Translations under genes and position numbers: made by a program
Notes under the pieces: model-generated
Seen by the model: the letters and a program-made list of their open reading frames with translations, nothing else
Told to the model about the DNA's origin: nothing
Database searches by the model: none
Shown here: positions 1 to 64,000 of the stretch, one piece after another
How the letters are laid out: each line of letters opens with the position of its first letter
Numbering within the stretch: position 1 is the first letter of the stretch
Source of the DNA: Alphaproteobacteria bacterium
GTDB lineage: Bacteria > Pseudomonadota > Alphaproteobacteria > Rhizobiales > Rhizobiaceae
Assembly: GCA_024280375.1 (NCBI GenBank)
Contig: JAJRQF010000035.1
Span: 124,001-188,000 of the forward strand
DNA: 64,000 nt
Reading direction: 5' to 3'

Positions 1-677
<677 letters not shown>

Positions 678-1286
678 ATGTTAGACAACAAGGTAAGAAC
701 CTGGATAGACCCGGTCATTGACAAGATTGCCCTAAAATTGGCACGGGCTGGAATTTCGGCAAACACCGTCACCATATTTGGATTTATAACCGGGGCCGTA
801 GCCGCCTTGGAAATCGCATTTGAAAATTACTATGCTGGCATTGTATTGATATTGATTTCCCGCCTTGCCGATGGTCTTGACGGGGCCGTGGCGCGCGTGA
901 ATAAAAAAACCGATCTTGGTGGCTTTCTAGATATAACACTGGATTTTTTCTTTTACGGTATGATTCCGCTGGCATTTATGTTTGCAAATCCGGCTGCCAA
1001 TGCACTCGCAGGCGGCACATTGATATTTACATTCTATACAACTGGCGCAAGTTTTCTGGCTTTTGCCCTAATGGCTGAAAAGCGTGGCATAGATGATGAT
1101 GCACGAGGTTCCAAATCGCTAGTCTATACGACCGGCCTTGCAGAAGCGACTGAAACAATTATTGTTTTTATTGCGTTTTGCCTGTTTCCCCAATGGTTTT
1201 CGGAGATAGCTTACGGGTTTGCGGCTCTCTGTCTGATTACCGTTACAGCCCGAATCTGGCTTGCTGTGCAAACATTCACCGATTGA
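678..1286 (+). CDS. CDP-alcohol phosphatidyltransferase family membrane protein
   Basis: A 202-residue integral membrane protein of the CDP-alcohol phosphatidyltransferase family, whose members transfer a phosphatidyl group from CDP-diacylglycerol to an alcohol acceptor at the inner membrane. The catalytic motif lies in DGLDGAVARV...DLGGFLDITLD at about residues 55-79. The acidic residues of the DG..AR...G...D...D signature are all there, with seven rather than eight residues between AR and G. Several hydrophobic segments follow. I chose the ATG at 678 because it starts just before the conserved region; an in-frame extension to 573 adds residues without family similarity. The ribosome-binding site (TGGGG) is weak. 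The alcohol substrate cannot be told from sequence; it looks closer to the YnjF-like group than to PgsA or PssA. The 3' end overlaps the convergent metZ by 11 bp. Confidence 0.85.
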   Translation: MLDNKVRTWIDPVIDKIALKLARAGISANTVTIFGFITGAVAALEIAFENYYAGIVLILISRLADGLDGAVARVNKKTDLGGFLDITLDFFFYGMIPLAFMFANPAANALAGGTLIFTFYTTGASFLAFALMAEKRGIDDDARGSKSLVYTTGLAEATETIIVFIAFCLFPQWFSEIAYGFAALCLITVTARIWLAVQTFTD

Positions 1287-2487
1287 CAGTTTCAATAGCC
1301 ATCAAAATGTCATCGATGAGATCATCGGCATTTTCTAGCCCGACGGACAAACGCACCAGTCCCTCCGATATTCCGAGCATTTCCCGATTTTCATCCGTAA
1401 GGTTCTTGTGGGTGGTTGTCGCGGGGTGGGTTATCAGGCTTTTAGCATCCCCCAGATTGTTTGAAATTTTGATGATCTCGAGAGCATTTTGGAATGCAAA
1501 TGCCTGTTGCTTGCCGCCCTCAAATTCAAATGCCACCATGGTGGAGCCAGCCCCCATTTGCTTCTTCACGATGTCAGCTTGAGGGTGGTCCTCTCGTCCC
1601 GGATAGATCAGTCGTGTGATGTCATTTTGCCCGGCGATCGCATCTGCGATTTGTTTGGCATTTTTACTTTGCTGGCCAACGCGCAGGGGTAAGGTCTCCA
1701 AGCCTTTCAACAATACCCATGCATTAAATGGGCTGATGCCTGGCCCTGTATGTCGGTAAAAATCAAACAGATATTCATCAATCCAGTCTTGCGTTGAAAG
1801 AACGACCCCACCAAGGCATCGCCCCTGACCATCAATATGTTTGGTGGCTGAATAAACCACAACGTCAGCACCAAGCTCCAGCGGTTTTTGCCAAATCGGG
1901 GTGGCAAACACATTGTCGACGACGAGCCTTGCATTGTTTTCTTTGGCAAGAGCCGCAACAGCCGCAATATCAACAACTTCCAGTGTCGGATTGGTTGGGC
2001 TTTCCAGAAAAAGCACCGAGGTTTCGGGGCGCATGGCCGCTTTCCATGCACCAAGGTCTTTGCCATCTACGAAAGTGTAGGAAATGCCAAACCGGGGCAG
2101 CAGTGTTTCAATTACATAACGGCAAGAACCAAACAGCGCATGGGCGGCAACAACATGATCGCCGGCCTGAAGCTGGCAAAGCATAGCGCTTGTAACCGCA
2201 GCCATGCCACTGGTTGTGGCAAGTGCGGCTTCCGCTCCCTCCAGCGCGCACATGCGTTGTTCAAACATGGTGACGGTCGGGTTTGCGTAGCGGGAATAAA
2301 TATATCCCTCATCATCGCCAGAAAAACGCGCCTCAGCAGCTTCCGATGTTTCGTACACAAACCCTTGCGTTAAATAGAGCGCCTCCGATGTTTCGCCGAA
2401 GGGGGAACGCATTGTTCCGCTATGCACCATGCGGGTTTCCACATTCCAGTTTGCCGAGGTGTTGTGCAATTCACTTTGCTTGCTCAT
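1276..2487 (-). CDS. metZ: O-succinylhomoserine sulfhydrylase (methionine biosynthesis)
   Basis: A PLP-dependent enzyme of the Cys/Met metabolism family, about 403 residues and full length. MetZ converts an activated homoserine ester plus sulfide directly to homocysteine. The PLP lysine is in YSATKHIDGQGR, and other family blocks are visible (YSRYANPTV, TTSGMAAV, ESPTNPTLEVVDI, NAWVLLKGLETLPLRV). The specific name rests on overall resemblance to rhizobial MetZ and on the SAM-II riboswitch upstream; O-acetylhomoserine as substrate is possible. An in-frame GTG lies 12 bases upstream (2499), but the ATG at 2487 has the better-placed GAGTGGA ribosome-binding site. Expression should fall when SAM is abundant, through the riboswitch and terminator at 2517-2618. 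Confidence 0.9.
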   Translation of the reverse strand: MSKQSELHNTSANWNVETRMVHSGTMRSPFGETSEALYLTQGFVYETSEAAEARFSGDDEGYIYSRYANPTVTMFEQRMCALEGAEAALATTSGMAAVTSAMLCQLQAGDHVVAAHALFGSCRYVIETLLPRFGISYTFVDGKDLGAWKAAMRPETSVLFLESPTNPTLEVVDIAAVAALAKENNARLVVDNVFATPIWQKPLELGADVVVYSATKHIDGQGRCLGGVVLSTQDWIDEYLFDFYRHTGPGISPFNAWVLLKGLETLPLRVGQQSKNAKQIADAIAGQNDITRLIYPGREDHPQADIVKKQMGAGSTMVAFEFEGGKQQAFAFQNALEIIKISNNLGDAKSLITHPATTTHKNLTDENREMLGISEGLVRLSVGLENADDLIDDILMAIETVNR

Positions 2488-2516
2488 AATATTGTCCACT
2501 CATCTGTACCAAACAC

Positions 2517-2549
2517 AAAAAAACCGACTCGCAAATTGCAGAGCCGGTT
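2517..2549 (-). terminator. Intrinsic terminator between SAM-II aptamer and metZ (attenuator)
   Basis: Read on the minus strand, a 9-bp stem (AACCGGCTC pairing with GAGTCGGTT, one G.U pair) has a 10-base loop and runs into eight U residues. It sits 13-14 bases after the aptamer and about 30 bases before the metZ start. This is what a transcription-terminating SAM-II switch would need. Confidence 0.85.
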
Positions 2550-2562
2550 GAACGGTACTCGG

Positions 2563-2618
2563 CCCTTTAGCGACTTATTTAACGTGGTTGCAAGCCGACC
2601 GGCCAAATCACCACGGGA
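2563..2618 (-). ncRNA. SAM-II riboswitch upstream of metZ
   Basis: The minus strand carries the conserved SAM-II core seen in rhizobial met genes: CGTGGTGATTTGG, then GGCTTGCAACCACGTTAAA, then AAGTCGCTAAAGGG. The P1 helix is a perfect 6 bp (CGTGGT with ACCACG), and the 3' AAGTCGCTAAAGGG segment supplies the pseudoknot strand. SAM-II binds S-adenosylmethionine and lowers expression of methionine biosynthesis genes in alphaproteobacteria. The transcript would start almost at the first base of the aptamer, judging from the promoter at 2627-2655. Confidence 0.95.
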
Positions 2619-2626
2619 TAAATGCG

Positions 2627-2655
2627 CTTTTAGCGTGCTTGTTGCTTTGCGTCAA
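2627..2655 (-). promoter_or_regulatory. Promoter of metZ
   Basis: On the minus strand TTGACG (2655-2650) and TAAAAG (2632-2627) are separated by exactly 17 bases, a good sigma70-type pair. The predicted start near 2620 coincides with the 5' edge of the SAM-II aptamer, which supports both calls. Confidence 0.65.
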
Positions 2656-2672
2656 TCGCTACATTCTATAAT
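2642..2672 (+). promoter_or_regulatory. Promoter of dcd
   Basis: A perfect -10 TATAAT lies at 2667-2672 with a weak TTGCTT -35 at 2642-2647 (19-base spacer). It is about 32 bases before the dcd start, giving a short leader. Its -35 region overlaps the -35 of the divergent metZ promoter, so the two may interfere. Confidence 0.5.
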
Positions 2673-2703
2673 GATAAGCGTGAAAACCAAATTGAGGAAA
2701 GCC

Positions 2704-3807
2704 ATGATATCTCGTCGAGACAGCGGTATTCTGCCCGATGCAGACATTCAATCCCTTTTTGATGCAGGAAAAATTTCAGCTTCAAAGCCACTTGATAAAA
2801 ACCAGATTCAACCGGCCAGCCTTGATTTACGCTTGGGCACGACCGCATTTCGGGTGCGGGCGAGTTTTTTACCGGGCAAAAAACACCTTGTTTCAGACAA
2901 GCTTGACAGATTGATGTTGCATACATTCGATCTCACAGAAGGTGCGGTGCTGGAAACCGGCTGCGTCTATATTGTCCCACTGCTTGAATCATTTGCCTTG
3001 CCGGATGATGTATCAGCATCAGCAAACCCCAAAAGCTCAACCGGCCGTCTCGACATTTTTACCCGTGTTATCGCCAATAATACTCAGCAGTTTGATATGT
3101 TGCCGAAAGGCTATTCCGGGCAGCTTTATCTGGAAATTAGCCCACGGACATTTCCGATCGTAGTGCGTACCGGGTCACGCCTTTCGCAAATTCGCTTCAG
3201 AAAAGGAGACGCCACCTTAAATGGCGACGAGATGCTGGCGCTTCAGCAGTCTGATATTCTGGTCGCGGCCAAAGATCCACTGATCGACGGGCGTGGTGTT
3301 GCTATGTCGATAGATTTATCCGGTGACGAGACCAGCCTGATCGGCTATCGCGGCAAGCGGCATACAGCACTTGTCGATGTGGACAAGCCTGCCGCCCATG
3401 ATGTGCTCGATTTCTGGGAGCCGATTTACAACCGTGGTTCGATGGATCTGGTACTGGACCCGGACCAGTTTTATATTCTGGTTTCCCGTGAAGCCATACA
3501 TGTGCCTCCGGATTATGCGGCCGAAATGGTCCCGTTTGATCCTCTTGTTGGCGAATTCAGGGTTCACTACGCCGGGTTTTTCGATCCAGGGTTCGGGCAT
3601 GCTGGCGCCGGTGGAGCCGGGAGCCGGGCGGTGCTTGAGGTGCGCAGCCATGAGGTGCCGTTCATACTTGAACATGGGCAGGTAATTGGGCGGTTGATCT
3701 ATGAGCACATGTTATTACGACCACAGAGTCTCTATGGCAGCGACCTCCATTCCAACTATCAGGCGCAGGGGTTGAAACTATCGAAGCATTTTCGGGCAAT
3801 TGAATAG
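2704..3807 (+). CDS. dcd: 2'-deoxycytidine 5'-triphosphate deaminase, long alphaproteobacterial form
   Basis: A 367-residue protein of the long DCD-type deaminase family, about twice the length of E. coli Dcd and apparently containing two related trimeric dUTPase-like halves. Dcd deaminates dCTP to dUTP and so feeds dTTP synthesis. The N-terminal half shows IQPASLDLRLG and SANPKSSTGRLDIFTRV, which resemble the substrate-binding and active-site blocks of the dCTP deaminase/dUTPase fold; the C-terminal half repeats the pattern (YNRGSMDLVLDPDQFYIL, GFFDPGFGHAGAGG, EHGQVIGRL). The ATG at 2704 follows GAGGAAAG at good distance; longer in-frame starts run back into the metZ riboswitch and lack family similarity. 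Gene is monocistronic or first of a unit with the small gene at 3941. Confidence 0.9.
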   Translation: MISRRDSGILPDADIQSLFDAGKISASKPLDKNQIQPASLDLRLGTTAFRVRASFLPGKKHLVSDKLDRLMLHTFDLTEGAVLETGCVYIVPLLESFALPDDVSASANPKSSTGRLDIFTRVIANNTQQFDMLPKGYSGQLYLEISPRTFPIVVRTGSRLSQIRFRKGDATLNGDEMLALQQSDILVAAKDPLIDGRGVAMSIDLSGDETSLIGYRGKRHTALVDVDKPAAHDVLDFWEPIYNRGSMDLVLDPDQFYILVSREAIHVPPDYAAEMVPFDPLVGEFRVHYAGFFDPGFGHAGAGGAGSRAVLEVRSHEVPFILEHGQVIGRLIYEHMLLRPQSLYGSDLHSNYQAQGLKLSKHFRAIE

Positions 3808-3940
3808 CCGTAATTTATACGATAATTCAGTATCTTAATAGAATTGAAATAAATCACTTATATTTGAGCGGAAATGTAAACCGGATGTTAACCAAATTTA
3901 GCAAATACTGACGCAAAGGAAACCAACTGGAGTTCACGGG

Positions 3941-4303
3941 ATGACCGCATCAAATGTTCACGTATTAAATGAAGAGCAATGTCCGGTCCCTGAAGATATT
4001 CTTGGGGAAATGCATTCGTCCAATCCTTCAGATGCTGCAAAAGTTGCGTCAAAACTGCCTGAACCCCAACGAGCACAATTGGCTGCATTTTGTTACGAAC
4101 GCCGCCATCTGCATCATCTTGGTCTGATAATTGCGTCCACATGCGGGCAGTATTCATTACGCAAAGCTTTTGGACTTGCGGGTGAAGTGGTTTACAAACA
4201 ATCACGCAAGCCGGATGAAACGATTGCTAAAGAACGGCGCAACGCCAATCAAATGGCACCAAAACCAGTAAGTCTTGCTAAATTTGTACGCGACGATCAT
4301 TAA
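3941..4303 (+). CDS. Conserved small hypothetical protein
   Basis: A 120-residue soluble protein with no domain I can name. The middle (residues about 45-90: RAQLAAFCYERRHLHHLGLIIA then LRKAFGLAGEVVY) looks helical and ordered, while the N-terminus is acidic and the C-terminus basic. A GGAG ribosome-binding site lies nine bases before the ATG. The gene sits between dcd and rpsO with its own downstream hairpin terminator at 4401-4434, so it is probably expressed separately from rpsO. No signal peptide or membrane segment. Function unknown. Confidence 0.7.
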   Translation: MTASNVHVLNEEQCPVPEDILGEMHSSNPSDAAKVASKLPEPQRAQLAAFCYERRHLHHLGLIIASTCGQYSLRKAFGLAGEVVYKQSRKPDETIAKERRNANQMAPKPVSLAKFVRDDH

Positions 4304-4400
4304 GGGCGCGCTATAGCTTTTTGAACACTTAGCCAATATCGCTAGTCGATGGTTATTAGTGCTGGTAATTCAATTCATTTTCAACTATACGAACGCGATT

Positions 4401-4434
4401 ACGGGTGTTTCCTATTGGAATTGCCCGTATTTTT
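4401..4434 (+). terminator. Terminator after the small hypothetical gene
   Basis: ACGGG (4401-4405) pairs with CCCGT (4424-4428), an inner TTCC/GGAA helix extends it, and ATTTTT follows directly. It lies about 100 bases past the stop codon at 4303. Confidence 0.6.
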
Positions 4435-4583
4435 GTACGCAGCCTGATATTTATCATGTTGAACAAATCTGCCAAAATTCATTGGTTGCTAGCTCTAAGA
4501 ACGGGTTCGTTTGGTTGAGCTGAAATTGAGATATGACCATTGCTGAGCGACATCTCGGCAGTTGGTGTCTAAGTCAAATCATG

Positions 4584-4602
4584 GGTCGGGACTAACCCGA
4601 CC
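4584..4602 (+). promoter_or_regulatory. Hairpin in the rpsO leader, candidate S15 autoregulatory site
   Basis: GGTCGGG and CCCGACC form a perfect 7-bp stem with a 5-base ACTAA loop, ending 19 bases before the rpsO ATG. S15 represses its own translation through leader structures in several phyla, including alphaproteobacteria, and GGT/CGG-rich helices mimicking the 16S site are typical. The structure is seen; the regulatory role is inferred. Confidence 0.5.
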
Positions 4603-4621
4603 AAAACAGAAAGTTACAACG

Positions 4622-4891
4622 ATGTCGATTACACCAGAGCGTAAAGCTGAACTCATTAAAGAATATGCAATTAAGGAAGGTGACACAGGTTCACCCGAAG
4701 TACAGGTTGCTATCCTGACCGAGCGTATTAATAATCTGACTGAGCATTTCAAAGGACACAAAAAGGATAATCATTCCCGCCGTGGTCTTTTAAAAATGGT
4801 CGCAACCAGACGTAGTCTTTTGGACTATGCGCGTTCAAAAAATGAAGAGCGTTATAAGGCATTGATCACCAGACTTGGTGTTCGCCGTTAA
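4622..4891 (+). CDS. rpsO: 30S ribosomal protein S15
   Basis: An 89-residue protein, the standard length for bacterial S15, a primary binder of the central domain of 16S rRNA. Family blocks are clear: [57 protein letters not shown], and the end LITRLGVRR. The start at 4622 gives the normal length; the open frame extends to 4562 through the leader hairpin and those residues are not part of S15. The ribosome-binding site (AGAAAG) is weak, which fits translational control through the leader. It is followed by a strong terminator and then pnp, the conserved bacterial order. Confidence 0.98.
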
Positions 4892-4899
4892 TTTTTACC

Positions 4900-4934
4900 C
4901 GGCGGGCTTTCTTAAAGTCCGCCGTTTGTATTTT
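4900..4934 (+). terminator. Intrinsic terminator after rpsO
   Basis: An 11-bp stem (CGGCGGGCTTT with AAAGTCCGCCG, one G.U pair) has a 3-base loop and is followed by TTTGTATTTT. It begins nine bases after the rpsO stop, so only part of the transcripts should run on into pnp. Confidence 0.85.
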
Positions 4935-4950
4935 AATTGAGTACAGTCTA

Positions 4951-4978
4951 GGCGCAGTTTGGATTACGTCTCTGCGCC
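4951..4978 (+). promoter_or_regulatory. Hairpin in rpsO-pnp spacer
   Basis: GGCGCAG (4951-4957) and CTGCGCC (4972-4978) form a perfect 7-bp stem with a 14-base loop and no U-tract. It lies 256 bases upstream of pnp and may be part of the readthrough leader or a processing site. Confidence 0.4.
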
Positions 4979-5044
4979 AAGCCTGAAAGAGGGGTTGGTT
5001 AAACCCGATATCGGAATTTCATCTGGTGATCTTAAGGTAATAAT

Positions 5045-5098
5045 GGGGCAGGATTGTTAGAAGCTTGTAAATCACCCAAGCTTCTAATTGTCTTGCCC
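5045..5098 (+). promoter_or_regulatory. Long hairpin in the pnp leader, candidate RNase III processing/autoregulation site
   Basis: TTAGAAGCTTG (5057-5067) pairs perfectly with CAAGCTTCTAA (5077-5087) over 11 bp around a 9-base loop. GGGCA (5046-5050) pairs with TGCCC (5094-5098) and closes an outer, imperfect helix. There is no U-tract, so it is not a terminator. In E. coli PNPase represses its own mRNA after RNase III cuts such a leader stem; the same role here is inferred. Confidence 0.5.
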
Positions 5099-5234
5099 GG
5101 TCAAAGCCTTTTTTAACCCGAAAAATTCAATCCCTCTAATTGACAAGACGTAATTGATGAAAGCCTGCAAGCATACCTGATGATCAGGAACTTGAGGCTG
5201 TACGAAGGCCGGATGGCCATATGAAGGAATGAAG

Positions 5235-7343
5235 ATGTTTAATAAACACACTGTAGAAATCGAATGGGGCGGACGCCCACTTACTATTGAAACCGGGCAA
5301 ATCGCCCGTCAGGCCGATGCCTGTGTAATCGCCACCTATGGCGAAACCACCGTACTTTGCGCCGTTGTATCGCAAAAAACTCCAAAACCTGGCCTGGATT
5401 TTTTCCCACTTACCGTAAACTATCAGGAAAAAGCCTATGCTGCCGGTAAAATTCCTGGCGGCTTTTTGAAGCGTGAAGCGCGCCCATCTGAAGGCGAAAC
5501 ACTTATTTGCCGTCTGATCGACCGTCCGATCCGCCCCTTGTTTGCCGATGGATATAAAAACGACACACAGATTACACTCACTGTTCTTTCCCACGATATG
5601 GAAAACAACCCGGACGTGGTCGCAATGATCGCAACTTCAGCCGCACTTACCATATCTGGCATACCTTTCATGGGTCCAATCGGCGGTGCACGTGTTGGCT
5701 ATATTGATGATGAATATGTGCTGAACCCTAATATCGATGAAATGCCTGAATCATCACTTGATCTGATTGTTGCTGGAACCGGCGATGCTGTGTTGATGGT
5801 TGAGTCTGAAGCCAGTGAGCTTTCAGAAGAAATCATGCTTGGCGCTGTTATGTTTGGCCATGAGCAATTTCAGCCGGTCATTGAAGCCTGTGTAAAGCTA
5901 GCTGAAAAAGCTGCAAAAGAACCACGAGAACACTCTGTTCCCGATAATTCAGCGCTGGAAAAGAAAGTTACAAAGCTTATCGGCAAGGACATCGAAAAAG
6001 CCTATAAGATTTCTGACAAGCAAGACCGCTACGAAGCATTGGACGCGGCTAAAGCTAAAGCCAAGGCCAAATTCCTCACCGAGGAATCATCTGAAGGTGA
6101 AACTCAGGTGCTTGGTGAAGTTTTCAAACATGTACAAGCAACCGTTGTTCGTGGATCCATATTGAAAACCGGCAAGCGCATTGATGGCCGCGACCTTTCT
6201 ACGGTTCGCCAAATCAGTGCGGAAGTTGGTATGTTGCCACGAACTCATGGTTCTGCATTGTTTACCCGTGGTGAAACCCAGGCGCTGGTTGTCGCAACTC
6301 TTGGTACCGGTGATGACGAGCAATTCATTGATGCGCTGACCGGAACTTATAAGGAAAACTTCCTGTTGCATTATAACTTCCCGCCTTATTCAGTCGGTGA
6401 AACTGGCCGTACAGGCTTTACCTCCCGTCGCGAAGTTGGCCACGGTAAATTGGCTTGGCGGGCGATCAAAGCTGTTCTGCCAAATCGTGAAGAATTTCCT
6501 TACACACTGCGCGCGGTTTCTGAAATTACCGAATCCAATGGTTCCTCTTCCATGGCGACGGTTTGTGGAACATCATTGGCATTCATGGATGCTGGCGTGC
6601 CTTTGAAGGCGCCTGTTGCTGGTATCGCCATGGGGTTGATCAAAGAGGGCGACGATTATGCCGTTCTTTCAGATATCCTTGGCGATGAAGATCATCTTGG
6701 CGATATGGACTTTAAGGTCGCAGGTACTGCTGAAGGCATTACCTCACTTCAAATGGACATCAAAATCACCGGCATTACCGAAGAAATCATGAAAATTGCT
6801 CTCGATCAGGCAAATGAAGGTCGTCAGCACATTCTTGGTGAAATGTCCAAGTCGTTGACCGAAGGCCGTGCAGAGCTTGGTGAATTTGCTCCACGTATTG
6901 AGACAATGAAAATCCCGGTTGATAAAATTCGTGAAGTCATTGGTTCAGGCGGTAAGGTCATTCGTGAAATCGTTGAAAAAACCGGTGCGAAAATCAATAT
7001 TGACGATGATGGCGTAATCAAAATCGCTTCATCCAGCGGCAAGGAAATTGAAGCTGCACTGAAGTGGATTCATTCCATTGTTGATGAACCTGAAGAAGGC
7101 GTTATTTACCAGGGTACTGTTGTTAAAACCGTTGATTTTGGCGCATTTGTCAATTTCTTCGGCGCAAAAGATGGTCTGGTACATATATCGCAATTGACCG
7201 AGGGCCGCGTTGCAAAAACTACCGACGTTATCAAAGAAGGCGACAAGGTTTGGGTTAAACTGATGGGCTTTGATGATCGCGGAAAAGTTCGTTTGTCAAT
7301 GAAAGTTGTTGATCAGGAAACCGGCGAAGAAATCGCTGAATAA
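5235..7343 (+). CDS. pnp: Polyribonucleotide nucleotidyltransferase (PNPase)
   Basis: A 702-residue, full-length PNPase, the phosphate-dependent 3'-5' exoribonuclease of the RNA degradosome. Two RNase PH domains are visible: the first in about residues 10-140 ([34 protein letters not shown]) and the second in about 310-540 ([48 protein letters not shown]). A KH domain follows ([24 protein letters not shown]) and then an S1 domain ([19 protein letters not shown]). I chose the ATG at 5235: AGGA is six bases away, whereas for the in-frame ATG at 5229 it abuts the start codon. The gene ends soon after the S1 domain with an acidic tail. Confidence 0.97.
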
Positions 7344-7379
7344 GCGGTTTTCTCGCTCAAGTTCTGAACTTAAATAAAT

Positions 7380-7410
7380 ACGGCGCTGGTGAAAATCAGT
7401 GCCGTTTTTT
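7380..7410 (+). terminator. Intrinsic terminator after pnp
   Basis: ACGGCGCTG (7380-7388) pairs with CAGTGCCGT (7397-7405), one G.U pair, then six T. It ends at the stop codon of the convergent irr gene and separates the two units. Confidence 0.85.
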
Positions 7411-7879
7411 ATTTCTTGCGGCGCAAACGCACAATCACGTCGATTTTTGATATTTCCATACCCTCAGGTGGTTCAGGTAATTTGCCGAACTCCACATTGT
7501 CATAGGGAATATCCAATACCGAATTATCATCTTCCATATAAAAATGGTGATGATGGTTGGTATTGGTATCAAAATAGGTTTTTGTGGAATCGATAACCAC
7601 AGCCCGCAATAGCCCGGCATCTTTAAACTGGTGCAGCGTATTGTAAATTGTAGCGAGCGAAACAGGTACATTCTCGCCAAGTGCTTCCACATGCAGTTGT
7701 TCTGCAGAAATGTGCCTTTTGCCTTTGGAAAACAACAGCCTGGCAAGTGCTACGCGTTGCCTGGTCGGGCGTAAATCCGCGCTGCGCAGCATTTCGCTAA
7801 TCTGCACGCTGGTATTGCCAAAGCAGTTTTGGCTATCTTCTTTCGATAAAAAGAGAAGTGGATTTTCCGAACTTGCCAT
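7409..7879 (-). CDS. irr: Iron response regulator Irr (Fur family)
   Basis: A 156-residue Fur-superfamily transcription factor. Irr regulates haem synthesis and iron uptake genes in Rhizobiales and is unstable when haem is plentiful. The winged-helix part runs from about residue 28 to 100 (LRSADLRPTRQRVALARLLF, HISAEQLHVEA, VSLATIYNTLHQFKDAGLL). The haem/metal-binding stretch NTNHHHHFYMEDDNSVLDIP is diagnostic for Irr rather than Fur. I see no GCP-type haem regulatory motif. The ATG at 7879 has no strong ribosome-binding site; a GTG nine bases upstream (7888) is an alternative, and the long frame to 8128 is spurious. It is divergent from fabA, a conserved rhizobial arrangement. Confidence 0.93.
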   Translation of the reverse strand: MASSENPLLFLSKEDSQNCFGNTSVQISEMLRSADLRPTRQRVALARLLFSKGKRHISAEQLHVEALGENVPVSLATIYNTLHQFKDAGLLRAVVIDSTKTYFDTNTNHHHHFYMEDDNSVLDIPYDNVEFGKLPEPPEGMEISKIDVIVRLRRKK

Positions 7880-8132
7880 CACACACACTTGAGTTTCATA
7901 TTTCCTGAGCGATTGATTAAATTCAGGGTAACCAACCATCTGTCTGTTGCTGTAATAGATAGTGCAAGCATAGTGATTCCGCAAGCACACCTGGTTATTC
8001 GAGAAAAATAAGCTGATAATCCAACTAAATATTGGTTCCTTTCCCGTCAGAATTAATTTACAAATATCGCTCAGAAGCAGGCGATTGATTGCCTGTTGGC
8101 AAGGATTTGAAAAAGCAACAAGGCGCAATTTT
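7880..8132. promoter_or_regulatory. irr-fabA divergent promoter region
   Basis: This 253-bp AT-rich region must hold both promoters. I looked for an Irr-binding ICE-like TTAGAA-TTCTAA inverted repeat and did not see a good one, and no convincing -35/-10 pair stood out. Confidence 0.4.
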
Positions 8133-8636
8133 ATGGCAGAGCAAAAATCCAGTTATTCCTATGAAGAGATATTGTCTTGTGGGCGTGGCGAACTATTCGG
8201 ACCTGGCAATGCTCAATTGCCCTTGCCTCCGATGCTTATGTTAAACCGCATTACCGAGATTTCTGAAGATGGCGGAGAGTTTGGCAAAGGGCATATTCGT
8301 GCCGAGTTTGATATTCGCGAAGATTTGTGGTTTTTCCCGTGCCACTTTCAGGGTGACCCTGTTATGCCGGGCTGTCTTGGCCTTGATGCGCTATGGCAGG
8401 CAACTGGTTTTTACCTTGGCTGGCTGGGCGAACCCGGCAAAGGCCGAGCCATTGCAACCGGAGAAGTTAAATTCAAAGGCATGGTAACCCCCAAAACCAA
8501 ATTGGTGGAATTTGGCATTGATTTCAAACGGGTAATGCGTGGACGTTTGGTGCTTGGAACGGCGGATGGCTGGGTGAAAGCCGATGGTGAAGTGGTCTTC
8601 ACGGCAAAAGATTTACGTGTCGGGCTTTTCAAATAG
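8133..8636 (+). CDS. fabA: 3-hydroxydecanoyl-[ACP] dehydratase/isomerase
   Basis: A 167-residue enzyme that dehydrates 3-hydroxyacyl-ACP and isomerises trans-2- to cis-3-decenoyl-ACP, the branch point to unsaturated fatty acids. The active-site pair is present: His71 in [15 protein letters not shown] and Asp85 in LGLDALWQ. Length matches the family. The ATG at 8133 follows AAGGCG. It is the first gene of fabA-fabB-fabI, next to irr, as in Rhizobium and relatives. Confidence 0.97.
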
Positions 8637-8763
8637 CCCCAAAGCAATCTGTAATTGAATTTGAATTGAATGCGCGGAGATATCGGTCTGTCTGGTATTT
8701 TGGACACACGGGCTCTATATATGCTTCCATCACATCGGATGTAATTTCAGCTAGGATCTAACA

Positions 8764-9984
8764 ATGAAACGTGTAGTGATAACGGGCATGGGCATCGTTT
8801 CTTCTATAGGAAACAACGTTCAGGAAGTTCTTGTGTCCTTAAAGGAGGCAAAGTCAGGAATCGTCGCGTCTCCAGACTTCATTGAATACGGCTTTCGCAG
8901 CCGGGTTTATGGTGCGCCGACCCTTGACCCGTTCGAGGTTCTTGATCGTAGAACCGTCCGTTTCATGAGTAAGGGCACTGCCTGGAACTATATCGCCATG
9001 CAACAGGCGATTGAAGATGCAGGTCTTGAAGAAGATGATGTGGTAAACCCCAGAACCGGCATCATTATGGGGTCCGGCGGACCGTCGACAAAAACCATTG
9101 TTGAAGCCGCACAAAAAACCATTGAAACAGGATCACCAAGACGTATTGGGCCAACAGCCGTTCCTAAAGCCATGAGCTCAACAGCCTCTGCTGTGCTCTC
9201 GACACAGTTTAAAATCAAGGGTGTGAATTATTCGATTTCCTCAGCCTGTGCGACGTCCAATCATTGCATCGGCAATGCCTATGAAACCATTCAGGTTGGC
9301 AAGCAGGATGTTATTTTTTGTGGAGGCTCTGAAGATCTTGACTGGACTATGGCTGATTTATTTGACGCCATGGGCGCCATGTCGTCGAAATATAATGAAA
9401 CGCCCTCAACAGCCTCGCGCGCCTATGATGCAACCCGAGATGGCTTTGTAATTTCCGGTGGGGCGGGCGTTTTGGTGCTTGAAGAGCTTGATCACGCTCT
9501 GGCGCGCGGCGCGAAGATTTACGCCGAGATCGTTGGATATGGCAACGCGTCAGATGGCGCCGATATGGTTGCACCTTCGGGAGAAGGGGCGGTTCGCTGC
9601 ATGAAAATGGCGATGGAAAATATTGATGTGCCAATTGATTATATCAATCCACATGCGACTGCCACACCGGTGGGTGATTTGAAAGAAATCGAGGCAATTC
9701 GTGAGGTTTTTGGCGACAAATGCCCGCCAATTTCAGCCACAAAATCTTTAACCGGTCATTCACAAGGTGCAACAGGTGCCCATGAGGCGATTTATTCACT
9801 TTTAATGATGGAGAATAACTTCATTTGTGAATCGGCTCACATTACCGAAATTGATCCCGAATTTGCCGATATGCCAATCGTTCGTGAGCGCATGGATAAT
9901 GTTGAATTGAACTGCATTTTGTCCAATGGGTTTGGGTTTGGCGGCACTAATGCATCGCTGGTCTTCCAGCGTTATAATAAGTAG
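8764..9984 (+). CDS. fabB: 3-oxoacyl-[ACP] synthase I
   Basis: A 406-residue elongating beta-ketoacyl-ACP synthase. The catalytic triad is visible: Cys162 ([11 protein letters not shown]), His297 ([11 protein letters not shown]) and His332 ([13 protein letters not shown]). The C-terminal [13 protein letters not shown] loop is also intact. FabB elongates the cis-3 intermediate made by FabA, so the pair makes unsaturated fatty acids. It follows fabA after 127 bp and fabI begins nine bases after its stop, so fabB-fabI are cotranscribed. Confidence 0.97.
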
Positions 9985-9992
9985 GAAATATT

Positions 9993-10805
9993 ATGAGTGA
10001 ATTGATGAAAGGCAAGCGCGGGCTTGTCATGGGTGTCGCGAACCGAAATTCGCTTGCCTGGGGCATCGCATCTGCACTTGCAGCTGAAGGCGCAGAGCTT
10101 GCTTTCACATATCAGGGAGAAGCGTTTGGCAAGCGGGTAAAACCATTGGCGGACTCGGTCGATGCCAAAATGCTTTTGCCTTGCGATGTGGAAGATTTAG
10201 ATACGGTCGATGCTGTATTTGATGCCATTGAAAAAGAATGGGGCAGCCTTGATTTTGTGGTTCATGCAATCGGCTTTTCTGACCGGAATGAGCTGAAAGG
10301 CAAATATGCTGATACCACACGGGATAATTTTTCCAAGACCATGGTAATCTCCTGCTTTTCATTCACCGAAATTGCCAGGCGGGCAGCTTCACTCATGAAA
10401 GAGGGTGGCTCAATGCTTACTCTCACTTATGGTGGTGCAATACGGGTGGTGCCGAATTATAATGTCATGGGTGTTGCAAAGGCAGCCCTTGAAGCCAGTG
10501 TTCGCTATCTGGCAAATGATTATGGGCCTGAAAATATTCGGGTTAACGCTATTTCTGCCGGCATGGTGCGCACACTTGCCGGTGCGGGTATTGCCGATGC
10601 AAGGCTGATGTATAATTATCAGGAGCGAAATGCACCTTTGCGACGCAATGTAAAAATTGATGAGGTGGGTAATTCTGCGCTTTATCTGTTGTCTCACCTT
10701 TCATCCGGTGTGACCGGCGAGGTGCATTATGTGGATTCCGGTTATTCAACCACTTCAATGCCAAATCTGGATGATTTGAATGCTCTGGAAGCCGCGCTGA
10801 AATAG
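9993..10805 (+). CDS. fabI: Enoyl-[ACP] reductase (NADH)
   Basis: A 270-residue SDR-fold enzyme that performs the last reductive step of fatty acid elongation. The nucleotide-binding loop is GVANRNSLAWGIA near residue 14, and the FabI active-site residues Tyr146, Tyr156 and Lys163 (LTYGGAIRVVPNYNVMGVAK) match the E. coli numbering. The cofactor is inferred to be NADH from family. Target of triclosan-type inhibitors in other species. It is the third gene of the fabABI group. Confidence 0.95.
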   Translation: MSELMKGKRGLVMGVANRNSLAWGIASALAAEGAELAFTYQGEAFGKRVKPLADSVDAKMLLPCDVEDLDTVDAVFDAIEKEWGSLDFVVHAIGFSDRNELKGKYADTTRDNFSKTMVISCFSFTEIARRAASLMKEGGSMLTLTYGGAIRVVPNYNVMGVAKAALEASVRYLANDYGPENIRVNAISAGMVRTLAGAGIADARLMYNYQERNAPLRRNVKIDEVGNSALYLLSHLSSGVTGEVHYVDSGYSTTSMPNLDDLNALEAALK

Positions 10806-10833
10806 GCTTTGCCTGAGAGGGGATGGATAATTT

Positions 10834-11442
10834 ATGCGCCATCGCCAATATGATGCGACCTTGCATGGAAAATTTCCCGGGCTGAACTATGCACATGAAA
10901 AACCTTTTCGAAATTGGAAATCCGGCCATCTGGAAACGTTGATCGGTGGTTGGTTAAAGAGCAATCCTCCTTGTCTTGAGCTTGCGACACTTGCCCTTAG
11001 TGAGCTGGTATTGCGTGGAGAAGACCTAAATGCCACGATGAAATTTACGGAAGCCGAGCTTGCGCCAATCGGCTGGCTGGATGCGGCACGACAAAATGCG
11101 CGCAAAGCGTTCACGCCTGAAATACTAAAACGCGATAAAAACGGTCGCCCAGGCGGATCGGTCTATGTGATTTTGCGCGGTGGATATACCGATCACAATG
11201 GCTGGTATGGCGCATATGTGGGGTCAACCAAGCGGAAAATTGAACAGCGTTTCAAGGAGCATCGCACGTCATCTCGCGCCGGCCGCGGCCTGATTGCGCA
11301 TGGTATTGAGCCGCTGTATTCGCTTTTTGATCACATCAATCCGGTGCCGGTAAAACGCAGTGAATTGCGAACATGGGAAACCCGACTGCATGAGGCGCTG
11401 GCCCCCGCTATTCCAAAGGTTACCGGAGATGTGGCGTTTTAG
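10834..11442 (+). CDS. GIY-YIG-like domain protein of unknown function
   Basis: A 202-residue protein. The C-terminal half resembles a GIY-YIG nuclease core: VYVI around Tyr111 stands for GIY, YVG at 128-130 for YIG, followed by Arg139 in KIEQRFKEH and a possible metal-binding glutamate in RTWETRL (Glu182). The N-terminal 100 residues match nothing I know. It starts 28 bases after fabI with GAGGGG upstream, so it may be cotranscribed. It could be a standalone nuclease or a degenerate binding protein. It lacks features of UvrC or of a homing endonuclease in an intron. Confidence 0.65.
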   Translation: MRHRQYDATLHGKFPGLNYAHEKPFRNWKSGHLETLIGGWLKSNPPCLELATLALSELVLRGEDLNATMKFTEAELAPIGWLDAARQNARKAFTPEILKRDKNGRPGGSVYVILRGGYTDHNGWYGAYVGSTKRKIEQRFKEHRTSSRAGRGLIAHGIEPLYSLFDHINPVPVKRSELRTWETRLHEALAPAIPKVTGDVAF

Positions 11443-11495
11443 ATTATTTCCATTAGAATACTGATTTAATTCATCTTGGTTGAGACCCTAATTCC

Positions 11496-12122
11496 ATGCT
11501 GCACGAAATTAATTTACCACTTATTCTTATTGCCGGGCTCATTGCCGGTGCAAGTCCCGGCCCGGCGACGCTGGCAATCGCCGGAACATCTATGGCCTCA
11601 GGCAGGCTGCACGGTTTGGCACTTGCATCCGGCATTGTTACGGGGTCACTGATATGGTCGGTTTCAGCTGCATTTGGTCTTGGCGCCATTATGTTTGCCA
11701 ATGCCTGGATACTCGAAATTGTTAGGGTGCTTGGGGCGGGCTATTTGTTATTCCTCGCATACAAGTCTGCCAGATCAGCTTTGAGACCCGGAGAGCTGAC
11801 CCTTCATGGGCTGGTTCACAAATCGGCAAAGCGGGCTTACTTCAAAGGCCTTGCGCTTCATCTGACCAACCCAAAAGCAATATTGTATTTTGGCTCACTT
11901 TATTCGATCGGTATTCCAGCAGGCACGCCATCTTCTTCACTTGTCATCGTAATCGCGGCAATGGCACTTTTGGGAATGGTGGTGTTTCTTGGCTATGCAT
12001 TGTTATTTTCAAGCGAATTTGTCAGAAAAGGTTATCTGCGGATGCGTCGGTGGTTCGAAGGTGTATTTGCAATTGCGTTTGCGTTGGCTGGCTTTAAAAT
12101 TTTAACAGCCAGATTTCAATAA
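11496..12122 (+). CDS. LysE/RhtB family amino-acid exporter
   Basis: A 208-residue membrane protein with about six hydrophobic segments. The N-terminal GLIAGASPGPATLAIAGTSMA is the typical LysE/RhtB first-helix signature, and the family NPKAILYFGSLY block is at about residues 124-136. Members export amino acids or small metabolites. The substrate is not predictable. No partner genes; the downstream SDR is convergent. Confidence 0.88.
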   Translation: MLHEINLPLILIAGLIAGASPGPATLAIAGTSMASGRLHGLALASGIVTGSLIWSVSAAFGLGAIMFANAWILEIVRVLGAGYLLFLAYKSARSALRPGELTLHGLVHKSAKRAYFKGLALHLTNPKAILYFGSLYSIGIPAGTPSSSLVIVIAAMALLGMVVFLGYALLFSSEFVRKGYLRMRRWFEGVFAIAFALAGFKILTARFQ

Positions 12123-12193
12123 TTGCTCGTTCAACATCAATTCTAATTATGACTGCAATGCTGCGTTTTAGTTCAGTTCAAATCGCACGTTGA

Positions 12194-12212
12194 CCCCGGG
12201 ATTGATCCGGGG
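12194..12212. repeat. CCCCGG palindrome between convergent genes
   Basis: CCCCGG and CCGGGG form a 6-bp GC stem around GATTGAT. The surrounding TTGACCCCGGGATTGATCCGGGG resembles a small palindromic repeat common in alphaproteobacterial spacers. It lies between the convergent LysE and SDR genes and could act as a transcription barrier; no U-tract follows. Confidence 0.5.
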
Positions 12213-12273
12213 AAAGCGCAAAACTTGGATCATCAAAAAAAGCGATGCACAAGATTTGAACCATGAAAAAAGA

Positions 12274-13008
12274 TCAAACGTGCTGCCCGCCATTCACATG
12301 AACTTCCGCACCGGTAATATAGGATGCTGATTCTGAACACAGAAAATATATGGTTTCAGCAACTTCACTGGTCTGGCCAAGACGGCGCAAGGGGAAGTCC
12401 TTGACGATTTCATCAGTGCCCGGTGAAAGAATTGAAGTATCGATTTCACCCGGCGCAATGGCGTTAACCCGAATTCCATGCGGGCCAAAGTCTGCCGCCA
12501 TTTCGCGGGTTAATGAGGCAAGTGCAGCCTTCGATGTGGCATAGGCAGAGCCTGCGAATGGGTGAACCCGGCTCCCTGCGATAGAGGTAATATTGACTAT
12601 AGAACCTTGAGCCGCCTTTAGTTCTTCAAACAACCCGCGTCCAAGCATAATGGGGGCAAAAAAATTAACCTGAAACACAGTTCGCCAGGCGTGAATGGGC
12701 GTATTGATCGAATCCATTCTTTCGCCGTCCTTGTCTTTTGGGCTAATTGCAGCATTGTTGACAAGAGCGTGTAGTTTGCCACCCGTATCGGCGATACGTT
12801 GACGCATTTGGGCAATCGCATTTCCCAAATTTTCCGGGTCGGCAAGATCAACCTGAATATGATCTTCCGGCCCCTGCGGCCAGGGGCAATTTTCGTCAAA
12901 CGCATGGCGTGAACAGGTAATCACCCGCCATCCCTCGCTTGAAAATCGTTTTACCGTTGCGTGGCCGATGCCGCGACTGGCACCTGTCAGGACGATTGTT
13001 TTTTTCAA
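12274..13008 (-). CDS. Short-chain dehydrogenase/reductase (SDR)
   Basis: A 244-residue classical SDR. The cofactor loop TGASRGIG is at residues 8-15, NNAA follows at about 88, and the catalytic residues are Ser (NITSIAGS) and Tyr-x3-Lys (YATSK). The C-terminal YITGAEVHVNGGQHV is usual for the family, and resembles FabG-type oxidoreductases. The CSRHA segment after the second strand, where NADP-dependent members carry Arg, suggests NADP(H). Substrate unknown. It is divergent from glpK with a 146-bp spacer. Confidence 0.88.
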   Translation of the reverse strand: MKKTIVLTGASRGIGHATVKRFSSEGWRVITCSRHAFDENCPWPQGPEDHIQVDLADPENLGNAIAQMRQRIADTGGKLHALVNNAAISPKDKDGERMDSINTPIHAWRTVFQVNFFAPIMLGRGLFEELKAAQGSIVNITSIAGSRVHPFAGSAYATSKAALASLTREMAADFGPHGIRVNAIAPGEIDTSILSPGTDEIVKDFPLRRLGQTSEVAETIYFLCSESASYITGAEVHVNGGQHV

Positions 13009-13096
13009 AATCTGTTTCCAGTTCTATTGCAAACTTGCAGGCTGTTTAACGTACAATATACTAAATAGCTTCAATAATAAACGGTGTAAGAGACAG

Positions 13097-13125
13097 TTGT
13101 GAACTGGCAATCATTTGCCTATTCT
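13097..13125 (+). promoter_or_regulatory. Candidate glpK promoter
   Basis: TTGTGA (13097-13102) and TATTCT (13120-13125) are 17 bases apart. The spacer holds an inverted repeat GGCAA-TCAT-TTGCC (13106-13119) that could be an operator. The site is 30 bases before the glpK start. Confidence 0.4.
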
Positions 13126-13154
13126 GATCGAATATAAATTCCAGGGAGAGACTG

Positions 13155-14642
13155 ATGAGCGGCAATATTCTAGCGATTGATCAGGGCACGACATCATCAC
13201 GGGCCATTATATTTGATGAGAGCCAAAACATTATTGGCATCGCCCAAAAGGAATTTGCCCAGCATTTTCCCAAATCCGGCTGGGTGGAACATGACCCGGA
13301 AGAAATCTGGCAAAGCGTTGTTGATACCTGCCGCGAGGCTATCGCCAATGCCGGTCTTCAAGCTGTCGATATTGCTGCAATTGGTATTACCAATCAGCGC
13401 GAAACAACGCTGGTTTGGGATCGCGAAACCGGCATTCCGCTTTATAATGCGATTGTCTGGCAGGACCGGCGCACGGCTGAATATTGCCGAAAACTGAAAG
13501 ATAATGGCCTTGAGGAGATTTTTACTCGCAAAACCGGCCTGCTGCTTGACCCCTATTTTTCCGGCACCAAAATAAACTGGATTTTGGAAAATATTGAAGG
13601 CGCAAGGGAACGTGCAGAGGCTGGGAAGCTTGCTTTTGGCACCATCGATACATTTTTAATCTGGCGGCTGACTGGTGGCGCCAGCCATGTGAGCGATGCG
13701 ACCAATGCATCACGTACATTGCTTTACAATATTGCAGAAAATCAATGGGATAGCGAGCTTTTGGATATACTGGATGTTCCGCGTTCAATGTTACCAAAAG
13801 TGCTGGATTGCGCGGCAGAGTTTGGGGTGAGCAATAGGGATATTCTCGGCGCCGAAATCCCCATATTGGGAGTTGCCGGTGACCAGCAGGCGGCAACCAT
13901 CGGCAATGCCTGTTTTGAGCCGGGAATGATGAAATCAACCTATGGAACGGGCTGTTTCGCAATTCTCAATACCGGTGAAAATCTGGTGCCGTCAAAAAAT
14001 CGAATGCTGACCACAATCGCCTATCGGCTGGACGGTAAAACCACCTATGCGTTGGAAGGTTCGATATTCATTGCCGGTGCGGCGGTTCAATGGCTGCGTG
14101 ACGGTTTGGGGATAATTGATGATGCCACAGAAACCGGTAAAATGGCTGATAATGCCGACGATGAGCAACAGATTTATCTGGTGCCTGCATTTACCGGTCT
14201 TGGCGCACCGCATTGGGATGCGGATGCCCGTGGCGCAATCTTCGGATTGACCCGTGCAACTGGGCCGAATGAACTTGCCCGCGCCGCGTTGGAAGCGGTT
14301 TGCTATCAAACCCGCGATCTGCTGGAAGCTATGCAGGCCGATTGGGGAGAAGAAGGCAAGACCGTATTGCGGGTCGATGGTGGTATGGTTGCCAGCGATT
14401 GGACCATGCAGTTTTTGGCAGATATTCTGGCAGCACCGGTAGACAGGCCAAGCATATTGGAAACAACAGCTTTAGGTGCCGCGTGGCTGGCGGGTTCCAA
14501 AGCAGGCGTTTGGCCCGATATGGAAGGCTTTGCAAAAACCTGGAAACTGGAGCGCAATTTCTCACCCCATATGCGAGAAGATGATCGAGCGCGCAAATAT
14601 GCCGGTTGGCGCGATGCCGTCACCCGTACCTTGAGTGCTTAA
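13155..14642 (+). CDS. glpK: Glycerol kinase
   Basis: A 495-residue FGGY-family kinase that phosphorylates glycerol to glycerol 3-phosphate in the cytoplasm. The N-terminal phosphate-binding loop [43 protein letters not shown] and the C-terminal [18 protein letters not shown] blocks are all present and length is standard. GGGAGAG lies well placed before the ATG. No glpF or glpD neighbours are seen, so it appears to be a single-gene unit. Confidence 0.96.
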
Positions 14643-14669
14643 ATGATTTCTGTTTATGGCGATAGTTAA

Positions 14670-14729
14670 GCCGCGAAGAGCGGCTCGGCGTTGGTACGCC
14701 GCCCTGGCGGAGGCCCGCGCAAGGCGCGG
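14670..14729. repeat. Cluster of short GC-rich hairpins (REP-like)
   Basis: Within 60 bp there are three perfect small hairpins: GCCGC/GCGGC (14670-14684), GGCGT/ACGCC (14687-14700) and CCGCGC/GCGCGG (14715-14729). The block is far more GC-rich than its neighbours and lies between the convergent glpK and the PLP enzyme. It may be a REP-type repeat or a transcription barrier; other copies were not seen in the window. Confidence 0.45.
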
Positions 14730-14750
14730 AATTGCCGTGAGCCAAATAAG

Positions 14751-15902
14751 TTATTTTAATGCCTGCGTCAGATCTGCGATCAATTCGTCAGCATTTTCAA
14801 TGCCCACAGAAATTCGAATGAGGTTCGGGTCAACGGCCTCTTCAATCGAATGGCGGCGCTCAACCAGACTTTCAACCCCGCCCAGCGATGTGGCGCGTTT
14901 AAACAGCTCTAATTTTCCACAAACCTCAAGTGATCTAGAGCTATCGCCCTTCACCAGAAACGACATGAGAGAGCCAAACCCGCCTTTCATCTGCTCTTTT
15001 GCCAGCTTAAATTGTGAGTGGGTTGGAAGGCCCGGATATAGCACTTCCTTGACTTCACCATTTTGAGCAAGGAATTCAGCAATTTTTGCAGCGCTTTCAC
15101 TCATTCGTTCCACTCGTAATGGAAGAGTGCGCATGCCTCGAATGAGCAACCATGCCTCAAACGAACCAAGCAGTGCGCCCGCATCATGGCGATCTGTTTT
15201 AATGGCGTCCCAAATCGGAATGCCCGCATCTTTGACAGCCAGGAAACCCGCAAGCACATCGGAATGACCATTGATGGCCTTGGTCGCAGAATGCATGACT
15301 ATATCAGCGCCATGATCAAGCGGATTAGACAGAACCGGTGTTGCAGCGGTTGAGTCCACTACCAATATTGCGCTGTTTTTCTGGCACGCCTGCGATGCGG
15401 CCTGAATATCCACCAGTTTTAACCACGGGTTGGATGGCGTTTCTATAAATACCAGATCAGGTGCGAATTTCTCAATCGCATCACAATGCGCATCGGTAAT
15501 TGAGCTATCAATCTCTTGCAGCTCGATATCGCGGCGCTGGCAAAATTCCCGAACCCACTTGGTTGTCCCCCAATAGATCCCGGATTGCAGCAATATTTTG
15601 CCGCCAGTTCGAACGGTGCGCATAACAGCCGCAGTGGCAGCCATGCCGGAAGGAAACAGCAATCCGTCCTCCCCATGTTCTGCCTTTGTGAGAATTTGCT
15701 CGCCCAGCCGTAGCAGATCATTGTCATCACGACCATATAAATGCCCGTCGCTTATGGGCTGATAATCCTCATCGCGAACAAAAGTAGAGGATGGCTGAAT
15801 GGGTGGAACAACGCCGCCGGTTTGCGGGTCAATGGCACCATCAGCCTGCGCAAACAATGTCGCAAGGGTTGCGGGATGGTTCTTGCCGTGAGGGGCTTTC
15901 AT
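14751..15902 (-). CDS. Cys/Met metabolism PLP-dependent enzyme (cystathionine synthase/lyase-like)
   Basis: A 383-residue PLP enzyme of the trans-sulfuration family. The PLP lysine is in MHSATKAINGHSDV, with PSGMAATAAV, IETPSNPWLKLVDI, VVDSTAATPVLSNPLDHGAD and SLGGVESLVERR. The family includes cystathionine gamma-synthase and beta/gamma-lyases, which cannot be separated here. The start at 15902 has CAGG upstream; the frame extends to 15950 but that part has no similarity. It is the last gene of the operon with the amidohydrolase and the BMP-type transporter, so it may act on a product of that pathway rather than in methionine synthesis. Confidence 0.8.
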   Translation of the reverse strand: MKAPHGKNHPATLATLFAQADGAIDPQTGGVVPPIQPSSTFVRDEDYQPISDGHLYGRDDNDLLRLGEQILTKAEHGEDGLLFPSGMAATAAVMRTVRTGGKILLQSGIYWGTTKWVREFCQRRDIELQEIDSSITDAHCDAIEKFAPDLVFIETPSNPWLKLVDIQAASQACQKNSAILVVDSTAATPVLSNPLDHGADIVMHSATKAINGHSDVLAGFLAVKDAGIPIWDAIKTDRHDAGALLGSFEAWLLIRGMRTLPLRVERMSESAAKIAEFLAQNGEVKEVLYPGLPTHSQFKLAKEQMKGGFGSLMSFLVKGDSSRSLEVCGKLELFKRATSLGGVESLVERRHSIEEAVDPNLIRISVGIENADELIADLTQALK

Positions 15903-15956
15903 AATATGCCTGCTTGCCAGATGAACATAGAGATTAGGGATAGAAACCAATCATCT

Positions 15957-17228
15957 TTATTTCAGGAAATCAACCTGATGCGCCTCGCCATCAAGATTGA
16001 GCGCGGCAAATACCGGCTTTGTTCTGGATATAATTTTGCCCCTGCGCACCACAAAAAGCCGGGCTGGTTTAAGCCTGATCGCCTCAATTTTATCGCGGGC
16101 CTGCAGAATAACCAGATCAGCATTGCACCCGGTTTCAAGCCCATAATTTTCAAGGTCCATCACCTTGGCTGAATTAATGGTCACCGCATCATACATGGCT
16201 TGCATTTCGCTCACCCCGGTCATTTGCCCCACATGTACGGCCATATGGGCAACTTCCAGCATGTCGTGACTGCCGAGCGAATACCACGGGTCCATCACGC
16301 AATCATGGCCCAACGCCACATTGATGCCCATCGCGGTCATTTCCTTTACCCGGGTCATGCCCCGGCGTTTTGGATAGCTGTCATGTCGCCCCTGCAGGGT
16401 GATGTTAATCAGCGGATTGGGGATTGCGGTAATTTCCGCCTCGGCAATCAGCGGCAATAATTTGCTGACGTAATAATTGTCCATCGAATGCATGGAGGTC
16501 AGATGAGAACCGGCGACCCGGCCCTCAAGCCCCAGCCGCTGCGTTTCCTGCGCCAATGTTTCGATGTGTCTGGAAAGCGGATCATCGCTTTCATCGCAGT
16601 GCATATCCACCATCAGCCCGCGATCGGCGGCGATTTCGCACAATGCTTTGACAGAGCGAGCACCGTCTTGCATGGTACGTTCAAAATGCGGAATACCGCC
16701 AACCACATCAACGCCTAAATCTAAAGCCCGCTGGAGGTTTGCTTCGGCCCCTTTAGAACGAAAATATCCATCTTGTGGAAATGCCACCAATTGCAGATCA
16801 ATATAGGGCACAATCTCTTGCCGCACCTCCAATAGTGCTTCAACGGCCAAAAGGCTGGCATCGCTTGTATCCACATGGCTTCTGATCGCCAGCGTACCAT
16901 TGGCAATCGACCATTTGACCAATTGGTGGGCGCGTTGTTTCAGCGCATCCAGTGTGAGTTGGGGTTTTAATTCGCCCCAAAGCTGAATGCCTTCGAGCAG
17001 GGTGCCGCTTTCATTCAACCGAGGCAGGCCAAGGCTCAAGGTGGCATCCATATGAAAATGCGGGTCGATAAAGGGCGGCGATACCAGATGACCTTCCGCA
17101 TCAATTACCTCATGTGCTTCCGCATCAATCTTGGTGGAAATCTCAACAATCTTGTCTTTGATAATGCCAATATCGGCCTTTTTGCCGGTAGTTGACAGCA
17201 CCGCATTTTTAATCAGTAGATCAAGCAT
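15957..17228 (-). CDS. Cytosine-deaminase-like amidohydrolase
   Basis: A 423-residue metal-dependent amidohydrolase with the CodA pattern: HFH at residues 57-59 binds metal, HCDE at 210-213 (His and catalytic Glu), His242 (GSHLTSMH) and GHDCVMDPWYSLG at 307-319. CodA hydrolyses cytosine to uracil and ammonia; relatives act on other pyrimidines or N-acyl and triazine substrates. Linkage to a nucleoside-type ABC importer supports a pyrimidine or purine base substrate. It starts 14 bases after the downstream end of the permease gene, so it is cotranscribed. Confidence 0.85.
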   Translation of the reverse strand: MLDLLIKNAVLSTTGKKADIGIIKDKIVEISTKIDAEAHEVIDAEGHLVSPPFIDPHFHMDATLSLGLPRLNESGTLLEGIQLWGELKPQLTLDALKQRAHQLVKWSIANGTLAIRSHVDTSDASLLAVEALLEVRQEIVPYIDLQLVAFPQDGYFRSKGAEANLQRALDLGVDVVGGIPHFERTMQDGARSVKALCEIAADRGLMVDMHCDESDDPLSRHIETLAQETQRLGLEGRVAGSHLTSMHSMDNYYVSKLLPLIAEAEITAIPNPLINITLQGRHDSYPKRRGMTRVKEMTAMGINVALGHDCVMDPWYSLGSHDMLEVAHMAVHVGQMTGVSEMQAMYDAVTINSAKVMDLENYGLETGCNADLVILQARDKIEAIRLKPARLFVVRRGKIISRTKPVFAALNLDGEAHQVDFLK

Positions 17229-17242
17229 TGTTTACTCCGAAA

Positions 17243-18193
17243 TTACACCCGTTCGCCGCGGCGGAACGGCACCAGCAGGGCATGGGGATATTTTGCCTTG
17301 CGGGCCATAAACACCATGGCGACGATGGAGAGAATATAGGGCAGCATCAGGTAGAACTGATAGGGAATGATTGATGCCCCGGTAATCTGCTGGGCGCGCA
17401 CCTGAAAGGCTTCCAGTCCGGCAAACAACATTGCACCCAAAAAGGCTTTGCCCGGCCTCCACGAGGCAAATATAACCAGTGCGACACATATCCACCCGCG
17501 TCCATTGATCATGCCGAAGAAAAACGCATCAAATGCCGACATGGTAATAAATGCGCCGCCTATGGCCATAAGCGCGCTGCCCACGACCACTGCGCCGGTG
17601 CGAACAGCCAACACGTTAATTCCCTGCGCTTCTACGGCAACTGGGTTTTCCCCGGCCATTCGAACCGCCAGGCCAACTGGAGTGCGCTGTAACATATACC
17701 AGACTATCGGGACAAACAGCAGAGCCAGATAGGTGAGCGGTGTTTGTGAAAATACTGCTTCGCCAATGACCGGCAGATCAGAAAGGTAGGGGATTTTATA
17801 GGTTTGAAACGGCACAATTTTCGGTGGCGTGGTCGCAGATGGCAACAGCATACGATAAACAAAATAACTCAATGATGAACCAAACAGCGTTATGCCGATC
17901 CCGGTCACATGCTGGGAAAGGCCTAAGTGAACCGTAAATATTGCATGTAGAAACCCGAATATGCCACCAACTGTTGCGGCAAAAATTACCCCGCCCCACA
18001 AATCACCACCCTGATAAACCCACATCCATCCGGCCATCGCACCGATGGTCATAATGCCTTCAATGCCAAGATTTAAAACACCGGCGCGCTCGCAAATAAG
18101 TTCACCCAGTGTGCCAAAAATAAGCGGGCTGACAATGCGAATGGTCGCGGCCCAAAACCCGGTTGATAAAATGATTTCCAGCAGGTCCATCAT
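17243..18193 (-). CDS. Nucleoside-type ABC transporter permease 2
   Basis: A 316-residue membrane protein of the BPD_transp_2 family (YufQ/NupC-like), about eight hydrophobic segments. Family features include LICERAGVLNLGIEGIMTIGAM and MINGRGWICVALVIFASWRP. It is the second permease of a BMP-type importer. It overlaps the preceding permease gene by 4 bp (ATGA), a sign of translational coupling. The name nucleoside importer comes from family and from the neighbouring deaminase; the substrate is not proven. Confidence 0.88.
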   Translation of the reverse strand: MMDLLEIILSTGFWAATIRIVSPLIFGTLGELICERAGVLNLGIEGIMTIGAMAGWMWVYQGGDLWGGVIFAATVGGIFGFLHAIFTVHLGLSQHVTGIGITLFGSSLSYFVYRMLLPSATTPPKIVPFQTYKIPYLSDLPVIGEAVFSQTPLTYLALLFVPIVWYMLQRTPVGLAVRMAGENPVAVEAQGINVLAVRTGAVVVGSALMAIGGAFITMSAFDAFFFGMINGRGWICVALVIFASWRPGKAFLGAMLFAGLEAFQVRAQQITGASIIPYQFYLMLPYILSIVAMVFMARKAKYPHALLVPFRRGERV

Positions 18194-19242
18194 TTACCCC
18201 ATTTAATTTTGTATTTGCTCAACATAACACTGACCAAAATTGCCAATACCGACATACCAACAATGACATCCGCAATATAAGTGGGAATATTTACTGCCCG
18301 GCTCATGGCATCCGATCCCACATAAATACCGGAAAGAAACAGGGCTGCAGGAATAATCGCCAGCGGGTGCAATTGTGCCAGCATGGCAACCGCAATGCCG
18401 GTATAGCCAAATCCGGGCGATAGATCGAGCGTAAGGTAGCCTTTTAATCCGGCAACTTCGCTCACACCCGCAAGGCCTGCAAGGCCACCACTGATCATTG
18501 CCGTTCTGATGATCGTCGTGTTGATGCTGATGCCTGAAAATGCTGCCGCCGATGCGTTTAGCCCGACCGCCTTTATTTCATAACCCCAAACGGTAAACCT
18601 CATAAAGGCCCAAACCAGAATGGCGGCAATGATAGCAAAAACGAATCCGTAATGCAGGCGGCCCTTTGCCAGCATTGCCGGGATTACGCCCTCATCGATA
18701 ATCGAAGCCGCCTGTGGCCAGCCCATCGCCATTGGGTCTTTCCACGGCCCTTCAATCAAAAAGCTGACAAACAGCAGAATAACAAAATTGAGCAGTAGAG
18801 TTGTGACAACCTCATCCACCTTCAAATGAGTTTTCAACAATACCGGAACAATCAAAATTAACCCTCCGGCAACTGCTCCGACCAGCATTAAAAATGGAAC
18901 CATTAGCATAGGCGGCAAGGTGATCATTCCGGTTCCGAAATATGTCACAGCCAATGCGCCACAGTACAATTGGCCCTCGGCACCGATATTGTAAAATTTG
19001 GATTTAAAGGCCACGGCAATCGCCAATCCGGTAAACATCAGCGGAATGGAACGGGTCAGGGTTTCGGTCAATGCAAATCGCGAGCCGACGGCACCTTTCA
19101 CCATGGAAGCCCATGCTTCGAGCACAGGTGCACCGGCCCAGACAATCAATATGGAGCAGATTGCCATGGTCGCCAATACAGCACTTATGGGTGCAAATGC
19201 AGCGCGAGCAACTGAAACATTGGCTCTTGGTTCAATTTGCAT
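18190..19242 (-). CDS. Nucleoside-type ABC transporter permease 1
   Basis: A 350-residue BPD_transp_2 membrane protein (YufP/NupB-like). FKSKFYNIGAEGQLYCGALAV is the hallmark first conserved block, and WGYEIKAVGLNASAAAFSGI is the cytoplasmic loop that contacts the ATPase. It overlaps the ATPase gene by 11 bp and the next permease by 4 bp. It forms the heterodimeric channel with the gene at 17243. Confidence 0.9.
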   Translation of the reverse strand: MQIEPRANVSVARAAFAPISAVLATMAICSILIVWAGAPVLEAWASMVKGAVGSRFALTETLTRSIPLMFTGLAIAVAFKSKFYNIGAEGQLYCGALAVTYFGTGMITLPPMLMVPFLMLVGAVAGGLILIVPVLLKTHLKVDEVVTTLLLNFVILLFVSFLIEGPWKDPMAMGWPQAASIIDEGVIPAMLAKGRLHYGFVFAIIAAILVWAFMRFTVWGYEIKAVGLNASAAAFSGISINTTIIRTAMISGGLAGLAGVSEVAGLKGYLTLDLSPGFGYTGIAVAMLAQLHPLAIIPAALFLSGIYVGSDAMSRAVNIPTYIADVIVGMSVLAILVSVMLSKYKIKWGK

Positions 19243-20794
19243 GGGTGCCCCCCATTTCTACCGCAGCAGTTTGAAGTGTACCTTCGGGCAGGCTTTCCTG
19301 TCCGGCCATCATAAGGCCGATTTCAGCAATTGTTTTTGAGCCGTTTGTAAAAATCGGGCTTAGTTTCCCATGATACATAACTGCTATTTTATCGCTTAGG
19401 GCCATAAGTTCATCAAGGTCTTCAGAAATCAGTAATATGCCAACACCGCGATCACGCGCTTCAAGCAACTGGGTTTGTACATAGGCAATGGCACCTTCAT
19501 CCAGACCGCGAACCGGTTGATTGGCTAAAATAAACGACGGATTAGGCGATAAAGCTCGAGCAAGAATGAGCTTCTGGATATTACCGCCAGACAGAAGTTT
19601 GGTTTCTGCCAGCGGGCCTTTGCAGCGAATATCATATTTCTCAATCAGGTCTTCGGCACGCTTTTTGGCCTTTGACTTGTCGAGAATAATGCCGAATTTG
19701 GAGGTGGTCTTAGAGCGCAGATCTTCGCTGATCAGGTTTTCCCAAATCTGCATATCACCCACGACCCCAGATTTATGGCGATCTTCAGGTATGCGCCCGA
19801 CACCGCGTGAAAGCATGTCGCGGGCCGAGATGGATTTAAGGTTTTCACCAAGCAGCTCAATGCTGCCGCTTTCGTGTTGGCAAAGACCGGATAAAAGGTC
19901 CGCGAGTTCGGCTTGCCCGTTGCCTGAAACGCCAGCGATGCCAACTATTTCGTGGGCATTAATTGTAAGGTTTATACTTTGCAGATTGCTGCTGGTTGCG
20001 GCACCCTTGGTGGAAACATTCTCCAGTTTTAGCACCGCTTTTCCGTGCTTTATCGAACGAGGCGTTGGACGGGTTACTTTTTCGCCGACCATCATTTCTG
20101 CCAATAGGCTCTTGTCGGCATTGCCGGTTTTTACTTCGCCAACGATTGCCCCGCGGCGTAATACGGCAACGCGGTTGGAGATAGCTAGAATTTCATGCAG
20201 CTTGTGCGAAATGAATATGATCGCAAGGCCTTTGGCGGTCAGGCTCCGCAGGGTCTCGAATAAATCATAGGCTTCCTGAGGCGTCAAAACGGCCGTCGGT
20301 TCATCCAAAATAAGAACGCGCGCATCGCGGTAAAGTGCTTTCAATATTTCGACGCGCTGCCGCTCCCCCACCGAAAGGTCAGCGACTTCCGCATCCGGAT
20401 TGACCACCAATCCAAACTCGTTCGACATCTGTGTCAGTTTTTGCCGGGCAGCTTTGCTGTTTTGTCGCCAGGACCATAAAGGCTCAGTTCCAAGCGTGAT
20501 GTTTTCCAGAACAGTCAGATTGTCAGCCAAGGTAAAATGCTGGTGTACCATACCAATTCCGGCGGAAATTGCCGCCTCTGTAGAGCCGGGTAACAAGGGG
20601 GTGCCGTCAATTTCAATAGACCCCTCATCGGCCCGATAATGGCCAAAAAGGATATTCATCAATGTAGTTTTTCCGGCGCCATTTTCACCCAAAAGGGCTA
20701 AAACCTCGCCTCGTGCCAATGACAGATCAATGCTGTCATTGGCAGTAAGCGAACCAAATCGCTTGGTAATGTTTTTTAGTTGCAGAACGGGCAT
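19232..20794 (-). CDS. Nucleoside-type ABC transporter ATP-binding protein (tandem NBDs)
   Basis: A 520-residue protein with two nucleotide-binding domains. The first has a normal Walker A (GENGAGKTT, about residues 36-44), LSVGERQR signature and ILDEPTAVLTP Walker B. The second has a modified Walker A (GVSGNGQAE), LSGGNIQK and ILANQPVRGLD in place of Walker B, the usual asymmetry of this family, so only one site is probably hydrolytic. It powers import with the two following permeases. Confidence 0.93.
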   Translation of the reverse strand: MPVLQLKNITKRFGSLTANDSIDLSLARGEVLALLGENGAGKTTLMNILFGHYRADEGSIEIDGTPLLPGSTEAAISAGIGMVHQHFTLADNLTVLENITLGTEPLWSWRQNSKAARQKLTQMSNEFGLVVNPDAEVADLSVGERQRVEILKALYRDARVLILDEPTAVLTPQEAYDLFETLRSLTAKGLAIIFISHKLHEILAISNRVAVLRRGAIVGEVKTGNADKSLLAEMMVGEKVTRPTPRSIKHGKAVLKLENVSTKGAATSSNLQSINLTINAHEIVGIAGVSGNGQAELADLLSGLCQHESGSIELLGENLKSISARDMLSRGVGRIPEDRHKSGVVGDMQIWENLISEDLRSKTTSKFGIILDKSKAKKRAEDLIEKYDIRCKGPLAETKLLSGGNIQKLILARALSPNPSFILANQPVRGLDEGAIAYVQTQLLEARDRGVGILLISEDLDELMALSDKIAVMYHGKLSPIFTNGSKTIAEIGLMMAGQESLPEGTLQTAAVEMGGTHAN

Positions 20795-20833
20795 CGTTCA
20801 GCGTTCCCATCAATGGGGCCTTCGTCCGCCAAA

Positions 20834-21865
20834 TTAATAGGTGGATTTAGGCTCGTTGTCATTGATGTTAACAACAAACTTACCGGATAGAATATCGGCT
20901 TTTACAGCTTCCACTTTGGTTTTAGCCTCGGCCGGAATTTTATCTTCAAACTCATAATAAGGCGCAAGGCTTGCGCCGCCCTTTTGCATCATGGTCCATT
21001 CTTTGTAATCAGCTGCTTTAAATGCACCGGCTTTAACCTCAGCAATTGCATTGGCAATCGCCGCATCCATGCTCCAAAGCGCAGAGGTTACCACAACGTC
21101 TGTGCCATTTTCTTCCTTGTTCATGTCATTGACATTACCAAAGGCGAGAATGCTCTTTTCACGCGCCGCATCAACAACACCGGCACGTTCCGCGTATAGA
21201 ATATCAACACCGGCCTCGACCTGCGCAAATGCAGCTTCCTTGGCCTTTGGCGGATCATACCATGAGCCAATAAAGTTCACCTTGAACTGCACATCTGGAT
21301 TGACCGATTTTGCCCCATCCTGAAATGCATGAAACAGGCGATTGACCTCGCCAATTGGATAGCCGCCTACCATGCCAATTTTATTGGTTTTGGTCATCGA
21401 ACCGGCAATAATGCCCATCAAATAACAAGGCTCATGAATATAGTTATCAAATACTGCAAAGTTTGAACCATGCGGTTTGAAAGGGTCGCCCATCAGGAAT
21501 GATACTTCCGGGTACTCGTCCGCTACTTTTCTGGCCTCTTTCGAAATCCCAAATGCTTCGCCAACGATGAGTTTGACACCGCTTTCTGCATATTCCCGCA
21601 GAACCCGTATATAGTCGGTATTGGCAACTTTTTCCGAGAAAACATATTCAATCTCGCCGGCATCCTGCGACTTTACCAAAGCCTGATGCAGGCGGGCATC
21701 CCATTTTTGCTGAATAGGCTGAGTGTAAATTCCGGCAACCTTGATTTTCCCGCTGTGGGAAGCAGAAAAAGCTGCCCCAGCCCCAAGTCCAGTCCCAAGT
21801 CCAAGTGCCGCGATACCTGCACCGGTTAGCTGGGTAAATCGTCTTCTGTTTAGCTTAAGCGTCAT
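20834..21865 (-). CDS. BMP-family substrate-binding lipoprotein-like periplasmic protein (Tat signal)
   Basis: A 343-residue periplasmic binding protein of the Bmp/PnrA (Med) family, which bind nucleosides. The N-terminus has a twin-arginine signal (NRRRFTQLTGAGIAALGLG) and an AFSAS-type cleavage region, with no lipobox cysteine, so export is probably through Tat and the protein is soluble. Conserved blocks are VAGIYTQPIQQKWDARLHQ, IVGEAFG, GMVGGYPIGEVNRLFHAF and NFIGSWYDPPKAKEAA. GGGAGAG precedes the start. First gene of the transporter operon; a TTGACA at 21924-21919 with no clear -10 may be its -35. Confidence 0.92.
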   Translation of the reverse strand: MTLKLNRRRFTQLTGAGIAALGLGTGLGAGAAFSASHSGKIKVAGIYTQPIQQKWDARLHQALVKSQDAGEIEYVFSEKVANTDYIRVLREYAESGVKLIVGEAFGISKEARKVADEYPEVSFLMGDPFKPHGSNFAVFDNYIHEPCYLMGIIAGSMTKTNKIGMVGGYPIGEVNRLFHAFQDGAKSVNPDVQFKVNFIGSWYDPPKAKEAAFAQVEAGVDILYAERAGVVDAAREKSILAFGNVNDMNKEENGTDVVVTSALWSMDAAIANAIAEVKAGAFKAADYKEWTMMQKGGASLAPYYEFEDKIPAEAKTKVEAVKADILSGKFVVNINDNEPKSTY

Positions 21866-21937
21866 GATTTCTCTCCCTGAGTAAATTTTTTTACCAATTG
21901 ATCAAATTTATTATTCATTGTCAATCCAGCCTGTAGA

Positions 21938-22786
21938 CTATCCGTCGCCATCCAGCAGATTGCCAATACCGCCAAGAAGCGAGCCTTCGCCCACATGGCG
22001 GCCGCCACCTTGAGGTGCTGCTGCAAATATTCGACCGGCAAGTCGTGAAAATGGCAGACTTTGTATCCACACACGGCCCGGGCCGCGCAGTTTTGCAAAG
22101 AACACGCCCTCGCCACCAAATATCATTGATTTGATTGATCCTGCTCTTACCACATCAAAGTCGATATCGCCGGTATAGGCGGCAACACAACCAGTATCGA
22201 CATGCAGTTCTTCTCCCGGCGCTAAATCGCGTTGCAGGGTGGTTCCGCCGACGTGAACAAATACCCATCCATCGCCTTCAAGCTTTTGCATAATAAAGCC
22301 TTCACCGCCAAAAAGTCCGGTCATAATGCGCTTTTGAAACTCTATTCCGAGCGAAACACCACGGGCCGCGCACAAAAATGCATCTTTTTGACAGATCAAA
22401 CGGCCTTGAACTTCATCCAGTTTAATTGCCAGAATATGGCCCGGATAGGGGGACGCAAACCCGACACGAGCTTTGCCTTCGCCCTCGTGGGTAAATACGG
22501 TGGTAAACAGGCTTTCACCGGTAACCAGTCTTTTGCCAGCACCAACAAGCTTGTCAAACAGGCCCGATGACTGGCCGGAACCATCGCCAAATGCAGTTTC
22601 CATTTTGATTTTGGGGTGCTTGAACATCATCGAACCGGCTTCGGCAACAGCAGATTCGCCAGGGTCGAGTTCAATCTCGACAAACTGCATTTCTACGCCC
22701 TTGATTTCAAAATCAATGTCATCAGAAACTTGCGCACTTTTTGTGTGGCGGACGGAAGGTATTTTGGGAACAGATCCAAATGGCAT
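21938..22786 (-). CDS. AIM24/TIGR00266-family protein
   Basis: A 282-residue protein of the AIM24-like (TIGR00266) family, a beta-rich fold whose bacterial members have no settled function. Family features are MQFVEIELDPGESAVAEAGSM near the start, the repeated GEGFIMQKLEGDG and GEGVFFAKLRGPG elements, and the Gly-rich C-terminus. AGAGG lies eight bases before the ATG at 22786; the frame to 22921 is upstream noise. It is next to the BMP gene with a 72-bp gap and is probably separate from it in function. Confidence 0.82.
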   Translation of the reverse strand: MPFGSVPKIPSVRHTKSAQVSDDIDFEIKGVEMQFVEIELDPGESAVAEAGSMMFKHPKIKMETAFGDGSGQSSGLFDKLVGAGKRLVTGESLFTTVFTHEGEGKARVGFASPYPGHILAIKLDEVQGRLICQKDAFLCAARGVSLGIEFQKRIMTGLFGGEGFIMQKLEGDGWVFVHVGGTTLQRDLAPGEELHVDTGCVAAYTGDIDFDVVRAGSIKSMIFGGEGVFFAKLRGPGRVWIQSLPFSRLAGRIFAAAPQGGGRHVGEGSLLGGIGNLLDGDG

Positions 22787-22979
22787 TGTGGGGCCTCTTA
22801 CTTGGTGAATATTATTGTGGGTTTGGTGATTGAATCCGATTAATTTAAGACGATTTTTGTAATGATTCAATTCTTTATTAAGATATTGATTTATTGTGAT
22901 TTTGTTAACATTAAACCTCAAACAATTTTCAAGATAGAGTTGTTATATTGTTTGGCATAGCCTGTTAACAACTTGAATT

Positions 22980-25478
22980 GTGAATATGCAATATTCCAGC
23001 AAAACAGTCGGTCCTGAACAAGATGTGATCGCAAATAAGCATCTAGCAAAAGCCTTGGAAGCGGCAGAATTCCCAAACGGGTCAACTGCCCCAATTGCGG
23101 GAAAGGCCTCGCTAACTGATGGTCCTTCGGCTGGATTGGAGAAGTTGCGGCGCAAAAAGCGGGACGAAGCGAGCGTTGAATTTATTGGTGGATTTGCCAA
23201 AAGGCAATCGTTTGAAGGCCAATACCATCTGTTCGAAATAGCCGTATTTGGTGCTGTGTTTGCCACAATAATTTATTTGCAATTATTGGCAATACTGTCC
23301 GGTTTTAGCTCCGCATGGGTTATGCCGGTAACTGTGGTTGCCATGGTTTCTTCGCTTTCTTTTGCAGCCTTCAGGCTCATTCGAGTTCAAAACCAGGCAT
23401 TGAAAGAAAAGACCGAGATATTGGCAAACAGGCTGGAAAGCATTGAGGACCAATCCTGGGAAATCAGAGAAAGTGAAGAGCGTTACCGCAGTCTTGCCGA
23501 AGCGTTTGGCGATCTGGTTGTTCACCGCGACCTTCAAGGAAATGTACTGTTTGCCAATGAAGCATTCCGGCGGAATTTCGGTGATATGACAGATCAAAGC
23601 CTCAGTCTCGAGGCGCGCCGGTTCCAGCTTGACCCTCTGTCGGGCAGTGATCCAGGGCCAATGGAGTTCGAGAAATCTGAACCGCAAGCGCGTGATATTC
23701 ATTTGGGCACCTTGCAAGGGCCACGCTGGTTTTCCTGGCTGGATATTGCAATTCGTGACGAAGTGACGGGCATGTCGGCTATTGTTTCCGTGGCCCGCGA
23801 AATTACCGACCGAAAAGAAACCGAGGCCATTCTTTTGGATGCAAAGAAACGGGCTGAAAGTGCAAGCCGGGCAAAAAGTCGCTTTCTGGCAACTGTGAGC
23901 CATGAGATAAGAACGCCGCTTAACGGTATTCTGGGTATGGCAAATTTGTTAACTGATACCAGGCTTTCTCCCACCCAAAATGCCTATGTCGAGGCGGTTA
24001 AAACATCCGGTAAATCACTATTCTCGCTGGTCGAAGACATTCTCGATATTGCAAAGATTGAGGCTGAAAAGCTGGTATTGCGACCGGAAAAAACATCCAT
24101 CCATTCGTTAGTGGAAGATGTTGTTGAGTTGCTTGCAAATGCTTCCCATTCAAAGGGATTGGAGATTGTTTCCTATGTGGCGGCAGATGTTCCAGATACG
24201 GTATTGGTCGATAGAAATCGCCTGCGTCAGGTTATTTTAAACATCGTCAATAATGCGGTTAAATTCACCACTGAGGGAGGCGTTCTGGTCGAGGTCACAA
24301 ATGTGCAGGCTTGTTCCAGCGAAAACACGGTGCGATTAAAATTTCTCATTCAGGATACCGGGCAGGGCCTTGCTGAGGAAGATCGGAAGAAAATTTTTGG
24401 GGAATTCGAGCAGGTTGATACTGCCCGCAACAGGCATCACAACGGGGCGGGTTTGGGCCTTGCCATTTCACAACGTATAATTGGCAAAATGGGTGGCAAA
24501 ATTCATGTGGAAAGTGAGTTGGGTGAAGGATCGCAGTTTTCATTTGAGCTTGAAATTCCAATTGCCGGAGCCGTGACAAAAACGCAGAAAGCGGCAAAAT
24601 TGAAGTTTGAGAGCATCTTGCTTATTGCGCCGGATGGTTTTGAGCGAAAAGTTTCGGCAAATCATATTCGCGACAATGGTGGCAAGGTCGTGCTCTGTGC
24701 CTCTGAAAAGGAGGCCGTTGCAGCAATCTCTAAATCGGTTAAAGACGTTAGGCCGGTGGATATGGTTATTGCTGACTGCCGCTTACCATTAGATGTACCG
24801 GCATTTATCGAGCAGTTGCGCGGTTTGACGAAACATCCTTTTAAGGCGGTTGTCACGATTGATCCTGTAAATCGGTCATCTGTGGAAGAAATGCTGGAGC
24901 ATGGCATAGATGGTTGGCTCATACGGCCCATTCGAGCCAGGTCGATTGAAGAGAGTTTGGTTGGCCGCGAACCATCGCTCAAAACGCTGCAAAAAAGCAT
25001 CGAGGATGAAAAACCATCGAAGACCTCTGCTCTTAGCACTGACACCGCATTGAATATCCTGCTGGCCGATGACAATAAAATAAATCAGCTTTTGGCAAAT
25101 GCTCTTTTGGAGCGTTCTGGCCATTCATCTACCGTGGTTGATGATGGGCGCTCTGCGGTTGATGCTTTTGAGCAATCGCTTTCAGCCAATAGCAATAGTT
25201 TTGATCTGATTTTGATGGACCTGCATATGCCGGATATGGATGGGATTGAGGCAATCGGAAAAATCCGGGCCATCGAAGCATCAAAGGGGTTATTGGAAAC
25301 ACCAATTCTTGTATTAAGTGCTGACGAGCAGGACGAAGTGCGCATTGCCGCCAAAGAGGTGGGAGCCAATGGGTTTGTGTCAAAACCCATTGATGCCGAG
25401 CAACTTGGCAACGCGGTCCGGCTGGCAATTGGTGAAAATGAGCCTGACGAGCCGAGTATTTGTGATAAAGCGTCATAA
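22980..25478 (+). CDS. Hybrid sensor histidine kinase with two receiver domains
   Basis: An 832-residue membrane kinase. Two hydrophobic segments lie at about 86-105 and 113-133, then a PAS-like domain (165-280), HisKA with phospho-acceptor His308 (SHEIRTPLNG), and HATPase with N-box NIVNNAVKF, DTGQGLA (Asp459) and GAGLGLA. Two receivers follow. The first (545-660) keeps an aspartate (Asp599) but has APD instead of an acidic pair and Arg649 for the conserved Lys, so it may be a pseudo-receiver. The second (692-815) is normal: Asp697/698, Asp747 and Lys802. No partner regulator is adjacent. Output is unknown; the protein lies next to olsB. A 2-codon-shorter start is possible. Confidence 0.9.
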   Translation: MNMQYSSKTVGPEQDVIANKHLAKALEAAEFPNGSTAPIAGKASLTDGPSAGLEKLRRKKRDEASVEFIGGFAKRQSFEGQYHLFEIAVFGAVFATIIYLQLLAILSGFSSAWVMPVTVVAMVSSLSFAAFRLIRVQNQALKEKTEILANRLESIEDQSWEIRESEERYRSLAEAFGDLVVHRDLQGNVLFANEAFRRNFGDMTDQSLSLEARRFQLDPLSGSDPGPMEFEKSEPQARDIHLGTLQGPRWFSWLDIAIRDEVTGMSAIVSVAREITDRKETEAILLDAKKRAESASRAKSRFLATVSHEIRTPLNGILGMANLLTDTRLSPTQNAYVEAVKTSGKSLFSLVEDILDIAKIEAEKLVLRPEKTSIHSLVEDVVELLANASHSKGLEIVSYVAADVPDTVLVDRNRLRQVILNIVNNAVKFTTEGGVLVEVTNVQACSSENTVRLKFLIQDTGQGLAEEDRKKIFGEFEQVDTARNRHHNGAGLGLAISQRIIGKMGGKIHVESELGEGSQFSFELEIPIAGAVTKTQKAAKLKFESILLIAPDGFERKVSANHIRDNGGKVVLCASEKEAVAAISKSVKDVRPVDMVIADCRLPLDVPAFIEQLRGLTKHPFKAVVTIDPVNRSSVEEMLEHGIDGWLIRPIRARSIEESLVGREPSLKTLQKSIEDEKPSKTSALSTDTALNILLADDNKINQLLANALLERSGHSSTVVDDGRSAVDAFEQSLSANSNSFDLILMDLHMPDMDGIEAIGKIRAIEASKGLLETPILVLSADEQDEVRIAAKEVGANGFVSKPIDAEQLGNAVRLAIGENEPDEPSICDKAS

Positions 25479-25583
25479 GTTTGTTGATTAGACGGGTTAT
25501 AAGACCCACATTCTAGCTTGAAATGGTTTATGCTCGTTGCCAATAAAACCATGTTTTTCGATCAAACAGATTTGGAGTGCGGC

Positions 25584-26480
25584 ATGCCGCAAAGTGCAAT
25601 TCAACCATCATTATATCGGTGGATGCAGGATTCCAGCGCAGCCCTGTTAAAAAATTTGAGGACCCCCAAACGGCTGGCCCAGTCAAATAGCCATGTGCCC
25701 GTATTGGGCTCGCTCAATTCACTGGAAACCCGTCTGGCAAAAACGAGCAATGAAATTGCTCTGGCTCAAACTTTACGGTATCAGGTTTTTTTTCGCGAAA
25801 TGGCTGCCAAAGGCAATGCGCTGGCGCAAATAACTGGTCGGGACAAAGATCGCTATGACAAAATTTGCGACCACCTGTTGGTTTTTGATCGCTCAAAACA
25901 CAGGTCCGAAAATGTGATCGCGACCTATCGGTTTTTACGTCAGGAAATTGCTGAAAAAAATAACGGGTTCTATTCCGCATCCGAATTTAATCTCAAACCT
26001 TTGCTTAAACGACATTCTCAATTAAATTTTCTGGAATTGGGGCGTTCATGCGTGTTGCCTGCCTATCGCGACAAGCGAACAATTGAGCTGCTTTGGCAGG
26101 GGGCTTGGTCCTATATCAAGCGGCATAGAATTGAAGTGATGATAGGATGCGCATCATTCCAGGGGACTGATCCTGAAAAGCTAGCCTTGCCGCTTTCCTA
26201 TTTGTTTCATACAGCAAGAGCGCCGCATGGCTGGCGGGTCGGTGCCGCCCATCAGCGTGGTTCTGAAATGAACCGGATGGCCAAAGCAGAAATTGACGTA
26301 AAAGAGGCCATGCAGGCGCTGCCACCGCTCATCCGGGCTTATATCCGCCTTGGTGCATGGGTGGGTGATGAGGCCGTGGTCGACCATCAGTTCGGCACCA
26401 CCGATGTATTTATTATAATGCCGATAGCCAATATCAAACAGCGATATGTGGACTATTACGACGCTAAATTGGCCAATTAG
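25584..26480 (+). CDS. olsB: L-ornithine N-alpha-acyltransferase (ornithine lipid synthesis)
   Basis: A 298-residue GNAT-fold protein of the OlsB family, which transfers a 3-hydroxyacyl group from ACP to ornithine to give lyso-ornithine lipid, a phosphorus-free membrane lipid. Family blocks are AQTLRYQVFF near residue 65, NVIATYRFLR, FLELGRSCVLPAYRDKRTIELLW and IEVMIGCASFQGTDPE. The ATG at 25584 has GGAG seven bases upstream; the longer frame from 25518 is not supported. Its stop codon overlaps the maeB stop by 4 bp, tail to tail. No olsA acyltransferase is seen next to it. Confidence 0.86.
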   Translation: MPQSAIQPSLYRWMQDSSAALLKNLRTPKRLAQSNSHVPVLGSLNSLETRLAKTSNEIALAQTLRYQVFFREMAAKGNALAQITGRDKDRYDKICDHLLVFDRSKHRSENVIATYRFLRQEIAEKNNGFYSASEFNLKPLLKRHSQLNFLELGRSCVLPAYRDKRTIELLWQGAWSYIKRHRIEVMIGCASFQGTDPEKLALPLSYLFHTARAPHGWRVGAAHQRGSEMNRMAKAEIDVKEAMQALPPLIRAYIRLGAWVGDEAVVDHQFGTTDVFIIMPIANIKQRYVDYYDAKLAN

Positions 26481-28762
26481 CTTTTCGCATTATAGGCGGC
26501 AATTGCAGCCATATTGACAAGGTCAGAATCGCGAGCGCCCAACGGCACAATTTGAACCGGTTTATCCAGCCCGATCAGCAACGGCCCAATTACGGTAGAG
26601 CCGCCAAGTTCTTGCAACATTTTTGTGGAGATTGAGGCGGAGTGGAAAGCAGGCATGACCAGCACATTGGCAGAATCGGACAGTCGACAAAATGGATATG
26701 ACGCACGTAATTCGCTGTTCAATGCCACATCAGCAGCCATGTCCCCATCATACTCAAAATCGACATTGCGACTATCGAGAATGCGTACAGCTTCCTTTAC
26801 TTTTTCTGACCGCTCGCCAGAAGGGTGGCCAAAGGTGGAATAGGCGAGCATCGCAACGCGCGGTTCAAATCCAAATCGCCGCGCCATATCAGCCGCCTGC
26901 ACTGCGATATCGGCAAGTTCTTCCGATGTTGGCATATCAATAACGGCGGTATCTGCAACAAATACTGTGCGCCCCCGGCAAAGAGCCAGCGAAACGCCAA
27001 TGACCCGGTGCCCGGGCTGCGGGTCAATCACCCGCTGCACATCGCTTAGAACAATCGAATAGTTGCGTGTAACGCCGGAAACCATGCCATCCGCATCACC
27101 AAGCGCCACCATCGAGGCGGCAAAATGATTGCGGTCATTTTTGATAATCCGGGCGCAATCGCGCAGCAAAAATCCTTCGCGCTGTAACCGGGAATATAGG
27201 TGTTCCACATAGTCATCGACCCGGTCGCTTAATTGCGCATTGATGATCTGAATGCCTTCGCGGTTCACATCAATTCCGGCTTCTTCGGCAGCGTGGTGCA
27301 GCTGTTTTTCGCGACCCACCAAAATAGCTGTTCCAAGTTTTTGGTTAGCAAAAGAAACCGCTGCGCGAATAACCTGCTCCTCTTCACCTTCGGCAAAGAC
27401 AATTCGTTTGGGTGCACGACGTACCTGCTCGTAGATGCGTTGCAGGGTTGAGGCAATCGGGTCGCGCCGAGCTGAAAGTTGCTGTACATAGGCATCAAAA
27501 TTGACAATCGGCTTGCGGGCAACGCCCGTATCAATGGCTGCTTTTGCAACCGCAGGCGGGATGGCGCTGATTAAACGCGCATCAAAGGGCACGGGAATAA
27601 TGTAGTCCGGGCCAAATTTTGGTCGGTTACCCTGATAGGCGGCAGCCACCTCGTCCGGGACATCCTCGCGTGCAAGAGCTGCAAGTGCTTCAACAGCCGC
27701 AATTTTCATCTCCTCATTGATGGTGGTTGCCTGCACATCGAGCGCGCCACGAAAAATGTAAGGAAACCCCAAAACATTGTTTACTTGATTTGGATAGTCA
27801 GAACGCCCGGTTGCAATAATTGCATCGTCTCGAACCTCCTCCACCTCATCAGGCGAAATTTCCGGATCAGGGTTTGCCATGGCAAAAATAATGGGCTTAT
27901 CAGCCATTGAGCGCAGCATGTCGGCGGTTAAAGCACCCTTGACGGATAGCCCCAAAAATACATCGGCACCCTTAACGGCTTCTGCCAAAGTGCGGGCATC
28001 GGTTTCAACCGTGTGGGCGGATTTCCACTGGTTCATACCTTCCTGACGGCCCTTGTAAATTGGGCCTTTGGTATCGCAAAGTATGATATTTTCAGGATTA
28101 AAACCCATTGCCTTGATAAGTTCAACGCAGGCAATACCAGCAGAGCCGGCACCATTACAGACCAGTTTGGTGGTCTTTTTATCGCGCCCGGTCAAATAGA
28201 GCGCATTGATAAGCCCGGCAGCTGTGATAATCGCCGTACCGTGCTGATCATCGTGAAATACAGGAATATCCATAATCTCGCGCAGGGCCTGTTCAATAAT
28301 GAAGCATTCTGGTGCTTTGATATCCTCGAGGTTGATGCCACCAAAAGAAGGGCCAAGATGGCGCACACAATTGATAAACTCATCCGCATCTTCTGTATCA
28401 ACCTCAAGATCAATCGCATCAATATCGGCAAAACGCTTGAACAAAACAGCCTTACCTTCCATCACCGGCTTGGAGGCTAACGCCCCAAGGTTTCCCATGC
28501 CCAAAATGGCGGTGCCGTTAGATATAACGCCAACCATATTTCCCCGGGTGGTGTAATCAAATGCCCGCGAAGGGTCATCTGCAATCGCCTGCACGGGAAC
28601 CGCCACGCCGGGGGAATAGGCAAGTGATAAATCCCGCTGTGTGGCCATCGATTTGGTTGGTGTGATCTCAAGTTTTCCAGGCCGCCCTTTGGAATGAAAA
28701 TCCAGCGCTTCCTCGTCGGTAATCGTTGGTCTTGATTTGGATTTCTTGTCGGAGGAATTCAT
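26477..28762 (-). CDS. maeB: NADP-dependent malic enzyme with phosphotransacetylase-like domain
   Basis: A 761-residue bifunctional-looking protein. Residues 1-430 are a malic enzyme: KGRPGKLEITPTKSMATQRDLSLAYSPGVAVP, FHDDQHGTAIITAAGLINAL and the cofactor loop VCNGAGSAGIACVEL. Residues 440-761 resemble phosphate acetyltransferase (RIVFAEGEEEQVIRAA, VSGVTRNYSIVLSDVQRVI, VADTAVIDMPTSEELADIA), usually catalytically inactive and regulatory in MaeB. The enzyme decarboxylates malate to pyruvate. The name as maeB is by architecture; NADP against NAD preference is inferred. It is divergent from mutS. Confidence 0.93.
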   Translation of the reverse strand: MNSSDKKSKSRPTITDEEALDFHSKGRPGKLEITPTKSMATQRDLSLAYSPGVAVPVQAIADDPSRAFDYTTRGNMVGVISNGTAILGMGNLGALASKPVMEGKAVLFKRFADIDAIDLEVDTEDADEFINCVRHLGPSFGGINLEDIKAPECFIIEQALREIMDIPVFHDDQHGTAIITAAGLINALYLTGRDKKTTKLVCNGAGSAGIACVELIKAMGFNPENIILCDTKGPIYKGRQEGMNQWKSAHTVETDARTLAEAVKGADVFLGLSVKGALTADMLRSMADKPIIFAMANPDPEISPDEVEEVRDDAIIATGRSDYPNQVNNVLGFPYIFRGALDVQATTINEEMKIAAVEALAALAREDVPDEVAAAYQGNRPKFGPDYIIPVPFDARLISAIPPAVAKAAIDTGVARKPIVNFDAYVQQLSARRDPIASTLQRIYEQVRRAPKRIVFAEGEEEQVIRAAVSFANQKLGTAILVGREKQLHHAAEEAGIDVNREGIQIINAQLSDRVDDYVEHLYSRLQREGFLLRDCARIIKNDRNHFAASMVALGDADGMVSGVTRNYSIVLSDVQRVIDPQPGHRVIGVSLALCRGRTVFVADTAVIDMPTSEELADIAVQAADMARRFGFEPRVAMLAYSTFGHPSGERSEKVKEAVRILDSRNVDFEYDGDMAADVALNSELRASYPFCRLSDSANVLVMPAFHSASISTKMLQELGGSTVIGPLLIGLDKPVQIVPLGARDSDLVNMAAIAAYNAKS

Positions 28763-28979
28763 GCGGCGCTTTCGTCGATTTTCAATTGATCTGATTATTC
28801 ATTGTTTTATAACAAAGACATTATCCGAGCCACCTGGAACTTCAAGGTCACAATCTGTGAATTATTATGCTTGCGGATGAAACTTGTCGCCTCATCTGCT
28901 AGGAACATAATTGTTTGAGGAGCAGGCAAGGGCTAAATCGTCCGTATTACGCCTGTCTTAGGGGAAAAGTTTTCAGCCA

Positions 28980-31661
28980 GTGTCAAATTCTGTAACGCCG
29001 ATGATGGCGCAATATATTGAGATTAAAGCTGCCAATCCGGGGTCTCTGTTGTTTTACCGGATGGGCGATTTTTATGAACTGTTCTTTGATGATGCAGAAG
29101 AAGCATCGCGCGCGCTGGGCATAACCCTCACCAAACGCGGCAAGCATATGGATCAGGATATTCCCATGTGCGGGGTGCCGGTTCATGCAGCTGATGATTA
29201 TTTGCAGCGCCTTATCGCACTTGGTTTTCGTGTGGCGGTCTGCGAGCAAACGGAAAACCCGGCAGAGGCGAAAAAGCGCGGGCCAAAATCCGTCGTTCGC
29301 CGCGAGGTTAAGCGGCTGGTTACCCCCGGCACATTGACCGAAGACAGGTTGCTTGATCCCTCATCATCGAATTTTCTTTGCGCTTTGGCACGTATCAAGG
29401 GCGCTCAAAATGAAAATAATATCGCGCTCGCATGGATAGACATTTCAACCGGCTCTTTTCATCTGGTCGAGACAGACGCTCACAGGCTCAGTGCCGAACT
29501 GGCGCGCATTGACCCGAGCGAATTGATTGTGCCGGAAAGCGTGTTTCATGATCCAGCCCTTCGGCCCCTATTTGATATGATGAAGTTTGAGGTCAGCCCC
29601 CAGCCCTCCATATTGTTCGAAAGCGCTACCGCTGCCAAACGGCTCGCCGACTATTTTGATGTCAAAACACTGGATGGATTTGCCGCCTTTTCGCGGGTCG
29701 AAATTGCCGCTGCATCCGCCATCATTGCCTACATCGAGAAAACCCAGATCGGTGAGCGTCCCAGCATATCCCGCCCGGTACGGGAATCGGCCAATGGCTC
29801 ATTGTTTATTGATGCAGCGACCCGCACCAATCTGGAACTTGTCAAAACCCTTTCCGGTGAGAAAAAAGGCTCGCTGCTGAATTGCATTGACCGCACGGTA
29901 ACGGGCGGCGGCGGGCGTCTGCTTCGAGAGCGCTTAAACAGCCCGCTTACAAACCCTGAAACAATATCGGCAAGGCAAGATGAAATTGCCTTCATGTTAT
30001 TGCAGGATCGTTTTGCGCAAGATTTGCGAGCGGTCCTCAAAAGCCTGCCGGATATGCCGCGCGCACTTTCAAGGCTGGCGCTTAATCGCGGTGGCCCGCG
30101 AGACCTCGGGGCCATTCAAAAAGGTTTTGAATCCGCATTGGAAATTGGCCAGTTACTGGATGAAATATCACCATTGCCGGAAAATATTTCCACCTCACTG
30201 GACGCGATTAATAATCTGCCGCAAGACGCGCTTCAACTTTTAGAAAATGCGTTGGATGATGATTTGCCCCTGTTGAAACGCGATGGTAGCTTTGTCCGCG
30301 CGGGCTTTGATGCAGACCTTGATGAATTGCGGGACCTGCGCGACAAAAGCCGACAGGTGATTGCCGGATTGCAGACGGATTATGCTCGTGAAACCGGGGT
30401 TAAAAACCTCAAGATCAAGCATAATAATGTGCTGGGCTATTTTATTGAGGTGACGGCGCTCAATGCCGGGCCGCTCACAAGTGAAGAAGGTAAAGCCCGC
30501 TTTATCCATCGCCAAACGATGGCAAATGCCATGCGCTTCACTACAACCGAACTGGCAGAGCTTGAAACAAAAATAGCCAATGCCGCCGGTAAGGCGCTGG
30601 AAATTGAACTGGCTATTTTTGATCGCCTGATGGATGAAATTGTCCAAATTGGCAATGCGATCAAACAGGCTGCATCTGCTATTTCAATGCTGGATGTCGC
30701 TAGAGGTTTTGCAACCTTGAGCGAAGAGCAGGGTCTGGTGCGCCCGAAGGTCGATAATTCAATCACCTTTAACATTGTTGCGGGCCGACACCCGGTTGTT
30801 GAACAAACCTTGCGGGCAAGCGCATCTGACCCGTTTGTTGCCAATGATTGCAATATCGGTGCTGATGATGAGAACGAAAATGCAAAAATTTGGCTGCTGA
30901 CCGGCCCGAATATGGGTGGTAAATCAACCTTTCTTCGTCAAAATGCATTGATTGTGATAATGGCTCAAATGGGTGCATTTGTGCCCGCAGGTTCTGCACA
31001 TATTGGTGTGGTTGATCGACTATTCTCCCGTGTCGGGGCGGCTGATGATCTTGCGCGTGGCCATTCAACTTTTATGGTGGAAATGGTCGAAACGGCGGCA
31101 ATTCTTAATCAGGCAGGCGCTCGCTCGTTGGTGATACTGGATGAAATTGGCCGGGGAACCGCAACCTTTGACGGGCTTTCAATTGCCTGGGCGACGATTG
31201 AATATTTGCACAGTGTCAATAAATGCCGCACACTTTTTGCAACCCATTACCACGAATTAACCGCGCTTGCCGAACCTTTGGAACAATTGGCCAATGTGAC
31301 GCTGAAGGTGAAAGAATGGGACGGCGATGTGGTCTTCCTGCACGAGGTTATTCCAGGCTCGGCCGATCGTTCCTATGGCATTCAGGTCGCAAGTCTTGCG
31401 GGCCTGCCGGTAAGCGTGGTTGAGCGCGCGCGCGATGTGTTGAAGCAGTTGGAGGAAACCGACCGGGGTTCTCCAATGGCAACGCTGGTGGATGAATTGC
31501 CTCTATTTGCCGTCAAGCAAACGCCTTCAATCAAAAAGGCCACGCCGGACCAGCCGCTAAACGACCAATTGGCTGAAATAAACCCGGATGAATTAACCCC
31601 TCGTGAGGCTCTCGATGCGCTTTACAAGCTCAAATTAATGGCGGCAGATTCTAACGGTTAA
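28980..31661 (+). CDS. mutS: DNA mismatch repair protein MutS
   Basis: An 893-residue MutS. The mismatch-reading [11 protein letters not shown] (Phe-x-Glu) is near residue 30, the connector and lever regions follow, and the ATPase has Walker [10 protein letters not shown] at about 644-652 and the [12 protein letters not shown] Walker B. The C-terminal segment of about 60 residues is typical of a dimerisation tail. It starts with GTG at 28980; the in-frame ATGs 21 bases on would drop conserved N-terminal residues. The stop overlaps the convergent truB stop by 11 bp. Confidence 0.96.
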
Positions 31662-32562
31662 AAACCCGCTTGGGCTGAAACATGCCTTTTTCAATCACGC
31701 CAATTGCAACCACATCGCCATGATGGGTGGCGCAAATTTCATCGGCCTCGAGCGGCGCATCCCTGCCCAGCACCAGAACAGCATTTCCCAGTCTTATTCT
31801 ATTGGCGGCATCTTGCGGAAAATCGATAGAAGGCAAGTCGGTCAGTGCGGCTCCGGGGCTGATTAACAGCTGATCAAGTTTCTCAAATTCACCTTCAAGT
31901 GCAATAAGTTGCTCAAGCTCAATCATTTCATTCTCGTGGAACGGATTGACATTGACCCGGTGCAGGGCGCTGACATGGCCAAAACATCCAAGCGCAATGC
32001 CCATATCGCGGGCAAACGAGCGAACATAAGTGCCCTTGCTGCATTCAACCTCAAAAGTGGCACTGTTTTCGTCCTTGGTCTCAACCAGATCAAAACGGTC
32101 GACATAAACTTCACGTGGTTTGAGAACCACTTCTTCACCGCTGCGTGCCAGGTCATAGGCCCGCTGGCCATTGATCTTCAGGGCGGAATAGATCGGCGGT
32201 AATTGCTCAATTTTCCCCAGATAGGTTTTGATCAAGGCTTCTATTTCTGGTTTTTCAGGTCTGTTATCGGAGCTTTCAACCACGTCGCCTTCGGCATCAT
32301 CCGTTGTGGTTTGCGCACCCCATGCAACGGTGAACCGATATGTTTTCATACCGTCCATGACATAGTTCACGGTCTTTGTGGCTTCGCCGAGCGCAATCGG
32401 CAACATGCCGGTTGCCAGCGGGTCAAGTGTGCCAGCATGGCCAGCTTTTTGAGCCTGAAACAACCATTTGATTTTGCCAACTGCCTGAGTTGATCCCATA
32501 TCATATGGCTTGTTGAGGATGAGCCAGCCGGAAATTTTTCGGCCTTTTTTCTTGCGCGCCAT
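31651..32562 (-). CDS. truB: tRNA pseudouridine(55) synthase
   Basis: A 303-residue TruB that makes pseudouridine-55 in tRNA. The catalytic aspartate is Asp47 in [28 protein letters not shown] and [13 protein letters not shown] are further family blocks. Last gene of the rimP-nusA-ylxR-infB-rbfA-truB unit, 11 bases after rbfA. Confidence 0.96.
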
Positions 32563-32573
32563 TTTTGGGTCTT

Positions 32574-32990
32574 TCAGCTTTTCGTATCGTTTTCATCGTG
32601 TTCTGAAAGATCCCGGGCAACGTCGCTGGAACGAAGCAATGCATCAATGCGGGCGAAATTGTCAAAACTTGTATCCGGTTGAAAACGAAAATTCGGTTGC
32701 GATTTCATTTGTTTAAGCAATGGTGCAACGCGCGCGCGAACCTGCTTCACATTTTTTGCCAAAGCTTTGATCACCGGTTTGGAATCTGGCTGACCAAGGG
32801 CAGTCACATAAACGGTCGCAATTTTTAGGTCCGGCGACATCGCCACCTCTGAAATAGATAAAACAACTTTCTCCAACAATGGGTCCCGTATCTCGCCACG
32901 TTGCAAAACGGTCGTCAGCGCCCGGCGGACAATTTCACCAACCCGAAGCTGGCGCTGCGAAGGCATCTTACCTGATAAAATTTGGGGCAT
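32574..32990 (-). CDS. rbfA: Ribosome-binding factor A
   Basis: A 138-residue KH-fold protein needed for 30S maturation and cold adaptation. Conserved features are [42 protein letters not shown] and the C-terminal LRQMKS-type block here as [30 protein letters not shown] start at 32966 with AGGT nearby is possible and would lose eight residues; the longer start is retained since relatives have such an extension. It lies in the infB operon, 110 bp after infB. Confidence 0.93.
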
Positions 32991-33100
32991 GAGGATATTC
33001 CAGTAAATGAACCTGCACCAAGGCTACCGTCAATATATATGTCGGTTCAATGGCTGGTCAAACGATTGGGGCCGGCACCCTGCCGACCTCAATCTGATTA

Positions 33101-35656
33101 TTACAGTGTCCGCGAAATATGCTCCACCTGGAAGCACTCGATGACATCGCCCTTGCGCATATCCTGATAGGCTTTAAATGCCATACCACATTCAAGGCCG
33201 GACTGAACTTCGCTCACTTCGTCCTTGAAGCGTTTCAGCGTAGACAATTCGCCCTCGTGGATAACCACATCATCGCGAATAAGCCGTACACCGGCACCGC
33301 GTTCAACCTTGCCTTCTGTGATCAGGCAACCAGTAACCTTGCCGATCTTCGAAACGTTAAAGATGTCGAGAATTTCAGCATTACCAAGGAATGTTTCACG
33401 GCGTTCAGGTGAAAGCATGCCTGAAAGAGTATCCTTCACATCATCAACCAGATCATAAATGATGCTGTAATATCTTATCTCAATACCTTCCCTCTGGGCC
33501 ATGTCGCGGGCCTGTGGGTTGGCACGAACATTAAAGCCAATAATCGGCGTATTGGATGCCATAGCAAGCGTAACATCAGCTTCGGTAATACCACCGACAC
33601 CCGAATGCACCACTCGGGCCTGCACTTCATCATTGCCAAGCTGGGCCAGTGAGCCAATGATGGCTTCGACAGAACCTTGCGTATCGCCTTTAATTACCAG
33701 AGGTGCCGTATCCGCGCCCTTGGTTTGCAAATTGGTCATCATCTGTTCGAGCGAGCCACGGCTACCGGCCGCATGCGCAATTTCTAATTCACGAGCCGAA
33801 CGCTGACGATATTCAGAAATTTCACGCGCCCTGGCCTCATTTTCCACCACGACCATACGGTCGCCAGCAGAAGGTGCACCGGATAGTCCTAGAATTTCAA
33901 CCGGCATGGATGGCCGCCCGTCTTTTACATTTTTACCCTGATCATTGATCAAGGCTCGCACCCGACCCCATTCGCTACCGGCAACAATAATTTCGCCTAT
34001 ATTCAAGGTGCCGCGCTGGATAAGGACGGTTGCAACTGCGCCGCGCCCACGTTCGAGGCGGGATTCAACAACAATGCCTTCTGCCGCACGTTTTGGATTG
34101 GCCTTCAGTTCCATAACTTCTGATTGCAACAAAATTGCATCCAGCAGCCCGTCGAGATTGGTGCCTTCCTTGGCTGAAACCTCAACATCCATCACTTCAC
34201 CGCCCATGGATTCAACAAATACCTCATGTTGAAGCAGTTCAGTGCGAACTTTCGTCGGGTCAGCGCCCTCAAGGTCGATTTTGTTAATCGCCACAATAAT
34301 AGGCACTTCAGCCGCCTTGGCATGATTGATCGATTCAATTGTCTGAGGCATCACACCATCGTCAGCAGCGACCACAAGAATGGCAATATCTGTTGATTGC
34401 GCACCACGTGCACGCATTGTGGTAAATGCCTCATGGCCTGGCGTATCAATGAAAGTTATGAGGTTATTGTCTTTCTCAATTTGATAAGCGCCAATGTGTT
34501 GAGTAATTCCGCCAGCCTCGCTGTCAACTACTTTTGAACCGCGCAAAGCATCAAGCAGGGAAGTTTTACCATGATCCACATGGCCCATAATGGTCACAAC
34601 CGGTGGGCGAGGCATCAAATCTTCCGGATTATCAGGTTTGTCGTGAAGGCCTTCCTCCACATCACTTTCAGATACCCGGACAACCGTATGACCCATTTCT
34701 TCTGCAATCAATTGCGCCATATCGGCATCAATTATATCGCCAGGCGTCATCATTTGCCCCTGCTGCATCAAATATTTGACTACATCAACAGAACGTTCCG
34801 TCATGCGGTTTGCCAATTCCTGAATGGTAATGGTGTCAGGAATTGTAACTTCGCGCATAATTTTTTCACGAGGGCCGGTATTCAGCGCACGTTTTTCTTT
34901 TTCACGACGACGACGCATTGCTGCAAGTGAACGACCGCGTTGCGGATTATCATCAAGAGCATTGGAAAGGGTAAGTTTCGTCCGTCGTCTGTTGTCACCG
35001 CTTTTCGGCTTTGAGGGCCGTTGCGCTTCGTTGGTTTTGGGGCGATGCGCCTCCCGCAATGTTGTCGGAGCTGGCGTGGCTTTTTTCGATGCAGGCACTA
35101 CCCGTTCATCATCAGCAAGTGCAGCAACAGAAGCATCGGCTGCGGCCATTTTTGCGGCTTCTTCTTCCTGCTTCATTTTAGCCGCGTCGTCTTCAAGTTT
35201 TTTTGCAGTATCGATTTCATGCTGCTGTTTTTGTTCCTCAGAAGCAGCTTTTCTGGCCTCATCTTCAGCTGCCCGGCGCTTTTCATCAGCCTGAGCAGTT
35301 TCCCGATCAGCGACCTCCCGAACTTTTGCCTCTTCAAGCGCGCGGGTACGCGCGTCCATTTCATTGGCAGAGAGATTTTTCCCGGTATTATCAACGGGTA
35401 CTGGTTTAGCCTTTTCCGGTTCTTTTTGAACTGGCTCAGCGGCGCGGGTGACCATCGATTCTTTTTTCGGAGCAAATACCTGCTCAGAATCTCCTGGACG
35501 TTTAATCCGGCGCTTTTTGGTTTCAACAATAACAGCGTTGCTGCGACCGTGTGACAGGTTTTGCCGCACAGTTCCCTGACCGGGACCGCGTTTGATGGTC
35601 AGTGTTCGAGGAGCCCCGCTTAAAGGGGTGTCATTGTCTGTTTTAGAATCACTCAT
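33101..35656 (-). CDS. infB: Translation initiation factor IF-2
   Basis: An 851-residue IF-2. The N-terminal ~250 residues are highly charged (long Glu/Lys/Ala coil, about residues 75-180). The GTPase carries GHVDHGKTS (about 352-360), DTPGHEAF and NKID, followed by the beta-barrel and C-terminal domains ending in [28 protein letters not shown] chose the ATG at 35656 since its ATGA overlaps the ylxR stop; the other start three codons upstream has the ribosome-binding site too close. Confidence 0.95.
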
Positions 35657-36309
35657 ACTTTGCATTCGTCCTTTGAAAAACCATCAATTTTTTGCTGATG
35701 AGTTTTTCCTGCTTCCGGAGAACCGCCCCGATACCGGACAAGCGTTTCTGCGCGCTTGATAAATGAATTTGCAGCACCGCCGCGGGTCAGTGCAGCATGT
35801 ACCACGTTTGTGCCGCCAAGGGTAAAGCTCATTTGATCGGAATCAAACAAATTATAGACCCTGGTGGTATTCCCACTTGCATCAGATGCGTATACTGCGC
35901 CGGACAGTTTTCTGATACCATCGGCTGCTGCATTGTCGGCATGCACCAGCGCAACTACTTTTCCTACTCGCAATGCACTGTCAACTTTGCTGGAACCGGT
36001 AACGCATTGACCGGCTTTACGCGCAAACCCTAACCCGGACAGTGCCGAGCGTTCCAACAATATATCGACTTCACTGCCAAGTGATGACGACACAGTTACA
36101 TTCTTTTTCAACCCACGTGCAAATAAATTCTTATCTGCCGCCTGATCAACCTTTTCGCGACATCCATATACCCACACACCGCGGCCAGGAAGCGTTCTTT
36201 TCAAATCAGGAACGATACTGCCATCCGGGCCGGCTACGAACCGGATCATATCATCCGGATCATAACATTGTTTGCTCACGATGCAGGTTCGCTCAATCAT
36301 CCCACCCAT
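35653..36309 (-). CDS. ylxR: YlxR-family RNA-binding protein with L7Ae-like domain
   Basis: A protein of about 218 residues joining an N-terminal YlxR (DUF448) domain ([35 protein letters not shown]) to a C-terminal segment reminiscent of an L7Ae/L30e fold ([38 protein letters not shown]). It sits between nusA and infB, its conserved place in alphaproteobacteria. Start uncertain: ATG 36309 or 36300, neither with a clear ribosome-binding site; the frame to 36336 would need TTG. The 3' end overlaps infB by 4 bp. Confidence 0.85.
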
Positions 36310-36377
36310 ACCAAGTTTACAGTCTAATGACCTCAAATAGTGATGAAAAACATTCCATCAAGATTATCCATCATATT

Positions 36378-38033
36378 CTACTGCGCCGCTCCTTCGATTA
36401 CATTAATAACAACAGGTTCAACATCCGCTTCTTCTGCCGTTTCCGCTTCAGCGTCATCTTCTGCCGCAGGTGCAAGATCTTCCTCTGTAACCCATCCGGC
36501 TTTCAAACGTGCTGCCATAATCATTTCATCAGCATCAACACGTGAAACCTCAAATTTATCCAGATAACCAGGATGCCGAGTTGTTTCACCGTCTTTTCGT
36601 TCAGTCCAGCCAATCAGGTCATCGGCCACCGAACCGGCAAAATCTTCAAGTGTGAGGATTTTGTCATCGCTCTTGCCCATGGCAACCAGCATTGCGGTGG
36701 TAAGGCCGGAAATCGCAAACAGATCATCTGAAATTCCAAGCGCCTTGCGCTCTTCATCCAGTTTTGCTTCCTGGCGTTCCAGATATTCACGCGCACGTAC
36801 CTGCAGCTCACCGGCTAATGTTTCGTCAAAACCTTCGATTTCAGCGATCTCTTCGACATCGACATAGGCAACTTCTTCCAGATTGGAAAACCCTTCAGAG
36901 GCCAGTAATTGCGCAACCAACTCGTCGACATCCAATGCCTCGCAGAAAATATTACTGGTTTCTGTAAACTCTGCCTGACGACGATCGCTTTCTTCCTGCT
37001 CGGTCATTATGTCGATATCCCAGCCGGTAAGTTGAGATGCCAGACGTACATTTTGACCGCGTCTGCCAATTGCCAACGACAATTGATCATCAGGTACAAC
37101 AACTTCAATACGGGCCGCATCCTCATCCAGAACAACTTTTGCAACTTCCGCCGGTTGCAATGCATTCACGATGAACGAGGCCGCATCTGGCGACCAGGGA
37201 ATAATATCAATCTTCTCGCCCTGTAATTCACCAACAACTGCCTGCACGCGTGAACCGCGCATACCAACACAGGCACCCACCGGATCAACGGAAGTATCGT
37301 TCGATACGACGGCAATTTTTGCGCGCGATCCAGGATCGCGGGCAACCGAACGTATCTCAATAATGTTGTCATAAATTTCAGGCACTTCCATCTGAAACAG
37401 TTTGGCCATGAATTGCGGATGGGTGCGCGAAAGAAAAATCTGCGGCCCACGCTGTTCGCGCCTAACATCAAAAATATAGGCTCGAACGCGGTCGCCGTAA
37501 CGGTAGGCTTCGCGTGGAATGAGTTCATCGCGTCTGATAATAGCTTCGCCAGTACCCAAATCGACAATCACATTGCCATATTCAACCCTTTTAACCGTGC
37601 CGTTTACGATTTCACCAATGCGGTTTTTAAATACTTCAAATTGGCGGTCACGTTCCGCATCACGAACTTTTTGAACAATTACCTGCTTTGCGGATTGTGC
37701 GGCAATCCGGCCAAAATCCATTGGCGGCAAAGGCTCTCCGATAAAGTCGCCAAGCTTTGCTTCGGCATTTTGCTCAAGAGCACCTTTAAGGTCAATTTGA
37801 ACAGCAAAGTCTTCAACTTCTTCGACGACTTCCAAAAGTCGCTGGAGCTTGATAACGCCGGTTTTCTCGTTAATGTCGGCACGAATATTCGTGTCTGCAC
37901 CATAGCGGGATTTGGCGGCCTTCTGGATGGCGTCAGCCATCGCATCAATTACGATTGACTTATCAATCGATTTTTCCCGAGCCACAGCATCGGCGATTTG
38001 AATAAGCTCCAGTTTATTTGCACTAACGGCCAT
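36378..38033 (-). CDS. nusA: Transcription termination/antitermination protein NusA
   Basis: A 551-residue NusA. The N-terminal RNA polymerase-binding domain (1-~125) is followed by S1 (GTVKRVEYGNVIVDLGTGEAII) and two KH domains, the first with IRSVARDPGSRAKIAVVS and GACVGMRGSRVQAVV, the second with SLAIGRRGQNVRLASQLTGW. The C-terminus has the repeated acidic helix-hairpin-helix segments of alphaproteobacterial NusA and an acidic tail. It follows rimP after a 219-bp gap that holds a repeat. Confidence 0.95.
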   Translation of the reverse strand: MAVSANKLELIQIADAVAREKSIDKSIVIDAMADAIQKAAKSRYGADTNIRADINEKTGVIKLQRLLEVVEEVEDFAVQIDLKGALEQNAEAKLGDFIGEPLPPMDFGRIAAQSAKQVIVQKVRDAERDRQFEVFKNRIGEIVNGTVKRVEYGNVIVDLGTGEAIIRRDELIPREAYRYGDRVRAYIFDVRREQRGPQIFLSRTHPQFMAKLFQMEVPEIYDNIIEIRSVARDPGSRAKIAVVSNDTSVDPVGACVGMRGSRVQAVVGELQGEKIDIIPWSPDAASFIVNALQPAEVAKVVLDEDAARIEVVVPDDQLSLAIGRRGQNVRLASQLTGWDIDIMTEQEESDRRQAEFTETSNIFCEALDVDELVAQLLASEGFSNLEEVAYVDVEEIAEIEGFDETLAGELQVRAREYLERQEAKLDEERKALGISDDLFAISGLTTAMLVAMGKSDDKILTLEDFAGSVADDLIGWTERKDGETTRHPGYLDKFEVSRVDADEMIMAARLKAGWVTEEDLAPAAEDDAEAETAEEADVEPVVINVIEGAAQ

Positions 38034-38133
38034 TGGGTTGCTCCACGGTCATGCTCAATTTCCCTTTCGTTTGATGCGGTATAGCCAGCGCCATACCCGG
38101 TTATTATAATTTCGATACCAGTCAGAAATTTCC

Positions 38134-38244
38134 GCTCTAAAGCATATCGTGTTCACTGGCATTCACTCAATATGCTTTATCTATCTGTTTTCGCTTGGTC
38201 TTTACCCCTAAAACCGGCGCCCACTTTTAGGAGACAAGCTCTAA
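38134..38244. repeat. RIME-like intergenic mosaic repeat between rimP and nusA
   Basis: A 111-bp block bounded by direct GCTCTAA copies (38134-38140 and 38238-38244). Its left part is a palindrome, TAAAGCATAT with ATATGCTTTA, around 23 bases. Its minus-strand order (AGAGCTTGTC, AAAAGTG, GCGCCGGTTTTAGG, AAAACAGATAG, TAAAGC, GTGAAT, AACACG, GCTTTAGAGC) matches in outline the rhizobial mosaic repeat that starts near TTAGAGCATGTCG and ends in GCTTTAG. It is transcribed inside the operon. Confidence 0.65.
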
Positions 38245-38252
38245 CTGTCCAA

Positions 38253-38843
38253 CTACCCAGCTTCATTCTCATCAAGGCCATTTGCGCTTCGCAATGTTTT
38301 GTCTTGTTTTAAGGCCGCGCGTATTAGTTCATCGGTTAAAATAAGTCGTGCTTCAGCAATTGCCTCCAGCGGAATAATAGCATCTTTGTCTTCGTCTGGT
38401 CCGGTATTATCACGCCGTAAAATGAGATCGTCGCCATCAACACGAATAAGCGTTCCCCGATATCTTTTGCGCTCATTTACCAGATAACGGGTTTCCAGCT
38501 TTGCCACATGTCCGGCCCATTTTTCAAAATCAACCTGTCTGACAAGCGGGCGGTCAATCCCGGGAGATGAAACCTCAAGTGAATATGCCGTATGAACCGG
38601 GTCTTCGATATCCAGTACCGGAGAAAGCGCTCTAGAAATGGTCTCGCAATCTTTAACGTTCATCGAGCCGTCAGGGCGTTCAGCCATAATCTGCATGACC
38701 GGACCGTTATTATTGATCATTCGAATTCGAACAAGCTGAAATCCAAGATCGCTTACAACAGGGCCAACAACCGCTGCAATTTTTGCATCGGTTCCGGTCT
38801 CGGCAATCAGCCGGTCATCATCATGGAAGACTTCACTGTTCAA
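38253..38843 (-). CDS. rimP: Ribosome maturation factor RimP
   Basis: A 196-residue RimP, needed for 30S maturation. Conserved parts are LGFQLVRIRM near residue 34, DCETISRALSPVLDIEDPVHTAYSLEVSSPGIDRPL (67-100) and the SH3-like C-terminal half with KRYRGTLIRVDGDDLIL. It starts the rimP-nusA-infB unit, with a terminator for the upstream gene about 66 bases before its start. Confidence 0.94.
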   Translation of the reverse strand: MNSEVFHDDDRLIAETGTDAKIAAVVGPVVSDLGFQLVRIRMINNNGPVMQIMAERPDGSMNVKDCETISRALSPVLDIEDPVHTAYSLEVSSPGIDRPLVRQVDFEKWAGHVAKLETRYLVNERKRYRGTLIRVDGDDLILRRDNTGPDEDKDAIIPLEAIAEARLILTDELIRAALKQDKTLRSANGLDENEAG

Positions 38844-38908
38844 ATCTAAAAATCCAACTTTCAGTTTTCAGATCACTTGCCCCAAAATCGGTAATTATGG
38901 ATTGGCAC

Positions 38909-38939
38909 AAAAAAGAGCGGGTACCCGAAGGTCCCACTC
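38909..38939 (-). terminator. UUCG-loop terminator upstream of rimP
   Basis: On the minus strand GAGTGGGACC and GGTACCCGCTC pair with one G.U and one bulged base around a TTCG tetraloop, then six T. It lies about 97 bases past the end of the Pro-rich membrane protein gene and 66 bases before rimP, so it could end the former or act as a leader attenuator for the latter. Confidence 0.8.
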
Positions 38940-39035
38940 TGACAAATGTCCGAGAATGTTGCGCCGCTTATAGGCCCAAAATTATCCTATTGCAAGTATT
39001 TTCATGCACGAAGTAAACCAATACCATCTATCTGT

Positions 39036-40079
39036 TCAGCGGATATTCACGCGCAAGCCATAAACGTCGAGTGGCGCACCGCGCCCGGAAATGTCGACAA
39101 TCAAAGAAATAGCGGCGCTTTTTTGAGATGTCTTTGACTCCAGCTCTGAAAAGTCCTTCTTGAACGTAAGTGTTTTTGGTTTGCGACCTATTGTGAAACG
39201 GTTACGTCCACAATTGCCCAAAGTGCCAAATTGGCATGTTACAATAAATTGCTGATTGTCCAGTGTCCCGGATTTAACAATGAGTTCAAATACGGCCATT
39301 TTACCAAGAATGGCCTCAATAATGCCGGGCTCGATGACGAATTTAAAGCTGCGTTGCAAATCCCCACTGGCCGATTTTAACGTAACAAAAGCGCCACTGG
39401 CATCTTTACTCAATATGGCTGTTGATGCCGCTGGCGTAATTAAACCAATAGGGTCATCGGTTTCAAATATGGTCACCCATTCGCCACCCTCGAGGATTTC
39501 CTCGTCAGGAGATGAGCTTTCAGCTTTCAGTAATTTTGGCGGATTGGGGACGCTATTGTCTCTCATTTCCGCAGGCATGGTCAGGTCTTGGTCGTAAACC
39601 CACCAGGCACCAATTCCCACTGCCGCAAATACGATCGTACCAATCAACAATAATGCAAAAGGCCGACGCCAGAATGATTTTGGTCTTGGCTTTGCGAGTT
39701 TTTCAGGGTGATCGACAACTTCGACTGGTGGAGCCACCGCCGGAGAAGATGGAGCCACCACCGGTGAAGGTGGGGCTACCACCGGTGAAGGTGGGGCTAC
39801 CGCTGGTGAAGGTGGGGCTACCACCGGAGAAGATGGAGCCACCGCTGGTGAATATGATTGAGGTATTTCAACTTTATTATGCTCAGCCTCAATGCTTGAT
39901 ATTGCATCCTCAAGCAATTGTTGTTGAGTGGCTATATTTTCCGGGCTAAGTGAACCTGCATTATTCAGCATATTAGCCAATGTAGCGCGCGCCGAATTGT
40001 ATACCCGTTCACGTTTATTAGCGGAAGCTGGCTGGTGTTTCTCAAGCGCTCTTAAAATGACGTCTTCAAATCCAGCCAA
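39036..40079 (-). CDS. Membrane-anchored Pro-rich protein of unknown function
   Basis: A 347-residue protein with an N-terminal helical region (FEDVILRALEKHQPASANKRERVYNSARATLANML, 4-38), a Pro-rich repeat zone (77-118), a single membrane segment (about 140-161) and a C-terminal domain rich in beta-type pattern that I cannot name. The start is TTG at 40079 with GGAAT about eight bases upstream; the next Met is at residue 37, inside the conserved-looking helix region, so TTG is preferred. Its topology would be N-terminal inside and C-terminal domain periplasmic. It is downstream of gcrA with a 116-bp gap. Function unknown. Confidence 0.72.
   Translation of the reverse strand: MAGFEDVILRALEKHQPASANKRERVYNSARATLANMLNNAGSLSPENIATQQQLLEDAISSIEAEHNKVEIPQSYSPAVAPSSPVVAPPSPAVAPPSPVVAPPSPVVAPSSPAVAPPVEVVDHPEKLAKPRPKSFWRRPFALLLIGTIVFAAVGIGAWWVYDQDLTMPAEMRDNSVPNPPKLLKAESSSPDEEILEGGEWVTIFETDDPIGLITPAASTAILSKDASGAFVTLKSASGDLQRSFKFVIEPGIIEAILGKMAVFELIVKSGTLDNQQFIVTCQFGTLGNCGRNRFTIGRKPKTLTFKKDFSELESKTSQKSAAISLIVDISGRGAPLDVYGLRVNIR
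39726..39851. repeat. 21-bp tandem repeat in the Pro-rich linker
   Basis: Six 21-bp units encode SP[VA]VAP[PS], in the order ending S, P, P, P, S, P. The units differ by few bases, mostly at third positions and at the last codon, suggesting recent slippage or recombination. Confidence 0.85.
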
Positions 40080-40195
40080 TGCGGTTATTCCATTCTTATC
40101 TACCCGCTGGCATTTTGGCCGAGCTGGGTGAAATTTGCAAGCCGCGCAAATCTACCAAATACTTGGCCAAACGTATTAATTTAAATTTGCTGGCC

Positions 40196-40696
40196 CTATC
40201 GGCGACGTCTGCGTCGCTCCGATGCTGGCTGAAACGCCAATTTGGAATGAAACTCGCAATAGGGGGTAGAGTCTTTTGAACGGTGACCGCAAAAGCTGAA
40301 ATCTTCATTCTGCGGGTCGCCATTTGGCCATTTGCATGTCTCTTCAGTTAGCTGCATCACTTTGAGGTGTCGCGAGATTGGTACAACCACATCTTCAGCA
40401 GGTTTCTGCCTGTACCGGATTTCCGCAACCGCATCAACTTTAAGCGCATTTGCACCACTAGTTCGCGGCGCGGCCCTTGGAGCGCGGGAAGAAGCATAGC
40501 TGGAATTACGCGGACGGCGTTTAACCCTGTTGGCTGACGATGCAGATTTTGCCCGGCCCGAAAGGCCAAGTCTGTGCACTTTGCCAATAACAGCATTGCG
40601 GGTAACACCCCCAAGATCTGCAGCTATTTGGCTCGCACTAAGACCATCTGCCCATAATTTCGTTAGTCGGCCAACCCGATCATCTGTCCAGCTCAT
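40196..40696 (-). CDS. gcrA: GcrA cell-cycle regulator
   Basis: A 166-residue GcrA. The N-terminal helix-turn-helix MSWTDDRVGRLTKLWADGLSASQIAADLGGVTRNAVIGKVHRLGL is almost a signature of the family, and the C-terminus has the conserved block ETCKWPNGDPQNEDFSFCGHRSKDSTPYCEFHSKLA. GcrA binds RNA polymerase sigma70 and activates promoters carrying methylated GANTC sites (CcrM) in Caulobacter and relatives. AAGGGGG is upstream of the ATG. The upstream region itself has four GANTC sites. Confidence 0.96.
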   Translation of the reverse strand: MSWTDDRVGRLTKLWADGLSASQIAADLGGVTRNAVIGKVHRLGLSGRAKSASSANRVKRRPRNSSYASSRAPRAAPRTSGANALKVDAVAEIRYRQKPAEDVVVPISRHLKVMQLTEETCKWPNGDPQNEDFSFCGHRSKDSTPYCEFHSKLAFQPASERRRRRR

Positions 40697-41099
40697 AAAA
40701 GCCCCCTTAATATATGCACGGCAGAATCCCCCATCGTCCCCCTGAATAGTGTCAGGAAGTCAGTTTGAATCGTTTGGTTTAACTTTGGGTTGCCGCTATT
40801 TTTGTTGCTGAAAACAAACTACATCACGCTGCAAACAGGTGACAAGAGCGTTAGGTGCGGAACGAATCATTTTTTCATTTTGTCCCCAACTATGGGAATC
40901 GCTTTGCGTAAAGTCCTTACAAAAGGTTAATTTTAAGCAATATCTTTGCAGCTAAGCATGTGTGTATTTACTGATTACGGCTGTTTTTTGATATTTCAGT
41001 AAATATTTTTGTGAATATTCCTTGCGAATATTTCTGAAAATGAACCGCAATCAGGCTTTGTCAGCAATTTTTTGGCGAAATCCAGATAGCTCGCCGAGA

Positions 41100-41127
41100 T
41101 TGACACAATTAAATGTATCATTAGTAT
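41100..41127 (+). promoter_or_regulatory. Candidate argD promoter
   Basis: TTGACA (41100-41105) and TAGTAT (41122-41127) are 16 bases apart, with TATAAC overlapping as an alternative -10. A start near 41134 would leave a 100-base leader that begins with the hairpin at 41139. Confidence 0.5.
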
Positions 41128-41138
41128 AACAGTTATAT

Positions 41139-41158
41139 CCGCCCATGAGGCGGTATTT
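41139..41158 (+). terminator. Terminator-like hairpin in the argD leader
   Basis: CCGCC and GGCGG form a 5-bp stem around CATGA, followed by TATTTTT. It lies about five bases from the predicted transcription start and 75 bases before the argD ATG. It could attenuate argD, stabilise the 5' end, or end an upstream small transcript. Confidence 0.45.
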
Positions 41159-41233
41159 TTGTTTGGCCTGAAGAACTCAAGTCAATTTTTTCTTCAAACA
41201 ATCAAGATCACTCAATTTTCGGAAAAAACCGTC

Positions 41234-42439
41234 ATGTCTTCAAAACCTGCGAATGAATCTGCCATATTCAATACATTTGCCCGGGCGCCAGTTTCCTTTG
41301 AGCGCGGCGAAGGTGTACGATTGTTCACTGAGCAGGGTGATGAGTATATAGATTTTGCTGCCGGTATTGCAGTGAATGCGCTTGGCCATGCCCATCCGCA
41401 TTTGGTAAAGGCATTAAACGATCAGGCATCGAAACTCTGGCATGTATCCAATCTTTATGAAATTCCGGGTCAGGAAATGCTGGCGAAAAGATTGTGTAAT
41501 GCAACATTTGCAGAAAAAGTTTTCTTTACCAATTCCGGTGCCGAGGCGCTGGAATGCTCGCTTAAAACCGCAAGGCGCTTTCATTTTAATAATGGTAACC
41601 CTGAGCGAGTGGAAATTCTTACCTTTGAAGGCGCTTTTCATGGCCGGACACTTGCGACAATTGCAGCCGGTGGACAGGAAAAATATCTCGAAGGATTTGG
41701 TGAAAAAACCCCGGGCTTCATCCAATTGCCGTTTCTGGATGAGGATGCGCTGGATGCCGCGATTAATGAAAATACCGCAGCCATATTAATTGAACCTGTG
41801 CAGGGTGAGGGCGGAATACGGCCTGTGCCCGCAAGTTTCCTTAGGCGTATACGTGAATTATGCGATGAAAACGGATTGCTCCTTATATATGACGAGATCC
41901 AAACCGGCGTTGGCCGAACCGGCAAGCTCTTCGCCTATCAATGGTCTGGTGCTGCCCCCGACATCATGGCAATTGCCAAGGGCATTGGTGGTGGATTTCC
42001 GTTGGGCGCTTGTCTTGCCACCATCGAGGCGGCTGAGGGAATGACCGTGGGCACCCATGGCACGACCTTTGGCGGCAATCCGCTTGCGGTTGCGGTCGGC
42101 AATGCGGTTTTGGATGTGGTGCTTGAAGAAGGCTTTATGGATAGGGTTCAGCAATCGGCTTTATACCTGCGTCAGCAACTGGCCGAGTTGAGCGATGCTT
42201 TTCCAGACCTGATCGAAGAAATTCGAGGTGAAGGGCTGCTTCTCGGCATCAAGTGCAAAATCCCCAATGTCAAAGTTGTTACCGCCTTTCGCGAGGCCGG
42301 GCTTTTGAGCGTCCCCGCCGGTGAAAATGTTGTTCGTTTATTGCCGCCGTTGATTGTGTCCGTTGATGATATTCGAGAGGCCGTTGAAAAAATGCAGGCG
42401 GCGATGACCAAATTGAAAAATACCGAGAAGCAGGATTAA
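41234..42439 (+). CDS. argD: Acetylornithine aminotransferase
   Basis: A 401-residue class III aminotransferase that makes N-acetylornithine from the semialdehyde in arginine synthesis (and often N-succinyl-diaminopimelate). Family blocks are [66 protein letters not shown] and [14 protein letters not shown] with the PLP lysine. The ATG at 41234 has GGAA upstream; earlier in-frame starts lack similarity. argF begins seven bases after its stop and hslO follows, the conserved rhizobial order. Confidence 0.93.
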
Positions 42440-42445
42440 TCAGTA

Positions 42446-43378
42446 ATGAGTACGATAAAGAACTTCCTGGATATTCCGGACCTTGAAGCTGCAGAATTAA
42501 AGGGAATTATTTCCCATAGTATCGCCATGAAAAATGCACCAAGGGATAGGGAGGCACCCGGTCCCCTGGCCGGAAAAACCCTGGCGATGATTTTCGACAA
42601 ACCCTCAACCCGAACGCGGGTGTCGTTTGATGTGGCCATGCGCCAGCTGGGTGGTGGAATTGTCATGCTTGATCAAAGTGGCTCGCAACTTGGTCGCGGT
42701 GAATCAATTGCAGACACGGCCCGGGTTTTGTCGCGCTATGTTGATGCAATCATGATGCGGACATCTGAACATGATCGCCTGCTTGAAATGGCAGAATATG
42801 CCGATATTCCGGTTATTAACGGTCTGACGGATGATACCCATCCCTGCCAGATTATGGCCGATGTGATGACCATCGAAGAGCATCGAGGCCAGATATCGGG
42901 CCAAAAAATTGCCTGGGTAGGCGATGGAAATAATGTGCTGCAAACTTTTTTGCAGGCAGCAGCCCGTTTTGATTTTAGTGTTCATGCAGCCGTACCCGAG
43001 GGAAAAGAGCCAGAGGCTAGATTTGTTGAATGGGCGAAAGCCAATGGTGGTCGATTGCAGATCACCCATAGCGCAGAAGAGGCGGTGCATGATGCCGATT
43101 GTGTGGTGACTGATACCTGGGTTTCAATGGGCGATGAACAGGTTGGAAGGGGTGAGAATACCTTTCTGCCCTATCAGGTTAATCAGCAATTAATGGACAA
43201 AGCCAAACCGGATGCAATTTTTATGCACGATCTCCCTGCCTATCGGGGAAAAGAGGTCACAGCAGAAGTTATTGATGGCCCGCAATCTGTTGTCTTTGAT
43301 GAGGCGGAAAACCGCCTGCACGCGCAAAAAGGTATTTTAGCGTGGTGCCTGGGTGTTGATGCGAACACTAACGCATGA
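42446..43378 (+). CDS. argF: Ornithine carbamoyltransferase with atypical HDLP motif
   Basis: A 310-residue carbamoyltransferase. The carbamoyl-phosphate site [12 protein letters not shown] (about residue 52) and DDTHPCQ are normal, and the ornithine-binding [11 protein letters not shown] is present. The usual HCLP motif near the C-terminus is here [11 protein letters not shown]: the Cys that contributes to ornithine binding is Asp, and the following His-Arg position is Tyr-Arg. The codons read CAC GAT CTC CCT, so the change is more than a single-base error. The protein is otherwise intact and in the arg operon, so I keep the OTCase name with that caveat. Confidence 0.9.
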
Positions 43379-43396
43379 TCGTGGAGCGAATTTACG

Positions 43397-44389
43397 ATGG
43401 CTGACAATATAGATGCAATAAAAGAAGCAGGCCTTGATCAGGTAATCCCCTTTCAGGTGGAGCCGTTGGATGCGCGCGGACGGGCGGTGCAGCTGGGGCC
43501 TGTATTAGACAGTATCTTGCATCGACACAATTACCCGGAAGTGGTATCCGCACTTTTGGCAGAAGCTATTACATTAACCGTTTTGCTTGGCACATCGCTC
43601 AAATTTGACGGCAAGTTCATTGTTCAAACCCAGACCGATGGTCCCGTATCTATGCTGGTAGTTGATTTTCGCACGCCGGGAAATATTCGTGCCTATGCAA
43701 GATTTGATGAAGATCTGCTGCAAGCGGCAATTAAGGGCGGAAATTCGGACCCCATATCCCTGATGGGAAACGGCATATTGGCAATGACTATTGATCAGGG
43801 CAAATATACCCAACGCTATCAGGGCATTGTGCAATTGAAGGATTGCAGTCTGGAAGAGGTTGCCCAGCAATATTTCAAACAGTCTGAGCAAATCCCGACA
43901 CAGGTCCGACTTGCTGTAGCGCAATCACTGACCCGACAAGACGGTGGAAAACCCAGCCATAGATGGCAGGCGGGTGGGTTTTTGGTGCAGTTTTTACCGG
44001 ATTCAACTGATCGAATGCGGTTGAGAGATTTGCCGGGCGGTGATACTCCCGAGAGTGACCAGCCCGAGCATGCAGAGTTTTTCAGCGAAGATGATGCCTG
44101 GCTCGAGGTGCAATCACTGGTAAAAACGGTTGCGGATGTTGAGCTTGTTGAGCGAGAAGTGTCATCAGAAAGATTGTTATATCGCCTGTTTAATGAACAT
44201 GGCGTCAGGGTGTTTGAATCTCAACCCGTATTGGACAATTGTTCTTGTTCTGAGGAAAGCATAAAATCCATTCTTTCCAGCTTTAATCCTGATGAAGTCA
44301 TTGAAAGCACGGTTAATGGAGATATTGAAGTTAATTGCGAATTTTGCAGCAAGAGCTATCTGTTTGATGCAAAAGAATTTTCTTCTTGA
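43397..44389 (+). CDS. hslO: Redox-regulated chaperone Hsp33
   Basis: A 330-residue Hsp33, a holdase activated by oxidative unfolding. The four zinc cysteines are Cys282, Cys284, Cys314 and Cys317 (CSC and CEFC) with the usual spacing. The N-terminal core shows RGRAVQLGPVLDSILHRHNYPEVVSALLAEAITLTVLLG. It follows argF by 18 bases and is probably cotranscribed with the arginine genes. Confidence 0.95.
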   Translation: MADNIDAIKEAGLDQVIPFQVEPLDARGRAVQLGPVLDSILHRHNYPEVVSALLAEAITLTVLLGTSLKFDGKFIVQTQTDGPVSMLVVDFRTPGNIRAYARFDEDLLQAAIKGGNSDPISLMGNGILAMTIDQGKYTQRYQGIVQLKDCSLEEVAQQYFKQSEQIPTQVRLAVAQSLTRQDGGKPSHRWQAGGFLVQFLPDSTDRMRLRDLPGGDTPESDQPEHAEFFSEDDAWLEVQSLVKTVADVELVEREVSSERLLYRLFNEHGVRVFESQPVLDNCSCSEESIKSILSSFNPDEVIESTVNGDIEVNCEFCSKSYLFDAKEFSS

Positions 44390-44575
44390 ATTATTGATAT
44401 TTGGGGTGTTTTCAAAGACCAATAAGTCAATCGCAAATTTACCACATTGCCGATCTTTAACTTGTCTGGCAAAGCACTCCTGTCATATTCTGTCCGTTGG
44501 TAAAGTTTTTCGGGGCAGGTTTGTAATAATTGTCTGGTAACCCACATAGATTACACCAGATATTTTAGAACAGCC

Positions 44576-44597
44576 GACAGGGCGCCTGTCATATAAT
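44576..44597 (+). promoter_or_regulatory. Palindromic operator and -10 of the RND efflux operon
   Basis: GACAGG-GCG-CCTGTC is a perfect 6-3-6 palindrome at 44576-44590, directly followed by a consensus -10 TATAAT at 44592-44597. It is 20 bases from the adaptor gene start. No good -35 was seen, which suits a site where a regulator lies between the elements. The regulator itself is not in the adjacent genes. Confidence 0.55.
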
Positions 44598-44617
44598 GGA
44601 AGTTTTCGATATCACCG

Positions 44618-46030
44618 ATGCTTGATAAAACCAAAGATATTGACCCGGAATATATTTCACAGGCGAATGAAGTGTTCATTCCGCCTAGTCCCCAGCCGTC
44701 AATTTTACGAAAATTATCAAAGGGGTTGCTGCAAATCATACTGATGGTGGCAATTTTAGCGGTGTCCGTTTTTGTCATGAACCGAATGATAAAATCCAAG
44801 CCGGCACCCAAGGCCAAGCACGCTTTCAAAACTGTCTATACAATTAAGACCGCAACCGTGAAACGTTCAGCTCATCAGCCCGAATTTATCTCATACGGGC
44901 AGATTGAGGCGGCCAGAAAAGTTGATTTACGTTCCCTGGTTTCAGGCGAAGTCATATCTGTCAGCGATAAATTGCGCGCCGGTGCAAAAATTTTAAATGG
45001 TGAGGCGCTGGTTGAAATCGACCGGTTTAATTATCTTGGAGCCTTGCAGGAGGCCCGGGCGAATTTGAAAGAAACACAGGCCCGGTTGCTTGAATATAAA
45101 GCAAGAATTGTATCGGAAAAATCAAAATTTGCCAGCGCAAGAGATCAATTGCTGATTGCCGAGAAAGATTTAACCCGGGCAAAGTCGCTTGTAAAAAAAG
45201 GCGCAATGACCACACAGCAGGTTGAAGTGCGCACCCTTGTTTATTCACAGCGCCAACAGGCGCTGAACCTTTCCGAGAATATGGTGAAAATCGAGCAGGC
45301 CAGACTTGGCCAGCAGGAGGCCGCAGTTGAGCGTTTGCAATGGCGGGTTTCACAAGCCGAGAAGAACCTTCAAAATACGGTTTTAAAAGCACCATTTACC
45401 GGGATTGTGCGTTCAAGCGCCGTTGAAGTTGGAAAGCTGGTCAGCGCCAATGATGTGGTGGTGACACTTTATGAACCGCAAAACCTGGAGGCAAAATTTA
45501 CCCTGACGGATGCTGAATTTGGCAGGCTTCAAAATGATGCTGCTGGTCTGATCGGTCGCGAGGTTAAAATCAGCTGGAGTACCGGTGGGCAGCAGCAGGT
45601 ATATAAAGGAACAATTGAACGCATCGGCGCGGATATCAACTCAAATCGAGGCGGTGTAGAAGTTTTTGCACGCTTGGTAAATCTGGGCTCGCGCTTCGAC
45701 CTAAGACCCGGTGCATTTGTTGAAATCACAGTGCCGGACCAGACATTCAAGGATACGGTCAAACTTCCCGAACAGTCCATTTATAACAATCAGCATGTCT
45801 ATGTGGTTGAAGATGGAAAGCTGCATAAGCGAGAAATTACCATTGCAGCATATGACGGCGAGTTTGTTTTAATTTCCAGCGGGCTGAAATCCGGTGAGAA
45901 AGTTCTGACAACCCGAATAGCCGAAGTAGGCGAGGGACTGAATGTGCGGGAAGAAGGCGCGCCGGCTGAGACAAAGGCAGATAAAAAAAATAGCGAGAAA
46001 GTAAGCAAGAAGCAGGGTTCTAGCCCATGA
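44618..46030 (+). CDS. RND efflux periplasmic adaptor subunit (HlyD/MFP family)
   Basis: A 470-residue membrane-fusion protein. A cytoplasmic N-terminus of about 35 residues is followed by one membrane segment (about 38-54), and then a lipoyl-like domain (RSLVSGEVISVSDKLRAGAKILNGEALVEID), an alpha-helical hairpin (about 140-245, long Gln/Ala/Leu coil), the returning lipoyl half (LKAPFTGIVRSSAVEVGKLVSANDVVVTL) and beta-barrel domains. It joins an RND pump to an outer-membrane channel. Its stop overlaps the pump gene start by 4 bp (ATGA). Confidence 0.93.
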   Translation: MLDKTKDIDPEYISQANEVFIPPSPQPSILRKLSKGLLQIILMVAILAVSVFVMNRMIKSKPAPKAKHAFKTVYTIKTATVKRSAHQPEFISYGQIEAARKVDLRSLVSGEVISVSDKLRAGAKILNGEALVEIDRFNYLGALQEARANLKETQARLLEYKARIVSEKSKFASARDQLLIAEKDLTRAKSLVKKGAMTTQQVEVRTLVYSQRQQALNLSENMVKIEQARLGQQEAAVERLQWRVSQAEKNLQNTVLKAPFTGIVRSSAVEVGKLVSANDVVVTLYEPQNLEAKFTLTDAEFGRLQNDAAGLIGREVKISWSTGGQQQVYKGTIERIGADINSNRGGVEVFARLVNLGSRFDLRPGAFVEITVPDQTFKDTVKLPEQSIYNNQHVYVVEDGKLHKREITIAAYDGEFVLISSGLKSGEKVLTTRIAEVGEGLNVREEGAPAETKADKKNSEKVSKKQGSSP

Positions 46031-49000
46031 GACCGGGTTTTACTTCCAATACGCCAAAGAGTGGCAGTGGCGTTATCAGCCTGTTTGCCCGCCATGGCAA
46101 TGCCGCCAATCTGGTAATGGCATTGATGGTTATCTTTGGAATATTCTCCATTGGCCGCATTAATACCCAGTTTTTCCCGACCATCGAAATCAAGGTGATC
46201 AGGGTCAATTACGCCTGGACCGGTGCCAGTGCTGAAGATGTTGAATCCAATATTCTTCAAATTGTTGAGCCGGAAGTACGCTATCTCGATGGCGTTAAAA
46301 AAATAACCTCAAGTGCGCGCGAGGGAACCGGCACAATCGTGCTGGAATATGATGCCTCGACCGACATGCAAAAAGCCCAGGGTGATCTGGAAACTGCGGT
46401 GAAAGCTGTTACCAATTTACCCGAAGATGTTGAGAGCCCAACCTTTGTGCGTGCGGCTTTCTTTGACCGGGTTGCCCGATTGGCGATAACCGGTGATGTG
46501 CCGGAGGCCGCTCTTCGTATTTACGCCAAGAAAATCAGAGATGATCTAATCGAACGCGGGATTGACAAAGTCTCATTTGTAGGCCTGCGCGATGCTGAAC
46601 TTAAGGCAGACATTCCTGAGCGGGAATTGCGCCGACTGGGGCTGACGATTTCGGATATTTCACGCAAGATCGAGAGCAATTCTCGTGATTTACCCTCCGG
46701 TCAGGTGAAAGGCAATGTGGAAAAACAGCTGCGCGCGTTGGCCGATGCCGAAAGTGTAAAGTCGCTTGGCAATATTGAGATAAAATCATTTGCCAGCGGA
46801 GAGAAAGTAAAACTTCGAGATTTTGCCAAATTGAGCCGGGGCTTTAATGAGGATCAGCCACAAGGCTATTCGGCCGGTGACAAGGCGATCCAGATTACTA
46901 TTGAGCGTGCCGAAACTGCAGATACACTGATTACCGCAAAAATATTTGAAGATTATCTGAAAGAAATTCAAGATACCCTGCCGCCGGGCATAACTTTAAA
47001 AAAATACGATGTCCGCGCCAATGCTTTGGTTGAGCGCATTATGCTGCTGGTTCGAAACGGGCTGGGTGGCCTGGTGCTCGTAGTTGGAATTTTGTTTATC
47101 TTCCTCAATGCAAGAATTGCGTTTTGGGTCGCCATGGGCATTCCAACCGCATTGCTTGCCACAATCGGCCTGATGTATGTCAGCGGGCAGTCGATCAATA
47201 TGGTCTCGCTATTTGGCCTGATCATGATGCTCGGCGTTATCGTTGATGATGCAATCGTTGTCGGTGAACATACGGCCACACGCTACAATGATGGCGATGC
47301 GCCCTTCGACGCCGCCGAAATGGGTGCCGGACGCATGGTGGTTCCGGTTGTTGCCGCGATGGTAACAACAATTGCAGCCTTTGCTCCCATATTGGTAATA
47401 GGCGGGGTCATAGGCCAGATATTCAGCGTATTGCCATTTGTTGTGGTCGCCGTCGTAATCGCAAGTTTAATCGAGTGCTTTTTGGTGCTGCCGGGACATT
47501 TGGCCCATACATTAATGCCAAAACCGCGCAGGCTCTGGTCCTGGTGGCGGCAACTATTTGTCGCCATGGCCGTTGCCGCAATGGTGTTGTCGCTGGCAAC
47601 CCGCACAACGGGGACGGTTCTGCCAGAATTTATTGCGGCGCAAATTGCGCAAATTCAATCGTGGCGCGAAACTCAAAGCACAATAGTATTTGTGTCATCA
47701 ATCACGTTTTTCAGCCTGGCAATTGGCACAATATTTGAGTTTATCATATTTACCTCAGGACTGATCGCCCGCTGGGTTGGATCAAAGTTCAACAGAAATA
47801 CCGAGCGTACACTTGAAGGTGGATTGTTTCGTCGCAACTTTGATGCGGGGTTTAACTGGTTTAGAGATCGACCGTTTAATGCGCTGGTAACTGCCGCCTA
47901 TGATTTTCGCTATGTAACCATTGCAATCGCCGCAAGCACGGTGATGGTCATCGTTGTTGGTTTGATTATGGGCGGAAAAGTCGGGTTTGTGTTCTTTCCT
48001 TCCGCCGAAGCCGAAAGCCTGTCCGGCCGGGTGATTTTCAATGCGGGTATCCCGGAGAAAGATGCAATTGATGCGGTGAAAAAAATCGAGGCAGCCCTTC
48101 AATTGGCAGAACAGGAGTTAACCGGCGGTAAGGAAAAGCTGGTTGTAGCTTCCTTTGTGACCTTGGGTTCAGCCGGACGAAACAAAGGTGATAACCTGGC
48201 GTCAATTCGCGTTCAGCTCACCACGTCGGAAAGTCGAAGCATCAGAACGCCCAAATTCATTCGCACCTGGCGCAAAAATATCCCGAAAATTGCCGGTGTG
48301 CGGCGAGTGTCAATCTTTGAACATCGCGGTGGCCCTCCCGGCCGCGATATTGATGTGCAATTACAAGGTGCCAATGCACCAGTGCTCAAGGCGGCCGCGT
48401 CCGAGATCATCGAGATTGTAAACGCGATTGATGGTGTCTCGGGTGTGGCCGATGATCTGCCCTATGGCAAGCCGGAATTAATCATGGAATTACTGCCGCG
48501 CGGGGCCGCCCTTGGCTTCTCAATAGATGATATTGGACGGCAGGTGCGTGATGCCTTTCAGGGTAAAATACCGCGCCGATTTGCCGAAGGTGATGACGAG
48601 GTTTCAATCACAGTTTCCCAGATCATGCGCAATAAAGGGGCAGCAGCACTTCGTAGTTTTAAACTTAGAAGCCCGGGCGGAGAGTTCGCACCCCTTTCAG
48701 AAGTGGTAAAAATAACCGAGCGGCAGGGGTTTGCAGCAATTGACCGGGAAGACGGTAAGGCTGTTGTATCTGTTACCGGTGATCTGGATACCAATATCAA
48801 TACGACAGTAAAAGCCATTGAGATATTGGAGGCATCCGGCCTTTCAGCAATTGCCACAAAATACGGTATAACCTATAAATTCGGCGGTCGATCAAAGGAA
48901 CGCAAGGAGGCATTTGCCGACCTTGGCATCGGGGCGGCTATTGCGATATCTGTGATTTATATAATTTTGGCCTGGGTTTTTGCCAGCTACTGGAAACCAA

Positions 49001-49470
49001 TTGCCGTCATGATGATCATACCATTTGGCATCGTTGGTGCCGTATTTGGCCACTGGATATTAGGCTATAAACTCACCATGTTGTCGATGGCGGGCCTGCT
49101 CGGTCTTGCGGGCATTCTGGTCAATGATTCAATCATTCTGGTCAGTCGAATGGACGAGCGTTTAGGGTTTGGTGAAGACACCAGAACGGCCTCAATCGGT
49201 GCCAGTCGGGACAGATTGCGAGCAGTATTGTTGACCTCTCTTACGACGATAGGTGGTCTTTTGCCTTTGCTATATGAAAAGAGCCTACAGGCACAATTTC
49301 TATTACCGATGGCAATTACAATTGTATTCGGACTTGCGATGGCAACGCTTCTGGTTCTGTTTCTTGTGCCCGCCCTGATGGCGATTGGTGAAGATATAAA
49401 CTGGCTCTTGAGGTCAATTTACGGAGATAGCAAGAAGTCCCGGCAACCGGTATTGGGCGCTGCCGAATAA
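46027..49470 (+). CDS. RND efflux pump permease with extra membrane insertion
   Basis: A 1147-residue AcrB-type RND transporter that exports drugs or lipophilic compounds by proton exchange. The relay residues Asp407 and Asp408 (MLGVIVDDAIVVGEHT) fall at exactly the AcrB numbers, and two large periplasmic regions follow TM1 and TM7. It is about 100 residues longer than usual: at about 500-591, between the sixth and the seventh core helices, are two additional hydrophobic segments (LFVAMAVAAMVLSLA and IVFVSSITFFSLAIGTIF) joined by a short loop. An even number of helices keeps the rest of the topology. No outer-membrane factor gene is adjacent. The substrate is unknown. Confidence 0.93.
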   Translation: MRPGFTSNTPKSGSGVISLFARHGNAANLVMALMVIFGIFSIGRINTQFFPTIEIKVIRVNYAWTGASAEDVESNILQIVEPEVRYLDGVKKITSSAREGTGTIVLEYDASTDMQKAQGDLETAVKAVTNLPEDVESPTFVRAAFFDRVARLAITGDVPEAALRIYAKKIRDDLIERGIDKVSFVGLRDAELKADIPERELRRLGLTISDISRKIESNSRDLPSGQVKGNVEKQLRALADAESVKSLGNIEIKSFASGEKVKLRDFAKLSRGFNEDQPQGYSAGDKAIQITIERAETADTLITAKIFEDYLKEIQDTLPPGITLKKYDVRANALVERIMLLVRNGLGGLVLVVGILFIFLNARIAFWVAMGIPTALLATIGLMYVSGQSINMVSLFGLIMMLGVIVDDAIVVGEHTATRYNDGDAPFDAAEMGAGRMVVPVVAAMVTTIAAFAPILVIGGVIGQIFSVLPFVVVAVVIASLIECFLVLPGHLAHTLMPKPRRLWSWWRQLFVAMAVAAMVLSLATRTTGTVLPEFIAAQIAQIQSWRETQSTIVFVSSITFFSLAIGTIFEFIIFTSGLIARWVGSKFNRNTERTLEGGLFRRNFDAGFNWFRDRPFNALVTAAYDFRYVTIAIAASTVMVIVVGLIMGGKVGFVFFPSAEAESLSGRVIFNAGIPEKDAIDAVKKIEAALQLAEQELTGGKEKLVVASFVTLGSAGRNKGDNLASIRVQLTTSESRSIRTPKFIRTWRKNIPKIAGVRRVSIFEHRGGPPGRDIDVQLQGANAPVLKAAASEIIEIVNAIDGVSGVADDLPYGKPELIMELLPRGAALGFSIDDIGRQVRDAFQGKIPRRFAEGDDEVSITVSQIMRNKGAAALRSFKLRSPGGEFAPLSEVVKITERQGFAAIDREDGKAVVSVTGDLDTNINTTVKAIEILEASGLSAIATKYGITYKFGGRSKERKEAFADLGIGAAIAISVIYIILAWVFASYWKPIAVMMIIPFGIVGAVFGHWILGYKLTMLSMAGLLGLAGILVNDSIILVSRMDERLGFGEDTRTASIGASRDRLRAVLLTSLTTIGGLLPLLYEKSLQAQFLLPMAITIVFGLAMATLLVLFLVPALMAIGEDINWLLRSIYGDSKKSRQPVLGAAE

Positions 49471-49471
49471 G

Positions 49472-49495
49472 TCCTAGTTTTTCCAGAAACTAGGA
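49472..49495. terminator. Hairpin between convergent RND and trkH genes
   Basis: TCCTAGTTT and AAACTAGGA pair perfectly over 9 bp around TTCCAG. It overlaps the trkH stop codon and lies just past the RND stop, so it may act in both directions. Neither side has a full U-tract. Confidence 0.5.
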
Positions 49496-50919
49496 AAGAA
49501 AAGCACCAGCACTGTAAACAGTTCCAACCGCCCAACCAGCATGGTGATGCATAAAATCCATTTCGCCGGATCATTGAGCGATTTGAAATTTCCCGCCGGG
49601 CCAATAATATTTCCAAGCCCCGGACCAACATTTGAAATTGAAGTACCCGCAGCCGAAATGGCTGTCAGCATATCAAGCCCGGTGAGGTTCAGCGCAACCG
49701 CAGATACGGCAAATGAAGCGATAAACAGAAAGAAGAAACTCATCACCGCGGTTGAAACAGAGGAGGGTAATGGCCTGCCATTAAATTTTTTGATGAACAC
49801 ACCATTTGGATAGATGATTTTGTGCAGATGTTGCCGAATATCCTGAAACAGCACCTGAAAACGAAATATCTTGATGCCGCAAGATGTCGATCCAGCGCAT
49901 CCGCCGACAAACATAATAACGAAAAAGAACGCGACCGAGCCATGTCCCCAAAGGGTATAATCATCGGTGGCAAACCCGGTCCCGGTAATAATAGACGTGA
50001 CATTGAAAATAGCATCAACCAGCCGAAACAGGCCGGGGTTCACGCCTGAAAAACGCTCCAGATTCCAAACAATAACAATCGCCACCAACAACACCACCAA
50101 AAAGACCCTCACTTGAGAATCTCGAAACAATGGCTTGGGGTTTCCGCCGACAAACTGAACATAAAGCAGAAATGGAATTGAACCTAAAACCATAAACAGC
50201 GATGCAGTTAAATCGATCGCCATACTGTCAAAACTCCCAAGCGAGCCGTCACTGGTCGAAAATCCACCGGTCGCAACCGTGGTCATGGCATGAACAGTCG
50301 CATCCAGCACATCCATGCCTGCAACCAGATAAAACAAAAAACAAATGAAGGTCAGGACGACAAAAATACTGGTGATTGAACCGGAAATCTGAGAGGCGCG
50401 CGGCAATATTTTATCGGAAGTCTCAAACGCTTCCACTTTAAAAATCTGCATGCCGCCAATTTGTAGCATTGGCAATACAGCAACCGCCATAACCAGAACG
50501 CCAAGGCCGCCTAACCATTGCAAAATGCCGCGCCATAGCAATATGCCGGTTGGTGCATCATCCAGCCCGGTAATTACCGTAGAGCCGGTGGTCGTAAGGC
50601 CAGAGAGTGCTTCAAAATAGGCGTCGGTATAGGTTGGCACGATGCCCGATAAATAAAATGGCAATGCGCCAAATCCGCTAACTGTAATCCAGACGGTGAC
50701 CGTCATCACAAAGGCCTGCCGAATGGACAGGCTTTTAGGAATTCCGCGTGCGCTGAGAAATAATCCAAGGCCGATCAACAAGGTGAAAGCGGAAGATGAT
50801 GCAAATACCTGCCAATCAGCGCTGTTGTTGATAAGGTCAACAATGGCCGGGATCATCATGGCGCAACCCAGTGTGGCCAACAACACACCAACCACCAGCA
50901 ATATTGGTCTGATATCCAT
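49474..50919 (-). CDS. trkH: TrkH-type potassium uptake membrane protein
   Basis: A 481-residue integral membrane protein of the TrkH/KtrB family, a K+ uptake channel. Four pore-type repeats are visible by their selectivity segments, for example ALSGLTTTGSTVITGLDDAP, HAMTTVATGGFSTSDGSLG, IFNVTSIITGTGFATDDYTLWG and ISAAGTSISNVGPGLGNIIGP. The TrkA regulatory subunit is not in the window. apaG begins 11 bp upstream on the same strand. Confidence 0.92.
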   Translation of the reverse strand: MDIRPILLVVGVLLATLGCAMMIPAIVDLINNSADWQVFASSSAFTLLIGLGLFLSARGIPKSLSIRQAFVMTVTVWITVSGFGALPFYLSGIVPTYTDAYFEALSGLTTTGSTVITGLDDAPTGILLWRGILQWLGGLGVLVMAVAVLPMLQIGGMQIFKVEAFETSDKILPRASQISGSITSIFVVLTFICFLFYLVAGMDVLDATVHAMTTVATGGFSTSDGSLGSFDSMAIDLTASLFMVLGSIPFLLYVQFVGGNPKPLFRDSQVRVFLVVLLVAIVIVWNLERFSGVNPGLFRLVDAIFNVTSIITGTGFATDDYTLWGHGSVAFFFVIMFVGGCAGSTSCGIKIFRFQVLFQDIRQHLHKIIYPNGVFIKKFNGRPLPSSVSTAVMSFFFLFIASFAVSAVALNLTGLDMLTAISAAGTSISNVGPGLGNIIGPAGNFKSLNDPAKWILCITMLVGRLELFTVLVLFFPSFWKN

Positions 50920-50930
50920 GATTTCAGGCC

Positions 50931-51323
50931 TTAATTCAGCGCCGTGTGCCGACCGGGAATATCCAGAGAAAACGCTGGAACCTCGATATCAAGCATAATG
51001 CCATCCTCGCGGGCCATTTGAAAAGAACCGGACATAATTCCCGATGGTGTGCTCAAGGGGCAGCCACTTGAATATTCGAAGGAAGCACCAGGAGGCAGTG
51101 TTGGCGTTTCGCCCACAACCCCGTCGCCACGAACTTCCTGAACCCGGCCAAGGGCATCGGTAATATGCCAGTATCGAGTAAGCAGCTGCACTACGAATGG
51201 GCCATTATTTTTGATGATAATACGGTATTTCCAGAAATACCTGTCCTGATCAGCATCGGATTCCTGCTCAAGATAGCTTGGTTCAACATCAACCGAAATG
51301 GAATGGGTAACTGAGGAATACAT
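50931..51323 (-). CDS. apaG: ApaG (Co2+/Mg2+ efflux-associated protein)
   Basis: A 130-residue protein of the ApaG family, a fibronectin-III-like fold linked to metal tolerance and, in plants, to F-box proteins; its biochemical role is unclear. Key blocks are FWKYRIIIKNNGPFVVQLLTRYWHITDALGRVQEVRGDGVVGETPTLPPGASFEYSSGCPL and GIMSGSFQM. The ribosome-binding site is weak. It is followed by trkH on the same strand. Confidence 0.93.
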   Translation of the reverse strand: MYSSVTHSISVDVEPSYLEQESDADQDRYFWKYRIIIKNNGPFVVQLLTRYWHITDALGRVQEVRGDGVVGETPTLPPGASFEYSSGCPLSTPSGIMSGSFQMAREDGIMLDIEVPAFSLDIPGRHTALN

Positions 51324-51418
51324 GTCGCTTTTCTGATGTTGTTTCGAGCAATATATCCCCCTTTCTCACATCCCAACCCTATTATCAATCATTACCCAAT
51401 CAATAAAATGGTCTAATT

Positions 51419-52324
51419 TTAGATTGCCGCTAAGTGCCTGGCAAAGTCATTGCTGTTCATTAGCGTCTTGCAACGCTCAAACCGGCCAATCGAATAGGCC
51501 CAGAAATCCTCTGCCTGATTGCCATTTGCATGCTGGATAAGCCCCCAAAGGGTCCAAAGTAAATCACACATAGCCTTATATATGATCATTCGGCCAAACT
51601 GGGCATCTGATACCCCGCCACCGCAATAGGCCGCCATCATTTCGCGGTCTTGTGCATCGTTAAAGCCTGCTTCAACAGATAGGTCGCCTAAATCCCACAA
51701 GGGGTCGTTCATGCCAGAATATTCCCAATCGACAATCCACATATGGGAGCCGGTATCAAGAAAATTCTCGCATAAGGGGTCGCAGTGGCAGGGCGCAAGT
51801 TTTGCCGGGGCAGCATTGAGCGCATCACGCACCGGACGAGCCGCCTTCACTACGTCATGATAACCATCTGGCAGTTCAGCACCCAGTTTGGTGAGCATGG
51901 CCAGATATTCATCAATCATGGCAAAAAGCTCAAACCGGAACTGAAATTCTTTTCCGCATGTATGCAGTTTTTTAAGCGCCAAAGCGGCACGTGCGGGTGA
52001 GCCATTGGTCGAGGAAAAAAGATCCGGCGACATGGTAACTGCATCGCCAAGATGTTGCTGCAGCATCAACCCATCGCTTTCGTCGGCAAAGAGAATTTGG
52101 GATGAAACGCCGGCATCCGCTGCGATTTTCGCATTGTGAATTTCGATTCTACGGTCAATATATTCCTCGGTTCCGGCACCCGGCACCCGCAGCACGTAAT
52201 TTTCATCGCCATCGCGAATATGAAATACCAGATTTGTTAAGCCCCCAAGCCGCGATATTTCAAGGCCGGTTTTACCGCGCAATTGCGGAATTCGTTCCAA
52301 CGCAGGCTTGATTATCTTTTCCAT
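51419..52324 (-). CDS. Choline/ethanolamine-kinase-like phosphotransferase
   Basis: A 301-residue APH/ChoK-fold protein. The Brenner catalytic motif is CHCDPLCENFL (His-x-Asp-x4-Asn pattern, about 178-187) and the metal-binding VDWEYSGMNDPLWDLGD follows. The ATP-binding N-lobe has LGGLTNLVFHI and YVLRVPG. It is the last gene of the amine operon, 21 bases after the preceding dehydrogenase, which supports an alkanolamine or choline-like substrate, but the phosphorylated product is not determined. Confidence 0.84.
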   Translation of the reverse strand: MEKIIKPALERIPQLRGKTGLEISRLGGLTNLVFHIRDGDENYVLRVPGAGTEEYIDRRIEIHNAKIAADAGVSSQILFADESDGLMLQQHLGDAVTMSPDLFSSTNGSPARAALALKKLHTCGKEFQFRFELFAMIDEYLAMLTKLGAELPDGYHDVVKAARPVRDALNAAPAKLAPCHCDPLCENFLDTGSHMWIVDWEYSGMNDPLWDLGDLSVEAGFNDAQDREMMAAYCGGGVSDAQFGRMIIYKAMCDLLWTLWGLIQHANGNQAEDFWAYSIGRFERCKTLMNSNDFARHLAAI

Positions 52325-52345
52325 TTCATTCCTCCAAACTTGACC

Positions 52346-54754
52346 TTAGCAAAGTATTTTTGTGCGGGCCGTATCATAAGCGCTGCCGTCAATGCGCTTG
52401 GCCGCGTGACGTTCGCAATAGGCTTCGATTTCAAAACCCCCTGCGTCGATAATATTGGCTGGCAAATAACCGAATGCGATGCTTTGACCAACCGTATATC
52501 CAAAATTACCGCTGGTGGTCAGGCCGACCAGTTTGCCCTGGTGGTAGATCGCCTCTGACCCGTAAAGGTGAATATCCTTATCAACGACAAAGCAGCAAAG
52601 TTTGCGGGTAACACCTTCCTCCTTTTGTTTTTGCAAGGCGTCCTTGCCGATAAAATCACCCTTGCTGAGTTTTACGCAGAACCCCAGTCCGGCTTCCAGC
52701 GGCGTGTAGTCCGGGCCAATATCGGCCCCCCAGTAAAGGTATCTTTTTTCCATCCGCAAGCTGTCAATCGCCCGGTAACCGGCATCAATAATATCAAATT
52801 CTTCCCCGGCCTGCCGCAACAGTTCGTAGACATAAGCCGCATATTCGACAGGTATGTGTAATTCCCAGCCAAGTTCGCCCACATAGGTCAACCGCACCGC
52901 CAGCACCGGTGCCATGCCGATATGTATCCAGCGCGCACCCAAAAAGGCAAAGCCCTCATGGGAGACATCATCATCGCTGACTTTTTCCAATACCTTGCGA
53001 GCAAAAGGCCCACATAAATTAATCACCGCCCGTGAGGATGTAATGTCGCTTAGATGCACATTTTCGCGCGGCGCAATATTGCTTTCAATCCAGTGCCGGT
53101 CGCGCACCCCAAAGCCGCTGCCGGTAACCACATAAAAACGATCATCTGTCTCGCGAATGATGGTGAGATCGGCCTCAATACCGCCCCGCTCATTGCAAAG
53201 TTGCGTATAGGTGGCGGTTCCAGGTGCCTTGTCCACATTATTGACCGCCAGCCGTTGCAAAAACGAAGCGGCATCCTTGCCGATAATCTCAAATTTTGAA
53301 AACGAGCTTTGGTCGATCAAGGCAACTTTTTCACGGATGGCTTGATGCTCAAAACCAACGGTTTTTTCCCAGCCAATGCGTTCAAATGATGGATTGTCGA
53401 CGCGCTCCATACCCTCGCGCCAGAAGAAATTGGGCCGCTCCCAACCGGACTTTGAACCAAAGCTCGCGCCGTTTTTTGCCAATGCATTATAGAGCGGGCT
53501 ACGCCTCCTCAGTCGCGCGGTTTGCATTTCTGTTGCCGGAAAATGTACCTTGTAATATTGAGCGTAAACTTCCACCGAGCGTTGGCTCAAATAGCTGGAT
53601 GAGGCCTGATGCGGTCCAAAACGGCGCACATCAAAGGCCCAAAGGTCCATGCCGGGATCGCCCTCCAAAATCCAGTTGGCCATCACTTCGCCAGCGCCAC
53701 CGGAACCGGCAATTCCGGCGGTAAACCCACAGGCGACAAAATGATTGGGTTGCTCAGGGATTTGCCCGAGGATCGGTTCCCCATCGGCTGAAACCGGAAT
53801 GGGGCCGTTGATCATGGTTTGAATGCCCAACTCGTTTAATATTGGCAGGCGCTCGGCAGCGGGCAACAATACCTTTTCAAACCGGTCGAAATTTCCCTCA
53901 TAGAGCTCCCGGCCAAACTCAAAGGGCAGCCGTTTTTTGCCCACATGTGGGGTGCCTTCCTCCCAGCCGCCAATTACAAAGCCGCCAACTTCCGGTTTTA
54001 AATAAAACAGATTGTGCGGGTCGCGGAAGGTCGGAAGGTCGGTTGGGATATTCTGCGATTTATCGGTGACACAATATTGGTGTTCGACCACGGTCGTGGG
54101 CAAGGCAATGCCTGCTAGCTGGCTTACCTGTCCGGCCCAAAGCCCTGCGGCATTGACCAGCGTATCACATTCCACATAGCCCTTGTCGGTTTGAACGCCC
54201 TTTACCCGATTGCCCTTGATGATAATATCTTCAACCAGCACATTTTGTTCAAATTTCACCCCGCCAGCGCGCGCGCCGGCAACCAGCGCCATTGTGTAGC
54301 TATAGGGGTCAATATAGCCGTCGGTTGGAATAAAGGCCGCGCCTAATACGCCATCGGTTGACATATAGGGAAATTTTTCCTGTGCTTCTTTGGCGCTCAA
54401 CAATTCAAGCTCAAATCCAAAACTGCGCGCCGTGGTGGCGGTGCGCTTAATCTCCTGCCAGTGGTCCGGGCTGGAGGCGACGCGCAGGCTGCCCACCTGA
54501 TGCCAGCCGGTTTCCTGCCCCGTTTCCTTGGCCAGCCGCTCGCAAAGCGCAACTGAATTTTGCATCATTTTGGTGAGGTTGCGTTTTGAGCGCAATTGGC
54601 CAATCAGCCCGGCCGCATGCCATGTTGCCCCGTGGGTGACCAGCGATTTTTCTATAACCAGCACATCGCGTTCCCCGCGCTGGGCCAGATGATAAGCAAT
54701 TGAGCACCCAACCGCCCCGCCGCCGATAATGACTATTTTTGCACGATCCTGCAT
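52346..54754 (-). CDS. FAD/GcvT oxidoreductase, dimethylglycine-sarcosine dehydrogenase type (copy A)
   Basis: An 802-residue two-part enzyme. Residues 1-370 are a DAO-type flavoprotein with the dinucleotide motif GGGAVGCSIAYHL (11-23) and the GATWHAAGL segment whose His is the likely covalent-flavin residue in DMGDH relatives. A linker domain (about 375-430) precedes a tetrahydrofolate-binding GcvT aminomethyltransferase domain (about 440-800: GWELHIPVEYAAYVYELL, DAGYRAIDSLRMEKRYLYWGADIGPDYTPLEAGLGFCVKL). These enzymes oxidise N-methyl groups and pass formaldehyde to THF. The substrate may be dimethylglycine, sarcosine or a related methylamine. It starts 14 bases after its paralogue. Confidence 0.86.
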   Translation of the reverse strand: MQDRAKIVIIGGGAVGCSIAYHLAQRGERDVLVIEKSLVTHGATWHAAGLIGQLRSKRNLTKMMQNSVALCERLAKETGQETGWHQVGSLRVASSPDHWQEIKRTATTARSFGFELELLSAKEAQEKFPYMSTDGVLGAAFIPTDGYIDPYSYTMALVAGARAGGVKFEQNVLVEDIIIKGNRVKGVQTDKGYVECDTLVNAAGLWAGQVSQLAGIALPTTVVEHQYCVTDKSQNIPTDLPTFRDPHNLFYLKPEVGGFVIGGWEEGTPHVGKKRLPFEFGRELYEGNFDRFEKVLLPAAERLPILNELGIQTMINGPIPVSADGEPILGQIPEQPNHFVACGFTAGIAGSGGAGEVMANWILEGDPGMDLWAFDVRRFGPHQASSSYLSQRSVEVYAQYYKVHFPATEMQTARLRRRSPLYNALAKNGASFGSKSGWERPNFFWREGMERVDNPSFERIGWEKTVGFEHQAIREKVALIDQSSFSKFEIIGKDAASFLQRLAVNNVDKAPGTATYTQLCNERGGIEADLTIIRETDDRFYVVTGSGFGVRDRHWIESNIAPRENVHLSDITSSRAVINLCGPFARKVLEKVSDDDVSHEGFAFLGARWIHIGMAPVLAVRLTYVGELGWELHIPVEYAAYVYELLRQAGEEFDIIDAGYRAIDSLRMEKRYLYWGADIGPDYTPLEAGLGFCVKLSKGDFIGKDALQKQKEEGVTRKLCCFVVDKDIHLYGSEAIYHQGKLVGLTTSGNFGYTVGQSIAFGYLPANIIDAGGFEIEAYCERHAAKRIDGSAYDTARTKILC

Positions 54755-54768
54755 TGATATAATCCTTA

Positions 54769-57216
54769 TCAGATTTTTATCCGGCTCATGGCGGGGTCAA
54801 AAAGTGGTTTTAAATGCACTTTGCAGGCAATGCGCCGGGTTGCGACTTCCAGCTCATATTTGCCGCTCAATACATAATCGCGGTCAACGCCACTGGCATT
54901 GCGCACATAGCCAAAGCCAATATTTTGCGCCAATGTATAGCCCCAGCCGCCGCTGGAAAGCCATCCAACCCGCTCGCCATTGCGCAGAATGGTTTCGCGT
55001 CCAAGCAAAACAACGCCCGGGTCATCAATGGTGAAACAGGCAAGCAGTTTTGGCAGTGGTTTTTCCTGTCTTTCCAACAGTGCTGCACGGCCAATAAAGT
55101 CACAATTAGTTTTCAACTTAACTGCCCAGCCAAGCCCCGCTTCAAACGGCGTGTGGTCCGGGCCAATATCAGAACCCCAGGCACGATAGCCTTTTTCCAG
55201 CCGCAGCGATTCAATTGCCCTGTATCCGGCATTGGCGATGTCAAAGCGTTCGCCCGCCTGCATTAGCGCATTATAGACCGCCAGCGCATTTTCCTTATTG
55301 CCGTGTAATTCCCAACCAAGTTCGCCCACATAGGTTATGCGCAGCGCCTTGACCGTGGCCCCGGCAATGGCGATTTCATGGCATTGACCAAAGGGAAAGT
55401 TCTCGTGCGAAACATCATCTTTTGTGACCGCGCTCAGCACATCACGCGCATGTGGCCCCATCAGCGAAAGGGTGAAACCTTCATCCGTAATATCGACAAG
55501 TTTTGCATCGCAATCAGCCGGAATATTGCGCGAAATCCACGAAAAATCATGGGCGCGAAAGCCGGTTCCGGTGACGATGTAATAGAGATCATCATCCATG
55601 CGGGCGACGGTGAGATCACACTCAATACCGCCGCGTTTATTCAGCATTTGCGTATAGATAATCGAGCCGTTGGGCTTTGCAACATTATTGGCGCAAATCC
55701 ACGAAAGAGCTTTTTCAGCGTCCGACCCACGCATTTCAAATTTGGCAAAAGATGATTGATCAAACAACCCAACCCGTTCGCGGATGGCCCTGTGCTCGTC
55801 GCCCACATGGGGAAACCAGTTTTGCCGCCCGAACGAATATTCATCGACCGGTTCAACGCCCTTTGGTGCAAACCAGTTGGGCCGCTCCCATCCCATTTTT
55901 TCACCAAAGCAGGCACCCTGTTCCTTCAGTCGGTCATAAAGCTGTGACACCCGCAACGGCCGGGCCGATAAATGCTCCTCGTAGGGCCAGGGCATGGCGT
56001 AATGCTTGCCGTAGAGTTCCAGAGTTCGATCACGCACCACGGAAACATCACGCTGGTGCGGTCCAAAACGGCGAATATCCACCGGCCATAAATCGGTCGA
56101 GGATTCCCCGCCGACAATCCATTCGGCCAGCGCTTTTCCGGCGCCCCCGCCTGAGGCGATGCCAAAGGCATTAAAGCCGGCACCGACGAAAAACCCATCC
56201 ACTTCCGGCGCTTCACCTAAAATAAAGTTACCATCAGGCGTAAAGGATTCAGGCCCGTTGACCAGATCCTTGATCCCGGTTTTTTCCAATGCGGGCACCC
56301 GTTCCAGACATTGGGTAATCGCCGGTTCAAAGTGATCCCAATTGCTTTCCAGCAGCGTGAAGTTAAAGCCCTTGGGAATGCCGTCTACAGCCCAGGCAAT
56401 AGGGTTTGGTTCATAAACCCCGGCCACCAACCCGCCAACCTCTTCCTTGAAATAAATACGACGATCCGGGTCGCGAATGGTCGGCATATTACGGTCGAGA
56501 CCCTCCACCTGTTCGGTGACCATATATTGGTGCTCAACCGAAACCAGCGGCACATTCACACCGGCCATAGCGCCAATTTCGCGTGCCCATTGCCCGCCAC
56601 AATTGACCACAAATTCAGCGGAAATATCGCCATGTTCGGTTGAAATGCCGCAAGCGCGCCCGTCCTTGACCGTAACACCGGTGACCTTGCTATCCTCAAT
56701 GATTTTAACCCCGCCCTTGCGCGCACCAATGGCCAGTGCCTGGGTAATATCAGATGGATTTGCCTGCCCGTCACTGGACATATAACACCCGCCAACCACA
56801 TCCGAACCGTCCATAATGGGCCAGAGTGCCTGACATTCCTGCGGGTTGAGAATTTCCATATCAAGGCCAAAGCTGCGCGCCGTTGTTGCCTGACGTTTAT
56901 AATCGGTCAGCCGTTCGTGATTGCAGGCAAGTCGCAGACAACCGCTCATTTTCCAGCCCGTGGCCTGTCCGGTCTCTTGTTCCAGACGGTCATAAAGTTC
57001 GACCGAATATTTCAGTAATTGGGTGACATTGGCATTTGAGCGCAATTGCCCCACTAGGCCTGCCGCATGAAAGGTTGAACCGCTGGTGAGTTTGCCACTT
57101 TCGAGCAAAACCACATCGCGCCAGCCAAGTTCGGCCAGATGGTAGGCGGTGGAGCAACCAATAATGCCACCGCCGATTATGACGACGCGGGCATGGGAGG
57201 GGATATTCGTAGTCAT
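54769..57216 (-). CDS. FAD/GcvT oxidoreductase, dimethylglycine-sarcosine dehydrogenase type (copy B)
   Basis: An 815-residue paralogue of the preceding enzyme with the same three-part layout. The dinucleotide motif is GGGIIGCSTAYHLAELGW (14-31) and the flavin segment is TSGSTFHAAGLVGQL, with Phe for the Trp of copy A. The GcvT part carries GWELHGNKENALAVYNALM and GYRAIESLRLEKGYRAWGSDIGPDHTPFEAGLGWAVKL. It lies 86 bases after the transporter permease. Having two such genes together suggests successive demethylation steps or partner subunits; which methyl amine each uses is unknown. Confidence 0.86.
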   Translation of the reverse strand: MTTNIPSHARVVIIGGGIIGCSTAYHLAELGWRDVVLLESGKLTSGSTFHAAGLVGQLRSNANVTQLLKYSVELYDRLEQETGQATGWKMSGCLRLACNHERLTDYKRQATTARSFGLDMEILNPQECQALWPIMDGSDVVGGCYMSSDGQANPSDITQALAIGARKGGVKIIEDSKVTGVTVKDGRACGISTEHGDISAEFVVNCGGQWAREIGAMAGVNVPLVSVEHQYMVTEQVEGLDRNMPTIRDPDRRIYFKEEVGGLVAGVYEPNPIAWAVDGIPKGFNFTLLESNWDHFEPAITQCLERVPALEKTGIKDLVNGPESFTPDGNFILGEAPEVDGFFVGAGFNAFGIASGGGAGKALAEWIVGGESSTDLWPVDIRRFGPHQRDVSVVRDRTLELYGKHYAMPWPYEEHLSARPLRVSQLYDRLKEQGACFGEKMGWERPNWFAPKGVEPVDEYSFGRQNWFPHVGDEHRAIRERVGLFDQSSFAKFEMRGSDAEKALSWICANNVAKPNGSIIYTQMLNKRGGIECDLTVARMDDDLYYIVTGTGFRAHDFSWISRNIPADCDAKLVDITDEGFTLSLMGPHARDVLSAVTKDDVSHENFPFGQCHEIAIAGATVKALRITYVGELGWELHGNKENALAVYNALMQAGERFDIANAGYRAIESLRLEKGYRAWGSDIGPDHTPFEAGLGWAVKLKTNCDFIGRAALLERQEKPLPKLLACFTIDDPGVVLLGRETILRNGERVGWLSSGGWGYTLAQNIGFGYVRNASGVDRDYVLSGKYELEVATRRIACKVHLKPLFDPAMSRIKI

Positions 57217-57302
57217 TTAATGTCCTTCAAATATGCAATTTTTGAAATGCGCATGGGTGCGCAAAATATGTGAGTTTCTGAGTTAGGGATGGTGTGGTTC
57301 AT

Positions 57303-59315
57303 CTATCCAATCCCCAATTCGCGTTTTCTTTTATTGCTCCAGGCACCGATAAGCCGGTCGACGATGATCGCGATAAGCGAGATTGCCAGACCTGCCACAA
57401 TGCCCCGGCCAATATCCGCTTTGGTCAGCGCGATATAGACCTCTTGCCCAAGGTCGCGGGTGCCAACAAGGGCGGTGATTACCAACATGCTCAAAGCCAT
57501 CATGATGGTCTGGTTGATGCCCAGCATAATTTCCGGCAAGGCCAAAGGCATCTGCACTTTCCACAGAATTTGGCGTTTGGTGCAGCCGGTGGCAATGGCA
57601 GCCTCGATCAGGTGTGGCGGCACATTTCTAATGCCGTGATCGGTGTAACGAATGGCGGGCACCACCGCATAGGCGATAACCGCCAGCATGGCGGCAAAAT
57701 CCCCGACCCGAAAAAGCATGACCACCGGCATTAAATAAACAAAACTTGGCAGGGTTTGCAGCGTGTCGATGACAACTTGAACAATCCTGTGCAGGTTCTC
57801 ATTACGCGAAGCGGCAACGCCAATAGGAATGCCGATCATACAGGCGATTATTACCGATAAGCCGCAAAGATAGATGGTAATCATTGCCTTGGGCCAAAGG
57901 CCAACCGTTGCGATGAATATGGCGGAAAGGCCAGCAAGCAGCGCCAGTCGCCAGCCGCCAAGCCGCGCACCTGCAATAGAAACCCCAATAACCACCGCAA
58001 CCCACGGCAGGCTGAGCAAGAACCGCTTTGTCGGTATCATAATATTGAGCAGCAGGAAGTTTTTGACCGCATCAAGTTCGTCGAAAAAGTTGATATTGAT
58101 ATATTTCACCACATCGCCCCAAAAAGAGCCGGTGGAAATCTGCCATTCTTCCGGGAAAATATGAACCGCTGGAACCACAAGCCCCAGCAACCAGGAGGCA
58201 ATGGCAATGCCCGCTGCGGCCAGCAAATAGGGGTGCTTTTGAAGCAAGTTTTGCGAGGCTGGAATTTGCGCCGGTTGTGGTTGGTTGGCTAAAGCCTGGC
58301 TCAACCGGTCAAGCGCGATTGCAAGCAGGGTAATGGCAACGCCAGCCTCGATGCCTTCACCGATTTTCAACCGTCGAAGCGCATTCAGCACATCGAAGCC
58401 TAGGCCACCGGCCCCGATCATCGAGGCAATGATCACCATGTTGAGCGACAGCATAACAACCTGATTAACCCCGACCATAATAGCAGGTTTTGCCGTCGGC
58501 AATTGAACCTTCATCAATAATTGTCGCGATGAGCACCCGGCCATTTTGCCAAATTCGACGATTTCATCGGGCACTTTTTGTAAGGCCAATATGGTGATGC
58601 GCACCATTGGCGGCATGGCGTAGATGATGGTCGCGATCATTGCCGATACCGGGCCAAAGCCAAACAGGATCAACACCGGCACCAGATAGGCAAAAACCGG
58701 TACGGTCTGCATCAGATCTAATATCGGCGAAAGCGCCTGATTAAAGCGGGCGGAGCGATGCGCCTGAATGCCCAGCAGCAACCCGACAAACACGCCAAGC
58801 GGCACAGAAATTACGATGGAGGAAAGTGTGATCATGGCGCTATCCCATTGGCCAAAGATCGCCAGATACAAGAAACATGCACCCACCAACAGGGAGAGGT
58901 TGCGCCCGCCTACTTTCCAACCCATCAACATGACAATGCCAATGACCCCAACCCACGGCAGGCGCGGGAATATTTCAATCGCGCCGCTGCCCTGTCCCTT
59001 TAGGAACCCGCTGGACAGCAGGCTTTTTGCCACCCAATAGGGCTGCTCAATGATCCATGAGAAAAAGCGGGTGGCCTCGCGAAAGGTAAACAGGCCAAAA
59101 TCGAGGCTGTTCATCAGCCATTTCATCAAATCACTGATCCAGAAGCGCAAAGGCCATATCCATGCGCGCGGGTATTTAAACATCCAAGGAAAACTGTCTT
59201 TCAGCAGATAGCAAAGCAAAGTAAAGGCCAGCAGACCGGCCCATATTGCCCACCAGCGTTGTGCGGTGAGGCTGCTGCTTGCGGTACTATGTCGGGTGGC
59301 GCTCACAACATTCAA
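57303..59315 (-). CDS. ProW-type ABC permease, fused tandem duplicate
   Basis: A 670-residue membrane protein containing two complete BPD_transp_1 permease domains. The ATPase-coupling loops are near residue 257 (GKMAGCSSRQLLMKVQLPTAKP) and near 572 (AIATGCTKRQILWKVQMPLALP). Both halves end in GVNQVVMLSLNMVIIAS and GINQTIMMALSMLVITA helices. Usual ProW or OpuAB proteins have one such domain and dimerise; here a pseudodimer is one chain. The N-terminus has additional hydrophobic segments. It imports glycine betaine-type osmolytes by family. It overlaps the ATPase gene by 4 bp. Confidence 0.9.
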   Translation of the reverse strand: MNVVSATRHSTASSSLTAQRWWAIWAGLLAFTLLCYLLKDSFPWMFKYPRAWIWPLRFWISDLMKWLMNSLDFGLFTFREATRFFSWIIEQPYWVAKSLLSSGFLKGQGSGAIEIFPRLPWVGVIGIVMLMGWKVGGRNLSLLVGACFLYLAIFGQWDSAMITLSSIVISVPLGVFVGLLLGIQAHRSARFNQALSPILDLMQTVPVFAYLVPVLILFGFGPVSAMIATIIYAMPPMVRITILALQKVPDEIVEFGKMAGCSSRQLLMKVQLPTAKPAIMVGVNQVVMLSLNMVIIASMIGAGGLGFDVLNALRRLKIGEGIEAGVAITLLAIALDRLSQALANQPQPAQIPASQNLLQKHPYLLAAAGIAIASWLLGLVVPAVHIFPEEWQISTGSFWGDVVKYININFFDELDAVKNFLLLNIMIPTKRFLLSLPWVAVVIGVSIAGARLGGWRLALLAGLSAIFIATVGLWPKAMITIYLCGLSVIIACMIGIPIGVAASRNENLHRIVQVVIDTLQTLPSFVYLMPVVMLFRVGDFAAMLAVIAYAVVPAIRYTDHGIRNVPPHLIEAAIATGCTKRQILWKVQMPLALPEIMLGINQTIMMALSMLVITALVGTRDLGQEVYIALTKADIGRGIVAGLAISLIAIIVDRLIGAWSNKRKRELGIG

Positions 59316-60367
59316 TCCTGATCAAGCAGAACTGAAAGCACGGCCTGACGGGAGATTTCCCCGACGATTTCCTCGCCGTTCTTCACACAATAGGGTGTTT
59401 CGCTGTGAACAAGTTTTGCAGCCAGGTCTTCTATTTTAGTATTAACTTGAACGCTGCCAGCAAAATCTGAAGCCTTGGGCCTGGTCATAATTGCACCGGC
59501 GGTTAATACCTTGGCGCGTGGAATGCCGCTGGTAAATTCCTCCACATAACCATCCGCCGGGCGAAGCAATAATTCTTCTGCTGTGCCAATTTGAATGATC
59601 TTGCCATCCTTCATAATGGCAATGCGGTCGGCAAGCCGGATTGCCTCGTCAAAATCATGGGTTATGAATACGATTGTTTTGTGCAGCACGCTTTGCAGCC
59701 GCAGGAATTCTTCCTGCATTTCGCGGCGGATTAACGGGTCAAGGGCTGAAAATGGCTCATCCAGAAACCAGATTTCCGGTTCCACGCAGAGCGAGCGGGC
59801 AATGCCGACCCTTTGTTGCTGACCGCCTGAAAGCTCGCGCGGGAAATAGTTTTCACGCCCATTCAGCCCGACAAGTTCGATCATTTCACTGGCACGCTTT
59901 TCTCGCATTTCGCGGGATATGCCCTGAATTTCTAGCGGAAAGGCGACATTGCCCAGAACGCTTAAATGCGGCAGCAGGGCAAAGTGTTGAAACACCATGC
60001 CCATCTTGTGACGGCGATATTCAATCAGCTCTGTCTCATCGGCTTTTAGAATATCCCGGCCCTGAAAAAGCACTTCGCCCGCGGTTGGTTCAATCAACCT
60101 GGTCATGCAGCGCACAAGCGTGGATTTGCCGGAACCCGATAGCCCCATAATGACAAAAATGTCGCCCTCATAAATGTCGAGATTGGCATCGCGCACAGCA
60201 CCAATCATGCCGGATGATGCAAGTTCCTCGTCACTGGGTTGTGGGTTGTTTGCAAGAAAGGCAGAAGGTTTGTCGCCGAATATTTTCCAAACAGATTTGC
60301 AACCAAGTTTAACGGGCCGCTCATTGGGTTGCGGGGAGGCGTTCACGCATCGCTCCTGAATATTCAA
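59312..60367 (-). CDS. Glycine-betaine-type ABC transporter ATPase (ProV-like)
   Basis: A 351-residue ATPase. Walker A GLSGSGKST, Q-loop QHFALLPH, signature LSGGQQQR and Walker B IWFLDEPFSALDP are intact, and the DEAIRLADRIAIM region is typical of ProV. A C-terminal tail of about 70 residues is the size of a small CBS-like regulatory region (GAIMTRP, IEDLAAKLVHSETPYCVKNGEEIVGEISRQAVLSVLL), perhaps an osmotic sensor. It couples to the fused permease downstream. Confidence 0.92.
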   Translation of the reverse strand: MNIQERCVNASPQPNERPVKLGCKSVWKIFGDKPSAFLANNPQPSDEELASSGMIGAVRDANLDIYEGDIFVIMGLSGSGKSTLVRCMTRLIEPTAGEVLFQGRDILKADETELIEYRRHKMGMVFQHFALLPHLSVLGNVAFPLEIQGISREMREKRASEMIELVGLNGRENYFPRELSGGQQQRVGIARSLCVEPEIWFLDEPFSALDPLIRREMQEEFLRLQSVLHKTIVFITHDFDEAIRLADRIAIMKDGKIIQIGTAEELLLRPADGYVEEFTSGIPRAKVLTAGAIMTRPKASDFAGSVQVNTKIEDLAAKLVHSETPYCVKNGEEIVGEISRQAVLSVLLDQD

Positions 60368-60432
60368 GTGAATTGGTGTCGGGCCAAAACCATAATTGCA
60401 ATCTTGCCCAGCATGTTTGTCAGTTTGTGCAA

Positions 60433-60456
60433 ACGGGCCGAAACATTCCGGCCCGT
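60433..60456 (-). terminator. Strong hairpin between binding-protein and ATPase genes
   Basis: On the minus strand ACGGGCCG and CGGCCCGT form a perfect 8-bp GC stem around GAATGTTT, followed only by TTTGC. It starts 15 bases after the binding-protein stop. Such a structure usually protects or partly terminates transcripts so that the binding protein is made in excess. Confidence 0.6.
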
Positions 60457-60471
60457 ATTATTAATGCAACT

Positions 60472-61416
60472 CTATTGGATCCAGGCTTTCCAGCGCGCTT
60501 CATTCTTGCTCATCCAGCCGGCAACCACATCATCAAGTTTTTTGCCATCGAGGTCGATTGCGGCGATCATCTTGCCCATTTCATTGTTGTCGATTTTGAA
60601 ATTACGAACTGCTTTGTAAGCGCCCGGCCATTTCGCCTCACCGCCCTTCCAGCCGACTTTCTTGATCCAGCCAAAGGGCTTGCCGCAGTCATATTTCATG
60701 TCTTTGTTGATGCCCCAAGATGCATCACTATAGCATTCCGGCGTATATTCAGGAAATTCCACCCATTCGCCATCAAACTTTGCAACCGCCCAATGGGGCG
60801 CATAAACCCAAAGCAAAATAGGCGCTTTACGCTGATAGGCTGATTCAAGTTCTGCAAATAATGCAGCATCGGTTCCCGCATGAACGACTTCGAAATCAAG
60901 TCCAAGCGCTTCCGCCCGTTCATCATCAAAACCACCCCATGTAACCGGGCCGCCGAGATAACGTCCCTTGGGAGCCGTTTCCGGTACGGAAAATACTTCG
61001 GCGCATTTGTTAAGCGCTTTCCAGTCCGGCAGGCCGGGGCATTTTTCCTTCATATAACTTGGATACCACCACTCTTCCTTGGCATCCATTCCTGTCTCGC
61101 CAAGATCAACAGTCTTGCCGGTTTTCAGCGATGCATCCATCGCATCCTTGCCGGTGGTTTCCCACATTTCCATGGCAATATGCAGATCACCGGTTTCAAG
61201 CCCGGCAAATTGCGCGATGTAATCCGCCTGCACATATTCAATATTGAACCCGGCCTTTTTCAAAACTTCGCCCATAATATGAGTGGTTACATATTGGCCG
61301 GTCCAGTCGTGAATGGTCAGCTTTATCGGGTCACTTGATTGCGCCGAGGCCGACCCGGCCATTAGGCTCATCATGGCCGCAGCCACCGTCGATTTGATAA
61401 TGTTTTTGTAATTCAT
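60472..61416 (-). CDS. Glycine-betaine-type ABC transporter substrate-binding protein
   Basis: A 314-residue periplasmic OpuAC-like protein. The signal peptide (MNYKNIIKSTVAAAMMSLMAGSASA) ends near residue 25. The mature part has several Trp residues in conserved places (HDWTGQYVTTHI, EMWETTGKDAMD, EEWWYPSY, VTWGGFDDE, WVYAPHWAVAKFDGEWVEFPEY), consistent with an aromatic cage for quaternary amines. GGGAGAG precedes the start. It is the first gene of the operon reading toward 51.4 kb and has a very good promoter. Confidence 0.9.
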   Translation of the reverse strand: MNYKNIIKSTVAAAMMSLMAGSASAQSSDPIKLTIHDWTGQYVTTHIMGEVLKKAGFNIEYVQADYIAQFAGLETGDLHIAMEMWETTGKDAMDASLKTGKTVDLGETGMDAKEEWWYPSYMKEKCPGLPDWKALNKCAEVFSVPETAPKGRYLGGPVTWGGFDDERAEALGLDFEVVHAGTDAALFAELESAYQRKAPILLWVYAPHWAVAKFDGEWVEFPEYTPECYSDASWGINKDMKYDCGKPFGWIKKVGWKGGEAKWPGAYKAVRNFKIDNNEMGKMIAAIDLDGKKLDDVVAGWMSKNEARWKAWIQ

Positions 61417-61495
61417 GAAATTCTCTCCCGTTGATTATTGGCGTGGTGCTCTTGATGGCGTAGGCGGCATAATTAACCACCTGAATTTTTGGCAA

Positions 61496-61524
61496 ATATC
61501 AGGGTATAATTTGCATAATGTCAA
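61496..61524 (-). promoter_or_regulatory. Promoter of the amine transport/demethylation operon
   Basis: On the minus strand a perfect TTGACA (61524-61519) and TGATAT (61501-61496) are 17 bases apart. Transcription should start near 61489, about 72 bases before the binding-protein ATG. The palindrome at 61530-61557 lies just upstream of the -35. Confidence 0.65.
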
Positions 61525-61529
61525 GAAAA

Positions 61530-61557
61530 ACCACATAAATTGTATGAATTATGTGGT
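61530..61557. promoter_or_regulatory. Perfect palindrome in the binding-protein/DeoR divergent promoter (candidate operator)
   Basis: ACCACATAA (61530-61538) and TTATGTGGT (61549-61557) are exact inverted copies with a 10-base spacer, one helical turn apart centre to centre by about two turns. It abuts the -35 of the operon promoter and overlaps a plausible DeoR-gene promoter (TTGCAT 61511-61516, 17 bases, CATAAA 61534-61539). This fits autoregulation and control of the operon by the neighbouring regulator. Confidence 0.6.
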
Positions 61558-61609
61558 ATTTTGTGGAATATTACCCGTGAGCAAAAAATTGAAACTGGGA
61601 AATTCGAAA

Positions 61610-62368
61610 ATGTATGCAAGCCGCAGGCAGTCTGAAATCCTAAATACGGTGCAAAATCTGGGTTCCTGCTCGATTAGTGAGTTGGCCAGCTCCATTGGTG
61701 TTTCTGATGAAACCATCCGTCGTAATCTCAAGCCCTTGTCTGACCGTGGATTGGTTTTGCGGGTGCATGGCGGGGTGACCTTGCCGGATGCATTGCACGA
61801 AGCGCCATTCCAAAAGCGTATTCAGGAAAATGCCGAAGCCAAGCGGCAAATTGCTAAGGCAGTGGCCGAAGAAATCCAGGATGGCGATACGCTGATCCTT
61901 GATTGCGGCTCGACCACAACCTTTGTGGCGCGCGCATTGCGAGTGCGTAAAAACCTGATAGTGGTCACCAATTCTGCCGAAGTGGCACGCACGCTGGCAA
62001 CAAATGAAAGCAATCGCGTCTTTATGGCGGGCGGCGAATTACGGCCCGATGATACGGCATCCCTTGGTGCGTCAGCGCTGGAATTTGTGCGCCAGTTCAA
62101 GGTGCGACACGCCATTATTACCGTCGGCGGCATTACCGGCGATGGCGGGTTAATGGTTTTTCACCCCGAGGAGGCGGAATTTTCCCGGGCAATTATTGGT
62201 TGCGCGGAAAATGCAATCGTTGCCGCTGATCATTCGAAGTTTCAGGGGCAGGGGCTGGTGCGGGTATGCGATCTTTCCAGCGTTGATATGTTGGTAACAG
62301 ATTATACTATACCTAATGGTATGTTTAAAAATGTCGATTTAGGAAATCTCAGTATCAAGATTGCCTAG
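61610..62368 (+). CDS. DeoR/GlpR-family transcriptional regulator
   Basis: A 252-residue DeoR-family repressor. The N-terminal winged helix (RRQSEILNTVQNLGSCSISELASSIGVSDETIRRNLKPLSDRGLVLRVHGGV) is followed by the sugar-phosphate-type sensor domain with ILDCGSTTTFVARAL and VTNSAEVARTL. Start ATG 61610 is preceded by TGGGAAA; a GTG at 61577 would add 11 residues. The effector is not known; the family usually senses phosphorylated sugars, but its divergent position and the palindrome suggest control of the amine operon. The 3' end overlaps the convergent dehydrogenase gene by 14 bp. Confidence 0.88.
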   Translation: MYASRRQSEILNTVQNLGSCSISELASSIGVSDETIRRNLKPLSDRGLVLRVHGGVTLPDALHEAPFQKRIQENAEAKRQIAKAVAEEIQDGDTLILDCGSTTTFVARALRVRKNLIVVTNSAEVARTLATNESNRVFMAGGELRPDDTASLGASALEFVRQFKVRHAIITVGGITGDGGLMVFHPEEAEFSRAIIGCAENAIVAADHSKFQGQGLVRVCDLSSVDMLVTDYTIPNGMFKNVDLGNLSIKIA

Positions 62369-63272
62369 AGCTCTTATTCTCCAGCCCGCTCAATATAGCA
62401 TCGGCGCGCTCTGATAAATCATCATCGCCTGCAGATAGCCCCAAATCACCTATTATTTGTTGCCAGTTAGTCGTGGCTTTCGACATGGAATTATCCACAC
62501 CTAATTGTTCGACGGTCAGGGCAACCTCGCGCATTTCAGCGGCCCGGCGCGGGCCGTGCACCATCATTCGTTCCAGCATGTAACTGGCTTTTTCATGCCA
62601 GTTGAAGCCCGGATAGGTTTTCTCCAATGTGTCTAAAACGATATTCTCAACACCCGCCTTGCGGCCTGAAAGCACGCATTCGGCGATCAATGCCTCCAAA
62701 CCTTTCATCATGATGGAGCGGATCATTTTGATGGATGATGCCCGCCCAATTTCAGCGCCGATAAATTCAGCCCCCATGTCCATTTGGGTAAGAAAGGCAA
62801 GTGCAGCATTGCCATTTGGCCCGGAAACCAACAGGGGTGCCCGATGCAGCAACGGATGAACCGGGGCCATAATCGCGACATCTATGTAAATGCCACCGGC
62901 GGCGGTAATGATCCTTGATGCGGCTTTTTTGGTGTCCGGTGCGCATGAATTGCAATCAAAATAGAAGCAGTCTCTTGGGATGTGGTTGGCCGCATTTTCA
63001 GCCGCATTCAGCGCCTGATCAGCAGTTACCAGCGAAAATATACCGTCTACCCCGGTAATACATGCGCCTATATCCCCAACGCCAGAAATGTTGGACTTTG
63101 CGTAAATTTCTGTTTGTTTGGCGGCAAGATCGCTATCCAGGCTCTTAATGTCAAAGGCTGAGAATTGGCAGGAGATATTGGCTGACCAGCCTTGGTAAAA
63201 CGCCTGCGCCGCTTCGCCAAAACCGATCAGGGCAATGTTTTTAGGTCGTTTCTGGTGGATATTGTCGTTCAT
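62355..63272 (-). CDS. NAD(P)-binding dehydrogenase with DUF1932-type C-terminus
   Basis: A 305-residue protein of the 6-phosphogluconate/3-hydroxyisobutyrate dehydrogenase superfamily. The N-terminal Rossmann motif is IALIGFGEAAQAF (about 13-25); YFDCNSCAPDTKK and YIDVAIMAPVHPLLHRAPLLVSG follow, then a helical domain with IKMIRSIMMKGLEALIAECV that fits DUF1932. The substrate is unknown. The start at 63272 is decided by an ATGA overlap with the LysR gene stop, which means the two are translationally coupled. Confidence 0.82.
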   Translation of the reverse strand: MNDNIHQKRPKNIALIGFGEAAQAFYQGWSANISCQFSAFDIKSLDSDLAAKQTEIYAKSNISGVGDIGACITGVDGIFSLVTADQALNAAENAANHIPRDCFYFDCNSCAPDTKKAASRIITAAGGIYIDVAIMAPVHPLLHRAPLLVSGPNGNAALAFLTQMDMGAEFIGAEIGRASSIKMIRSIMMKGLEALIAECVLSGRKAGVENIVLDTLEKTYPGFNWHEKASYMLERMMVHGPRRAAEMREVALTVEQLGVDNSMSKATTNWQQIIGDLGLSAGDDDLSERADAILSGLENKSSRQS

Positions 63273-64000
63273 TTGTTCACAAGGTCCCCGGCCTTTTGCA
63301 GCAAGCCCAAAAACAACGATTGGTTCCGGGTCGGCACCCAGTTTTTCCGAACCGTGGTGCCGATATCTCTTGATGTTTGCCCCATATCGAATTTCAGGCA
63401 TTTAAGCAGGCCAATTTCAATCTCGTGGGCAATTTGGTGCGATGAAATGATTGTCAGCCGGTCGCTGCCAAGCAACAGGCCGCGGATCAGCACCAGCGAA
63501 CTTGCCTCGATCACATTGGATGGCTCCAACCCGTCGGACCTTGCAAACATATTATTATAGCAATCTCGAGTTGGCGTTGCCTCGCGTGGTACGATCCACG
63601 GATAGTCGGCGAGATTTTCCAGTGACAGATTTTGATTTGAAAATAGGGGATGATCGGCGCGCGCTGCAATTGCCAGCGTATCTGAAAAAAGTTTTGCCTG
63701 AACAATGTCGTCGATCGGAATTGGTTCGCGCAATGCTCCGACCAACAGGTCAATTTCGCCATGCCGAAGCCCATGCAACAAATCGCTATAGGGGCCATCA
63801 ATGACGTTTACATCAATATTAGGCTTCTGCGCCATCAGGGCATTAATGGCATGCGGCAGCACAAATGTGCGGGCCAGCGGCATGGTGCCGATAACGATGC
63901 GCCCAACTTCACGCCCACGCCAGTTTTCTATTTCTTCCAAACCCTGATCAAGCTCGCTGAATGCCAGTTTGGCACTTTTTGCCAGCAGATTGGCGGCCCG
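63269..64000 (-). CDS. LysR-family regulator, C-terminal part (cut by window edge)
   Basis: The open frame runs off the right end; 243 residues are visible. They cover the end of the linker helix (LAFSELDQGLEEIENWRGRE) and the whole effector-binding domain (GRIVIGTMPLARTFVLPHAI, GEIDLLVGALREP, DYPWIVPREATPTR). The N-terminal helix-turn-helix is outside. Being in the same operon as the dehydrogenase it probably regulates, directly upstream of it rather than divergent, is a less common layout for LysR. Confidence 0.88.
   Translation of the reverse strand, partial: RAANLLAKSAKLAFSELDQGLEEIENWRGREVGRIVIGTMPLARTFVLPHAINALMAQKPNIDVNVIDGPYSDLLHGLRHGEIDLLVGALREPIPIDDIVQAKLFSDTLAIAARADHPLFSNQNLSLENLADYPWIVPREATPTRDCYNNMFARSDGLEPSNVIEASSLVLIRGLLLGSDRLTIISSHQIAHEIEIGLLKCLKFDMGQTSRDIGTTVRKNWVPTRNQSLFLGLLQKAGDLVNK

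Follow-up and report, generated by a model that had tools for sequence, protein, structure and literature searches.

An operon that joins an ABC importer to two flavin/folate dehydrogenases and a choline-kinase-like protein raises the question of which amine it handles, and what a kinase contributes beside demethylating enzymes. Such an operon lies on the minus strand at positions 51419-61416 of the window, by which we mean the whole 64,000-nucleotide stretch of DNA that was analysed. A preliminary description had reported six genes with gaps of at most 104 bp, and all of its ORFs, positions, strands, gaps and families were re-found; in the order SBP to KIN, the junctions are 104 bp, a 4-bp overlap, 86 bp, 14 bp and 21 bp. 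The features in and next to the operon are as follows.

60472..61416, minus strand: SBP, a periplasmic binding protein of the OpuAC family; TmoX (4XZ6) is its closest solved relative; pocket residues W38, W85, G89, E114, W160, W203, Y205
59312..60367, minus strand: ABC ATPase of the ProV family (betaine/proline/choline); TIGR01186, 342.7 bits against a cut-off of 326.6
57303..59315, minus strand: fused double permease with two BPD_transp_1 / ChoW-like halves (Pfam/NCBIfam)
54769..57216, minus strand: FAD1, a DMGDH-type FAD/GcvT dehydrogenase of the KIN2-associated clade (domain matches, tree, conserved catalytic positions)
52346..54754, minus strand: FAD2, a DMGDH-type FAD/GcvT dehydrogenase of a separate, KIN-associated clade (domain matches, tree, conserved catalytic positions)
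51419..52324, minus strand: KIN, a choline-kinase-like protein with a conserved LicA choline pocket (Choline_kinase/APH match, LicA comparison)
61610..62368, plus strand: divergent DeoR/GlpR-type regulator (domain match), which also adjoins the operon in many relatives
61526..61561, no strand assigned: operator-like inverted repeat, ACCACATAA (61530-61538) / TTATGTGGT (61549-61557), a motif common to the promoters of relatives

Pfam and NCBIfam searches assigned the six proteins to OpuAC, ABC_tran/proV, two stretches of BPD_transp_1, two DAO-FAO_M-GCV_T-GCV_T_C enzymes and Choline_kinase/APH. As the preliminary description had noted, the operon has no betaine demethylase or choline oxidase: choline oxidase, Rieske and betaine-homocysteine methyltransferase families were absent from the family matches of the six proteins, as were MttB-family corrinoid methyltransferases, and shell genes are likewise missing from the window operon. 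The same gene order, with the divergent DeoR gene, recurs in other families of the order at approximately 50–80% protein identity (genes in relatives were placed by tblastn), and so the operon is not a chance arrangement. Named Rhizobiaceae and Roseobacteraceae records also hold the gene set, not in every case as a complete single run; Shinella sp. HZN7 and Ruegeria sp. AD91A are among the culturable carriers. Searching the open literature, we came upon no characterised homologue. The DeoR motif was found upstream of SBP-, KIN2- and FAD2-led units in relatives (46 intergenic regions thinned to 37), and is weak in L070, L107 and L110. DeoR may repress the operon, with a phosphorylated intermediate as its probable ligand.

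Kinase-dehydrogenase pairing in relatives

In relatives, a second kinase gene, KIN2, normally lies between the permease and FAD1. It is missing from the window operon, and in the window genome KIN2 is found on another contig, C7. The combination of one kinase with two dehydrogenases, to which the preliminary description had drawn attention, is therefore present in the window as described, and comparison of gene orders indicates that it is a derived state and the window operon an incomplete version. Across 297 genomes of the same order, at the E-value cut-offs used, FAD1 was present in 90 and KIN2 in 95, with both in 88; FAD2 was present in 28 and KIN in 40, with both in 27. Each dehydrogenase has a kinase partner of its own: KIN2 was found in 88/90 FAD1 genomes and lay within 400 bp of FAD1 in 73 of the 88, and KIN was found in 27/28 FAD2 genomes and lay within 400 bp of FAD2 in 24 of the 27. 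P-values for this pairing, and for the phospho-lyase comparison below, ignore shared ancestry. Counts for SBP used 65 of 70 genomes, excluding G004, G018, G129, G208 and G233, which gave matches below 50% identity only. FAD2 was absent from 13 of the 40 genomes that have KIN. Three f18 genomes, and locus L107, have the importer and kinase(s) with no FAD1 or FAD2 nearby, and a whole-genome search for FAD1 in the f18 genomes returned at best a 41% partial match, suggesting that the kinase module can serve another purpose in f18.

Both dehydrogenases show the DMGDH/DMGO-type architecture (DAO, FAO_M, GCV_T and GCV_T_C). Equivalents of the FAD-linking His and of DMGO H225, Y259, D552 and E658, the last four of which we take to be the active-site His and Tyr and the folate-domain Asp and Glu, are invariant in 65/65 FAD1 rows and 37/37 FAD2-type rows, the latter representing 31 loci, six of which contribute two rows that differ in their ends. 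In rat DMGDH the position of D552 is occupied by E. The two enzymes had been described as tandem paralogues; both are FAD/GcvT proteins, but the tree places them in two separate clades, FAD1 nearer to kinase-less paralogues, which rules out a recent tandem duplication. Rat DMGDH groups with other paralogues, two of them from the window genome, rather than with FAD1 or FAD2; a long end branch makes its placement less sure, and with this reservation we rejected FAD1 and FAD2 as canonical DMGDH and sarcosine dehydrogenase. By the criterion used, no basic residue of the FAD domain was specific to FAD1 and FAD2, as would mark a phosphate site. Two positions outside this domain, FAD1 382 and 666, are basic in both clades, and each is basic in at least one kinase-less paralogue as well.

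Kinase and binding-protein pockets

LicA-type choline kinases are recognised by catalytic D176, N181, D194 and E196 and by a cage of Y197, W251, W254 and Y268 with E213 and T29 (LicA numbering). KIN has every one of these residues, in 54/54 sequences, and the sole pocket change is conservative (V178 is L in 53 sequences and M in one). These 54 include the window's own KIN and one sequence with an internal stop; here, as for the KIN2 and SBP sets below, identical sequences had been removed, and identity and length cut-offs applied. The KIN2 pocket is altered, with N for E213 in 68/71 sequences and V for W254 in 63/71. KIN matched structure 3DXQ of Mesorhizobium loti, a protein identified by family only, at 379 bits, and LicA of Streptococcus pneumoniae at 126 bits. 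The operon around KIN is predicted to be catabolic, whereas LicA serves cell-wall phosphorylcholine.

The importer is of the ProV/ChoV type, with the permease (TIGR03416, 433.7 bits, cut-off 363) as well as the ATPase scoring above the family threshold. SBP falls far below that of the ChoXWV binding protein (TIGR03414, 36.3 bits, cut-off 379.05), and its closest solved relative is TmoX (273 bits), from the TmoXWV TMAO importer of Ruegeria pomeroyi and SAR11. The TmoX pocket, as given in the part of PMC8918994 drawn on here, comprises W55, W102, F106, E131, W177, F220 and W222. SBP keeps W55, W102, E131 and W177 and replaces F106 by G or A, F220 by W and W222 by Y, in each case in 40/40 orthologues. 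Four of the seven pocket residues are thus held in common with TmoX and three are not, and the window operon has no TMAO-demethylase gene. Given the changed pocket we rejected TMAO as the SBP ligand; the residues are consistent with a methylammonium ligand bigger than TMAO, carrying a group for the Glu to bind. The R. pomeroyi transporter screen, in the part available to us, names no importer of the N-methylated ethanolamine kind in that organism.

A predicted route to ethanolamine phosphate

We next consider what lies beside these genes in relatives. In Salipiger abyssi, families fitting a gamma-glutamyl-ethanolamide route (FGase, GS-like, ALDH and Fe-ADH) stand beside KIN2-FAD1, and the same families do so at L127 and L128, which belong to two genomes from a single further genus. 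The full set was found in these three places only among loci L001-L174, and the Salipiger abyssi set has no match in the window. These families would fill the steps of ethanolamine gamma-glutamylation in Phaeobacter MED193, for which the sections of PMC10132767 used here give RpiR, gamma-glutamylglycine amidohydrolase, ethanolamine gamma-glutamylase and two dehydrogenases, and which in those sections begins at free ethanolamine, with neither methylated ethanolamine nor a choline kinase involved. The Salipiger abyssi cluster also holds ETF, FolD, PurU, GlyA and serine ammonia-lyase, a set consistent with methylene-THF as an output. EutH immediately follows KIN2-FAD1 in Nitratireductor sp. OM-1, and at L134 a gene for an EtnppL-family phospho-lyase is convergent with FAD1-KIN2. 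A microcompartment (BMC) locus, L081, combines a kinase and a FAD2-type enzyme with an enzyme resembling acetaldehyde DH. RMM or aminoacetone-type microcompartments, thought to process amino alcohols, are described in the portion of PMC4207490 consulted as having an aminotransferase, a phosphotransferase and an aldehyde DH with a shell; L081 has these enzyme kinds and shell genes and adds the FAD/GcvT enzyme.

A HisN-like or HAD phosphatase gene is near 17/45 loci; the other 28, and the window operon, have no phosphatase of the three clusters. Phospho-lyases were found in 19/40 sampled KIN2+ genomes against 3/39 KIN2- genomes (query genome G001 excluded). This sample of 80 comprised G000, G001, 39 KIN2+ and 39 KIN2- genomes hand-picked from random lists (53 and 54), and omitted G224, where the contig ends at FAD1. 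Searches of the window genome gave no close homologue of the HisN-like phosphatase (best 39%) or of the L081-type aminotransferase (31%), and no phospho-lyase passed the cut-off. We considered a class III aminotransferase encoded at 41159-42439 of the window as a phospho-lyase and rejected it, as it looks like ArgD and immediately precedes an ornithine carbamoyltransferase-like ORF (names by sequence reading).

Taken together, these comparisons make it probable that the operon serves the catabolism of N-methylated ethanolamine, either N,N-dimethylethanolamine (DMAE) or N-methylethanolamine (MMAE) or both, and perhaps choline, which would be imported, phosphorylated and demethylated as a phosphate ester onto THF. 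SBP and the ABC importer would take up the amine, and KIN, together with KIN2 from the other contig, would phosphorylate its hydroxyl group, giving it an acidic moiety comparable to the carboxylate in dimethylglycine and sarcosine. FAD1 and FAD2 would oxidise the N-methyl groups singly, passing them to THF as 5,10-methylene-THF and leaving ethanolamine phosphate. In relatives this product is probably either dephosphorylated by the HisN-like or HAD phosphatase and then degraded as ethanolamine, or cleaved by ethanolamine-phosphate phospho-lyase. Choline may also be a substrate, given another enzyme for its first methyl group, which would be needed since none of the operon's enzyme families is known to remove methyl groups from quaternary amines. 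Amine uptake and demethylation, by other than the standard choline-to-glycine route, had been proposed from the outset and gain comparative support as predictions. The phosphorylated intermediate then raised as a possibility is likewise favoured, by the kinase pairing, the choline-kinase pocket, the phosphatase neighbours and the ethanolamine-breakdown families beside some modules, and the suggested 'different methylated amine' can be narrowed from the list first offered to a likely N-methylated ethanolamine.

The nearest logic is that of MthK-MthB-MthC-MthA in Eubacterium limosum, where, according to the part of PMC12155760 used here, choline kinase acts first, the demethylase then uses the phosphorylated amine and the methyl goes to THF; its authors suggest that phosphorylation yields an acidic amine, comparable to the carboxylated amines on which the superfamily usually acts. 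That system differs in employing a cobalamin methyltransferase of the MttB superfamily in an anaerobic acetogen, with DMAE-P as product and no FAD/GcvT enzyme named in that part, whereas the window operon has FAD/GcvT enzymes.

The phospho-lyase gene at L134 and the excess of phospho-lyases in KIN2+ genomes would also suit free DMAE or MMAE being demethylated first by the FAD/GcvT enzymes, with the kinases then phosphorylating ethanolamine for phospho-lyase or lipid synthesis. We regard this order as unlikely: an invariant choline cage would be odd in a kinase for unmethylated ethanolamine, the phosphatases adjoining some modules would render late phosphorylation futile, and the characterised relatives DMGDH and DMGO act on an acidic amine. 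Quite unlikely, too, is ordinary catabolism of glycine betaine, dimethylglycine and sarcosine, with FAD1 and FAD2 as DMGDH and sarcosine dehydrogenase and the kinase making phosphocholine for lipids. The importer does belong to the betaine/choline family, and dimethylglycine dehydrogenases (DMGDH and DMGO; PDB 4PAB, 5L46, 1PJ5) are the best solved relatives of FAD1 and FAD2, which conserve their FAD-His and catalytic positions; but FAD1 and FAD2 form two kinase-paired clades apart from the (long) rat DMGDH branch, a separate cluster with a BHMT-like and two FAD/GcvT genes is present on contig C110 (names by sequence reading), and the kinase pairing and ethanolamine genes would be left unexplained.

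The same kinase-demethylase logic might act on another hydroxylated methylated amine, such as N-methyl-1-amino-2-propanol or another amino alcohol, as the RMM-like gene content of L081 and an SBP pocket probably larger than that of TmoX would allow; neighbourhoods in separate lineages indicate ethanolamine itself, which makes this improbable. Import of TMAO or another N-oxide followed by O-phosphorylation is highly improbable, for although TmoX is the closest solved SBP and the N-oxide kinase GntI the best NCBIfam match of KIN (NF041256, 129.1 bits, far under the cut-off of 357), the three TmoX aromatics are replaced throughout, the Salipiger abyssi island has a distinct SBP-ATPase-permease unit accompanied by a TMAO-demethylase-like protein, and TMAO needs no pair of FAD/GcvT enzymes.

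The chances appear even that the operon represents a previously undescribed aerobic pathway of phospho-amino-alcohol N-demethylation, in which two dedicated kinase/flavin-folate dehydrogenase pairs turn N-methylated ethanolamines stepwise, as phosphate esters, into ethanolamine phosphate. With a BMC variant, it would connect choline-lipid amines with ethanolamine and with one-carbon metabolism across many Alphaproteobacteria. Among the literature matches listed, judged partly by title, we found no choline kinase and DMGDH operon, and among those listed for demethylation of phosphorylated or free DMAE and MMAE, the Eubacterium limosum paper alone bears on mechanism. Such a pathway would account for a FAD/GcvT demethylase requiring a kinase as partner, extend the substitution of phosphate for carboxylate to aerobic flavin/folate chemistry, and identify a sink for phospholipid-derived dimethyl- and monomethylethanolamine in soil and sea. 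The role of KIN would also suggest a context for structure 3DXQ, and a function would be given to families present in approximately one third of the sampled genomes of the order (FAD1 and KIN2). In the plasmid records examined, these two proteins carry only generic annotations: 'FAD-dependent oxidoreductase', 'phosphotransferase' and 'choline/ethanolamine kinase family protein'.

The window operon and its two kinase-dehydrogenase pairs

Six minus-strand genes span positions 51419-61416, with intergenic gaps of 104, -4, 86, 14 and 21 bp. By family they encode an OpuAC-type binding protein (SBP), a ProV-family ATPase, a fused double permease, a Choline_kinase/APH protein (KIN) and two dehydrogenases, FAD1 and FAD2, both of DAO-FAO_M-GCV_T-GCV_T_C architecture. 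KIN's nearest named relatives found were in Rhizobiaceae MAGs (loci L039, 93%, and L040, 78%). The operon is faced by a regulator gene:

61610-62368, divergent from the operon: DeoR-type regulator

In 297 genomes from the window's own order, KIN was present in 40 (E <= 1e-40), FAD2 in 28 (cut-off 1e-250), FAD1 in 90 (1e-295) and a second choline-kinase-like family, KIN2, in 95 (1e-50). Every dehydrogenase comes with its own kinase: FAD1 and KIN2 co-occurred in 88 genomes, spaced by at most 400 bp in 73 of these, and FAD2 and KIN in 27, similarly close in 24, with KIN found without FAD2 in 13. Physical adjacency in many families is a stronger argument for this pairing than the co-occurrence p-values, which take no account of kinship among genomes. 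Of the 65 genomes with a counted SBP orthologue, 63 have KIN2 and 61 have FAD1. In a 47-row tree the dehydrogenases are separate clades (support 99/100 for FAD1, 100/100 for FAD2). The sister group of FAD1 consists of paralogues, with a KIN or KIN2 match in 0 of the seven neighbourhoods scanned; rat dimethylglycine dehydrogenase groups with other paralogues, two of them from the window's genome, and the rat and dimethylglycine oxidase (DMGO) branches are long.

The complete order, with DeoR facing SBP-ATPase-permease-KIN2-FAD1-FAD2-KIN, was found at L049, L056, L106 and in Rhizobium rosettiformans, and elsewhere FAD2-KIN forms a separate unit, several with their own DeoR (L050, L053, Ruegeria AD91A, Salipiger). 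The preliminary description had drawn attention to one kinase accompanied by two dehydrogenases; that layout is indeed present, but it is an incomplete form of the two-pair system, because KIN2 is absent from the permease-FAD1 interval that it normally occupies in full-order relatives. The second kinase lies on contig C7 of the window's genome; it is 47% identical to the L049 protein and its neighbour is a 705-aa ORF that seems unrelated.

A common motif, aAAAnCCACAaAAA, is present in the regions between DeoR and the operon, often recurring at a spacing of about 10 or 20 bp (EM fit 192.7 vs <=45.4 in four shuffled sets). AAANCCACA occurred in 25/46 regions (shuffled mean 0.56, maximum 3), and the window copy is a perfect inverted repeat, ACCACATAA-10-TTATGTGGT. 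Units led by SBP, by KIN2 and by FAD2 have the motif upstream, with weak versions in L070, L107 and L110. Ligands of DeoR-family regulators are usually phosphorylated metabolites, and a phosphorylated inducer would be fitting here by analogy. Within the 104-bp SBP-ATPase gap is a hairpin, ACGGGCCG/CGGCCCGT (60433-60456), which perhaps raises SBP mRNA level. Two genes beyond DeoR (62355-63940), one DUF1932 dehydrogenase-like and the other an ORF with a LysR substrate domain, had no match next to the operon in any of the relatives L039-L084, at the cut-off used.

Conserved residues of the kinases, binding protein and dehydrogenases

The choline pocket of Streptococcus pneumoniae LicA comprises T29, D176, V178, Y197, E213, W251, W254 and Y268, according to PMC4364537. 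By alignment the KIN counterparts are T30, D182, L184, Y202, E218, W257, W260 and Y277, so that the pockets are alike except for V178, which is L184 in KIN; these residues were identical in 54/54 sequences, save one M at L184. KIN2 retains the equivalents of LicA D176, N181, D194, Y197 and W251 in 71/71, with E213 changed to N in 68/71 and W254 to V in 63/71, and because these two positions are altered its substrate probably differs in detail from that of KIN.

TMAO is held in its binding protein TmoX by W55, W102, F106, E131, W177, F220 and W222 (PMC8918994), to which W38, W85, G89, E114, W160, W203 and Y205 of the window SBP align. In 40/40 orthologues W55, W102, E131 and W177 are kept, whereas F106 is replaced by G/A, F220 by W and W222 by Y. 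The natural reading is that the ligand would be a methylated ammonium larger than TMAO, carrying an additional group that extends to the Glu.

There was no variation at the FAD-His or at the positions matching DMGO H225, Y259, D552 and E658 in 65/65 FAD1 rows and 37/37 FAD2-type rows (31 loci); in DMGO the His and Tyr belong to the active site, the Asp and Glu to the folate domain. By the criterion used, the FAD domain had no basic residue specific to both FAD1 and FAD2 as a phosphate-site mark.

Putative ethanolamine genes near the modules

On Salipiger abyssi plasmid pPABY1, one island (L174) carries the importer and both kinase-dehydrogenase pairs among other genes:

First block: HisN-like phosphatase-DeoR facing SBP-ATPase-permease-KIN2-FAD1-ETF beta-FAD-binding protein (ETF alpha-like)-FolD-PurU-FGase-GS family-ALDH-FeADH-GlyA-serine ammonia-lyase-HAD
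Second block, after HAD (L174 26582-33015): another SBP-ATPase-permease with a TMAO-demethylase-like protein
Third block, last: DeoR facing FAD2-KIN

The TMAO-demethylase-like protein scored 1073.9 bits (cut-off 1100), and this second unit lies about 1.7 kb from FAD2. By family, the FGase, GS-like, ALDH and FeADH genes would fit the gamma-glutamyl-ethanolamide route for ethanolamine described for Phaeobacter MED193 (PMC10132767), whose glutamylase we infer to belong to the GS family. The same four lie directly upstream of KIN2-FAD1, on the same strand, at L127 and L128 (two genomes, one genus), and no other locus among L001-L173 had all four together at the cut-off used. In Shinella sp. HZN7 the operon has amidohydrolase, RpiR and GS-family genes next to it, this GS being only 30% identical to that of Salipiger.

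In Nitratireductor sp. OM-1, KIN2-FAD1 is followed on the same strand by EutH (Pfam EutH, 415 bits), with no SBP importer adjacent; EutH had no match in any other locus compared. At L134, genes for an EtnppL-family phospho-lyase (321 bits to 6TOR, 361 to 5G4I) and an ALDH run on the opposite strand towards FAD1-KIN2, and no more than about 10 bp separates the end of the ALDH gene from FAD1. Such phospho-lyases were found in 19/40 sampled genomes with KIN2 vs 3/39 without, a contrast that is weaker in genomes of at least 4 Mb (13/29 vs 2/17). L081 (2-9610; genome G079, contig C20) is a microcompartment locus with its genes on one strand:

L081 2-9610: class III aminotransferase, acetaldehyde-DH-like enzyme, EutM-like and EutN-like shell proteins, DeoR, FAD2-type enzyme, KIN-type kinase

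Its acetaldehyde-DH-like enzyme scores below NCBIfam cut-offs, and we know of no described microcompartment type with a FAD/GcvT enzyme. In 17/45 loci the module has a HisN-like or HAD phosphatase gene nearby, with further cases outside those 45, Salipiger included; the HisN-like protein scored 244 bits against a 275-bit HisN cut-off. Most loci compared had none of the ethanolamine genes. In the window's genome there was no close homologue of the HisN-like phosphatase (39%) or the L081-type aminotransferase (31%), and no phospho-lyase at the cut-off used. The ethanolamine-related and phosphatase genes that do stand near modules mark ethanolamine or its phosphate as a likely product, and therefore N-methylated ethanolamine as the putative substrate.

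A proposed phosphorylation-first pathway

We propose that N-methylated ethanolamine would be imported and phosphorylated on its hydroxyl, that an N-methyl group would be oxidised by the flavin to an iminium, and that the GcvT domain would transfer the one-carbon unit to THF, this cycle of oxidation and transfer repeating before release of ethanolamine (phosphate). Phosphorylation before demethylation is the favoured order, because phosphatases adjoin the modules. Quaternary choline as substrate would need another demethylase. The phosphate would play the part of dimethylglycine's carboxylate, along the lines that the Eubacterium limosum authors suggest for phosphocholine (PMC12155760). Among the matches listed in searches of the open-access literature there was no characterised homologue.

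One group of genomes (f18) and L107 have the importer and kinase(s) with a methyltransferase and HAD phosphatase, but FAD1/FAD2 are not nearby; these modules might methylate the same phospho-amines, in the reverse direction, or act on a different substrate. L107 (9613-17570) and L045-L047 have the importer, a KIN-type kinase and a HAD phosphatase, with a SAM methyltransferase nearby instead of FAD/GcvT enzymes. A small conserved SAM-methyltransferase-like protein, presumably METTL27-like, is encoded next to KIN at L069 (10226-10855) and at 11 others of the 45 loci, in many cases on the other strand. A HAD hydrolase and class I glutamine amidotransferase pair adjoins the module at L058 (5512-7137), L054, L055 and L106, and a similar amidotransferase adjoins a FAD1-like paralogue at L157. 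On contig C110 of the window's genome (L088, 6900-15109), two FAD/GcvT dehydrogenases lie around a BHMT-like gene, in a cluster that also has an MttB-superfamily-like protein, all as named by sequence reading.
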